From contig CALHDG010000100.1 in NCBI GenBank assembly GCA_938023075.1, positions 1 through 45,778 on the forward strand: a stretch of DNA of 45,778 nucleotides. The letters are read 5' to 3'. The stretch is from an uncultured Chitinophagales bacterium. GTDB lineage: Bacteria > Bacteroidota > Bacteroidia > Chitinophagales > JAHDHT01. Under the pieces are notes generated by a model. The model was not told the DNA's origin. It worked only from the letters and a program-made list of their open reading frames with translations, and did no database searches. Position numbers and translations under genes: made by a program. Below, piece after piece: positions 1 through 45,778 of this stretch; the first letter of the stretch is position 1, and the number at the start of each line of letters is the position of its first letter.

Positions 1-2
1 AG

Positions 3-119
3 TATTTTGCGCGAGTACGGTCATATATCATGACAGCACGTAAGCAACAGGTCAATACCTTTGTGGCATTGAAGAGTTTGTTTACTTATAATGCTATTGT
101 TGAAATGTTAACTGCTTAG
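3..119 (+). CDS. C-terminal end of an IS66-like transposase (partial, 5' end outside window)
   Basis: Frame 3 is open from the left edge and encodes 38 residues before a TAG at 117-119. The fragment contains YFARVRSYIMTARKQQVN and then a short hydrophobic tail. This resembles the C-terminal part of IS66-type transposases, where a phrase of the kind 'R-S-Y-I-x-T-A-R-K-Q-x-x-N' follows the DDE domain. Too little is present to name the element. It is convergent with the cmr operon and stops 82 nt from the end of cmr5, so an insertion sequence probably sits right after cmr5. The following bases (about 120-145) may include the end of the element, but no terminal repeat can be tested because the other end is outside the window. 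Confidence 0.5.
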   Translation, partial: YFARVRSYIMTARKQQVNTFVALKSLFTYNAIVEMLTA

Positions 120-201
120 TTGTGACTGAATAGTTACAAAATATGTTTGTAAAATAGCATGCCCAAATTAGGTTGTTGATAATTGCTCCAATTTGCCATA
201 G

Positions 202-609
202 TTATTTGTTTTTTGTTTTTGCTTTTGGAAATATGCGGATAGCCAATTTTAAGGCTATACAAGCTTCTTTTACAAAATTTTCAATTTTGGTGAGTTCATC
301 CATTTTCATTTTATAAACTTTGCCTTCTATTTCTATTAAGCTTTTCAAATATTTAGGCAAGGTATTTTCATCTTTTGACAGTTTACGTTCTTTTAAACAC
401 ATTTCATTTAATGCGGTTATAATTTTTGCTTTTTCTTTGTCGGCTTGATTATAAAAGATAACTGTTGGCAATAAACCGGCACTCAAAATTGAAGCTCCAA
501 AAGAAGAAAAATAACCGTTCATTTTTTCATCAATTTTTTGGTTATCATCTAACAATTTATCTTCAGCCACTTTAATGGCAGTTGGTAATAATTTATTGAT
601 TGTTTTCAT
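202..609 (-). CDS. cmr5: CRISPR type III-B complex small subunit Cmr5
   Basis: This 135-aa protein looks almost wholly alpha-helical and is lysine-rich. Its N-terminal half carries the phrase YFSSFGASILSAGLLPTVIFY, the buried helix typical of Cmr5, the small (Cas11-like) subunit that lines the Cmr4 backbone and contacts target RNA. Length fits the family (about 120-160 aa). The ATG at 607-609 overlaps the 3' end of cmr4 by 17 nt, so it is translated from the same transcript. It is the last cas gene seen before the IS66-like tail; cmr6 would be expected nearby but is not in the window. The call rests on helix pattern, size and position; single residues of Cmr5 are weakly conserved. Confidence 0.85.
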   Translation of the reverse strand: MKTINKLLPTAIKVAEDKLLDDNQKIDEKMNGYFSSFGASILSAGLLPTVIFYNQADKEKAKIITALNEMCLKERKLSKDENTLPKYLKSLIEIEGKVYKMKMDELTKIENFVKEACIALKLAIRIFPKAKTKNK

Positions 610-1444
610 TGCTCTTTTCTTTTTTTAATACTTCACTAAATTTGCATAAACCATAGCCTACCGATGAGTTGGCACCAATTTGAATTACATCGTTGGTTAA
701 AGCTGTTTCAAAATCGGTATTGGCTTTACCGGTATAAGAAATATAGGTTATAAAAATGCTTTTGTGCGGCACTAACTCTTCGTACCACAAATTATTATCG
801 CTATCGCCGGTACCTACTTTGTTTCGGGCAACGGTTGGTAAATCTTTATAAAAGGGTTTAGCGTTGTTGTGTGCTAAGCAAGCAAAGCGTTCACTAAAAT
901 TTAGCGATGCATCTAAATTCAACAAAAATGGATTGACATAATTTGAATTTTCCTTGTCGTATACTTCAACCTTTTGATCTTCTAAAAAAATATCATAATT
1001 TGGTTTTGCATTGAGATATAGTTTTCCTATTTCTAACTTATCATTCATAATCTTTTGGCCAATTAATAACTCAGCTTTTTGGTTTACATTGTCTACTATC
1101 TTATCATCAAAAGTTAAAAAGTATTGTTGGTAATTGCTGCGGATAGGCAAGGCAACTAAATCGCCACCGAGAAAATTGTAGTTGCCAATTTGTGCCTGTT
1201 TTGATGGGTCTTTACTATTTTCTTGACCAAATATATCACTAATTCTTTCGTCTTCTTTTCCCCATTTTTTTTCAAAATGTTCTCGCAAACCACCTTTTAA
1301 ACTGCTGGCTTGTATGGTTGGGTGATTGGTAACCGGGTCGCGCTGCACCAAGTTGTCTACTAAGCCGTAGTTAGTATCGCCACTACCTGCGTGCAGGTTG
1401 GTAATGCATTGTATAAAATACGCTTTATATGTTGTTGTTTTCAT
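593..1444 (-). CDS. cmr4: CRISPR type III-B backbone RAMP protein Cmr4 (Cas7 family, target-RNA nuclease)
   Basis: The 283-aa protein begins with the Cas7-type pattern LHAGSGD, then VDNLVQRD, then the SSLKGGLREHF segment. In Cmr4 the aspartate of the 'V-V-D' position is the catalytic residue that cuts target RNA at 6-nt intervals; here it corresponds to D30. The C-terminal part ends with the glycine-rich loop GANSSVGYG, typical of RAMP folds. Several copies would form the filament that holds the crRNA. It starts at ATG 1442-1444, 6 nt after the cmr3 stop, and overlaps cmr5 by 17 nt. The catalytic residue is present, so nothing in this gene itself suggests inactivation. Confidence 0.95.
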   Translation of the reverse strand: MKTTTYKAYFIQCITNLHAGSGDTNYGLVDNLVQRDPVTNHPTIQASSLKGGLREHFEKKWGKEDERISDIFGQENSKDPSKQAQIGNYNFLGGDLVALPIRSNYQQYFLTFDDKIVDNVNQKAELLIGQKIMNDKLEIGKLYLNAKPNYDIFLEDQKVEVYDKENSNYVNPFLLNLDASLNFSERFACLAHNNAKPFYKDLPTVARNKVGTGDSDNNLWYEELVPHKSIFITYISYTGKANTDFETALTNDVIQIGANSSVGYGLCKFSEVLKKEKSNENNQ

Positions 1445-1450
1445 TTATAG

Positions 1451-2566
1451 TTAATTTTTTAAATAATGATTAAATCCAAATTGATGTTCAGGGGTGTTTA
1501 ATTTTTTCTCAAGTTCTTCTCTTTCATTTTCATTTTTAAAATATAAAATTGAACCTCGTTTAAGCAATTGAAAACGACAGCTCCTAAATAAACCTGTTTT
1601 CAAAATAGCCTCTTTATCAATTTTATTTCCATTCTTATCTATCAGTTTTGGTAAGGCATTATAGTTTGCCGTTTCAATGGTTGATTGCATACATCTAAAA
1701 CTAACAAACTGGTTAACAGCAAAATCAACTGCTTTTAAATCTTTATTTTTAACAAAAGCATCGGAAGTTAGATGTAGAAATGGTGTTTTGGCTTCTCTTT
1801 TATAGTTTGTTGGCACAGTTGGGTTATGGAAAGGATCAACCCGCTTAAACTCAATTTTAAATATTGATTTTTCGCCACCAAAAGGAACAAACTGTGCTTC
1901 TTCATACGGAATTTTAAACTCATCAGTTACTTTAATCATTTCCATATCAATGGTTGCATGAAAAGCAAAACTCCAGCCTCTTTTAAATTGCTTTTTTTTC
2001 ATTTTGTAAAAGCCCTCCGACTTGGATTCGCCCTTTTGCTTGGCTTTTTTATTGCCAGTATGTTCTACATCTTTTATTAGTTCTGAAAGCTCCAATAAAT
2101 CTGTGCCATTAATTATGCGTTGTTTACTAATAGGGTAATGATGATCTTTGGCATTGTATGGCTTTCCTTTATTATCAGTTAAGGCATTGTTATTAAATTT
2201 AAAATTACAATCGAATGGAGCAAAGTGATAGGCTTTATTTTGACTTAAAAAATATAGCGGACTAATGCTTTGTATTTTGCCAAATTCATTAGTTCCGTTT
2301 AAGGCAAAACTTCTTTTACCAATTAAAGTTAAGGCAGCCTCTTTTCTTTTAGCTCTTTGAGTATAATCTAAATTCGGAAATATCAAATTACCACTTCTAT
2401 ATAACAGGTAATAGCGCAACATACCCAGCATAGTTGTTTGCTGTGGGTATGGATTTGATTCTACAAAATAATCGGCAGCCAACTCATTTTTGTCGTTGAG
2501 CTTATGTTTCTCCCCACCAAAAAAGAAAGTGTCAACCGGTGTAAGTTTTATTTGATAATTAGGCAT
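1451..2566 (-). CDS. cmr3: CRISPR type III-B RAMP protein Cmr3 (Cas5 family)
   Basis: The 371-aa protein starts with IKLTPVDTFFFGG followed by PQQTTMLGMLRYYLL, the usual Cmr3 opening in which a 'P-x-D-x-x-F-F' strand is followed by an 'x-x-x-G-x-L-R' helix. Cmr3 belongs to the Cas5 group; it binds the 5' handle of the crRNA and joins Cas10 to the Cmr4 filament. The length is normal. Its ATG (2564-2566) overlaps the end of cmr2 by 8 nt and its stop lies 6 nt before cmr4, consistent with a single operon. The middle (residues about 130-200) is lysine-rich and probably RNA-contacting, which is inference. Confidence 0.92.
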   Translation of the reverse strand: MPNYQIKLTPVDTFFFGGEKHKLNDKNELAADYFVESNPYPQQTTMLGMLRYYLLYRSGNLIFPNLDYTQRAKRKEAALTLIGKRSFALNGTNEFGKIQSISPLYFLSQNKAYHFAPFDCNFKFNNNALTDNKGKPYNAKDHHYPISKQRIINGTDLLELSELIKDVEHTGNKKAKQKGESKSEGFYKMKKKQFKRGWSFAFHATIDMEMIKVTDEFKIPYEEAQFVPFGGEKSIFKIEFKRVDPFHNPTVPTNYKREAKTPFLHLTSDAFVKNKDLKAVDFAVNQFVSFRCMQSTIETANYNALPKLIDKNGNKIDKEAILKTGLFRSCRFQLLKRGSILYFKNENEREELEKKLNTPEHQFGFNHYLKN

Positions 2567-4178
2567 CGGAATCGGTTTTTGCGTTAATAAAATGGGTTAA
2601 ACGTAATATGAGATAGACTATTTTAAAAGCCTTTTCTTCGCTATAATCGTTAAAGGTTTTTTTGAGTAGGGTTTTCAAGTCGTCCATAAATGTTTTATTG
2701 TCTTTATGAATTTGCTCATTAAAAGAATTTTCAAAAAAGGCATCTAAATTTTGAGTTTTTATGCTTTGCTCTAATAAAATTTGAAAAGTGGCATCTTGCA
2801 AACGATGCATCATGCCACTTAGCAAACGTTCGTTGGTTGACTTTACTGTTTTGTTTTCCGTAATGGGTTTATATTCAATTTCACGACATTTTTTGCTAAT
2901 AAAATCCACCAGGTTTTCATAACTACAGGTTTTACTTTTTTCAATAAAAGCCTTCATTGTTTGCCCGCTGTGTTTTCTAAAACTAATGCCAATGGTATTT
3001 TTGCATGGATGCTTTTTTGTGTTTTTGGCCTCGTCCATTAATTGATGAGCTGCTGTCATGGCTTCTTTTAGCGGATATTTATGGTAAGCTATTTGAATGC
3101 CATAAGAAAGTGTGGGTATTGCTATGTTATTTTCTATAGCAATTTTTTGAACGGTTTGCTTCCAATTATGATCAATTTCTTTAATGAGTTGAAAAATAGT
3201 TTTGGTAATGCGTTTGTCTTTATCCTCAGCCGTTTCTCTATCTTCATAACAAGCTAAAGGGCAAAAAGCTAAAATATCTTCACCGCCCAAAAAAATGCCG
3301 TTGCCACCATAGTAGTAAATTGTTTGATCTGTTTTCTCACCAAATTCAAAAAGGGCAGTTGAAAATTCCTTCAACTCTTTCTCCTTATTAGATTTATTTA
3401 GGGCTTGCAACAATTTGCCAATGTTATCTCCATCAGCATATAATATGGCATAATATTTATGATGTGGATAATGCTTAAAAACACTTTCCTCAATTAATTT
3501 ATCTAAAAAAATAAAATCTTCTTTACTAAAACTTTCGTAAAGTGTTGTGGCAAACTCGGGTGCATTAAGCCTTAACAAGGTCGCTGCTGTAATTTCAGCC
3601 ATCGATTGAAAATATCTGCCACCTTCCATAAAAGCATCTTCCACTAAAAGAGTTTTTTGGTTGTCATTCGTTGCTATTTTTAATTGAAAGTAGGCCTGCA
3701 ACGGATTTTCGTTATATTTAAAGGGCAAATTTTGCTTTAACTCTGCCTGATCTAATTGTCGATTTAATACCGATAAAGTAAATTCACCTTCTTTAAACTG
3801 ATAGTTGGTTAAATCAATTTTTAAAATGTGTATGTTTAAATATTGATTTAAAAAAGTTATAACATTAGTTTGTTTGGTGTGTTTTTCAATGTCTTCTGCA
3901 ATTTCCTTTTTTACTACATTTACAATGCCTTCAATTTTTGCTTTATCGTTGGTAATAAAATATAACCTGTCTGCATATAAACCAGAGCCGTAATTGGTTT
4001 TATATATTTTATCATCTGCTGGTAATAATGCTTTTATACCTTTTGCTTTTACTTTAGCTAATACTTGCTTATTAAACCAACTAAAAAAATAACTGGCAGC
4101 CCACTTGGCGCGGCTGCGTTTGGCTTCGGTTATGGTTTGGTAAATGGGTCCTATGGTGAGGGCGGTGTATGATTTCAT
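2559..4178 (-). CDS. cmr2: CRISPR type III-B large subunit Cmr2/Cas10, without HD domain
   Basis: This 539-aa protein is the signalling subunit of the Cmr complex. It starts directly with TIGPIYQTI and then RAKWAASYFFSW, the region that in longer Cmr2 proteins follows the N-terminal HD nuclease domain. No HD motif exists, so single-stranded DNA cleavage is not expected. The palm domain is recognisable: YADGDNIGK at residues 247-255 supplies the first metal-binding acid, and GGED at 298-301 stands at the GGDD cyclase motif, a conservative change at its third position. It should therefore make a nucleotide messenger when target RNA is bound. It overlaps cmr1 by 4 nt (ATGA) and cmr3 by 8 nt. Which messenger is made cannot be read from sequence; the adjacent CorA suggests SAM-AMP. 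Confidence 0.94.
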   Translation of the reverse strand: MKSYTALTIGPIYQTITEAKRSRAKWAASYFFSWFNKQVLAKVKAKGIKALLPADDKIYKTNYGSGLYADRLYFITNDKAKIEGIVNVVKKEIAEDIEKHTKQTNVITFLNQYLNIHILKIDLTNYQFKEGEFTLSVLNRQLDQAELKQNLPFKYNENPLQAYFQLKIATNDNQKTLLVEDAFMEGGRYFQSMAEITAATLLRLNAPEFATTLYESFSKEDFIFLDKLIEESVFKHYPHHKYYAILYADGDNIGKLLQALNKSNKEKELKEFSTALFEFGEKTDQTIYYYGGNGIFLGGEDILAFCPLACYEDRETAEDKDKRITKTIFQLIKEIDHNWKQTVQKIAIENNIAIPTLSYGIQIAYHKYPLKEAMTAAHQLMDEAKNTKKHPCKNTIGISFRKHSGQTMKAFIEKSKTCSYENLVDFISKKCREIEYKPITENKTVKSTNERLLSGMMHRLQDATFQILLEQSIKTQNLDAFFENSFNEQIHKDNKTFMDDLKTLLKKTFNDYSEEKAFKIVYLILRLTHFINAKTDSDA

Positions 4179-5419
4179 TGTTCTTTTGGTTTTAAGTTGT
4201 TTCCAAATTTTTTAGTGTAACTAACAAAGTCAGCAACATCAAAATTAGAGGGAATTTCTAAATCGAAAGTGTTTATTCCTTTTGTTGAAAAATCAAATTT
4301 TCTCTTTTCAACTTTACCATTCTTGTTTTTGTATTGATAAAGTTCTTTTGATATTTTTTTGGTGATTACTATAATTGAATGGTCTGTTATTTTGAAAGTA
4401 ATTGGAGAGGGAAATCTGTCAATCGCTTTTTGTTTTAGTTTTTCATCATTATTTTTTAATAGAGCATCTTCAATTTGAACCACTAATTTTTCATTACCAA
4501 ACTTTCTAAACTCTATCTGTTGATGTAAGCCTAATAAGGCTCTTATATAAAAGAAATTTATGTTTATATCTTGACAAGTTTCTATTCTATTTTCATTTGA
4601 TTTCTTTGTGTCGTATTTCAAACTATCAAATAGCTTTCGATTTTCCCTTTTTATAGTTTCTTTTATCTTTCTTTTTTCCCAGTTAATATCTTTTGAATTG
4701 CATAAATAATTCCATAGCAAAGATTTTTCATAACCACCAAAACTTTTTCCTCGTTTCATCAAACCATAATCTTGGGTTATCCGCCTTAATTTATTCTCAA
4801 AGGTTTCGTTATTCTCTACTCTAAAAACGCCAGTAATTGAACTCTCATTTGTTAACTGTTTGATTATTTCATCATCAGTCCATAGTCTTTCAATTTCTTT
4901 ATCGCCTTTCTTTTCTTTTATGTATGGAACAAAAGAACCAAAGCCCTTATTATTTCTTGTACCGAAATTGTTTAAAAGGAAAAAGAGTTGGATGAGATTT
5001 TCAATTTCAATTTTCAGCTTTTCATCAAAACAAATGATGGTTAATTTGACTGTGTCATATATTACAGCAGTTGATAATTTTTCATACTTTGATTCATTCG
5101 GATTGTTTGAGTTATAATCACATCTTGTATTTTTGTCTTTTTTTACTTCAGATAAATTGCTAAAAGGAATATAAGTTGATTTTTCACCACAACATTCTAT
5201 CCGCATCTTATAATTCAAAGCTCCTTTCCCCTTTTCAATTAACCAACCATTTTTGTCAGCTTTTTCAATTCCTTTTTTATAATCACCTCCTAACCTTTCT
5301 AAAATAAACCGATCTAACCTCGGCTTTACTTCGCTTGCCCGCAAGGTGGCACCCGCTTGGTGGTGTTGAAAGTGTATGATGGGTGTGTGTTGTTTTAATT
5401 TAATTGTTAGTTTGTTCAT
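4175..5419 (-). CDS. cmr1: CRISPR type III-B RAMP protein Cmr1 (Cas7-like)
   Basis: The 414-aa protein opens with LKQHTPIIHFQHHQAGATLR and then ASEVKPRLDRFIL, the Bacteroidetes-style version of the Cmr1 start (a 'T-P' strand, a conserved G-A-T-L-R and a K-P-x-L-D helix). A glycine-rich RAMP loop, FGTRNNKGFGS, lies at about residues 152-162. Cmr1 caps the 3' end of the crRNA-bound filament. It overlaps the 98-aa gene upstream by 20 nt and cmr2 by 4 nt. The assignment relies on these motifs and gene order. The central part is rich in Lys, Asn and Glu and cannot be aligned by eye, so a related Cas7-like subunit is possible but less likely. Confidence 0.82.
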   Translation of the reverse strand: MNKLTIKLKQHTPIIHFQHHQAGATLRASEVKPRLDRFILERLGGDYKKGIEKADKNGWLIEKGKGALNYKMRIECCGEKSTYIPFSNLSEVKKDKNTRCDYNSNNPNESKYEKLSTAVIYDTVKLTIICFDEKLKIEIENLIQLFFLLNNFGTRNNKGFGSFVPYIKEKKGDKEIERLWTDDEIIKQLTNESSITGVFRVENNETFENKLRRITQDYGLMKRGKSFGGYEKSLLWNYLCNSKDINWEKRKIKETIKRENRKLFDSLKYDTKKSNENRIETCQDININFFYIRALLGLHQQIEFRKFGNEKLVVQIEDALLKNNDEKLKQKAIDRFPSPITFKITDHSIIVITKKISKELYQYKNKNGKVEKRKFDFSTKGINTFDLEIPSNFDVADFVSYTKKFGNNLKPKEQ

Positions 5420-5696
5420 CGCGCGGTTTTTGGTTTAGTTCAATTAAAATATTAAGATATTTTTCCATATTAATGTTTTCTTTATCTTTTATTTTTTCTA
5501 TAATGTATTTAAGATTCTCTTCTTGTTTTTCTTTTTCTGTTTTTACTGTTACAGTTTGAGTATTCAATTTTTCAAGTCGTTTTTCTTCTACAAGATATTC
5601 AAAAAGGTGATGCATAAATCTATTCAAGATATACAAGCCTCCCAAAAACACCGTAATAAAAGAAATGGTACAACAGATTATCTTGGCTATTTCCAT
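5400..5696 (-). CDS. Small membrane protein in the cmr operon, function unknown
   Basis: This 98-aa protein has one hydrophobic segment at about residues 5-28 (from IAKIICCTISF to about the MHHLF segment) and a charged, Glu/Lys-rich remainder (about 35-80) that is probably helical or coiled coil. The likely topology is a single-pass inner-membrane protein with a cytoplasmic tail. It starts 1 nt after the corA stop and overlaps cmr1 by 20 nt, so it is firmly part of the operon. I do not recognise the family. In comparable CorA-linked type III-B loci this position can hold an enzyme that removes the messenger, but this protein is far too small and has no DHH or other catalytic motif. A partner or modulator of CorA in the membrane is a reasonable inference only. 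Confidence 0.7.
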   Translation of the reverse strand: MEIAKIICCTISFITVFLGGLYILNRFMHHLFEYLVEEKRLEKLNTQTVTVKTEKEKQEENLKYIIEKIKDKENINMEKYLNILIELNQKPRDEQTNN

Positions 5697-5697
5697 A

Positions 5698-7320
5698 TTA
5701 TCGTTTAAGTTTAGTTTTAAAATATATAATTATTAAATAAATTGTAGTAAGTATAGCAAGTACAAACAAGACAACTGAGAGAATCTCCAACGCTGATTTC
5801 GTCCATCCCCATCCATTAAGCTCTGATTTACTGTTAATTGTATTAATCCCCAATAAACCGGCAAACAAACCGAAGGGTAAGAAGAAGGTTGCTAACTTGT
5901 TTAAATAGCTTTGCTCGTAGGTTTCTACATAAGTGTTGAGCTCTTGTATTTCTTTGCCCAACAGTTCTAAATCTTCTTTAATGTGCATTTGTTGTTGTAG
6001 CAAATCATACAATTCTATGCCTTGCTCTTGTGGTGTGACTTCTCTAAAATAAATACGATTGGTGTATTTAATGTAGAGCAAATACATCTTTGAAATATCT
6101 TGTTTTATTTGCCGCAGGTTCGATTGATTTTCTTCTAATAATTTGGCAATACGGCTTACTTCATTTTGGAAATTGATGATGTAAGTTCGTTGTAGCAAAC
6201 AGAGTAAGGTCAACTCAAAATAGATGTTTTGAAAGTGCGTACTGATAATGTTTTTTGTAAACCATCCATCATTGACAAGAGCAACAAAAGAATACCGAGA
6301 CAAGCCAAACAACTGACAATCGGGTTTATTCACACTTTCTGGATTTAGATTGTATATCCATCTATCATAGGTTGCTTTTTTCAGTAAGTTGCTCATCATT
6401 TCTTTACTCGGGCAAGTAACATACATGCCATCTATAAAAATATATTTATACCAATCTTCGGATTGTTTATAAGCTGGTTCTTTGTAGTTATTAATACTTA
6501 CTTCGTTCTTTAATTCGAGACACATATTGTCGTCAATCCAATAGCTCATCACAAACATCCGGTCATCTAATATCGGTTCTATATAAATTTTAGCTTGTTG
6601 ATTGTTTGGGTCAGTCGTAAAATTAGCACCTATTCAATGTTGTATGAAGTTGGGTATTTTAAAGGGGGCTTTTTTAATGTTTTCAAGGTTGTTGTAGTAG
6701 CTGAAATCTTCGGTAATGTCTAAACCGAATTCGCTCGGCGTATTGATAATAGAAATTGTATCTGCCAGAAAATTTCCTTTAGCAGCATCAACATAAGGAT
6801 TGTCCGCCCCTAAAAATTGAGGACAAAGCCGCCTGCCATAGTCATTAATTTTTAAAATTTGTTCAAAATCAGCATAGTGATTATTATATAGTTGAAAGGT
6901 AAATACCCCTACTCCATTTTCGTAAAAATTAAAAAGGATGTCTGCAATAGACAACTCAAATTGTTCACCACTTTGTAAACGAATTACATATTTCGATTCG
7001 CTGTTTTTTTGGGTATATTGATATTGTACGCCGGTCACCAAATCGGCTTGGTCGGCACGATTATTTTTTCGATGCTCTATATTGAGTACATCTCTGGCAG
7101 CTTCATAAAAATAAAAATACTCGTTGTAGGTTTGGTAATTTTCGCTACACTTAAAATCGAAGCTAAACCTTTCCCAATACAATTTATTTAAGAGTTGTTG
7201 GTTTTGAATAAGCTCAATAGGTGCCCTTTTCGATAAAGGTGTCCTTCTCGATTTCCCCGTCAACTCCCATTTAAACGGAAACAAAAAATTATGATAACTA
7301 TGTATGGTATCTCTATTCAT
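5698..7320 (-). pseudogene. corA: CRISPR-associated CorA-like membrane effector, split by an in-frame TGA
   Basis: Two open frames, 7320 to 6637 and 6633 to 5698, lie in the same frame and are separated only by a TGA at 6634-6636. The 25 codons after the TGA read on without a stop into the ATG at 6558. Together they give about 540 residues: an N-terminal cytoplasmic domain (opening near HNFLFPFKWE), a helical stalk around residues 390-460, and two C-terminal membrane segments (LATFFLPFGLFAGLLGI and ALEILSVVLFVLAILTTIY). That is CorA topology, but the usual GMN pore motif reads GIN. CorA proteins beside HD-less Cas10 act as membrane effectors opened by SAM-AMP. The TGA could be TTA (Leu) changed by one base. 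A TTG start at 7389 is possible, but ATG 7320 is preferred. If the stop is real, the N-terminal domain is cut off from the pore unless there is readthrough. Confidence 0.8.
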
Positions 7321-7507
7321 CGGCTGGTTGAACTTGGTTTGATATGGATATAACGGATGCCTTTCAAAATAATCACAGGCAGAAGCCAATTATTTGTAAA
7401 ATAAGGATATGACAGACCGTAGTTTTCCATAAAATGTAACATCATTAAAAAATAGATGGTTAACAAACGAAAGGGGCAGGTCGCTTGAATATTTCAATTG
7501 AACGTCA

Positions 7508-7515
7508 CAAATATA
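7508..7515 (-). promoter_or_regulatory. Candidate -7 box (TATATTTG) for the corA-cmr operon
   Basis: On the minus strand TATATTTG matches the Bacteroidetes -7 consensus TAnnTTTG exactly. No clean TTG lies at the expected -33 position. Transcription would start near 7501, leaving a leader of about 180 nt before ATG 7320. Confidence 0.45.
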
Positions 7516-7614
7516 ACAAAGTATATATTTGTTTTAGTAACGGAAAAGGATGATTTTTTTAGAATAGTGGTTTTTGGGGAGGCTGAAAAATTACGTGCCT
7601 CCGTTTTCTATCCA

Positions 7615-7651
7615 TTAGACCTGACAGGTTTCCAAAACCTGTCAGGTCTAA
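7615..7651. repeat. Perfect 17-bp inverted repeat with 3-nt loop
   Basis: The arms TTAGACCTGACAGGTTT (7615-7631) and its exact complement (7635-7651) enclose the loop CCA. The hairpin sits 15 nt after the stop of the 47-aa ORF on the minus strand and upstream of the candidate corA promoter, so it may end toxin-antitoxin transcription. It lacks a strong T-run. Similar 'CCTGACAGG' palindromes are, from memory, dispersed in many Bacteroidetes genomes. Confidence 0.8.
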
Positions 7652-7666
7652 AAAGGTCGAATCTAC

Positions 7667-7761
7667 CTATCGGTTAGCGAATAGCCGTTTAACATCCGTT
7701 TTCAAAACAGGCAGATGCTGAGCAAGCCGTTCCATTGCATTCCACAGCTTTTCAGCATGAC
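7667..7761. repeat. Left arm of an imperfect inverted repeat enclosing the toxin-antitoxin pair
   Basis: The reverse complement of this stretch aligns with 8574-8670. Both copies share GTCATGCTGAAAAG, CTTGCTCAGCATCTG, the CGAAAAC/TGAAAAC segment, and the outer end TAACCGATAG. Identity is high at both ends and lower in the middle. The arm overlaps the 47-aa ORF. Confidence 0.75.
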
Positions 7762-7810
7762 AGAAAGCGATGGCATACTTCATTTGAATTAGCTCTTCTA
7801 CGGTGGTCAT
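7667..7810 (-). CDS. 47-aa ORF downstream of the toxin, function unknown
   Basis: ATG at 7808-7810 opens a 47-codon frame that begins MTTVEELIQMKYAIAFCHAE and ends in a TAG at 7667-7669. It starts 9 nt after the toxin stop on the same strand. The peptide looks helical and amphipathic. Most of it (from HAEK onward) lies in the inverted repeat, and the opposite copy at 8574-8670 encodes a similar HAEKxWNxM..LAQHL peptide on the other strand before it diverges. It may be a small third gene of the toxin-antitoxin unit or simply translated repeat sequence. I do not recognise a family. Confidence 0.35.
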   Translation of the reverse strand: MTTVEELIQMKYAIAFCHAEKLWNAMERLAQHLPVLKTDVKRLFANR

Positions 7811-7819
7811 TTTAAATAT

Positions 7820-8125
7820 TTACAAAAAATTGGGTTGTTGTTGTCTATTGTCTTTTACATAGTAAACGTAAACTGTTTTCGAATCTTCATCTGTACTAAA
7901 ATAAACAGAGGTTAACTTGGCTACTAAGGCTCTTCTTACATTTCTTAACTGACTTACTGTTATAAAAGCACGCGGATTGGTGGCAATCAGTTGAATAATT
8001 TCATCAAATTGAACAACAAATTTTTGGGCATCTTTAAACGAAAAATTGGACTCAATATAATGTACAATATTTTCGAAGCCAAGCACTGCTTCATCTGAAA
8101 ATTCAACCTTGTAAGTATTTTTCAT
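7820..8125 (-). CDS. RelE/ParE-family toxin
   Basis: The 101-aa protein has the layout of ParE/RelE toxins: an opening YKVEFSDEAVLGFENIVHYI strand-helix, a central helix ending near 'I-x-x-N-P-x-A-F', an 'R-x-x-V-x-K-L-T-S-V-Y-F' strand pair, and the closing 'V-Y-Y-V-K-D-N-R-Q-Q-Q-P' segment that resembles the usual D-N-R-Q-x-P end. RelE proteins cut mRNA in the ribosome, while ParE proteins poison DNA gyrase. Sequence alone does not decide, though the D-N-R-Q tail is more often seen in ParE. ATG 8123-8125 overlaps the antitoxin frame by 23 nt, as is usual for such pairs. Confidence 0.82.
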   Translation of the reverse strand: MKNTYKVEFSDEAVLGFENIVHYIESNFSFKDAQKFVVQFDEIIQLIATNPRAFITVSQLRNVRRALVAKLTSVYFSTDEDSKTVYVYYVKDNRQQQPNFL

Positions 8126-8333
8126 AAGGCTTCATCATTTGCTTATAAGCCGTGGTTTGTCCATTTTCAACCTGTTGTTTGCCTTTTTCAATTGATTGAA
8201 TATCTACCGCACTAAGTGGTACATCATTTTCGGTGTCGTTATTTTTTATGGATGTTAACTGTTGCAATAATGCGGCATCTTCTATCTTGCTAATCCATTT
8301 AATTAATCCTAATTTTTGCTCCGGAATACTCAT
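8103..8333 (-). CDS. Antitoxin partner of the RelE/ParE-family toxin
   Basis: The frame gives 76 aa from ATG 8331-8333; a TTG six codons upstream (8351) is possible but less likely. The protein is helical, with an N-terminal segment (SIPEQKLGLIKWISKIEDAAL) followed by an acidic linker and a C-terminal helix (SIEKGKQQVENGQTTAYKQM) of the kind that wraps a toxin. This resembles the 'addiction module' antitoxins that precede ParE-like toxins in Bacteroidetes. No DNA-binding domain is obvious. It lies upstream of and overlaps the toxin by 23 nt, so the two are translationally coupled. The assignment is mostly by context. Confidence 0.7.
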   Translation of the reverse strand: MSIPEQKLGLIKWISKIEDAALLQQLTSIKNNDTENDVPLSAVDIQSIEKGKQQVENGQTTAYKQMMKPYEKYLQG

Positions 8334-8404
8334 AACTAACCTTTGTTGCAATGTACAAAATTTATAAAAGAATTGCTTAAACCCACATACTTCTTGTTGA
8401 TTAA

Positions 8405-8570
8405 TTTTTCACAAATTATTATGCTGAGCAAGCTTTTCTGCAAGCTCAAAGCTTCTCTGAGTGACGAAAAATGAAGGTTTCATCGATAAACAGATTCTGA
8501 GTATTTCTTCCACTTCGTTGCAGATACTGAATCGTGTTCAGTACAGGTCTCAGAATGACCTATAATTATA
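8405..8570. repeat. Cluster of REP-like palindromic repeats
   Basis: Between the antitoxin and ligD there is no gene. Around 8418-8464 the sequence ATGCTGAGCAAGC pairs imperfectly with a following 'AGCTTCTCTGAGTGACGA' part. Around 8489-8561 'CAGATTCTGAG' and 'CTCAGAATGACC' flank another stem. Both share words with the inverted-repeat arm at 8574-8670, so the whole 8405-8670 stretch looks like several related dispersed palindromic units. Confidence 0.5.
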
Positions 8571-8573
8571 ACC

Positions 8574-8670
8574 GTCATGCTGAAAAGGCTTGGAATTTAA
8601 TGAAACAGCTTGCTCAGCATCTGTTTGTTTCGAAAACAGGTGCTTTAATAAGCTGTTCGTTAACCGATAG
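8574..8670. repeat. Right arm of the imperfect inverted repeat
   Basis: This 97-nt stretch is the inverted partner of 7667-7761, ending outward in TAACCGATAG. Together the arms enclose about 1 kb containing the toxin-antitoxin pair. No target-site duplication is visible at the outer ends. Confidence 0.7.
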
Positions 8671-8707
8671 AGTCAAAAGCTAAATTCGTCTTATATTGCA
8701 AGCGTTC

Positions 8708-11050
8708 ATGCCAAAAAAAGCAGTATATACCAACGTTGGAGACCGGAAGCTAAAGCTGACCAATTTAGAGAAGGTGTTGTATCCGCAAGCACACATTGTT
8801 AAAGCCGAATTAATTGAATATTATGCTAAAATTGCACCGACTATGTTGCCTTATGTTAGTGGTCGTCCATTATCGTTTGTGCGTTTTCCTGATGGGATTG
8901 ACCAACACCGCTTTTTTCAAAAAGACCGCCCCTCGTGGACACCGGAATGGATACAAAGCGTGCAGTTAAGTCAGGCAACAGATGAAAAAAATTACCTGAT
9001 TGCGGAAGAAAATGCCTCTTTAGTTTGGATGGCAAATATGGCTTGCCTTGAACTGCATTGTATGCAGGTAGACAAGTTCAATCTTCATAAACCGGATTAT
9101 TTTGTGTTTGATTTAGACCCACCCGAAGAAGCCGGTTTTGAATTGGTGAAAGACATTGCCCAACAACTGAAACCTTTTTTAGAATCTTACGGATATACGC
9201 CTTATTTAAAAACAAGTGGTGGAAAAGGTTTACATATTATATGCCCCATTCACGCAAAATGGACTATTGAAACAGTTGTAAATACGGCTAAGGCATTGGC
9301 AAAAGAATTTCAAAAGAAGAACAAAGCAACTACCACTTTACATATACAAAAAAATGCCCGAAAGGGCAGGTTGTTATTAGATATTTACCGCAATCATAAA
9401 GGGCAAACTACGGTGGCTGCTTATTCCACACGCGGAAAACCGAATGCGCCAGTTTCTATGCCGATTCATTGGAATTTTTTGGAAAAATTGGAAGCTTCTA
9501 ATCAATTTACTATTAGAAATACCTTTGCTTTTATTGACGAATATGGTTTACCTTGGAAAGATTGGAAAACCACCGCCGTTGATTTACATACCGAAAAAAT
9601 AGCTACTCCCCCACCCCATCAACCTTCAAAAAGCACAACGGATAATGATTTACTCAAAAGCTACGAAGCCAAAAGAGATTTTACCAAAACGCCCGAACCC
9701 AATTTAAAAGCCTCAAGCAATTCGAATACTGCCAACGATCAATTTGTGGTTCATTTACATGATGCCACCAATTTACATTTTGATTTACGCTTACAAGCAG
9801 ATGGCGTATTGTACAGTTGGGCAATTCCAAAGGGAATTCCTGCAAAAGTTGGGATAAAACGCTTGGCTATTCAAACTGAACCCCATCCTATACAATACTT
9901 AGACTTTGAAGGCATCATACCTAAAGAAGCATACGGCGGTGGCGAAATGTGGGTTTTTGCAAGAGGAAGCTATCTTACCAAAAATAAAAAAAATACCAAA
10001 TGGACATTTACGCTCAACAGTAAAAATTTATCTGGCGATTATACAATCTACCGTCTAAAAGAAGATCAATGGCTGTTAGAAAAAAAGTCTAGCTCGGCTA
10101 AACCCGCATTAACCGAAAAGCTGCCTGTACCCATGCTTGCCGAAAGCAGTAAAAAATTAAACCTCCAACCCAATTATGTCTATGAAATAAAATGGGACGG
10201 AATTCGCGTGCTGATTATTAAAGAAGCCGACACCATTAAAATAAAAAGTCGCAGTGGCAGAGACATTACCGTCCACTTTCCGGAAATAGTTAAAGACGCC
10301 GACCAACTAAAAACAGAATCGGGTATTTTTGATGGAGAGATTGTTTGTGTAGATGCCGAAGGAAAACCTGATTTTGCCAAAGTTATTTCCAGAATGCATT
10401 CGAGAGGAACGGATAATATTTTGAAGAAATCAAAATCGAACCCGGCTTATGCCTACTTGTTTGATTGCTTGCATTTTGGTGGCATCAATATTTGTAATGA
10501 ACCTTTATGGAAAAGAAAAGCATGGTTGAAAGCTGCATTAAAAAAAGGGAAGCATTATCGTTTTAGTGAAGCTATTGACGATGGACAAGAGCTATGGGAA
10601 GCTGCCAAAAAAATGGGTTTAGAAGGTATTATGCTTAAAAACAAAAACGCCCCTTACGAACCCGGTAAACGTTGCAGCCATTGGATAAAAATTAAATTTA
10701 GAAATACTCAAGACTATCATATTATTGGTTATACCGATGGTGAAGGCGACCGGATAAAACTGTTTGGAGCTTTGCATGTTGTTGAAATGGTTAACGACAA
10801 AATGATTTATAGAGGCAAAGTAGGCAGTGGTTTTAATCAAGAAAGTATGCAACATATTTTACTTTTACTTAAACAACAAGGAAAATCTAAAAAACCAATA
10901 AAAGATAAAATTGATGAGGAACGCAAAAGCCATTGGATAAACCCCGGCTTAGTTTGCGAAATTGAATATGCCAGTATGACAAAAAATGGCACCTTGCGCG
11001 AACCAGTTTTTTTAAGATTACGAGAAGACCTGTTTACTGAAAAATATTAA
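8708..11050 (+). CDS. ligD: Multifunctional ATP-dependent DNA ligase LigD (POL-PE-LIG)
   Basis: This 780-aa protein contains the three LigD modules in the order polymerase, phosphoesterase, ligase. The polymerase/primase module has the metal-binding FDLDP (D135, D137) and SGGKGLHI. The 3'-phosphoesterase module starts at about residue 345 with HLHDATNLHFDLRL and includes GGGEMW. The ligase module has the nucleotidyl lysine in KWDGIR (K495) and a later EGIMLKNK. LigD repairs double-strand breaks by non-homologous end joining with Ku. The order is the mycobacterial one rather than that of Pseudomonas. ATG 8708 is chosen over a TTG four codons upstream. No ku gene lies in the window. The gene stands alone and converges on rpsT. 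All catalytic motifs are intact. Confidence 0.97.
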   Translation: MPKKAVYTNVGDRKLKLTNLEKVLYPQAHIVKAELIEYYAKIAPTMLPYVSGRPLSFVRFPDGIDQHRFFQKDRPSWTPEWIQSVQLSQATDEKNYLIAEENASLVWMANMACLELHCMQVDKFNLHKPDYFVFDLDPPEEAGFELVKDIAQQLKPFLESYGYTPYLKTSGGKGLHIICPIHAKWTIETVVNTAKALAKEFQKKNKATTTLHIQKNARKGRLLLDIYRNHKGQTTVAAYSTRGKPNAPVSMPIHWNFLEKLEASNQFTIRNTFAFIDEYGLPWKDWKTTAVDLHTEKIATPPPHQPSKSTTDNDLLKSYEAKRDFTKTPEPNLKASSNSNTANDQFVVHLHDATNLHFDLRLQADGVLYSWAIPKGIPAKVGIKRLAIQTEPHPIQYLDFEGIIPKEAYGGGEMWVFARGSYLTKNKKNTKWTFTLNSKNLSGDYTIYRLKEDQWLLEKKSSSAKPALTEKLPVPMLAESSKKLNLQPNYVYEIKWDGIRVLIIKEADTIKIKSRSGRDITVHFPEIVKDADQLKTESGIFDGEIVCVDAEGKPDFAKVISRMHSRGTDNILKKSKSNPAYAYLFDCLHFGGINICNEPLWKRKAWLKAALKKGKHYRFSEAIDDGQELWEAAKKMGLEGIMLKNKNAPYEPGKRCSHWIKIKFRNTQDYHIIGYTDGEGDRIKLFGALHVVEMVNDKMIYRGKVGSGFNQESMQHILLLLKQQGKSKKPIKDKIDEERKSHWINPGLVCEIEYASMTKNGTLREPVFLRLREDLFTEKY

Positions 11051-11082
11051 TTGATTGATTGCCAATTATAAATGCTCGCCAA

Positions 11083-11113
11083 CAAAAAAAGCCCACCTTA
11101 TAAAAGGCAGGCT
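11083..11113 (-). terminator. Intrinsic terminator after rpsT
   Basis: Read on the minus strand, AGCCTGCCTTTTATAAGGTGGGCT folds as a 4+4-bp stem with a 2-nt internal mismatch and is followed directly by seven T residues. It is placed 27 nt after the rpsT stop and may also slow ligD transcripts from the other side. Confidence 0.75.
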
Positions 11114-11139
11114 ATATCTTAAAACTATAAACTATATTA

Positions 11140-11391
11140 TTATAAGCTGTTCACAAATCTCGCTAAGCTCGATTTTAAATTGGCAGCTTTATTTTTATGT
11201 ATTTGATTTCTTTTAGCCACTTTATCAATAAGGGCTATCGTTTTATGTAATTTTTCCTGAGCTTCTCCTTTACTACTCATCGCTCTCAAATCTCTTACCG
11301 CATTTCTCATCGTTTTCGCATATAATCTATTGCGGTCTCTCACAACGGCGGACTGTCTTATTCTTTTTTTACAAGATTTATGATGTGCCAT
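11140..11391 (-). CDS. rpsT: 30S ribosomal protein bS20
   Basis: The 83-aa protein begins MAHHKSCKKRIRQS and contains the basic helical hairpin of S20, including NRLYAKTMRNAVRDL and the HKNKAANLKSSL tail. S20 binds 16S rRNA early in 30S assembly. Length is normal for the family. It stands as a single gene with its own -7 box upstream and a terminator downstream, converging with ligD. The start is ATG. Confidence 0.98.
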   Translation of the reverse strand: MAHHKSCKKRIRQSAVVRDRNRLYAKTMRNAVRDLRAMSSKGEAQEKLHKTIALIDKVAKRNQIHKNKAANLKSSLARFVNSL

Positions 11392-11419
11392 AAATAACTT
11401 ATTCTACTTTTTTGATGCG

Positions 11420-11427
11420 CAAAGATA
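11420..11427 (-). promoter_or_regulatory. -7 box (TATCTTTG) for rpsT
   Basis: On the minus strand TATCTTTG matches TAnnTTTG exactly, 28 nt before the rpsT ATG. The upstream region is A/T-rich with no perfect TTG at -33. Transcription would begin near 11413. Confidence 0.6.
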
Positions 11428-11543
11428 AAGTTTTTTTTCAAAAAAAGTAAGTATTGATGATTTATATGGGAAGTTTGCAACGCTTTAAATAGAATTAGCA
11501 GTTTACTCTATATAAAGTATTAGTAAGTTACCTGAATTATCCT

Positions 11544-11551
11544 TACTTTTG
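11544..11551 (+). promoter_or_regulatory. -7 box (TACTTTTG) for prs-rplY
   Basis: TACTTTTG fits TAnnTTTG exactly and would start transcription near 11558. That excludes a TTG start at 11549 and supports ATG 11588 for prs. It lies about 115 nt from the oppositely directed rpsT -7 box. Confidence 0.6.
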
Positions 11552-11587
11552 CAGGCTGAAAACGGTTGGTTAAGTTCGCCGCTCATC

Positions 11588-12526
11588 ATGCAAAATGAAA
11601 TAAAAATATTTTCTGGCACAGCTTCTCAATATTTATCAGAAGAAATTGCTCAAGCTTATGGTAAACCCTTAGGTGAAATTGTGTTACAACGCTTCACGGA
11701 CGGAGAGTTCCAACCCAATATTTTAGAATCTGTTCGCGGTTGTTTTGTCTTTTTCATTCAGAGCACATTTGCACCTATGGAAAATTTGGTAGAGTTGATG
11801 TTAATGATCGACGCAGCCAAAAGAGCTTCTTCAGATTATATTACGGCAGTCATTCCCTATTTTGGCTTTGCCCGGCAAGATAGAAAAGACAAACCCAGAG
11901 TGTCTATCGGCTCTAAAATGGTCGCTAATATTTTGGCAGCAAGTGGTGCCAACCGGGTAATGACGATGGATTTGCATGCCGCTCAAATACAAGGCTTTTT
12001 CGACATTCCGGTAGATCATTTAGATAGTTCGCCCATCTTTTTACCTTATTTAAAAAGTCTTGATTTAGAAAACGTAGTATTTGCCGCGCCCGATGTGGGG
12101 AGTACCAACCGGGCAAGAACATATGCTATTCATTTTCATACAGAAATGGTTATTTGCGATAAACATCGTAAACGTGCCAACGAAATTGCCTCTATGCAAG
12201 TTATTGGTGAAGTAAACGGTAAAGACGTGATAATAATAGACGACATAATTGATACCGCCGGTACCTTAACTAATGCCGCTAAAATTTTAAAAGAAAAAGG
12301 GGCAAAATCGGTAAGAGCGGTATGTACACATCCGGTACTTTCTGGTGGTGCTTATGAACGAATCAATCAATCCGCATTAGAAGAGTTGGTAGTTTGTAAC
12401 ACCATTCCGCTTAAAGAAAAATCAGATAAAATAAAGGTATTATCGGTTGCAAAGCTATTTGCCGATGCCATTGATGCCATTGTTGAACATAAATCAATTA
12501 GTAAATTATTTATACCCAAAAATTAA
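11588..12526 (+). CDS. prs: Ribose-phosphate pyrophosphokinase (PRPP synthase)
   Basis: The 312-aa enzyme transfers pyrophosphate from ATP to ribose 5-phosphate, giving PRPP for nucleotide, His and Trp synthesis. Visible motifs are the N-terminal FSGTASQYL, the flexible loop ARQDRKDKPR (about 95-104), MDLHAAQIQGFF with the conserved histidine near residue 130, and the PRPP-binding loop DDIIDTAGT at 218-226. Length matches class I enzymes. A frame extension to TTG 11549 would lie upstream of the likely transcription start, so ATG 11588 is used. rplY follows after 27 nt, a common Bacteroidetes arrangement. Confidence 0.97.
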   Translation: MQNEIKIFSGTASQYLSEEIAQAYGKPLGEIVLQRFTDGEFQPNILESVRGCFVFFIQSTFAPMENLVELMLMIDAAKRASSDYITAVIPYFGFARQDRKDKPRVSIGSKMVANILAASGANRVMTMDLHAAQIQGFFDIPVDHLDSSPIFLPYLKSLDLENVVFAAPDVGSTNRARTYAIHFHTEMVICDKHRKRANEIASMQVIGEVNGKDVIIIDDIIDTAGTLTNAAKILKEKGAKSVRAVCTHPVLSGGAYERINQSALEELVVCNTIPLKEKSDKIKVLSVAKLFADAIDAIVEHKSISKLFIPKN

Positions 12527-12553
12527 AATAGACAATACAAATATTTTTAAATA

Positions 12554-13198
12554 ATGAATACTTTCACATTAGAAGGAGACAGACGAGACACTACCGGAGG
12601 CAAAGCCAGCAGAGCTTTGCGCAGAGAAGGTAGAGTACCTTGTGTGTTGTACGGAGGAGATGAAAACATACATTTTCATGTAAGCCAAATGCAAGTACGC
12701 GATTTGGTATACTCTCCCAATTTTTACAAAGTAAACCTATCGGTTGATGGTGTAAGCAAAGAGGTAATTTTGAAAGATCTTCAGTTTAATCCGGTTAGTG
12801 ACCGGTTAGAACATTTAGATTTTTTAGAACTCAGCGAAAACCGTCCTGTAGTAGTGGAAATACCAATAGAGTTTACCGGACAGGCTGCCGGCGTTAAAGA
12901 GGGGGGTAAATTGATCCCTAAATTACGCCGGTTAAAAGTAAAAGCATTACCCGCCAACTTAATTGATAAAGTAGAGGTGGATGTTACCGATTTGGTTTTA
13001 GGTAAATCAATTAAAGTAAACGTTATTGAGTTAGAGGACATTGAAATTATGACCTCGCTTAACATACCCATTGCTTCAGTAGAAATACCAAGAGCCTTAC
13101 GAAGCGAACAATCAGCAGAAGAGGAAGCCGCAGAAGCAGAAGCTGCAGCAGCAGAAGGCGAAGGAGGAGATGCTCCAGCCGAAGGTGCCGAAGGTTAG
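12554..13198 (+). CDS. rplY: 50S ribosomal protein bL25, CTC (general stress) form
   Basis: The 214-aa protein has an N-terminal 5S rRNA-binding L25 domain (TGGKASRALRREGRVPCVLY, then HLDFLEL) and the longer C-terminal TL5/CTC beta domain (about 95-185). The last 30 or so residues are almost only Glu, Ala and Gly, a common acidic tail in this family. It binds 5S rRNA in the large subunit. The start is ATG. It shares the prs promoter and ends before a long palindromic element and a terminator. Confidence 0.97.
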   Translation: MNTFTLEGDRRDTTGGKASRALRREGRVPCVLYGGDENIHFHVSQMQVRDLVYSPNFYKVNLSVDGVSKEVILKDLQFNPVSDRLEHLDFLELSENRPVVVEIPIEFTGQAAGVKEGGKLIPKLRRLKVKALPANLIDKVEVDVTDLVLGKSIKVNVIELEDIEIMTSLNIPIASVEIPRALRSEQSAEEEAAEAEAAAAEGEGGDAPAEGAEG

Positions 13199-13213
13199 CA
13201 TCTATAAATTTAT

Positions 13214-13374
13214 TATACTTGTTTAGGTTGAGTTTTGGGCTTTTTTACTTCTGTATTTTGTGCTTAGACGATTCAAAAAATCGTTTCATAGTGGTGCTAT
13301 GGAGCTATTTTTTGAAGAAGTATAAGTGCAAAAGCCTTAGTCAAAAAGTTTAAAATTCAGCCTAATCAAGTATA
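13214..13374. repeat. 161-bp near-palindromic element
   Basis: Two 78-nt arms (13214-13291 and 13297-13374) are imperfect reverse complements, roughly 70-75% by eye, around the 5-nt centre TGGTG. The outermost 8 bp (TATACTTG/CAAGTATA) and innermost CATAG/CTATG match perfectly, and a central TTCAAAAAAT block is shared. It has no coding content. It could be a miniature inverted-repeat element or a long RNA hairpin in the 3' region of the prs-rplY transcript. Confidence 0.75.
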
Positions 13375-13377
13375 TAC

Positions 13378-13416
13378 AAAAGCGGTTGATCTTTGGTTCG
13401 CCGCTTTTTTTATTTT
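13378..13416 (+). terminator. Intrinsic terminator after rplY
   Basis: AAAAGCGG and CCGCTTTT form a perfect 8-bp stem around a 15-nt loop, and the right arm runs into TTTTTTTATTTT. It directly follows the palindromic element. The rest of the gap to the next gene (13417-13600) shows nothing that I recognise. Confidence 0.75.
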
Positions 13417-13608
13417 GAAACGAAAAAGATAGAGTATTTAAAAACGCGCAGCCTGCTATCCACTCAAATGCTATTGCTATGCTTCAAAGCCAACCCTGCA
13501 AAATAGCATAACCGCTCCTATCAGGGTTATATTGCTTACTTCGCCCGGCTTCAATAACATTTTCATCATACAAAAATTAGCATACGCCAATCTAACAAAA
13601 AATTTTAC

Positions 13609-13616
13609 TACTTTTG
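13609..13616 (+). promoter_or_regulatory. -7 box (TACTTTTG) for the 290-aa secreted protein
   Basis: TACTTTTG fits TAnnTTTG exactly and lies 22 nt before the ATG at 13639. No clear TTG is seen at -33. Confidence 0.55.
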
Positions 13617-13638
13617 ATAGGTATAAAAGCAAAAAGAC

Positions 13639-14511
13639 ATGAAGAATATATTATCTCTACTAAGTTTAATAGTTATTACTGTACTCACCTCTACTCAATT
13701 GATGGCACAATGTGAAGCAGAATCAGGATTACCCATAGCACCAGCAACTGTATTTAGTCAATGCGATGACGACATTTCCGTGCTAACCATTCAAGAATGG
13801 GAAGTTGAGCCAAGTGGAACAACCCATAATACCATTGTGGTTACCCATGCCTCCTTCAACGATACCCTTACGGTTTGGGATTCGCCCATAGTTGGGGTAA
13901 CAGAAGATGGCATATTCGACTTTACCGATATGGAGCCAGGGACTTACTGTTTTCATGCTTTTAGTTACAATCAGGCAGAATTAGATTCCATCACTAACTT
14001 CCCAACCATACAAGCATTAGCACCTTGCTTAAGCGGCGGTGAAGATTTGGGAACTATTTTAGCATGTATCGGCAGCTTAGGTATTTTTCCTTTTGCCTCT
14101 ATTAATGGTGCTATTGGCAATGTTTTAGGCGTAATTGTACCAACACAAATACCTGCATTTTCCGATGAACCGCCTTGTTATGATCCCTTGCCAGAAGGTA
14201 TGGAATACTGCATTGAGGTAACTTGTACCATTACGGATATCGATACACAGGTTTTATCTGCGATTGATTTGAAAAATCATCCAAATCCTTTTAGACACGA
14301 AACCCTCATTCAATTCAACTCCTCATTTTATCAAAACTTCAATTTTAAGGTTTATAATGCTTTAGGCTCAATAGTTTATAAACGCCATATCGAAGCTAAT
14401 AGTGGTTTGAATACTATACCATTTAACGCCTCAAATTTTAATTCTGGTGTTTATATGTATGAACTGTCTAATGCCAATAGTATTACTATTCAAAAAATGA
14501 TGGTTCAATAG
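13639..14511 (+). CDS. Secreted protein with T9SS type-A sorting domain
   Basis: The 290-aa protein has a Sec signal peptide (hydrophobic core at about 6-19, cleavage near LMAQ at 21-24) and a C-terminal T9SS sorting domain of about 80 residues. That domain starts with HPNPF, continues through FKVYNALGSIVYK and NSGVYMYEL, and ends in IQKMMVQ. The middle has several cysteines (CEAES, CDDD, YCFHAF, PCLSGG, ACIGS) that probably form disulphides; its function is not recognisable. The protein would cross the inner membrane by Sec and the outer membrane by the type IX system and be attached to the surface or released. It is monocistronic and converges with the next gene with one base between stops. 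Confidence 0.85.
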   Translation: MKNILSLLSLIVITVLTSTQLMAQCEAESGLPIAPATVFSQCDDDISVLTIQEWEVEPSGTTHNTIVVTHASFNDTLTVWDSPIVGVTEDGIFDFTDMEPGTYCFHAFSYNQAELDSITNFPTIQALAPCLSGGEDLGTILACIGSLGIFPFASINGAIGNVLGVIVPTQIPAFSDEPPCYDPLPEGMEYCIEVTCTITDIDTQVLSAIDLKNHPNPFRHETLIQFNSSFYQNFNFKVYNALGSIVYKRHIEANSGLNTIPFNASNFNSGVYMYELSNANSITIQKMMVQ

Positions 14512-14512
14512 A

Positions 14513-16111
14513 TTAAAACGATTTCATTAAATTTAATTTTGCCCCCAAAAAATAATACTTCGTATCTAAATTGTAATGTTGATTAATGGATTTAAAAGTT
14601 GATTGGAAATGTGGTCCAAACTCTACTATAAAACCATTGTCAAAATGATAACCCATACCCAAATTAGCCAGATAGCTGATGGATAATCGATCTTTAAAAA
14701 TGGATGGAGCACGCATAGAAAAATCGATGATGTTTTCTTTGTTCCAATCTTCAAATATTTGTCCTTTATAATCGAATTGTACATTAAAAGCCACTCCAAC
14801 ATCAAACCAATAATACCAATATTGTTGTTTAAATGTTTTCCCAAACAATAGCGGTACATTAACTGTTTTGTAGCGATTATATATTCGCTTTACACTTGTT
14901 TTTTCAACAATTTTGTATTTGGCAGAGTCTAAATCATCTACTATCATAAATCTTCCGAGGTAAAATTGAGCATCAAAACGTTCGGTAAGCTGAGCATATT
15001 CTATACCGGAAGATAAACGTATGCCATACTTGAAAGGTTTGCGAACCGATAGCCCAACCCTAAATGATTCAACAAAACTTTCCGAATTTTTTCTTGCATT
15101 TATGTATGACTGAACTAAACTATCATTAATAAAAATTGTGGTATCATTCGAATTTTTAAATTGCCTGAAAGCATATTCATAAGTTGAATAAAAGCCTAAC
15201 TCGAGTAACTTCTTTTTTCCTGGAAAAACCATTTGAGTTGGTGTCGTTTGTAAGATGGACAATTGATGTTGATCATTCAATAAAAAGTGCGTTCTGCTAT
15301 TTAAAAAATCGATTGTCTTTGGTTGATTGTTTATCAATTCCTTTATCAGTAAATTTTCATCTTGCTTATTTAATGAAATAACCTCACTATTGTTTGGTGG
15401 TGTTTTTGATTGATAAGATGTAATTAGATTGCTTCGAATAACGGTTTTATCTATATTATTATCTTTTGTCAACCGCCCATCTGCATCAATTTTTTTCGAT
15501 GACTTATTTGAGCTCGATTGCTTTTTATTAATCTCTTTGTTTATACTTATTGCATTTAAATTTTTAGTAGCTGAGGTTTTATTTGATATCGATACGGGAA
15601 CTAATTTTGTTTTTTCTTTATTGGTTGGCTTTGTATCACTTGATTGATCGCTAAAAGATTGCTTGGTTTGAACTCTCCGGTTAATACTTATCAAATTATC
15701 ATCAATATCTTTTCCTTTTTTTATCTCGTCGTTCTTGGGTATTTTGGCAAGATGCTTTTGCTCATTTTTGACCGAATGCTCATTTTCTTTTTCTATTAAT
15801 TGAATTGAAGGTTGATGAATAGAATTCGTGATAGTTGTAGATGAATTTGAAGTTGAAGTATTCTTTTCGGCAGACATATTATGAGCGGTTAATTCATCTT
15901 TTCTATTGGTTGATTGATTATCTGTTAGATAAAAAGCGGCACTAATAGTCAACAAAACCATTAGAATTCCCAAAGCACCCAACATCCACCAATTATATCC
16001 CGGCTTTCTACGCTTCTTTTGAATATCGCTCCACAAAGCATCGGCATCAATGGGCGAAATATGTCCATCTACTTTATTTTTTATATGCTTTTCTAATTGA
16101 CTTTCCTGCAT
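14513..16111 (-). CDS. Membrane-anchored protein with C-terminal outer-membrane beta-barrel domain, partner of the ECF sigma factor
   Basis: The 532-aa protein has three parts. Residues 1-40 are cytoplasmic and charged. Residues 41-62 (WWMLGALGILMVLLTISAAF) form a single membrane helix. About 65-290 is a low-complexity Asn/Ser/Lys/Thr linker. From about 300 to the end alternating strands such as FRVGLSVRKPFKYGIRLSSG, GYHFDNGFIVEFGPHF and the terminal YFLGAKLNLMKSF look like an outer-membrane beta barrel with a C-terminal Phe. It overlaps the ECF sigma gene by 19 nt, the place where an anti-sigma factor normally lies. A role holding or releasing the sigma factor is inferred from topology and position. 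It might instead be a structural envelope protein. Confidence 0.7.
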   Translation of the reverse strand: MQESQLEKHIKNKVDGHISPIDADALWSDIQKKRRKPGYNWWMLGALGILMVLLTISAAFYLTDNQSTNRKDELTAHNMSAEKNTSTSNSSTTITNSIHQPSIQLIEKENEHSVKNEQKHLAKIPKNDEIKKGKDIDDNLISINRRVQTKQSFSDQSSDTKPTNKEKTKLVPVSISNKTSATKNLNAISINKEINKKQSSSNKSSKKIDADGRLTKDNNIDKTVIRSNLITSYQSKTPPNNSEVISLNKQDENLLIKELINNQPKTIDFLNSRTHFLLNDQHQLSILQTTPTQMVFPGKKKLLELGFYSTYEYAFRQFKNSNDTTIFINDSLVQSYINARKNSESFVESFRVGLSVRKPFKYGIRLSSGIEYAQLTERFDAQFYLGRFMIVDDLDSAKYKIVEKTSVKRIYNRYKTVNVPLLFGKTFKQQYWYYWFDVGVAFNVQFDYKGQIFEDWNKENIIDFSMRAPSIFKDRLSISYLANLGMGYHFDNGFIVEFGPHFQSTFKSINQHYNLDTKYYFLGAKLNLMKSF

Positions 16112-16647
16112 GATACCTCTTTTTCAAGTTCAATAATTTTTTTTCTTAAAATGTTTTTAGCCCGCGCTAAGTTCGATCGGGAAGTCGCTTCATTAATGCT
16201 TAGTTGACCGGCAATTTCTTTGTGGCTAAAGCCATCTATTACTTTTAAATTGAAAACTGTTCTGTATTGCGTGGGTAATTTTGCAATTAAAGCAATAAGC
16301 TCATCGGTACTCATCTTTTCTAAGGCTAAAGGCTCTTTACTTTCTACCTGATTGGCTTCTTCATTAATCGGTATTGCAAATATTTTTTTAGAGCGGTTGT
16401 GTTGCAATGCCACATTAATGGTTACCCTTTTTAACCATGCATCTAACATGCCTTTTGCTACATCATATTGATGGAAATTTTTGAAGATCATGATAAAAGC
16501 ATCTTGTAATAAATCACGAGCATCCATTTCACGATAACAATATCGTCGGCAAATGGTAAATAAAAGACCGGAATACCGCTGCACTAAAGCCTTTTGAGCT
16601 TCTGGTCTTTTATGTTGACAACCTGATATGATGTTGTTTATTTTCAA
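16093..16647 (-). CDS. ECF-family RNA polymerase sigma factor
   Basis: The 184-aa protein has sigma region 2 (RYSGLLFTICRRYCYREM and DARDLLQDAFIMIFKNF, with AWLKRVTINVALQ behind it) and region 4 (LPTQYRTVFNLKVIDGFSHKEI with the helix-turn-helix running to EATSRSNLARAKN). No region 1 or 3 is present, as is typical of extracytoplasmic-function factors. The only start in the right place is TTG at 16647, 8 nt after the lipoprotein stop. It overlaps the membrane-anchored barrel protein by 19 nt. The three genes are probably one transcription unit that responds to an envelope state. The target promoters are unknown. Confidence 0.92.
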   Translation of the reverse strand: MKINNIISGCQHKRPEAQKALVQRYSGLLFTICRRYCYREMDARDLLQDAFIMIFKNFHQYDVAKGMLDAWLKRVTINVALQHNRSKKIFAIPINEEANQVESKEPLALEKMSTDELIALIAKLPTQYRTVFNLKVIDGFSHKEIAGQLSINEATSRSNLARAKNILRKKIIELEKEVSCRKVN

Positions 16648-16655
16648 AAGCTATA

Positions 16656-18431
16656 TTAAAAAGTTCTTAGTGCTTTAAAAGAGCCAGAAATTGGTATAAG
16701 CTCATCATCCATATTATTATCCTTTACCATTCCTTCATAGGTGCCAATAATATAAATATCTTCTTGATCAGAGCTGATTATTTCAACTGCAATATCGCAA
16801 CTTATATCGCCTTTCCAACAAACAATTTCTATATCATCTTCGCCCGAAAAATAGGCAAATGCTCCATTTTCATATACTCCAGCAATATCTCCGCCTAAAT
16901 CTGAATTAACCAATAGCCTCATCGATTTGTAATCTAAAGAGTCAAGACCGGCAGTTTCAGCATAAATAGTAAAAGAAGAAGTGTCACGATAGGTAGTCGC
17001 ATCTTCCATTCTAAATGTTGAACCATTATAATTTAAAGTTATATATGTGTCAAGTTTACTACATAATAATACATCTCCAACATTGGTATTTTCATTTATT
17101 GAAGATTCAAATTTAACAGGTTCATTTCTAATATCATTAACATAATCAACCGCAGTTAAGCTAAAGTTTGTATAACAAGCCGGTACAATAAAAAATCCAT
17201 CACTGTTTGCATAGGTTAAGGTATTACCTTCATCTGCAGAAATGATTACTTGACCATTTGGAATAACTTCTCCTTCGCAACTTAACAATCTACCAGAAAT
17301 AAAATAAAAATCAGATAAGTCAATCTTTATGTCACCTAATGTTATATCATTTGAAAATGCACCTAAATTTTGGCTTATAGAAAAATCTATACAGTCATAA
17401 TTTTTAGAAAATGTTATTTCTAACTCCTCATCTTTAGGTATCCCACCAGAAAATTCTCCTGCATTATTGGTATAATCATAACCTACTAATGCACTATTAG
17501 CTAATTTAATACTAACCGTAATGCCTGCTAAAGGGTTGCCAATTTCATCAATCACTCTGCCTGAAATTTGAACAAGCGGAAATGGTACATCACAATTCCA
17601 AAATGAAAAGTGAGATACCTTACCTTGATATTGGTTGTTAACCAACTCCGCACTCCCTTCTTCTTCCCAATGTCCGGTTTCGATATTATAGTGCCAAAGT
17701 GGAATAGTTGAAGGAGCATTCGTTTGAAGGGTTGGATCTATAGGAAATGAAAGTGTTGCTTCTTTATTATTAGCCAAGTCCAATTGCTGACCATCACTTG
17801 TCTCTAAAGATATACTCATCATGCTATAACTAGCTAATTGTACCAATTCATTACTGGCATTAACTGCTCTTAAATCTCCGGGTATGGCTAATACATCATC
17901 ATTGTTTGCAGGATTAATTAGCCGACCAAAGACCTGAACATCACCGGCATACGGTGTGTCACTTCCTTTTAAAACAAAAGCGTTTTCAGGAAAATCAACT
18001 TCTCCTTCTAAACTTGTACCACTAACTTGAATTGTTCCACCAACAGCGGCATTTATTGTTCCAACCAACTTTTTATCTAACAATTTAATATAAACAATAG
18101 TGTTTGCTTTAGGTTTGGGGTTCACAATTTTTGATACTTCAAAATGTTGGGCAGATTGAACTTTAACAACTGTTCCCGCACCATTTAAAGTCTGTTCTTT
18201 AAACAAAAAGAAGCCATTTTCATCGGTTGTTTGTAGGTCATCATTTAAAATAACAGTGGCATTTTCAACAGGCTCATTGCTTTCGTCAACCACTTGGCCC
18301 GTTATGGAACCTAAAACTTCGTTTTCCATTAAAATGGGGGTTTCAATAACAACATCCGAATCTTTTCTACAAGAAGCGAAACCGAGTATTATTCCAAATA
18401 AAATTATAACTAAAAATCTGATGTTTATCAT
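16656..18431 (-). CDS. Lipoprotein with carboxypeptidase-regulatory-like (Ig-fold) domains
   Basis: The 591-aa protein starts with a lipoprotein signal (hydrophobic 5-18, lipobox GFASC, lipid-attached Cys21). Three segments look like carboxypeptidase-D regulatory folds: GSITGQVVDESNEPVENATV (about 42-61), ISGRVIDEIGNPLAGITVSI (about 290-309), and a weaker one beginning FISGRLLSCEGEVI. Between the first two lies a domain with PLWHYNIETGHWEEEGSA, a pattern seen in secreted matrix-like proteins. No catalytic residues are visible. It is probably anchored in the outer membrane. It is the first gene of the unit with the ECF sigma factor and may be the sensed or sensing envelope component, which is inference. 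Confidence 0.75.
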   Translation of the reverse strand: MINIRFLVIILFGIILGFASCRKDSDVVIETPILMENEVLGSITGQVVDESNEPVENATVILNDDLQTTDENGFFLFKEQTLNGAGTVVKVQSAQHFEVSKIVNPKPKANTIVYIKLLDKKLVGTINAAVGGTIQVSGTSLEGEVDFPENAFVLKGSDTPYAGDVQVFGRLINPANNDDVLAIPGDLRAVNASNELVQLASYSMMSISLETSDGQQLDLANNKEATLSFPIDPTLQTNAPSTIPLWHYNIETGHWEEEGSAELVNNQYQGKVSHFSFWNCDVPFPLVQISGRVIDEIGNPLAGITVSIKLANSALVGYDYTNNAGEFSGGIPKDEELEITFSKNYDCIDFSISQNLGAFSNDITLGDIKIDLSDFYFISGRLLSCEGEVIPNGQVIISADEGNTLTYANSDGFFIVPACYTNFSLTAVDYVNDIRNEPVKFESSINENTNVGDVLLCSKLDTYITLNYNGSTFRMEDATTYRDTSSFTIYAETAGLDSLDYKSMRLLVNSDLGGDIAGVYENGAFAYFSGEDDIEIVCWKGDISCDIAVEIISSDQEDIYIIGTYEGMVKDNNMDDELIPISGSFKALRTF

Positions 18432-18567
18432 CTTTTACATTGAGTTTGAATTAAAAAATACGATTCACTAATTTCAGCTGATATATGGTATATGCAGAAA
18501 GGAACTGAAACGATGCGTGGTTTGGTAAAAAAAAGATGTTGGATAGATCAATTAGTGGATATGAATA

Positions 18568-18790
18568 ACTTAAGTTTCGGTAGTAAAATAATTGCTGTTC
18601 CAATGTAACCTGTTCTATTGTGTTAACAAAAGCACGGGCACTTTACTACAACAAGTGAACAGGTTCGCTTGGATGATTGTATGCTTTATATGTTGAATTA
18701 AGTTTACTTAACCTTATGGAGTACTTCAATTTCCATAAATAATTTATAATTAAGTTATTATGAAATGAATACTACTACCGAAACTTAAGT
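18568..18790. mobile_element. 223-bp MITE with 18-bp perfect terminal inverted repeats and 5-bp target duplication
   Basis: The left end ACTTAAGTTTCGGTAGTA (18568-18585) is the exact reverse complement of the right end (18773-18790). Both are bordered by the direct repeat GAATA (18563-18567 and 18791-18795), the mark of a transposition event. An inner inverted pair, CCTGTTC and GAACAGG, lies around 18609-18615 and 18655-18661. There is no coding frame, so this is a non-autonomous element that needs a transposase elsewhere. It fills most of the gap between the lipoprotein and tamL genes. Confidence 0.9.
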
Positions 18791-18806
18791 GAATAATAAA
18801 GATCAG

Positions 18807-21152
18807 TTAAAAAGGATACCCAATTGCCAAATTAAACACAAAGCGTTCAGGCAGCGGAGGCGAAACAAAACGGTCTTTGCTTATCCATTTAAAACCATCG
18901 TTTCGGTCCCACTGTTTTCTTAAGGGAATGCCTAAATCACCTCTAATAATAAAATAAGAAAAATCTAACCGAAGTCCGGCACCTGTGCCGACAGCAAAGT
19001 CCGTTAAAAAGCGATTGAATTTAAAATTTTGATCAATATTGTTTTCCGGATCTCCCCGGTCGCCAATGTTCCACACATTACCAATGTCTAAAAAAAAGGC
19101 ACCTTCTAAATATTTTGCCATATCGAACCGGTATTCTGCATTAGCTTCTAATTTAATTTCACCGGTTTGATTGGCGAAGGTATTGTTGTCGCTATCCATC
19201 ACATAATCTAAACCAGCACCAACAGTTCTAATTCTAAATGCCCGCAAGCTGTTGGTTCCGCCAACATAATATTGTCGCGAGTTGGGTAATACTTTTGAGT
19301 TGCCAAAGGGGATGCCCATACCGGCAGTAAACCGGGTAGCCAACAAATGTTTTTTAGAAAAGATGCGATAGTACTTTGCCTCCGTATCAAATTTTACAAA
19401 CTGAGCCGTTTTTACCCCAAAGAGTTTTTTATCGCCTTCAGCATCGGCTTCAATAAATGAGTTTAATAAGTTACCGATCAATTCAATGCCTCCTTTAAAA
19501 TAGTAGAAGTGTTTATTATCTTGTTCTAATATTGAATTATATACATAATTATATTTGGTGCCAAATAATAATAAACGATCAAAACTTCTACTTAAAGCCA
19601 AATTCCTTTCCAACTGCTCTTCAAATTCGTCACTTTCATTAAAATAATTAAAATAACTAATTGATATTGGATTTAAGCGATGCTGATGCTTTAAAGTATT
19701 GCTCCATTGATAGCCATAGTTAACACTAAAACTGATGTTGTCATAAAAATCTGTACTTAAATAACTTCCACCACCACCAAAAACGGTTTTAGGATTTAAG
19801 TTAGTTAAATCAAAACTGTTTCTAAAAGGCAGCCAAAAACGTGGAATAGTTAAACTGCTTTGCAAACTGAATTCAAAGGCATTAATTAAACTGGCATCAT
19901 TGCTTCTGTTAATGGGTTCAAATTCCACCCCACCCAGCAAGCTAATTACAAAACGTTCGGCTCCTTTAAAAGCGTTTAAATTATTATGGCTGAGCGCAAC
20001 GGCTGAGCCTAAATTATATACATTTCGTTCGGTGCCAGCCTCTTCTGCGTTAATTTTACTGTTTACTTCTAAGTCTGCCTCAAACTCAATTTTATCTTTA
20101 GTGGTTAAAAATATAATGGCATCTAACGAGTCGTAATTTTCAACTTGGTAAGGATTAATTTGAATATTAACAAATTTGAATATGCCTAAATTAATCAACT
20201 GATTAAGTGTTTTGTTGTAGGTTTCGGTTTTAAATATTTGCCCCTTTCTAAACAAAATTGCTTCCTTTAAGGAAGAGTGCTTCACAATATCTTGCTGATA
20301 AAAATACTGAATGCTGCCAATTTTTACCGAGTCTAAATCAGCTTGCCTTGCGCCTACTGCCGGATTATAATCTGCATAAACCGTTAGGTTTCTAATAAAA
20401 CTTTTTTTGTGTTGGCTAACAGAATCTACATCATTAATCTTTAAGGTAACATCAACTTTAAAATCGTTTTTAGTACTATCAAATTCAAAAATAATATACT
20501 CTTTAGCAAAACGAAAATATCCGCTGTTTTTTGTAGCGTTGGTTAAGCGTTCTCTTTCTTCATTTAAAGTATTGAGCGAAAAAGGTTCATTTGGTTTTAA
20601 CAGACTTTCTTTCATATAAAAATTAACCACCTGGTCTATTGCTCTATTGGTTTTAGGGTAGTTAATTTCACCAAACAAGTATTGATGATTCAGATATACA
20701 TCATAGTTTACTTCTGCTCGTTTATTCAAAATAGTTGGTTCAGCCTCTACCCTATTCACAAAATATCCATTTTTAAACAGATAGTTTTTCATTTTTTCTT
20801 TTGAAGTTTCCACATCAGTTTCATCGAACAACACCGGCTCTTCAGCATACGATTCTTGTAACCAAAGTCCAATTTTTTTTTCGGCTTTTTTGGTTTTATT
20901 ATACATCCAAAGGCGTGGCGCAAAGGTGCTTAAAATACGACGATTCGGCTTTGGAGTGCTTAACTGCTTTAAATCAGCTTCCAAATCACTTTTATTTTTT
21001 ATTTTTTTTGAGGTATGCACTTTTACATAAGCATTCATATACAATACTTCACTTTCTTGTAAATATTTGGTATTGCTACAATTGGAAAAACCCAATATTA
21101 AGCAACAAGTGCCTAATAAAAACCAATATTTATGTATATTTAATGCTTTCAA
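18807..21152 (-). CDS. tamL: Omp85-family outer-membrane assembly lipoprotein TamL
   Basis: The 781-aa protein has a lipoprotein signal with lipobox GFSNC (Cys25). Next come POTRA-like segments (about 110-360; for example KMKNYLFKNGYFVNRVEAEP and TLNQLINLGIFKFVNIQI), then a C-terminal 16-strand-type barrel. The barrel carries the Omp85 signature YYVGGTNSLRAFRIRTVG and ends in AIGYPF, with an aromatic last residue. Lipidated TamA-like proteins of this form are called TamL in Bacteroidetes and help insert outer-membrane proteins, usually together with TamB, which is not next to it here. The only start in frame is TTG at 21152, directly after an upstream stop. Its 5' end abuts a divergent RNA methyltransferase gene with almost no space between them. 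Confidence 0.9.
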   Translation of the reverse strand: MKALNIHKYWFLLGTCCLILGFSNCSNTKYLQESEVLYMNAYVKVHTSKKIKNKSDLEADLKQLSTPKPNRRILSTFAPRLWMYNKTKKAEKKIGLWLQESYAEEPVLFDETDVETSKEKMKNYLFKNGYFVNRVEAEPTILNKRAEVNYDVYLNHQYLFGEINYPKTNRAIDQVVNFYMKESLLKPNEPFSLNTLNEERERLTNATKNSGYFRFAKEYIIFEFDSTKNDFKVDVTLKINDVDSVSQHKKSFIRNLTVYADYNPAVGARQADLDSVKIGSIQYFYQQDIVKHSSLKEAILFRKGQIFKTETYNKTLNQLINLGIFKFVNIQINPYQVENYDSLDAIIFLTTKDKIEFEADLEVNSKINAEEAGTERNVYNLGSAVALSHNNLNAFKGAERFVISLLGGVEFEPINRSNDASLINAFEFSLQSSLTIPRFWLPFRNSFDLTNLNPKTVFGGGGSYLSTDFYDNISFSVNYGYQWSNTLKHQHRLNPISISYFNYFNESDEFEEQLERNLALSRSFDRLLLFGTKYNYVYNSILEQDNKHFYYFKGGIELIGNLLNSFIEADAEGDKKLFGVKTAQFVKFDTEAKYYRIFSKKHLLATRFTAGMGIPFGNSKVLPNSRQYYVGGTNSLRAFRIRTVGAGLDYVMDSDNNTFANQTGEIKLEANAEYRFDMAKYLEGAFFLDIGNVWNIGDRGDPENNIDQNFKFNRFLTDFAVGTGAGLRLDFSYFIIRGDLGIPLRKQWDRNDGFKWISKDRFVSPPLPERFVFNLAIGYPF

Positions 21153-21157
21153 CTTTT

Positions 21158-21916
21158 ATGCTATCTAAAAAAGAAATTCAATTTATACGGTCGCTTAAAT
21201 TAAAAAAATATCGCCAACAACACGGTACTTTTGTTGCTGAAGGTGAAAAGTGGTTAAATGAAATTATTCAAACTCAACATCCGGTTCAACATATTTACCT
21301 TACTACTCAACTTTGGTTTGATAAATTATATTCAATACCTGCATACCGGGGCAAAGTTACGTTAATCAACGATAAGACTTTACAAAAAATTTCGCAGCTT
21401 AAAAGCCCTAACAAAGTACTTTGTCTGTTAAACCAATTTACTCCAGTAATAAATCAAACGCTTTTGAAAAAACATTTCACTATTGTTTGTGATGATGTTA
21501 GCGATCCGGGTAATATGGGCAGCATTATACGATCGGCTTGTTGGTTTGGCTATCCACAAATAATTTGTTCGCCTAATTGTGTGGATATTTACAATGCCAA
21601 AGTAGTGCAAGCCACTATGGGCACTCTGTTAAAAGTCAATATTTTAACTACTCCTCTAATCCCCCTTTTTGATCAAACACCCAACATTCCAATTTATGTA
21701 AGTAGTTTAAACGGGCAATCTTTACAACAATTACAACCGGTAAAGCCTGGTTTTTTAGTAATTGGCAACGAATCGAAAGGGGTGCGACCTATCATCTTGA
21801 ATAAAACCCAACATTTGATAAAAATAGATGGCAGCGGTCAGGCAGAATCGTTAAATGCTTCGGTTGCTGCTGGGGTTTTGATGTATTATTTTAGCCTACC
21901 GAAGGCAGATGATTAG
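21158..21916 (+). CDS. SpoU/TrmH-family RNA methyltransferase
   Basis: The 252-aa protein has an N-terminal substrate-binding part (MLSKKEIQFIRSLKLKKYR) and a SPOUT methyltransferase domain with the three family motifs: DVSDPGNMGSIIRSA (motif 1), GFLVIGNESKGV (motif 2) and GQAESLNASVAAGVLM (motif 3). It uses S-adenosylmethionine to methylate a ribose 2'-OH, probably in rRNA or tRNA; the exact site cannot be told. The start is taken as ATG 21158, where the family begins; ATG 21143 five codons upstream is possible. The frame stays open far upstream, antisense to tamL, but that part is not coding. It is divergent from tamL and converges with purC. Confidence 0.92.
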   Translation: MLSKKEIQFIRSLKLKKYRQQHGTFVAEGEKWLNEIIQTQHPVQHIYLTTQLWFDKLYSIPAYRGKVTLINDKTLQKISQLKSPNKVLCLLNQFTPVINQTLLKKHFTIVCDDVSDPGNMGSIIRSACWFGYPQIICSPNCVDIYNAKVVQATMGTLLKVNILTTPLIPLFDQTPNIPIYVSSLNGQSLQQLQPVKPGFLVIGNESKGVRPIILNKTQHLIKIDGSGQAESLNASVAAGVLMYYFSLPKADD

Positions 21917-21977
21917 AGCCAAAAGCTAGTTGATAAATAACTGACCTTTTCAATGCTGGCAACTCGGTGCTTACTTC

Positions 21978-22940
21978 TCAAAACATCTCCAAAGCCGCCA
22001 ACACATTTTTTTCAATGCGTTGTACAATGCCTTCTTGAGGTTTATCAAATTTAATTTCGTCGGGCATTAGAAAGTTGTACAGTTCGGCATATCTTTTACT
22101 CACACTTAAAATAAAATCATCGGGCATATGGGGCATTTGTTGTCCATCTTTACCTTGAAACTCATGTTCCATCAGCCACTCTCTTACAAATTCTTTGCTT
22201 AACTGTTTTTGCTTTGCTCCTTTATCTTGTCTTTCCTGAAATCCATCTTTATAAAAAAACCGACTTGAATCTGGTGTATGAATTTCATCTATTAAATAGA
22301 TGATATTTTCAAATGTACCGAACTCATACTTGGTATCTACTAAAATCAACCCTTTCTCAAAAGCTAAATTGGCACCACGTTCAAATAACCGACGGGTATA
22401 GTTTTCTAATTGTGTATAATCCGCTTCGTTCACTAAGCCTTGCGCCAAAATTTCTTCGCGGCTAATATCTTCATCGTGTCCAACTTCGGCTTTAGTAGTT
22501 GGTGTAATAATAGGCGTTGGGAAGGGATCATTTTCTTTCATGCCATCGGGCATTTTTACACCACATAAGGTGCGTTCGCCGGTTTTGTAAGTACGCCAAG
22601 CATGGCCAGTTAGGTAACCGCGTATCACCATTTCAACTTTGTATGGTTCGCATTTTCTACCAATCATTACATTGGGGTCTGGCTGGCTCAACATCCAATT
22701 GGGTACTATATCTTCGGTTGCTTGTAAATTGTAGGCGGCTATTCCGTTCAACATTTGTCCTTTAAAAGGGATGGCTCTTGGTAAAATATGATCAAAAGCT
22801 GATATTCTATCGGTTACAACCATCACCATTAAATTATTGTTCAAAAAATATACATCTCTTACTTTGCCAGCATATTTACCGGCTTGATTCGGGAAATTAA
22901 AATTGGTTTCTTTAACCGTACTGTTATCTATATCGTTCAA
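21978..22940 (-). CDS. purC: Phosphoribosylaminoimidazole-succinocarboxamide synthase (SAICAR synthetase)
   Basis: The 320-aa enzyme joins aspartate to CAIR with ATP in purine synthesis. Motifs seen are GKVRDVYFL (nucleotide loop), [22 protein letters not shown] and [14 protein letters not shown]. The length of about 320 aa matches the longer bacterial/yeast-like form. The frame has no ATG before the conserved start region, and the first usable codon is TTG at 22940, only about 10 nt after the predicted transcription start, so the mRNA is nearly leaderless. It is not in an operon with other purine genes here. Confidence 0.96.
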
Positions 22941-22956
22941 GGTTTTAAATTTTTGG

Positions 22957-22985
22957 TAAAGATAACCAACGGCTTACATAAACAA
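22957..22985 (-). promoter_or_regulatory. Candidate promoter of purC (TTG - N18 - TATCTTTA)
   Basis: On the minus strand TTG at 22983-22985 is followed after 18 nt by TATCTTTA (22957-22964), one base off TAnnTTTG and one nt short of the common spacing. The -33 end overlaps a 7-bp hairpin (TAAACAA-TAGGG-TTGTTTA, 22979-22997) downstream of the neighbouring gene. Confidence 0.45.
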
Positions 22986-23030
22986 TAGGGTTGTTTATAA
23001 ATTGAAGAAATTGTGGATAGTGTAATAAAC

Positions 23031-24419
23031 TTACTGTTTGATGACTCGCCTACTGACAATTTGATGTTGATTACTTAAGCGAATAAAATAAATACCATCT
23101 GCAAGATCGATTAAATTAAAACTTACGGTATCAGTATTTTTATTCATCATTTTACTATAATCTTCTAACATTTGACCATCAATATTATATAGTGCGATAT
23201 TTATTAATTCATGTTTGTCTGCTTGATATTGCACTTGAAGTGTATTGTTGACTGGCACTGGTCCTATGGCATTAATCCATAAATTTTCTTGATCAAGTGG
23301 AAATTTATTAATATGGTTTAGTATTACCCGAAGTTCACTCACGTCGTGGTCGTCTTCATCTGTTAACACTTCTAAAATTTCATCATCTATAATCAAGTCA
23401 TTAAAATTATTATTATCCGGGGTTGAATCAATATCATCTAGAAAAGTACCATTTAAGCTTTGAAAAGAAACTATTTCAACGGAAGGAAAATAAACGTCTT
23501 CTATTAAACTCTCTAATAACAACAACTCTAATATAACAGTTTTACTTGAATCAGGATATAAAACGTCTTCTATAAAATATATGGCTTCACTAGGTTCAAT
23601 ATTTAAACGCCAGCCATTTGAAACAATAGAAAAACCTTCTGGTAAATAGGCAATTAATTCAGCTGATTTTATTGGTAAAACACCTTGGTTAAACACTTCA
23701 ACTTTCAATTGAACCGTATCTTGCGGTGCGTAACTTTCTACTTTATTATCTCTTTCGGTTAGGCGCAATGCCAAATCAAAGTAACAAGGCTGTTGCAGTT
23801 GCTCTATATTTACGATATCATAACAATAGTCTTGATCTTGGTCTACCAACACCAATTCTAAATTTTGAGTATTTGCCGGTAAGTTTACGTAGCCTCCATT
23901 TACTATTAAGGTATCTGCACCAAAATTATGAAACAACACAAAATGTTTTCTTAATGGGTTTGATCCTTCTATTTTATTAAGCGCGATATCAATAATACCA
24001 TCATCTTCATTGCAATTAAAATCTAATACAAATAAATTATTTTCAATAAATTGAACTCCAGTACCTTGCGATGTTTGGGTATCTGGATGATCAAAATCAG
24101 GGAATCCATTTCCATCTTCATCAACTCCGGCAACTGCACAAATGTAGTACGGTTCATCAAAATTAGCGTCGCCCATTTCAAAAGTGCCGGTTAGGTTAGA
24201 ATCGATCGGGTTACTTAAAAAACCTCCTGCAAAATCGTGTAAAGTGTATGCCACTACACAACCTGAAAAAACTTCGGAATTTAAAGCCATTGCATGAACT
24301 TCATTGCCTTCACAAACGTAAAAAGTTGTATCTGGCATTTCACCAGGATAGCATTGACCTTGGACAAAATTTGCCATTCCAAGCAGAACAATTAATATAA
24401 AAGAAATAATTTTAAGCAT
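23031..24419 (-). CDS. Secreted protein with T9SS type-A sorting domain
   Basis: The 462-aa protein has a Sec signal peptide (MLKIISFILIVLLGMANFVQ, cleavage near GQC). A region around residues 215-300 reads like a DUF11/CARDB-type beta fold (YAPQDTVQLKVEVFNQGVLP, then ELIAYLPEGFSI). The last 75 residues are a T9SS sorting domain: GPVPVNNTLQVQY, ALYNIDGQM, LADGIYFIRL and terminal VSRRVIKQ. It contains acidic stretches (DEDDHDV) that might bind calcium. It would be exported and surface-anchored. It is followed by a possible weak hairpin at 22979-22997 and preceded, on the same strand, by riboflavin synthase. Confidence 0.83.
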   Translation of the reverse strand: MLKIISFILIVLLGMANFVQGQCYPGEMPDTTFYVCEGNEVHAMALNSEVFSGCVVAYTLHDFAGGFLSNPIDSNLTGTFEMGDANFDEPYYICAVAGVDEDGNGFPDFDHPDTQTSQGTGVQFIENNLFVLDFNCNEDDGIIDIALNKIEGSNPLRKHFVLFHNFGADTLIVNGGYVNLPANTQNLELVLVDQDQDYCYDIVNIEQLQQPCYFDLALRLTERDNKVESYAPQDTVQLKVEVFNQGVLPIKSAELIAYLPEGFSIVSNGWRLNIEPSEAIYFIEDVLYPDSSKTVILELLLLESLIEDVYFPSVEIVSFQSLNGTFLDDIDSTPDNNNFNDLIIDDEILEVLTDEDDHDVSELRVILNHINKFPLDQENLWINAIGPVPVNNTLQVQYQADKHELINIALYNIDGQMLEDYSKMMNKNTDTVSFNLIDLADGIYFIRLSNQHQIVSRRVIKQ

Positions 24420-24458
24420 AACAAACTGAATAGGAATATAATATCCTACTCTATAAAG

Positions 24459-25046
24459 TTAGTATTTTTTGGCGAAACGTTGCATGTACTTCCCTAACAT
24501 GTCAAATTCAATATTAACAAATTCATTTTTTTGTAGCTGTTGAAACACCGTATTTTCAAAAGTATAAGGTATAATGGCTACACTAAAATGATCTAATTCG
24601 GCATCTACCAAAGTAAGGCTTACACCGTTTATAGTTATAGAACCTTTACGAATTAACACCTGATTGGTTTCGGTTTGAAGCCCAAAATAAAAACGCCAAC
24701 TGCCATTTTCATTTTTAATATCTTTACATATAGCTGTTGCATCAACATGTCCTTGTACAAAATGTCCATCTATCCTATCCCCTACTCTCAAGCATCTTTC
24801 TAAATTTATTTTTGATCCAATACTTAAATCATTTAAATTACTTACCTGTAAGGTTTCTTCAATAGCGGTTACCACGTGCACTTGGTTGGTTACTTCAACT
24901 ACGGTTAAGCAAACTCCATTATGTGCCACACTTTGATCTATTTTTAAATCATCAGAAATAGCGGAACGGATAAAAAAATGTTTATTGGTTCCTTCTTCTT
25001 CAATTTTTAAAACCTCTCCTATGCTTTCTATAATACCTGTAAACAA
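24459..25046 (-). CDS. ribE: Riboflavin synthase (alpha chain)
   Basis: The 195-aa enzyme converts two 6,7-dimethyl-8-ribityllumazine molecules to riboflavin. The two lumazine-binding repeats are clear: MFTGIIE and NGVCLTVVEV in the first, GDRIDGHFVQGHVD and INGVSLTLVDA in the second. The family nearly always starts with MFTGII, which here falls exactly on a TTG at 25046, so TTG is the real start. It begins 4 nt after the stop of the large type-B secreted protein and is probably co-transcribed with it. The length is normal. Confidence 0.96.
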   Translation of the reverse strand: MFTGIIESIGEVLKIEEEGTNKHFFIRSAISDDLKIDQSVAHNGVCLTVVEVTNQVHVVTAIEETLQVSNLNDLSIGSKINLERCLRVGDRIDGHFVQGHVDATAICKDIKNENGSWRFYFGLQTETNQVLIRKGSITINGVSLTLVDAELDHFSVAIIPYTFENTVFQQLQKNEFVNIEFDMLGKYMQRFAKKY

Positions 25047-25050
25047 CTTG

Positions 25051-27771
25051 TTATTCTTTTATAAGATGAATAAATCCACTCAAATCTTGAGCAGCAAATT
25101 CTTGCCCGGTTATATCCAATTGAAATACGATGCCTTCATAAAAATATACTCCATTGGATAAGGCTTGACCGCGTCGGTTAGTACCATCCCAATTAATATT
25201 AGGATCGCTTGTTTCAAAAACTAAATTACCCCAACGGTTAAAAATTTTCAAATCAATGTTTTGAACAAAGCGGTTTTTAATGGGTACCAATAAATCGTTA
25301 CTGCCATCATCATTTGGAGTAAAGGTATTGGGCAATTCATATTCAAAACAATTTTCAACGCACACTATATTGGTTCGAGTACTTTCATTGTTAAAAGAAT
25401 CAACCGCGGTAACCGAATAACAACCAGCAATTACATTTGCAATAAAATGTTGATATTGCGTTTGATTAACATCTTGAATATTTTCAATCAGTTCGAAATC
25501 ACTATTATTGTCGGGAGCATAATAAACGTTATAGCCAATTAAATCTTCATCTCCACAAGCGGTAATTGGGTTGTTCCAGCTTAAATCATTTCTAAAGTTT
25601 TCTGCTGTCCATTCCATTAAATTGGCATTGCAATCGTTTGTTACCGTTAAAGAGGGTACACAAGGTGCCAAAGTATCAATAGGTATAGCACATTGTATTT
25701 GTGAAAGATTAATTAATGGATCAACAATTTCAGGAGTTTGATAAGTACCATCGGCTTCTGTATAATAACAATAGGTTAAACCATTGGTTAAATTTTCATC
25801 GGTATACGTGGGTCTATTCGATATGCCAATAGAATCAAAATTACCCATAGGAGAATCGGACCGGTATATAATATATTGATTGTTTTGCCAAGGCACCTCT
25901 AAGTTAAAACTTAAATTAACCTGAGAAGGAGCAGGCATTGCATCTAAATATATAGAGGAAGCTATATTAGTATTACCGACTAACTCTCCATTGGCATAAA
26001 ACCCAATTTGGTAAGTATAGCCATTTTCTAAAGTGTTCAATAAATTATCATTAAAAATAGTATCGTTTGCGAGCGCGAAGGTTGCTGCCGGATTGGTTTC
26101 TGTAATCAATTCAAAATCGGTATTACCGATGCCCGTTGATCTAAATATTTTATACACATAGGGCGGTACATTAAAGGTGGTATCTAATGCCACCGGATTA
26201 GGTTTTGACCAAGCCACATACATTTGCCCATTAGTAGCATCGGTTTGCTGAACGCTTACATTGGTAATAACCGGTACGTCGCTTGGCAGAAAAACACAAG
26301 CTCCGTTAGAAGGCACACTTTGTATTTCATTAAGCGGAAAGCCACCCAAAGAAAGTTCAGCAAAATTTGCTACTATTCGATAAGTATAAGAAACACCTTT
26401 TAAAGCGGTTTCATCCAAATATTCAAAAGTTTCTATACCATCTTCTAATAATGTATAACCATCTAAGCGGCTATCAATTTCACAAGGGTCAACATTAGTG
26501 GTATCGCAACCTTGCCGGCGCAAAACAGAAAAGCCATTAAATTTCTCTGCCTCAAAACAAGCATAGGGCGATTGCCAGTTTAATAAGATAGAACTATTGT
26601 TGATGACTTCGTAAGTCAAATTTTCAGGCGCAGGAGGCACAACCGTAATTAGCCAGGTTTCTAAATCTGCCAAAGTAATGTGCGATGAACTATTGGGGTC
26701 TTCATCTTCCGCTTTTATCACAGCAGTATAGGGTTGATTTAAAATATGATCACAATAGGTTTGCCAGCTAAACAATCCTTCAGTTAAACCTGCTTGCATA
26801 TTAATTATATTAATTTCAGAAGGCAATGAATCTAATTCAAATGAACCACCAAAACCTTCCAGGTTAATTACGAGATCATCATCGGTTACCACAATAGCTT
26901 GTTGAAAATAAGAGCCGGCAATAATACAAGTGTCTCTTAAGTCTGCAATTTCTGGCGGTGTGTTATCGGTCTCTTTTACAATAATTTGCATATCCCTTCT
27001 TAAAGTACCAATACAAATACCATCTCTAAATTCACTTACTACAATAGCAATGTTATAGATGCCGGTTTGCTGAGGCGCATCCCAAATAAATTCACCCGTT
27101 GCCGCATTCAAAGTGTAGTTGTTATCCATGCCCGGCATAATTCCATTTGGAAAGATATAATTCAGCGCATCATCTTCTACACTAATTTTGGGTACAACCA
27201 ATTCAAAATGTAAACTGTCGCCATCAATATCAAAAGCATTTGGATTGTGAATGTATGGAATGCCCAAACCGGCAAAATCAATAGGCGGTTGCAACAATAC
27301 GGGGCTGTTATTAAAACTATAGAACTGTGGATCTAATATTTTTAAGGTGTTTTCAATATAAAAAGGTTCATTCATAGAGTTACCAAAATTAATGTTGATG
27401 ATGCTGTCAATTCTATTTAAATCCTGCATCCATAGCAAATATTCGCCCGGACCGGGATAGCTATGAATACCGCTGTAGGTATTTTTTTTTATATCGTTAC
27501 CCACCGATTCTCCATCAAAATTATTATCTACCATTGGTCCGTTATTTCTGCCTAAAATAGATTCTGTATTATCACCCCAATGGATAGTTAAGCTATCTCT
27601 ATCTACATTGCTGCTTTCTTTAGTATAAGTAGTTATAATCACCTCGTAGCGATAGCGGTTATCCGCTTCAGGCTTATGTATATAAGTAATTTCGCCCGCC
27701 CGGTTATGCGTTGCAAAAATTTGAGTACCGCAAAGTATCATACCTACTATAAACAGTATTGGTTTTTTCAT
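25051..27771 (-). CDS. Large secreted protein with T9SS type-B (gliding-associated CHU_C) sorting domain
   Basis: The 906-aa protein has a signal peptide (MKKPILFIVGMILCGTQIFA). Its N-terminal region begins with THNRAGEITY, typical of a Bacteroidetes surface-protein family. PKD/cadherin-like segments follow (FDIDGDSLHFEL; ATGEFIWDAPQQTGIYNI; about 180-270), then fibronectin-III-like parts (PENLTYEVINNSSILLNWQS, about 385-405, and several later). The last 90 residues are the gliding-motility-associated C-terminal domain: LPNTFTPNDDGSNDLLVP, LKIFNRWGNLVFE, NGVYFYE, LSGFIHLIKE. Such proteins leave through the type IX system and need PorP/SprF-like partners. ATG 27771 is preferred to the TTG at 27786. 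It is divergent from the giant repeat gene. Confidence 0.88.
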   Translation of the reverse strand: MKKPILFIVGMILCGTQIFATHNRAGEITYIHKPEADNRYRYEVIITTYTKESSNVDRDSLTIHWGDNTESILGRNNGPMVDNNFDGESVGNDIKKNTYSGIHSYPGPGEYLLWMQDLNRIDSIININFGNSMNEPFYIENTLKILDPQFYSFNNSPVLLQPPIDFAGLGIPYIHNPNAFDIDGDSLHFELVVPKISVEDDALNYIFPNGIMPGMDNNYTLNAATGEFIWDAPQQTGIYNIAIVVSEFRDGICIGTLRRDMQIIVKETDNTPPEIADLRDTCIIAGSYFQQAIVVTDDDLVINLEGFGGSFELDSLPSEINIINMQAGLTEGLFSWQTYCDHILNQPYTAVIKAEDEDPNSSSHITLADLETWLITVVPPAPENLTYEVINNSSILLNWQSPYACFEAEKFNGFSVLRRQGCDTTNVDPCEIDSRLDGYTLLEDGIETFEYLDETALKGVSYTYRIVANFAELSLGGFPLNEIQSVPSNGACVFLPSDVPVITNVSVQQTDATNGQMYVAWSKPNPVALDTTFNVPPYVYKIFRSTGIGNTDFELITETNPAATFALANDTIFNDNLLNTLENGYTYQIGFYANGELVGNTNIASSIYLDAMPAPSQVNLSFNLEVPWQNNQYIIYRSDSPMGNFDSIGISNRPTYTDENLTNGLTYCYYTEADGTYQTPEIVDPLINLSQIQCAIPIDTLAPCVPSLTVTNDCNANLMEWTAENFRNDLSWNNPITACGDEDLIGYNVYYAPDNNSDFELIENIQDVNQTQYQHFIANVIAGCYSVTAVDSFNNESTRTNIVCVENCFEYELPNTFTPNDDGSNDLLVPIKNRFVQNIDLKIFNRWGNLVFETSDPNINWDGTNRRGQALSNGVYFYEGIVFQLDITGQEFAAQDLSGFIHLIKE

Positions 27772-28042
27772 AATTTTATACACCAACTTGAAAGCGATTT
27801 TAAGTGTAAAAAACGAAATTTTCTCATAATTATTTGAATAAATGCTTTTCTAAATGATTTTCGTAATCTGTAAACCAACTTAAGGCTTTAAACATAGTGC
27901 GCTGAAAAAGTAACTATATACTTTGGAGTTCCGTACATATACTGACTATAAAACTGTACAAATAGGTAATGATAGTCGTGCAGTTGTAGTAAGCATAAAA
28001 GGTTAAATAAATTAAGCAATACTAGGTTAAGTAAATTTCAAA

Positions 28043-31000
28043 ATGATTGAATTATCAAATTTTTCTATTAAGCACAAGTTAGGTGGAATTGTCATAAAAT
28101 TAATTATAATTATATTAAATTTTCAAATAAATCAATCGCATGCACAAACAGACGATTTAGATTGGAATGATGATTTCAATTTTATTACCGGAGCAGGCAC
28201 TTATAATTATACAACAGAAGGTGACGTTAATTGCCTGTTTTCGGCAGCGTTAACGGTTGGTAATATTGATTTAGATCCTCGGTTTGGAATCATAACAGAA
28301 CCGAACAGAGCACTGCCCGATTCGGACGGTGATGCTGTAGTGCTTGATGTGTGGGGTACGCTTAGCCAAGAAAACGTTACCAACAGCATAAATGTTAGTT
28401 TCGGTGAATGTTTAACCGGCGTTAATTTTGGCATTACCGATATTGATTTGACAGAAGCCATTGCTATTAGAGGATTAGACTGCAATGGAAATTTTGTGTA
28501 TCCTACTGTAACTCCAGTAGGTGCTGCCAAATATTTAATATACGATGCGCTGTCAAACAATTGCATCAATTGCGGAGGCTTTGCTTTTCCTTTAGTCATA
28601 TTTAATTGTTTTGCTTTTCCAAATTGTGCTATTCCTAACGCCCCTTGTACTAATAATCCAATACCCAACTACCTAACCTTTGTAGGTAGTGGAGATAATG
28701 ATAATAATTTAAACACAACAGTAATTTTAGACTTTGGTACACAACAAATTAGCGGCATAGAGTTTTTATACAGCTTTGTAGATTTTGACGGAGCTTATGA
28801 TTGCCCTGATGCAACCAGCAATAATAATGAAGTATCTGGCATATCTGGATTTGGTACTCCTGGAGGAATGGAAATAATACATTTGCAAATAGGAGAAATA
28901 TTATATGATACGCCACCTTGCACAACCGATGCTTTAGATTGGAATGATAATGGAAATGCACCGAATGGCACTGGCATCTATAGTTATTCAAACTTAGGTA
29001 ACCCCAATTGCACATTTGGTGCTGAGTTAGAAGTAGGAAACAATTTTAATGTAGACCCCCTCTTTGGAACAACTACTGTAACAGGTTTGGGATTGCCTGA
29101 TACTAATGGAGATGGAGTTGTATTGGATGTTTGGGGAGAATCAAATAACAATAATGTTAACTTCTTGTCTCTTGTTTTCGATAGATGTTTAACCGGTGTA
29201 AGATTCGGAATTACTGAAATTGATTTAGCCGAAACAGTGGGTATTAGAGGGATAGATTGTAATGGAGCATTTGTATATCCTGCAATATCTGCACCTGGCA
29301 ATCCCAATTATTTAATCTACGATCATTTAACAAATAATTGTACAAATTGCAGTGGTTTTACATTTCCTGTTACAGCAAGTGATTGTATAGGTGTACCTAA
29401 TTGTGTGGTACCTAATAGTCCATGCACTAATAATCCATTAATGAATTATCTATCTATTGTTGGAGGTGGCGTAAACAATAATAACATCAATTCAACCGCC
29501 ATTTTAGATTTTGGCACACAACAAATATCAGAAATATATTTGTTGTATGGCTATATAGAAAATGATGGTGCTTATGATTGCCCAAATGCTTCAACTAGTG
29601 TCAATGATATTTCCGCTATAGATGGTAACGGCATTGTTGGAAATGTAATATCACATATACAAATAGGTGAAATTATATTTGACGAATATTCTATCTGCCC
29701 CTCAACCGAAATAAATGTGACTAAAAGTATTTCAAACGGACCTACCTTAAATTCAGATGGTACTTATGATGTTACTTACAGTATCCAAGTTGAAAATACC
29801 GGTGTTGACCCGGTTACTAACTTACAAATTAATGATAATCTTATTGCTTTCGCTCCTATAAACAGCACACTCATCACTATAACAGGTGGCGCATTTACAG
29901 TAAATAATAACTATGATGGAACAAGTGATTTTATCATAACCAGTGGAACCAATAATCTTGCGGTAGGGCAAAGCTTCAGTTTCGATTTATTAGTAAACTC
30001 TGGAGGTTATTCAACTTTACCTGTTAATAGAAATATTGTATTGTTAAGTGGAGAGGATAGTTCTGGCAATATTATAATTGGAAGATCTTCGGTAGTACCT
30101 GCTTTTCCACTTGCTATGCCAAGCGTTCAAATAACAAAATCTTTACAAAGTGTACCAATATTGAATGCCGACGGTACTTATGAAGTTACCTATAATGTTC
30201 TAATAGAAAATACTGGAACTACAACGCTTAGCAATGTTCAAGTTACGGATGTTTTAACCGCATTTGCACCAGTTAGTTCTGCTAATATTACGATTAATAC
30301 AGGCAACATAACAGCCAATCCAAATTTTGACGGTTTAGGTGATTCTAATCTGTTAACAGGTGCAGATATACTATTAGCAGGTGAAACAGCGACTTTAAGT
30401 TTACAATTAATAATAGGTCCTTATAGTACACCACCAGTAACAACCAATAATACAGTAGAGGTAACAGGTGAGGATGATTCCGGTAATCCTGCTATGGATA
30501 CTGATGCAGTGCCAACATCTTTTGTAGCACCAATGCCGGCAATTGATATAGTAAAAACCATAACAAGTAATCCGGCACTAAATTTAGATGGTACTTATGA
30601 TGTAACATTTGGTTTTGCTATTGAAAATACCGGAGATCAAAATTTAACTACTATTGGATTAATGGATGACTTAAGTGCTTTTGCTCCCATCAATTCTACA
30701 AATATTATTATTAATAATGGCAATGTAACGGCTAGCATGCTTTATGATGGCACAAGCAATATTAACTTACTAAGCGGAGCAGATAACATGACTCCTGGTG
30801 AAACGGCTATAGTTAGTTTAGAGGTAAATATGGGTCCTTTTACAACTCCTGTTAGTGGTGTAAGCAACACCGCCGATGTTTCTGGAATAAGTCCCGCCTC
30901 TTCAACCGTTACCAATAATAGTTCTGTTGTACCTGCTTTTTTGGCAGCTGTATCAGATGTTAGCATAACCAAAACAATTGCCTCTAATCCAAGATTAAAT

Positions 31001-34000
31001 GCTGATGGCACTTATGAAACAACTTTTGATATTCAAATTGAAAATACAGGTAATATTTCGTTAAACAATGTTCAAATAACAGATAATTTAACGGCTTTTG
31101 CTCCGGTTAATTTTAATAGTATTTCTGCAACCTCAATTAACATTAATACAAATAATAATTTTAATGGTTTAACCGATTTTAATCTGTTGGTTGGAACCGA
31201 CACTTTATTACCCGGCGAAACCGCTAATTTGAGTTTAAAGGTAAATGTAGGACCTTATGCTACACCTCCAGATTCTATTGATAACACAGCGGCAGTATCT
31301 GGAGAGGATAATTTTGGAAATCCTGTTTCTGATACGCATACTGTAGCAACACCATTTGATGCCCCAATGCCGGCTATTGATATTGTAAAAACTATATCAA
31401 GTAACCCGGCATTAAATGCTGATGGCACCTACGATTCAGTGTTTAACTTTGCCATAGAAAATACGGGCAATCAAAATTTAAGTAATGTTCAGTTTACCGA
31501 TAATTTGATTGCATTTGGACCGATTAATTCAACGAGCATTGCTGTTATAAATGGAAACCTAACGGCTAATGCCGGTTTCGATGGTTCATCAGATCAAAAT
31601 TTACTAAACGGTGGAGATAACCTTGCTCCGGGTGAGACCGGAGTATTGAGTCTTCAAGTAAATTTAGGTCCTTATAATACACCAATAAGTGGTATTAATA
31701 ACCGGACAGATATTTCAGCTACTGATCCTGCAGGAAGTGCCGTTACAGATATTAGTCTAATTGCACCCATATTTCCAACACCCACATCCGCTATTAATTT
31801 GGTAAAAACAGTTTCTTCAAACCCAACATTAAATGCTGATGGCACCTATGATGTTGAGTTTAGCTTTGTAATTGAAAATACAGGAGACCAGAATTTAGAT
31901 AATGTTCAGATTGTCGATAATTTGAGTGCTTTTGTGCCTGTAAATTCAACAAGTGCCAGCAGCATAACTGGAAATATATTGTTCAATCAAAATTATGATG
32001 GAATAACTGATGATAATTTATTAAATGGATTGAGTAGCTTGTTACCGGGTGAAACTGCTTCAATCAGTTTATCTGTTAATATGGGTTTGCATAGTCCTGC
32101 TCTTACCGGAGTAGATAATCAAGCAATCGTTTCAGCTACTGATCCATCTAATGCGATGGTAAATGATATGGATTTGGCTACTCCTGTATTTCCAACACCT
32201 GCACCAGCAGTAAACGTCACAAAAACAATTTCTTCTAATCCTATTTTAAATACTAATGGCACATATGATGTAGTGTTCAATTTTGTAATTGAAAATACCG
32301 GAGACCAAAATTTAAATAATATTCAACTCACTGACAATTTAAGTGCCTTTGCGCCAATTAATTTAGTAAACTTAGGTTTAGTAAGTGGAACGCTCTCTAC
32401 AAATATAAACTTTGATGGTACAACTGACTTTAACATACTTGGTGGTGCAAATACCTTGTCACCCTCAGAAACAGCTGCTATTAGTTTAACATTAAATATA
32501 GGACCTCACAATCCAACTCTTATAGGATTAGATAATCAGACGGATATTTCAGCAACGGATCCTTCAGGGGCAACGGTAAATGATATGGATACAGCTACTC
32601 CTGTATTTCCAACACCTGCACCAGCAATTGAAGTTATTAAAACGGTTGGTTCAAACCCAAGCTTAAACGTTGATGGAACCTATGATGTTATATTCAATAT
32701 TATTTTAGAGAACACAGGAAATCAAATTATAAATAATATACAAATAGAGGATGATTTAAGTGCTTTTGCTCCTATCAACAACATTAATACAACAATAATA
32801 GGAGCACTACCGCTTAATTCAAATTACGATGGAGTTACCGATATTAATTTGTTAGGTGCTATTGGCATTTTATCTCCTAATGAAAATATTACCATTAGCC
32901 TATCGGTTAATATGGGTCCACATAACTCCACTATAAATGGTATTGATAATATGGTTGATGCTAGTGCTACCGATCCTTCAGGTTTAGCCATAGGCGACTC
33001 CGATTCTGCACCTCTAGTTTTTCCTTTGCCAGCACCTGCCATAGAAATTGTAAAGTCCATTTCTTCTAATCCTACATTAAATTCAGATGGTACTTATGAT
33101 GCCATATTTAGTTTTACCATAACCAATACAGGCAATCAAAATTTAAACAGCATTCAAATTACAGATGATTTAAGTGCTTTTGCTCCAATAAATTACACCA
33201 ATATCGTTCAAGCGGCTAGCAGCCTTACCGCAAATATTAATTATAATGGTTTAACAGATATTACCCTATTAAGCAATGCGGATATGCTGGCTCCTAACGA
33301 TGCCGCTACGCTTTCTATTGAGGTTAATGTAGGACCGCACAACCCCACTATTAGCAATGTAAATAATATAGCTGATGTAACTGCAATAGATCCTTCTGGT
33401 ACAGCAGTAAACGATTCTGATGTTGCCGATCCACTTTTCCCTACTCCTAATCCGGGTATTGAAGTTGTTAAAACCGTTTCAAGTAATCCGGTGCTTAATA
33501 CAGATGGAACTTTTGATTTGACTTTTAAGTTTGCGCTTAAAAATACAGGCGATGTTGACTTAAGCAATATTCAATTGACCGATAATTTAAGTGCTTTTGC
33601 TCCAATCAATTCCATTTTATATGCCAATGAATCGGCAAATTTATCTCCGAATTCTGTTTTTGATGGTTTAATTAACGTCAATACCTTAACTGGTGCTGAT
33701 GTTTTGGCACCAAACGAATCTGGCTCATTTGAACTTGTGTTAAATGTTGGTCCGCATAGTACAACTATAACAGGTATTGCGAATACATGCCAGGTAAATG
33801 CTACCGCACCAAATAGCGAAAGCGTCAATAATAATGATGACGTTACACCAGCTTTTCAAGCCACTATACCAGCCTTAAAAATTGATAAGACTTTGTTTAG
33901 CGGACCTGATTTAAATACCGATGGCACTTTTGATATTACCTTTAAAATAGAAGCACAAAATACGGGTAATGTAAATCTTGATGATATTCAAATAGTAGAT

Positions 34001-37000
34001 GATCTTTCTACGTATGCTCCGATAAACTCTGTTAATATTAGTAATTTTTCTGCCAATGTATCTCCAAGTGGAAGCTTTAATGGCACTTCAAACATCAATA
34101 CTTTATTAGGTAATGATAGCTTTGTACCGGGTGAAACTGGAATACTGTATATAAATTTAAATGTTGGTCCTTATTCTACTATACCTGCTAATTTAACTAA
34201 CCAGGCTGAAATTACTGGTTTAGACCCATCTAATAATACCGTTAGCGATACTGATGCACAACCTAGCCCAATTACACCTCCCAATTCTAGTATTGATGTA
34301 GTTAAAACTTTAATCAATGCTCCATTTTTAAATACGGATGGAACTTACGATCTTGCCTTTAAAATCGATATTGAGAATATAGGCGATGTCAATTTATCTA
34401 ACCTACAAGTAACCGATGATTTAACGGCTTTTTCACCGGTTAATTCAGCCAACATTGGTAATACTTCTGCTAATTTATCTCCAAATGGCCTTTATAATGG
34501 TTTAACGGATATTAATACCTTACTGGGCAACGACAATTTTGTTCCAGGACAACGAGGATCGTTTTTTATTTATGCCAATGTAGGTCCGTACAATAATCCA
34601 CCGGCTGTTTTTACCAATATTGTAAACGTAACCGCTATTGACCCATCTAACCAAAATGTAAATAATACAGATAATGCTGATGTATCGGTAAGCTCTCCAT
34701 TGTCTTCAATTAAAATTGCCAAATCAATATTAAACGGACCAACTTTAAATAATGATGGAACCTACAATATTACCTTTCAGATTAACTTAGAAAACAGTGG
34801 AGATGTAGACTTAAATAACATTCAGGTTACCGATGATTTGAATATTTTTGCACCAGTTAACACTGCCATTATCTCCAATACCTCTTCAAATCTTTCTCCG
34901 AATAGTAACTATAATGGAATTTCTAACATTAATGCTTTAAATGGTAATGATACTTTTGTTCCGGGTGAGACGGGTCGTTTTGATATTGTAGTAAATATTG
35001 GTGCTTACCCAACTACATTAACAGGATTATCGAACAATGCAGATGCTACTGGAATTGATCCTAATGGTATTTCAGTGGCTGATAATGCGCTTACTCCAGT
35101 TGTATTTCCGTTGCTTAATCCTGGTATATCGGTTAGTAAGCAAATATTAAGTGGGCCAAACTTAAATAATGATGGAACTTATGATATTTCTTTTTTAATT
35201 AATTTAGAAAATACTGGAAATGTTGATTTAATGAATATTCAATTAGAAGATGATTTGAGTATGTATGCTCCGGTAAATCAAGCTAATATTAGCAACACCT
35301 CTGCTAACCTTTCTTCTAACGGGGCATATAATGGTATTGTAATTACCAATACTTTAATAGGAGTAGATGTGCTAAACCCTGGCGAAACCGGTGCCTTTAA
35401 TATTAATGTAAACTTTGGTCCCTATGCACTTACCCCAACAGGTTTAGAAAATGAAATTATTGCCTTTGCCAACGATCCTGCGGGCATGGAGCATACCGAT
35501 ACGGCATCTGTTCCTTCTCCAATTCTTTCCCCTTCGCCTTCATTATCCATTAATAAATCAATTTTAAATTTACCCTCAATTAATACTGATGGAACGTACG
35601 ACATTATATATGATATGTCCATACAAAATACCGGTAATGTCAATTTAACAAATGTTCAGATAATTGATGACTTATCCGTTTTTAATCCGGTAAACAATGC
35701 TTCGGTAATCAATACTTCTGCTAATCTTTCTCCTAATGGTTTGTACAATGGGCTCGCAAATACCAATACTTTAACCGGTACTGATGTTTTGCTACCCGGA
35801 CAAACAGAATCGTTGGAAATATTAATGAACATTGGCCCATTTGTTACAGCACCACCAATTATTAACAACGTAGGAATGGTGAACGGCATAGACCCGGGAG
35901 GAAACAATATTGTTAGTACCGATACGGTGCCGACGATTATTCCAATTCCGGGTCCGCAACTTAGTGTAACAAAGCAACTATCGAGCGGACCAGACTTAAA
36001 AGACGACGGCACTTATGACATGAGCTTTGACATCATGGTTGAAAATTCAGGAGACTTAATTCTCAATAACATTCAGGTAACTGATATTCTTAGTCAGTAT
36101 AATCCTGTAAATAATGTAATCATAAATAATCTTTCATCTAATCTATCTCTTAACCCAAATTATAACGGTATTAGCGTTTCTAATACCTTAACGGGTACCG
36201 ACTCTTTCGCTCCTTCAGAAAGTGGTAATTATGAGATACTGGTAAATGTTGGACCTTTTGATCCTATTCCGGCAGCCGGTTCATTATCAAACATAATTGC
36301 CGGTACAGCTACAGACCCAAGTGGAAATGTGATAACTTCGACTGATGAAATGTTAACCGATTTCCCAAATTTAAATCCATCTATATATATAAATAAGACT
36401 TTTATAGATGATGCATCTCCTAATGCCGACGGTACTTACGACATTACATTTTTTATTGAAATTGAAAATACCGGTATAGTAAATTTATATGATATTCAAA
36501 TTATAGATGATTTATCTTTATATAATCCGGTTAATTCGGTAACATCCTCCAACTCTACCGGTAATATTGCCTTAAACAGTTTGTACGATGGCATTAGCGA
36601 TATCGCATTACTGGTAGGTAATGATATATTTAGTCCTGGAGAAACGGCTAACTTCGAAATGACGATGAACGTTGGTTCTTATGATTCCAGTGTTGATTTA
36701 AATGCTTTGCAAAATGAAGTTACGGTCACTTCTAATGATCCTAATGGCAACCTTATTAGTGATAACGATATTGAATTAACTGATCTTCGGTCTATTTTTC
36801 CAACTATTGACATTCAGAAAACGCTAACCGATGGACCAAGCCTTAGAACAGACGGCACTTACGATTTAACTTTTTCATTAAATGTGATTAATAACGGTAA
36901 TGTAAACTTGTCAAACATTCAAATTGTTGATGATTTATCGCAGTATGCTCCTGTTAATTCCATCGCCATTACCAATACCTCAGCAAATCTTTCTCCTAAT

Positions 37001-40000
37001 GCTTCATTTAATGGTATAAGTAATGTAAATGCCCTATTAGGTATTGATGGTTTTTCACCCGGCGAGTTAGGTAGTTTAGATATTGTTTTGAACGTTGGTC
37101 CATATTCAACTTTGCCTCCAAATGGTGTTATGGTTAATGAAGCAACCGCTTCTGGTACAGATCCTAATGGAGTTTTGCAAACTAATGTGTCTTCTGCTAC
37201 TTCAAACTTCCAAAACTCTATGGCAGGTATTGACATAACAAAAACTTTGTTGAATACACCTCTATTAAAAACAGATGGAACAATTGATTTAAGGTTTAAC
37301 ATTAACGTAAGAAATAATGGAGATGTGAATTTAAATGATTTGCAAATTGAGGATGATTTAACCGTGTTCAGCCCCATTAACAGCGTATCCATTATTAATA
37401 CTTCTGCTAATGTGTCGCCTAATTCTGCCTATAATGGAATTAGTAATGTAAATACTTTACTTGGCTTAGATGACTTTAGCCCAAACGAAACCGGCTCATT
37501 CGATTTGTTGATAAATGTAGGACCATATGATCCAACACCAGAAAACATAGGCAATGCTGCTTTAGCTAAAGCTACTGACCCTGCTGGTAATTTGGTTCAA
37601 GATAATGATGAAGTACCCACCACGTTACCTAAACAATTACCGGCAATAGATGTTATTAAATCATTAAAAGGACAACCCGTTGTAAATGCTGACGGAACTT
37701 ACTCGCTTACCTATAATATTAAAGTGAATAATATTGGTAATGCAGACCTTAATAACTTACAACTTATTGATGATTTAGCCTCCCTGTCGCCTGTAAACAA
37801 TGTTTCATTTTCTAATACTTCGGCAAATATTTCAAGTAATTCGGCATACGATGGTATAACAGACACCAATATATTATTGGGTACCAATACCTTAATACCT
37901 GCAGAAAGTGCATCTATAGATTTAAATGTAAATTGCGGTCCATTTAATCCAACGCCATCTAATTTAACTAACTTGGTTGAGGTTACAAGCACCGACCCGA
38001 GTAACATACTAATTGCTGATAAAGATTCTGTGGATACTGCATTACCAAACACCAGTGCATCCATTCAAGTTTTAAAAGAAATTATATCGGGTCCTACACT
38101 GTTAAGCGATGGCACGCAACGCACTGATTATGCAATTACCATCACCAATAATGGAAATGTTGACTTAAACAACATTCAGGTAATAGATGACCTAACTGCT
38201 TTTGTACCGGTTAATTTGGTTACCTTATCAAACATATCCGCTAATTTATCATTCAACCCAGGATATAATGGCACTTCAAATATGAATATTTTATTGGGGA
38301 ATAACAGCCTTGTTCCCAACGAAACAGCTTCTTTACAAATTAGTGTAAATACGGGTCCATATGCATTTCCAATTTTTGGCTTAAGCAATATTGCTGCTGC
38401 GTCAGCTACCGATCCTTCTGCTAATGTTGTAACCGACCAAAGTGCCGTTTCTACAGATTATGATGTTTCCAGACCAGAACTGGGTTTGGCTAAAGCTCTA
38501 ACCAGTGGGCCGGTGTTGTTATCGGATGGAACGTTTATTATTAGTATGCGTTTGTTAGTAGAAAATTCTGGTAATGTTGACATCTTTAACATTCAAATAA
38601 CGGATGACCTAATGACTACCTTTAGTTTGCCACCAACACCAAATATAAATTATGTTTTAATATTAAATAGTTCTAATAATTTTAATCCTAATACTAGTTT
38701 TGATGGTCAAGCTGTACAAAATTTATTAATTGGCAACGATAATTTATCCGTAGGTGAAATAGGGTTTGTAGATATAGAAATCAATTTTGGACCAATGCCG
38801 CCCAATACCTTTACTGTTTTTCAAAACACGGCTAATGTTATTGGTACTGCTCCATCAGGTTTTGAAGTGGAAGATAATTCACACGATGGACTAAATCCAG
38901 ATCCGGAAGGAGACGGACCCAATAACAATGATGACCCTACCCCAATACCTACCAAGCCGCCGTTAGGAGAAATAGGAATCGCTAAAGAACTTACCTCAAT
39001 TTCTAATATTTTGCCAGATGGAACCTATGACATTTTGTACACGCTTTTTATTGAAAACAGTGGTCCTGTAATTGTAACCGATCTGCAAATTGTTGATAAT
39101 CTATCAACCGCCTTTTCAGGAATTGCAGCCGTACCTATAAATGCAGTTAGCCTTACAAACGCCTCCAGTAATTTATCACCAAATGGTGTTTATAATGGCA
39201 TTACCAATACCAATGTTTTATTAGGCATTGATGATTTTGCACCAGGAGAAACCGGCTTAATTCAAATTAAAGTAAATGTAGGTATCGTTCCACAACCAGG
39301 TGGCGATTTTGCTAATCAGGCATTCGTAAGCGGAATTGATTCTGACGGAAGTCCCATACAAGATAGCTCAGATGATGGTTCCGATCCTGATAAAGATGAC
39401 GATGGTCCGCTTAATGATAACCAACCAACCATAGTTACCTTAGAACCCGGTTTATCTTCTATTGAAATATTAAAAAGTTTAATAAGCCCACCAGTGTTGA
39501 ATGAAAATGGAACCTACGATCTCATCTATAATCTACAGGTTCAAAACACCGGTTATGTTCCTATAGAAAATGTTCAAATTTTAGATGCCCTGATAAGTTT
39601 TTCACCACTTCAACAACCTATTATTTCTAATGTAACTTCTAACTTAAATGTTAATCCGGTATATGATGGTATTGTTAATGTGAATCTATTAACAGGAAAT
39701 GATGAATTGGCTGCCGGAGAAAGTGCCAGCTTAAATTTGGTACTAACTGTTGGACCTTTAAATGGAAATATTGATGAAATAACAAACTATACAATTGCTT
39801 CGGCAAATGATGACTCTGGCATTCAATTGTTTGATGATAGTTTTGTAATTACACCATTTGAAGCAAGTGAACCTAAAATAGACCTTGAAAAGAAATTGAT
39901 CAATGGACCTAATAGTAAGATAGATGGAACCTATGATATTTCATTTAGGTTAGAGTTAATAAATACCGGCGATGTGGTATTGAATAATTTACAAGTTTTA

Positions 40001-43000
40001 GATCAGTTGTCAGATTATGCGCCAATAAATTCAATCAACTTTTTAAACATCTCTTCTAATCTATCTCCCAATGGTTCTTACAATGGTTTATCAGATTTAA
40101 ATATGCTAAACGGTACTGATAGTTTTGTACCGGGTGAAGAAGGTTCTTTTGATGTAGCCATAAATGTGGGTCCATTAACTAACATACCATCCGATCTCAA
40201 AAATCTGGCGATGGCAAACGGAATAGACCCCGGAGGAAATAAAGTAAGCGATGAAGATGAGATTGAAACGCCTATTGATGCCTTTGAACCGGCAATCAGA
40301 ATTTTGAAAAACCTGATTAATGACCCTGTTCTAAACAATGACGGAACCTACGAATTCACCTTTTTAATTCAACTAATAAATGATGGTAATGTTATTTTAA
40401 ATGATCTTCAAATTACGGATGATTTAAGCAATTTTGCCCCTATTAATTCTACGGGTATTGTCAATGTCTCTTCAAACTTATCAGCAAATCCTGCTTTTAA
40501 CGGCATTACATCTATTAATTTATTAAGTGGTACCAATAGTTTTCAACCAGGTGAAAATGGTATTTTAAATTTGACGGTTAATGCCGGTCCATATGCTAGT
40601 ATTCCGGCTGATTTAAACAACATGGCAGAAGCTACTGCAATTGCTTCTTCAGGAGAAGCAGTAAACGATAATGATATTGCAGGAACACAAATAGGCAACC
40701 TTCAACCAGCTATTGAAGTACAAAAATCACTATTTGCAGGACCAGTTCTTAATCCAGACGGCTCTTATAAAATGAGTTTTTTAATTAGAGCAGAAAATAC
40801 AGGTAATGTAACTTTAAATAATATCCAACTGATTGACGATATAAGCAACTATGCTCCGGTAATTAATACAATTGTAACATTGCCTTCTTCCAATTTATCA
40901 ATTAATTTAAATTACGATGGTATAACCAACACCAATCTTTTATCTGGTGTAGATGTTTTAGAACCTGGCGAATCGGGTTTGTTGAATTTGGAGATAATTG
41001 CCGGACCATACCCAGAATTACCAGCCGATTCTGTAAACAGGGTAACTGCAACTGGTGTTGACCCGTTAGGAAATATTTCAACAATGTTAGACTCGGTTTC
41101 TACACCTTTTGAAAGTTTTGGAGATGCCAAATTAAATTTAGACAAACTGTTAATTGAAGCTCCGGAATTACAAGATGATGGAACCTATAATTTATCGTAT
41201 TTTATTACTGTTGGAAACATCGGTTCAGTTAACATAACCAATCTTCAAATTGAAGATGACCTATCTAACTTTCAACCGTTGAACAATGCTTTTATTAGTT
41301 CACCAACTTCTAATTTATCGCCTAATCCAACTTTTAATGGGATTAATAACATTAATACACTTGCCGGTGGCGATTTGCTTACACCAGGCGAAGTTGCATC
41401 GTTTAAATTAGAGTTAAATGTGGGTCCTTATGATCCGCCGGTAACAAATTTAATTAATTTAGCAAGAGCCTACGGAAATGAACCAACCGGAGATTTAGTG
41501 GTAGATGTAGATGATGAAGAAGCTAATTTTGAAGTGTACAGAGCCTCCATAAATGCCGATAAATTATTGATTGAACCGCCTGTTTTAAATGAAGATGGTA
41601 CCTACGATTTCATGTTTTTTATTAATCTTTCAAACACCGGTAATGTTGACTTAAGCAATATTCAGGTAATTGACGACCTTTCTGCTTTTGAGCCGGTTAA
41701 CGCTGCTTTTGTGGTTAGTCCTTCGGCAAATTTATCGCCCAATCCGGTTTTTGATGGTTTGTTTAACAAAAATACTTTACTCGGTAACGATTTTCTTACC
41801 CCTGGAGAAACCGCTTCTTTTGCCCTTACATTAAATGCCGGACCTTTTAATCCAACTCCCTCAAATTTATTAAACCTTATAAGGGTTACCGGTAATGATC
41901 CGATAAACAATGTGGTAGAAGAATTAGATGCTGAATTAAGTCCCGTTGATCCGCTCAATCCTTCTATATCGGTTAGCAAAACCATAAGCTCAGGACCTGA
42001 TTATAACAGCGATGGAACCTATGATATACTATTTACGATTAACGTAGAAAACACAGGTGATGTAATATTAAACAAACTACAATTAGTTGATGATTTACAG
42101 CAACTGCAACCAGTAAATACAGCAAGTATTATTAACAATACTCCTAATTTATCAAACAATTTTACTTACGATGGTTTAAGTGACAAAAATCTTTTATTTG
42201 GTTTTGATGAGTTGCAACCTGGTGAAAATGGTTCTGTTCAGATATTAATCAATATCGGTCCTTATATTACAGTACCAACAGGTGCAACAAATGCAGTAAA
42301 TGGGTTTGCTACCGCACCAAATGATCTTGTTGTGACCGGGCAAGACGAAATTCCGGTTATTTTACAAGATTTAGACCAAAGCATTGGTTTAGCAAAGCAA
42401 TTAGATGCGCTTCCAATATTAAATGAAGATGGTAGCTACGATTTACAATACAGTTTTATTGTTGAAAATACCGGAACTATTAGCTTAGAGAACATTCAAA
42501 TAACCGATAATTTAAGTCAGTTTAGCCCAATAAACCAGGCTGAGGTTTTATTTACCTCAAGCAATTTATCACCAAACGCATTTTACGATGGAACAGCTGA
42601 TATTGCCTTGTTAACTGGAATGGACAATTTACAGCCAAACGAAAGAGGCACTTTTACCTTAAGTTTAAATGTAGGACCCTATGTAACTGTACCTCAAGGA
42701 TTAACCAACTCTGCCACTGCTTCTGCAACTACTCCTTTAAACAATACTATTACAGATTTGTCGGATGATGGAATAATAACGGATAATTTTGAAGACGATC
42801 CAACACCTACACCATTTTCATTTTCAAATCCAAAATTAGAGGTGGTCAAAGCACTTTTAGAATCACCGAAAATGCAGTTAGATGGTAGTTACAATTTGGC
42901 TTTTGCCGTTACCGTTCAAAATACAGGTAATATCTTATTAAATAACCTTCAATTAGAAGATGATTTAAGTGCCTTCCAACCATTAAATGAGGTTCAGCTT

Positions 43001-45778
43001 TCAAACAATTCTTTAAATATTGATGTCAATTCAAATTATAATGGTATTACTGATTTTAATTTATTAAACGGGTCAGATGAGTTGAATCCATTGGAGGTAG
43101 CCCGGCTAAATATACATTTAAATGTGGGACCATTTGAAAATGACACCATCCTCAACAATCAGGTTTTTGCTTCTGGTATTTCAGTTGATGGAAATTTGAC
43201 AACCGATTTATCAGATGACAGAACCAATACAACCTCTGAAGATGACCCAACGCCTGCCGAATTTATTATTGAAGCGGCACAAATTGGTTTAGCCAAAACG
43301 GCAAAAAGTGTTGTACCGGCTACCACAGAAGGTCATCATTTAATAACCTATCAATTTGTATTAAAAAACACGGGTAATTTAATAGTAGATAATTTAAATT
43401 TAATAGATGATTTAACGGGCAGTATTGGTGTTGCTGGTTTGGCGTATTTGTTACCCTTAGCACAAACTCCGCAGCTAATTTCTTCTAATGCAACTTTAAA
43501 TCCACAAATGAACTTGTTATATGATGGAGATTTAAATGACAATTTATTTACCGAAAATACCGGCTTGTTAGAACCCGGTGAAAGTTTAACGATCGAATTT
43601 ACGGTGGAAGTTATGGACAATGAAATGAATAACCCTATTGTAAACAGTGCCATTGCCAATGCCAGAAGTACAGATGGCTCCTTGGTTGAGGATATTAGTC
43701 ACCAAGGCACCGTGCCCGATCCTGAAAGTGATGGTACAAGTGATAACAGTACGCCTAGTATACTATCTTTTAATACGATTGAGTTAGTGTTAGAAAAAAA
43801 TAGCAATGTTGTAGTTGGTGAAAATGCTGAAGTAGGTGACACCATAACTTATATTATTAATTTAATGAATGAAAGCCCGGTTGCTGCTACAAACATTGAA
43901 ATACTCGATCAAATGCCGGCTGAAGTTGAACTGATCAGCAGCACAACTACTATTGGTTCTTTTCACGAGTTTACCAATATTTGGACAATACCGGTTTTGC
44001 CACCTAATTCATTTAACCGGGTATTGTTAGATGTTATTGTAAAGCAAACAGGAGAGATCAGTAATTATGCATCTATTGAACATTTAGATCAACTCGATCT
44101 AAATTTAATTAACAATGCCGATACTACTTCTTTTCAAGCAATTGAAGCTTTTACAGAACCGGTTGCCGAATTAACACTAACTAAATTAGTCAATGAAGCT
44201 AATATCAATTTAAATGAAACTACAGATTTCAATATCACTGTTTCAAATGCCGGACCTGATGATGCGACTAATGTTGTAATTAGAGAATTATTACCTAATG
44301 GTTTAATCATTACCAATACGAATCCATCATCTGGAACATATAGTGCCATTACCAACTATTGGAACATCCCATTGGTGGAAGCTGGTGCTTCCGAAAGCAT
44401 AACGATTACCATGCGTGGTATGGAAGCTGGTTCCTTTACGAATCAGGCAGACATTATTGGCAGCGACCAACCCGACCCGGTAGAAGCTAATAATATAGAT
44501 GAAGCCATTGTATTTGTTGATGAATTGCCTCCACCACCTTCAGCAGATTTGTCAATAAATAAAATGGTTGATGTAAACACCATCGATGAAAATGAAACGA
44601 CTACTTTCACCATAGTTGTTTCAAATGCCGGACCTGATGAAGCTACCAACATTTTAATTGAAGAAAATTTACCAGAAGGTTTATCTTATCTATCTAATTC
44701 TGCTACTGTAGGTATTTTCACTACCAATAATGAAGAATGGTCAATCGAAAGCCTGCCTTCCGGAAGTTCGGCTACCTTAACTTTAGTTACTTTAGGAGAT
44801 AAGCCGGGCAGCTATATCAATGAAGTTGAAATTACAGAAAGTGATCAGCCCGACCCCGTCCTATCTAACAATACAAGTCAGGTAGATTTAGTAGTTGATC
44901 AAATTGTAGTACCCACGGCAGAATTGTCTCTTACAAAAACCGTCAATTCAAATGCCATACTGCAAAATGAAGCGACAACTTTTGAGATTATAATATCTAA
45001 TGCAGGACCAAATGTGGCAACTAATATTGTTGTTGAGGAGGTATTACCAGATGGTCTGCAATATGTAAGCCATAATTCATCACACGGAGGGTATAGCTTA
45101 GTTAACGGAGAGTGGATATTAAATTCGCTTCCTGTTGGCAATACCGCTGTACTCGAAATTGAGGTGCTAGGCATATCATCGGGCACAATTACTAATGAGG
45201 CAAGCATTATCAATACTGATCTCTTTGATCCGGTTGCAACTAATAATAGTGACCAAGCTACTGTATTTATAACCGAAGTTTTAGAACCTTATGCGGAATT
45301 ATCCTTAACTAAAACGGTTAGTAAAAATGCCATCAAGCAAAATGAAGCCACCAATTTTGAAATCATAGTCTCTAACGCCGGACCAGATGATGCAACAAAT
45401 ATCACCATTGAAGAAATATTACCAGATGGAATTGAATATGTTAATCATGTTTCGTCACACGGAGGTTATAGTCTCGTTAATGGAGCATGGAGTTTAAATA
45501 GGTTGCCTGCAGGCAGCACCGCAATCTTAAATATAGAAGTTATGGGCATTGATGCAGGAACCATCACCAACCAAGCTAACATTGTTAGCAGCGATCAGTT
45601 AGATGCGGTGCTGACTAATAACAGCGATCAAGCAGTCGTGTTTGTAGCAGAAGTTTTAGAACCTTATGCCGAATTATCCTTAACCAAAACCGTTAATGAT
45701 AATGCCATTATGCAAAACGAAACGACGGCTTTCAATATCTTAATTTCTAATGAAGGACCGGATACTGCGACTAATGTG
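28043..45778 (+). CDS. Giant repetitive secreted protein with DUF11-like repeats (partial, 3' end outside window)
   Basis: ATG 28043 opens a frame that I followed at many points to the right edge; every recognisable repeat lies in that same frame, giving at least 5,911 residues without a stop. A signal peptide (IVIKLIIIILNFQINQSHAQ) is followed by two cysteine-containing modules of about 259 aa (from about residues 36 and 293). About 33 tandem beta-rich repeats of about 139 aa begin near residue 551, and at least six classical DUF11 repeats of about 124 aa begin near residue 5,250. The protein is rich in Asn, Asp and Thr and very poor in Cys after the N-terminal modules. It is probably a surface adhesin exported by T9SS; the expected C-terminal sorting domain is outside the window. 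A near-consensus -7 box (TATACTTTG, 27917-27925) lies upstream. Confidence 0.93.
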   Translation, partial: MIELSNFSIKHKLGGIVIKLIIIILNFQINQSHAQTDDLDWNDDFNFITGAGTYNYTTEGDVNCLFSAALTVGNIDLDPRFGIITEPNRALPDSDGDAVVLDVWGTLSQENVTNSINVSFGECLTGVNFGITDIDLTEAIAIRGLDCNGNFVYPTVTPVGAAKYLIYDALSNNCINCGGFAFPLVIFNCFAFPNCAIPNAPCTNNPIPNYLTFVGSGDNDNNLNTTVILDFGTQQISGIEFLYSFVDFDGAYDCPDATSNNNEVSGISGFGTPGGMEIIHLQIGEILYDTPPCTTDALDWNDNGNAPNGTGIYSYSNLGNPNCTFGAELEVGNNFNVDPLFGTTTVTGLGLPDTNGDGVVLDVWGESNNNNVNFLSLVFDRCLTGVRFGITEIDLAETVGIRGIDCNGAFVYPAISAPGNPNYLIYDHLTNNCTNCSGFTFPVTASDCIGVPNCVVPNSPCTNNPLMNYLSIVGGGVNNNNINSTAILDFGTQQISEIYLLYGYIENDGAYDCPNASTSVNDISAIDGNGIVGNVISHIQIGEIIFDEYSICPSTEINVTKSISNGPTLNSDGTYDVTYSIQVENTGVDPVTNLQINDNLIAFAPINSTLITITGGAFTVNNNYDGTSDFIITSGTNNLAVGQSFSFDLLVNSGGYSTLPVNRNIVLLSGEDSSGNIIIGRSSVVPAFPLAMPSVQITKSLQSVPILNADGTYEVTYNVLIENTGTTTLSNVQVTDVLTAFAPVSSANITINTGNITANPNFDGLGDSNLLTGADILLAGETATLSLQLIIGPYSTPPVTTNNTVEVTGEDDSGNPAMDTDAVPTSFVAPMPAIDIVKTITSNPALNLDGTYDVTFGFAIENTGDQNLTTIGLMDDLSAFAPINSTNIIINNGNVTASMLYDGTSNINLLSGADNMTPGETAIVSLEVNMGPFTTPVSGVSNTADVSGISPASSTVTNNSSVVPAFLAAVSDVSITKTIASNPRLNADGTYETTFDIQIENTGNISLNNVQITDNLTAFAPVNFNSISATSININTNNNFNGLTDFNLLVGTDTLLPGETANLSLKVNVGPYATPPDSIDNTAAVSGEDNFGNPVSDTHTVATPFDAPMPAIDIVKTISSNPALNADGTYDSVFNFAIENTGNQNLSNVQFTDNLIAFGPINSTSIAVINGNLTANAGFDGSSDQNLLNGGDNLAPGETGVLSLQVNLGPYNTPISGINNRTDISATDPAGSAVTDISLIAPIFPTPTSAINLVKTVSSNPTLNADGTYDVEFSFVIENTGDQNLDNVQIVDNLSAFVPVNSTSASSITGNILFNQNYDGITDDNLLNGLSSLLPGETASISLSVNMGLHSPALTGVDNQAIVSATDPSNAMVNDMDLATPVFPTPAPAVNVTKTISSNPILNTNGTYDVVFNFVIENTGDQNLNNIQLTDNLSAFAPINLVNLGLVSGTLSTNINFDGTTDFNILGGANTLSPSETAAISLTLNIGPHNPTLIGLDNQTDISATDPSGATVNDMDTATPVFPTPAPAIEVIKTVGSNPSLNVDGTYDVIFNIILENTGNQIINNIQIEDDLSAFAPINNINTTIIGALPLNSNYDGVTDINLLGAIGILSPNENITISLSVNMGPHNSTINGIDNMVDASATDPSGLAIGDSDSAPLVFPLPAPAIEIVKSISSNPTLNSDGTYDAIFSFTITNTGNQNLNSIQITDDLSAFAPINYTNIVQAASSLTANINYNGLTDITLLSNADMLAPNDAATLSIEVNVGPHNPTISNVNNIADVTAIDPSGTAVNDSDVADPLFPTPNPGIEVVKTVSSNPVLNTDGTFDLTFKFALKNTGDVDLSNIQLTDNLSAFAPINSILYANESANLSPNSVFDGLINVNTLTGADVLAPNESGSFELVLNVGPHSTTITGIANTCQVNATAPNSESVNNNDDVTPAFQATIPALKIDKTLFSGPDLNTDGTFDITFKIEAQNTGNVNLDDIQIVDDLSTYAPINSVNISNFSANVSPSGSFNGTSNINTLLGNDSFVPGETGILYINLNVGPYSTIPANLTNQAEITGLDPSNNTVSDTDAQPSPITPPNSSIDVVKTLINAPFLNTDGTYDLAFKIDIENIGDVNLSNLQVTDDLTAFSPVNSANIGNTSANLSPNGLYNGLTDINTLLGNDNFVPGQRGSFFIYANVGPYNNPPAVFTNIVNVTAIDPSNQNVNNTDNADVSVSSPLSSIKIAKSILNGPTLNNDGTYNITFQINLENSGDVDLNNIQVTDDLNIFAPVNTAIISNTSSNLSPNSNYNGISNINALNGNDTFVPGETGRFDIVVNIGAYPTTLTGLSNNADATGIDPNGISVADNALTPVVFPLLNPGISVSKQILSGPNLNNDGTYDISFLINLENTGNVDLMNIQLEDDLSMYAPVNQANISNTSANLSSNGAYNGIVITNTLIGVDVLNPGETGAFNINVNFGPYALTPTGLENEIIAFANDPAGMEHTDTASVPSPILSPSPSLSINKSILNLPSINTDGTYDIIYDMSIQNTGNVNLTNVQIIDDLSVFNPVNNASVINTSANLSPNGLYNGLANTNTLTGTDVLLPGQTESLEILMNIGPFVTAPPIINNVGMVNGIDPGGNNIVSTDTVPTIIPIPGPQLSVTKQLSSGPDLKDDGTYDMSFDIMVENSGDLILNNIQVTDILSQYNPVNNVIINNLSSNLSLNPNYNGISVSNTLTGTDSFAPSESGNYEILVNVGPFDPIPAAGSLSNIIAGTATDPSGNVITSTDEMLTDFPNLNPSIYINKTFIDDASPNADGTYDITFFIEIENTGIVNLYDIQIIDDLSLYNPVNSVTSSNSTGNIALNSLYDGISDIALLVGNDIFSPGETANFEMTMNVGSYDSSVDLNALQNEVTVTSNDPNGNLISDNDIELTDLRSIFPTIDIQKTLTDGPSLRTDGTYDLTFSLNVINNGNVNLSNIQIVDDLSQYAPVNSIAITNTSANLSPNASFNGISNVNALLGIDGFSPGELGSLDIVLNVGPYSTLPPNGVMVNEATASGTDPNGVLQTNVSSATSNFQNSMAGIDITKTLLNTPLLKTDGTIDLRFNINVRNNGDVNLNDLQIEDDLTVFSPINSVSIINTSANVSPNSAYNGISNVNTLLGLDDFSPNETGSFDLLINVGPYDPTPENIGNAALAKATDPAGNLVQDNDEVPTTLPKQLPAIDVIKSLKGQPVVNADGTYSLTYNIKVNNIGNADLNNLQLIDDLASLSPVNNVSFSNTSANISSNSAYDGITDTNILLGTNTLIPAESASIDLNVNCGPFNPTPSNLTNLVEVTSTDPSNILIADKDSVDTALPNTSASIQVLKEIISGPTLLSDGTQRTDYAITITNNGNVDLNNIQVIDDLTAFVPVNLVTLSNISANLSFNPGYNGTSNMNILLGNNSLVPNETASLQISVNTGPYAFPIFGLSNIAAASATDPSANVVTDQSAVSTDYDVSRPELGLAKALTSGPVLLSDGTFIISMRLLVENSGNVDIFNIQITDDLMTTFSLPPTPNINYVLILNSSNNFNPNTSFDGQAVQNLLIGNDNLSVGEIGFVDIEINFGPMPPNTFTVFQNTANVIGTAPSGFEVEDNSHDGLNPDPEGDGPNNNDDPTPIPTKPPLGEIGIAKELTSISNILPDGTYDILYTLFIENSGPVIVTDLQIVDNLSTAFSGIAAVPINAVSLTNASSNLSPNGVYNGITNTNVLLGIDDFAPGETGLIQIKVNVGIVPQPGGDFANQAFVSGIDSDGSPIQDSSDDGSDPDKDDDGPLNDNQPTIVTLEPGLSSIEILKSLISPPVLNENGTYDLIYNLQVQNTGYVPIENVQILDALISFSPLQQPIISNVTSNLNVNPVYDGIVNVNLLTGNDELAAGESASLNLVLTVGPLNGNIDEITNYTIASANDDSGIQLFDDSFVITPFEASEPKIDLEKKLINGPNSKIDGTYDISFRLELINTGDVVLNNLQVLDQLSDYAPINSINFLNISSNLSPNGSYNGLSDLNMLNGTDSFVPGEEGSFDVAINVGPLTNIPSDLKNLAMANGIDPGGNKVSDEDEIETPIDAFEPAIRILKNLINDPVLNNDGTYEFTFLIQLINDGNVILNDLQITDDLSNFAPINSTGIVNVSSNLSANPAFNGITSINLLSGTNSFQPGENGILNLTVNAGPYASIPADLNNMAEATAIASSGEAVNDNDIAGTQIGNLQPAIEVQKSLFAGPVLNPDGSYKMSFLIRAENTGNVTLNNIQLIDDISNYAPVINTIVTLPSSNLSINLNYDGITNTNLLSGVDVLEPGESGLLNLEIIAGPYPELPADSVNRVTATGVDPLGNISTMLDSVSTPFESFGDAKLNLDKLLIEAPELQDDGTYNLSYFITVGNIGSVNITNLQIEDDLSNFQPLNNAFISSPTSNLSPNPTFNGINNINTLAGGDLLTPGEVASFKLELNVGPYDPPVTNLINLARAYGNEPTGDLVVDVDDEEANFEVYRASINADKLLIEPPVLNEDGTYDFMFFINLSNTGNVDLSNIQVIDDLSAFEPVNAAFVVSPSANLSPNPVFDGLFNKNTLLGNDFLTPGETASFALTLNAGPFNPTPSNLLNLIRVTGNDPINNVVEELDAELSPVDPLNPSISVSKTISSGPDYNSDGTYDILFTINVENTGDVILNKLQLVDDLQQLQPVNTASIINNTPNLSNNFTYDGLSDKNLLFGFDELQPGENGSVQILINIGPYITVPTGATNAVNGFATAPNDLVVTGQDEIPVILQDLDQSIGLAKQLDALPILNEDGSYDLQYSFIVENTGTISLENIQITDNLSQFSPINQAEVLFTSSNLSPNAFYDGTADIALLTGMDNLQPNERGTFTLSLNVGPYVTVPQGLTNSATASATTPLNNTITDLSDDGIITDNFEDDPTPTPFSFSNPKLEVVKALLESPKMQLDGSYNLAFAVTVQNTGNILLNNLQLEDDLSAFQPLNEVQLSNNSLNIDVNSNYNGITDFNLLNGSDELNPLEVARLNIHLNVGPFENDTILNNQVFASGISVDGNLTTDLSDDRTNTTSEDDPTPAEFIIEAAQIGLAKTAKSVVPATTEGHHLITYQFVLKNTGNLIVDNLNLIDDLTGSIGVAGLAYLLPLAQTPQLISSNATLNPQMNLLYDGDLNDNLFTENTGLLEPGESLTIEFTVEVMDNEMNNPIVNSAIANARSTDGSLVEDISHQGTVPDPESDGTSDNSTPSILSFNTIELVLEKNSNVVVGENAEVGDTITYIINLMNESPVAATNIEILDQMPAEVELISSTTTIGSFHEFTNIWTIPVLPPNSFNRVLLDVIVKQTGEISNYASIEHLDQLDLNLINNADTTSFQAIEAFTEPVAELTLTKLVNEANINLNETTDFNITVSNAGPDDATNVVIRELLPNGLIITNTNPSSGTYSAITNYWNIPLVEAGASESITITMRGMEAGSFTNQADIIGSDQPDPVEANNIDEAIVFVDELPPPPSADLSINKMVDVNTIDENETTTFTIVVSNAGPDEATNILIEENLPEGLSYLSNSATVGIFTTNNEEWSIESLPSGSSATLTLVTLGDKPGSYINEVEITESDQPDPVLSNNTSQVDLVVDQIVVPTAELSLTKTVNSNAILQNEATTFEIIISNAGPNVATNIVVEEVLPDGLQYVSHNSSHGGYSLVNGEWILNSLPVGNTAVLEIEVLGISSGTITNEASIINTDLFDPVATNNSDQATVFITEVLEPYAELSLTKTVSKNAIKQNEATNFEIIVSNAGPDDATNITIEEILPDGIEYVNHVSSHGGYSLVNGAWSLNRLPAGSTAILNIEVMGIDAGTITNQANIVSSDQLDAVLTNNSDQAVVFVAEVLEPYAELSLTKTVNDNAIMQNETTAFNILISNEGPDTATNV
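28148..29696 (+). repeat. Two tandem copies of a cysteine-containing N-terminal module (about 259 aa each)
   Basis: Copy 1 (about 28148-28922) and copy 2 (about 28923-29696) share the same order of motifs: LDWND, GDGVVLDVWG or DGDAVVLDVWG, CLTGVxFGIT, IRGLDCNG/IRGIDCNG, VYP, NNCxNCxGF, PCTNNP, ILDFGTQQIS, DGAYDCP and a closing HLQIGEI or HIQIGEI. Cysteine positions are conserved between copies, which suggests shared disulphides or metal sites. Confidence 0.85.
29697..43789 (+). repeat. About 33 tandem Ig-like repeats of about 139 aa (417 nt)
   Basis: Each unit opens with a 'V-x-K-T/S-L/I' strand and NxDGTYD, followed by an E-N-T-G or similar turn, NLxNIQxxDDL, APVN, a 'N-G-x-x-D-x-N-x-L' segment, PGETxxxxLxVNVGPY and a final linker with DPSG or similar. 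DGTYD-type motifs recur near 29757, 30170, 30588, 31004, 31420, 31838 and so on, about 417 nt apart, to about 38527. Later units near 38.9, 39.4, 42.8 and 43.2 kb are longer because of Asp-rich linkers. Units differ clearly in DNA sequence, so the array is old apart from some recently copied blocks. Confidence 0.9.
43790..45778 (+). repeat. At least six classical DUF11 repeats of about 124 aa
   Basis: From 43790 the repeat type changes. Units start near 43790, 44162, 44549, 44923, 45292 and 45668 with AELSLTKTV-like strands. They carry the DUF11 marks SNAGPD, ATN(I/V), LPEG or LPDG, a W near the middle, and an xLPxGSxA segment. The last unit is cut by the window edge. Units starting at 44923 and 45292 are especially alike (both with HGGYSLVNG). 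Confidence 0.88.

Follow-up and report, generated by a model that had tools for sequence, protein, structure and literature searches.

A predicted Dma-type ECF sigma/anti-sigma pair with a leading lipoprotein gene in an uncultured Chitinophagales bacterium

In cell-surface signaling of the FecR type, an outer-membrane barrel, the TonB-dependent transducer, informs a separate anti-sigma factor in the inner membrane. Zinc-binding anti-sigma (ZAS) proteins carry an HxxxCxxC motif in their cytoplasmic domain. Dma proteins, whose founding paper is reportedly a 2024 PNAS article, are the clearest case of a single polypeptide that joins the outer membrane to transcription. An N-terminus that inhibits the sigma factor by binding it, a sigma factor of group ECF21, and a distribution confined to Bacteroidota are among the traits that define the Dma type.

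A membrane-bridging type of anti-sigma factor was described in gut bacteria between 2022 and 2024 (PMC9308784, PMC13088901; both papers are cited throughout from the parts of their text that were available). In Bacteroides, the architecture has anti-sigma activity with sigma-dependent phenotypes, and the operon is autoregulated (PMC13088901, in part). The M0N98_03760/03761 pair of Phocaeicola vulgatus is induced by the toxin BcpT, and envelope stress is the proposed signal (PMC9308784, in part).

The window analyzed here is a stretch of 45,778 nucleotides from an uncultured Chitinophagales bacterium (GCA_938023075.1, contig CALHDG010000100.1). At 14513-18431, it encodes a lipoprotein, an ECF sigma factor, and a predicted Dma-like anti-sigma factor (Table 1). 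The three open reading frames lie where the sequence-only reading had placed them, with the lipoprotein gene upstream of the sigma gene, and the layout is confirmed. The lipoprotein gene ends 8 nt before the sigma gene, which shares 19 nt with the dma-like gene. Judged from the predicted structure, the locus is very probably a Dma-type ECF sigma/anti-sigma pair in which one chain would bridge the inner to the outer membrane and release the sigma factor for its own operon.

Table 1. Features of the operon and of the 532-aa Dma-like protein, in window coordinates.
Feature	Position	Strand	Details and basis
Candidate ECF promoter CACGCATCGTTTCAGTTCCTTTCTGCATAT	18490-18519	-	about 60-90 nt upstream of lipoprotein start
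Lipoprotein gene	16656-18431	-	591 aa; ORF list
ECF sigma factor gene	16093-16647	-	184 aa, TTG start; ORF list
dma-like anti-sigma gene	14513-16111	-	532 aa; ORF list
N-terminal cytoplasmic anti-sigma segment (predicted), residues 1-40	15992-16111	-	two short helices, W27xxI30, then KKRRK; AlphaFold2
Inner-membrane helix (predicted), residues 41-78	15878-15991	-	hydrophobic core 44-62; hydropathy and AlphaFold2
Low-complexity disordered linker, residues 79-300	15212-15877	-	pLDDT
Outer-membrane beta-barrel domain (predicted), residues 301-532	14516-15211	-	AlphaFold2 and structure comparison

The sigma factor matches the Pfam families Sigma70_r4_2 (E 4.8e-16) and Sigma70_r2 (E 2.9e-14), and its TIGR02985 match scores under the cut-off of that model. 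The A3 profile, which represents the sigma factor, is matched by ECF sigma factors of solved structure. The pairing is beyond chance, as a sigma gene and a barrel-type partner are adjacent in 94 of 129 non-redundant Bacteroidota loci. A 575-aa open frame on another contig of the same genome (C265) was checked as a natural sigma-barrel fusion and is not one.

Taken alone, the Dma-like protein has no match in Pfam or NCBIfam, FecR domains included; PF13568 (OMP_b-brl_2) is matched by 15 of its 38 homologues. The ZAS motif is also absent, with no cysteine found within residues 1-60. An AlphaFold2 model, based on an alignment of 38 sequences with that of the window included, has helices at residues 5-15 and 23-34 and a transmembrane helix at 41-78, and hydropathy reaches 2.24 across residues 44-62. 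The positive charge of KKRRK ahead of the transmembrane helix fits a cytoplasmic N-terminus. Nearly all residues from about 78 to 297 have a pLDDT below 50, and residues 301-532 are mostly above 90. Each of the parts proposed earlier is present in the model: an N-terminal piece, one inner-membrane helix, a linker then put at about 230 residues and here at about 220-240, and a barrel.

The barrel model aligns with the OprF N-domain at Z 17.2 (132 of 135 residues, rmsd 2.2), and other outer-membrane barrels follow with NspA at Z 16.2 and OmpA at Z 15.6. The C-terminal domain is predicted with high confidence to be an OmpA/OprF-like outer-membrane barrel of eight strands. A soluble periplasmic C-terminal domain was also considered; the model is a barrel of the outer-membrane type, and the original claim is not refuted. 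A reading in which the N-terminal helix serves as a signal peptide that is cleaved off, and the protein is an ordinary outer-membrane barrel with a long N-terminal extension and no action on sigma, is very improbable. Secreted barrels akin to this domain do exist as proteins of their own (L084, L077), but the transmembrane segment begins at residue 44, behind a conserved W/I motif, the gene lies directly 3' of an ECF sigma gene in all 38 aligned family members, and the same architecture is an anti-sigma factor by genetics in Bacteroides (PMC13088901, PMC9308784, both in part).

The W/I motif is conserved among barrel-type proteins: of 89 compared, 81 have its W and 71 its I. The short partners of these sigma factors often share it (16 of 22), which points to the N-terminus as a shared module. 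A distance-correlation test of sigma and N-terminus given the barrel gave no support for binding or coevolution and counts against the proposed pairing in that it fails to single out the N-terminus; the partial correlation of 0.129 is below the permutation maximum of 0.200. For sigma and barrel given the N-terminus, the partial correlation is 0.718.

Linker length also bears on whether the chain stays whole. Among 91 homologous proteins, the median is 195 residues and the shortest linker is 122, a floor expected if the linker has to cross the periplasm. An alternative in which cleavage within the linker soon splits the chain, leaving barrel and inner-membrane anti-sigma to act separately with nothing to bridge the envelope, is unlikely. 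The linker is long and disordered, hence accessible to proteases, and the same sigma clade has short partners that have no barrel. A separate barrel would, however, need no minimum linker length, and barrel and anti-sigma remain fused in the 94 loci counted above.

For the intact chain, the following mechanism is proposed. The N-terminal ~40 residues would hold sigma to the inner membrane, and through its transmembrane helix, long disordered tether, and eight-strand barrel the same chain would also be fixed in the outer membrane. A barrel that is disturbed or ligand-bound may cause the anti-sigma to be changed or destroyed, and the freed sigma factor would transcribe its own operon. The idea that a single chain couples the outer membrane to the release of sigma is supported by the anatomy seen here and by published genetics of the same architecture in Bacteroides and Phocaeicola (PMC13088901, PMC9308784, both in part). 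What is seen at this locus itself is the gene order, the architecture, a barrel fold by prediction, recurrence, and a promoter-like motif; sigma binding, the release step, and how the protein lies in the living cell are inferred.

The leading lipoprotein has a signal peptide and a lipobox, GFASC, with the lipid-bearing Cys21 followed by RKDSD. It is composed of beta-sandwich domains of the CarboxypepD_reg/transthyretin-like kind (PF13620, E 1.7e-17), and its AlphaFold2 model has a mean pLDDT of 83.6. The transthyretin-like domain at residues 41-120 resembles carboxypeptidase D/N (Z 12.6) and the SusC NTE (Z 12.2). Homologues are present in 47 of 198 genomes of the order. The LES surface-export signal of Bacteroidota lipoproteins consists of the Cys, a polar or positive residue, and then acidic residues, with an optimum of C-X-K-(D/E)2-X (PMC5080379). 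Compared with this optimum, C-R-K-D-S-D of the window fits in its K (+3) and first acid (D, +4), whereas the second acid comes only at +6. The lipoprotein is probably surface-exposed.

Similar genes recur at other Bacteroidota loci. Of the 94 barrel loci, 27 have a lipoprotein-like gene within 60 nt on the upstream side of sigma (L217 and L245 being assigned through an iterated profile), vs 0 of 21 loci with short anti-sigma factors, a set that includes L096, where letters are masked and a barrel piece stands in another frame, and L061, whose short partner is probably no anti-sigma. The phylogenetically controlled test of this association was without power; its lipoprotein labels were set by hand in five rows (L206 and L269 added; L215, L230, and L056 removed). 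The co-encoded lipoproteins are of at least four types, and in most of them the lipid-bearing Cys is followed by acidic residues, as in a surface-export-like signal. At least two D/E residues stand at +2 to +6 in 29 of 33 co-encoded lipoproteins, compared with 21 of 106 controls. Homology between the small and large lipoproteins was rejected because the alignment covers the signal peptide alone. TamL was dropped as a functional neighbor, as tblastn of the TamL of the window against the fetched loci found just the window's own copy (L113).

Where the lipoprotein gene is present, an ECF-type promoter motif stands ahead of it. The candidate promoter of the window is identical in motif halves and spacing to that before the L193 operon, and it resembles GCAACC-N-CATCT, found upstream of Flavobacteriaceae operons, of which 22 of 26 have the core CAACC-N16-ATCT. 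No exact dyad motif common to 15 Saprospiraceae-type operons exceeds shuffled sequences, so the promoter assignment rests on the L193 match and the Flavobacteriaceae resemblance. A promoter scan of the genome itself returned 9 sites vs 6 for the reversed pattern, which is not above control, and no regulon was identified; two candidate sites (L274, L275) have no clear target gene beside them.

The recurrence upstream of barrel-type pairs, the lack of it with short anti-sigma factors, and the promoter motif ahead of the gene suggest that the lipoprotein is probably in the circuit, as a sensor partner or a feedback product. The earlier view that the chain works without separate sensor proteins is accordingly doubtful. 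There is an even chance that the lipoprotein is a mere sigma target, an envelope-stress product that has no signaling role. In favor of this, the promoter-like motif stands ahead of the gene, the same slot is filled by unrelated lipoproteins, and known Dma regulons take in lipoproteins (NigD) as well as their own operon (PMC13088901, PMC9308784, both in part). Against this, the 0 of 21 beside short anti-sigma factors suggests a link to the barrel, though the controlled test was without power. On balance it is probably a surface-exposed circuit member, most likely as partner of the barrel or as feedback product.

The recurrence of the lipoprotein-led arrangement in other lineages hints at an extra sensing partner. 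Rather tentatively, many Dma circuits outside Bacteroides may be three-part, with the Dma barrel as the receptor of a surface lipoprotein, an interchangeable module for sensing or gating. The state of the lipoprotein (ligand bound, delivered, or lost) would set sigma activity via the envelope-crossing chain, and unrelated lipoproteins would be recruited by different lineages, even by paralogous circuits in one genome. The arrangement was not found in the literature searched, which included PMC9308784 and PMC13088901 in their available parts; it may be mentioned in the EcfO paper or in the paper that founded the Dma family.

In FecR-type systems, as proposed for the window protein, an outer-membrane barrel reports the cell surface to an inner-membrane anti-sigma. 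There, barrel and anti-sigma are separate, whereas the window has one chain with an OmpA-like eight-strand barrel and no FecR domain, and no TonB receptor is seen when ORFs of 80 aa or longer are listed over 11000-22000. The M0N98_03760/03761 pair is alike in having a sigma factor followed by a large anti-sigma with a predicted outer-membrane barrel; no leading lipoprotein is described for it in the available text, whereas the window has one (PMC9308784, in part).

There is a close likeness, by architecture, to Dma1/Dma2 with Das1/Das2 of Bacteroides thetaiotaomicron, whose plan matches the one predicted for the window: an N-terminal anti-sigma segment, one transmembrane helix, a long disordered tether, a C-terminal beta-barrel, and an adjacent ECF sigma (PMC13088901, in part). 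The window protein has the Dma traits of a single transmembrane helix after a short N-terminus, a long disordered tether, a predicted outer-membrane barrel, and a neighboring ECF sigma gene. The operon belongs to its own regulon in B. thetaiotaomicron (PMC13088901, in part), as is proposed here. The organism differs, the nearest named relative being Saprospiraceae. Among named matches, those for which a higher group is given all fall in Bacteroidota; others are titled "bacterium" alone, and most searches were confined to relatives. The census finds the Dma architecture widespread far outside gut Bacteroides. The pairing of sigma and barrel-type anti-sigma is already known, and the lipoprotein part was not found in the papers searched, as far as their available text goes. 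The dma2 operon is made up of das2, dma2, and BT_1557 (PMC13088901, in part), whereas that of the window is led by a large lipoprotein, and this recurrent gene is a concrete candidate for the missing Dma input.

The sequence-only reading placed a lipoprotein gene ahead of genes for an ECF sigma factor and a barrel-like protein. Open reading frames and domain matches bear out this arrangement. The third gene encodes a 532-aa protein resembling Dma, a dual membrane-spanning anti-sigma factor. Taken alone, this protein has no domain match in Pfam or NCBIfam, and 15 of 38 aligned homologues match PF13568, a Pfam outer-membrane (OM) barrel family. The AlphaFold2 model, built from an input alignment of 38 sequences, has two short N-terminal helices (5-15 and 23-34). 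A transmembrane (TM) helix spans residues 41-78, the linker after it is of low confidence, and residues 301-532 form a barrel with pLDDT mostly >90. The whole model has a mean pLDDT of 68.1 and a pTM of 0.50 because the linker is disordered. The best PDB matches are OM barrels. A second structure comparison gives Z 17.7 to a designed TM barrel, 17.2 to the OprF N-domain (rmsd 2.2, 132/135 residues), 16.2 to NspA, 15.6 to OmpA, and 14.9 to OmpW. The barrels of OmpA, OprF, and NspA have 8 strands. The check for a soluble periplasmic C-terminal domain, the main refutation test of the reading, therefore returned an OM-type barrel and did not refute it.

Features of the sigma locus and its surroundings
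Feature	Position	Strand	Remarks
Secreted protein	13639-14511	+	type IX sorting domain; convergent to anti-sigma gene, ends 1 nt apart
532-aa protein, Dma-like	14513-16111	-	third gene; 19-nt overlap of its start with sigma end
ECF sigma factor, 184 aa	16093-16647	-	second gene; Sigma-70 regions 2 and 4 matched
Lipoprotein, 591 aa	16656-18431	-	first in transcription order; CarboxypepD_reg domains matched
Candidate promoter CACGCATCGTT-N12-TGCATAT	18490-18519	-	found in L193 with one change
239-bp element	18560-18798		terminal inverted repeats, 26 nt
Omp85/POTRA protein	18807-21152	-	lipoprotein-like start; just upstream of operon

The Omp85/POTRA protein is TamL-like (a name matching the topic of PMC12045153), and its gene does not adjoin the operon in the relatives' loci examined. 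The MITE-like 239-bp element lies between this gene and the operon and has about 40 near-full copies in the same genome (88-95% identical).

The sigma/barrel pair is widespread. Among 198 genomes of the order, 178 have a sigma match at E 1e-25 or better, and 60 further loci were examined with the window's. A scan of named genomes added 80 loci, 78 with a usable downstream gene. The pooled 139 rows reduce to 129 non-redundant loci, of which 94 have a barrel partner by iterated profile, in a sample biased towards relatives of the window sigma. The other 35 comprise 21 short single-TM partners, 10 long unclassified, 3 cut by contig ends, and 1 other. Linkers in 91 barrel proteins have a median of 195 and a minimum of 122 residues. 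The N-terminal segment has conserved Trp (81/89) and Ile (71/89) columns; a broader W/I motif is found in 79/94 barrel and 16/22 short partners, versus 9.3% of all 2042 ORFs. Saprospiraceae, Chitinophagaceae, Flavobacteriaceae, and Bacteroidales are among the taxa named. L193 is the closest locus; it comes from an uncultured Saprospiraceae MAG, and its sigma is 72% identical to the window's. Matches to the TIGR02985 sigma family number 39 in the window's own genome. Among these, at least five loci have a partner whose barrel is matched by the profile (window, L053, L054, L055, L057), and two more have a long unclassified one (L056, L060). Free-standing secreted barrels in L084 (423-1160, +) and L077 (7732-8289, +) match the same profile, which suggests that the Dma barrel was drawn from ordinary OM barrels. 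A gene with an RdgB/HAM1 nucleotide pyrophosphatase-like start recurs upstream of sigma in barrel and short types alike (L057, L084, L086, L090, L110, L204, L239, L243, L247, L251, L254, L260).

The slot ahead of sigma can be filled by different lipoproteins. The window family is present in 47/198 genomes of the order and is followed by a same-strand ECF sigma gene in 10/30 loci, window included; where sequence suffices, a Dma-like start follows sigma in 8/8. Flavobacteriaceae have a ~137-aa lipoprotein directly upstream of sigma (L196, L206-L209, L211, L212, L217, L219, and others), with three invariant cysteines in 23 aligned members. Three members and one outlier scanned gave no Pfam family above cut-off, and profile comparison with the window family aligns the signal peptide only. 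In a separate draw from the class, this small family is found in 6/295 genomes, with sigma and a Dma-like start following in 3/6. In two further pairs of the window's own genome, the slot holds a 574-aa lipoprotein of no clear family (L054) and a 265-aa lipoprotein with SprB repeats (L055). Overall, a lipoprotein-like gene lies within 60 nt upstream of sigma in 27/94 barrel loci versus 0/21 short loci (Fisher p 0.003, uncorrected for relatedness), and in 0/10 unclassified, 0/3 cut, and 0/1 other. Mapped onto a 125-row sigma tree, the lipoprotein label (33 rows; five labels were set by hand) requires a minimum of 9 changes; for the large lipoprotein family, 4 or more are imposed by well-supported branches. 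A pair test corrected for relatedness was left with just 3 pairs and lacked power. That unrelated rows place different lipoproteins in this one position speaks for a lipoprotein role in the sigma circuit. A lipoprotein that is merely a sigma-regulated product fits almost as well. The lipoprotein is the part of the locus worth pursuing.

Two or more D/E residues at +2 to +6 after the lipid cysteine are found in 29/33 co-encoded lipoproteins versus 21/106 controls, which are pattern-predicted and include false positives (Mann-Whitney p 1.6e-11, rows related). By sequence, this acidic stretch is similar to the surface-export signal of lipoproteins, K-(D/E)2 or SDDDD/SDDFE (PMC5080379); the window's CRKDSD is a near, inexact match to it. 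The window lipoprotein is modelled as a chain of beta domains (mean pLDDT 83.6). Residues 41-120 form a transthyretin-like domain, which matches carboxypeptidase D/N with Z 12.6 and a SusC N-terminal extension with Z 12.2, and further such domains follow. Several longer structure matches are pilins and surface adhesins.

The dyad CAACC-N16-ATCT precedes 22/26 Flavobacteriaceae operons, a set not fully de-duplicated; across ten shuffles, no dyad exceeds a count of 7. The strict motif lies upstream of the lipoprotein gene in 18/32 barrel loci with a lipoprotein, upstream of sigma in 13/62 without one, and in 7/21 short loci, with shuffle means of at most 0.12 across groups. The motif thus seems to represent the promoter type used by this clade of sigmas, ahead of the lipoprotein gene where present. 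L193 carries the window's candidate promoter motif with one change and equal spacing. A genome-wide scan of the window's own genome with the promoter pattern found no regulon above control.

Dma-type anti-sigmas are already described in Bacteroides thetaiotaomicron (PMC13088901). There, loss of dma2 raises das2, encoding its ECF sigma partner, and neighbouring genes, and the dma2 operon is thus autoregulated. Phocaeicola vulgatus has a similar pair that responds to an antibacterial toxin by induction; the signal is proposed to be envelope stress (PMC9308784). The window pair is likened to Bacteroides Dma by architecture. It is assigned to the Dma type with high confidence for architecture and moderate confidence for function.
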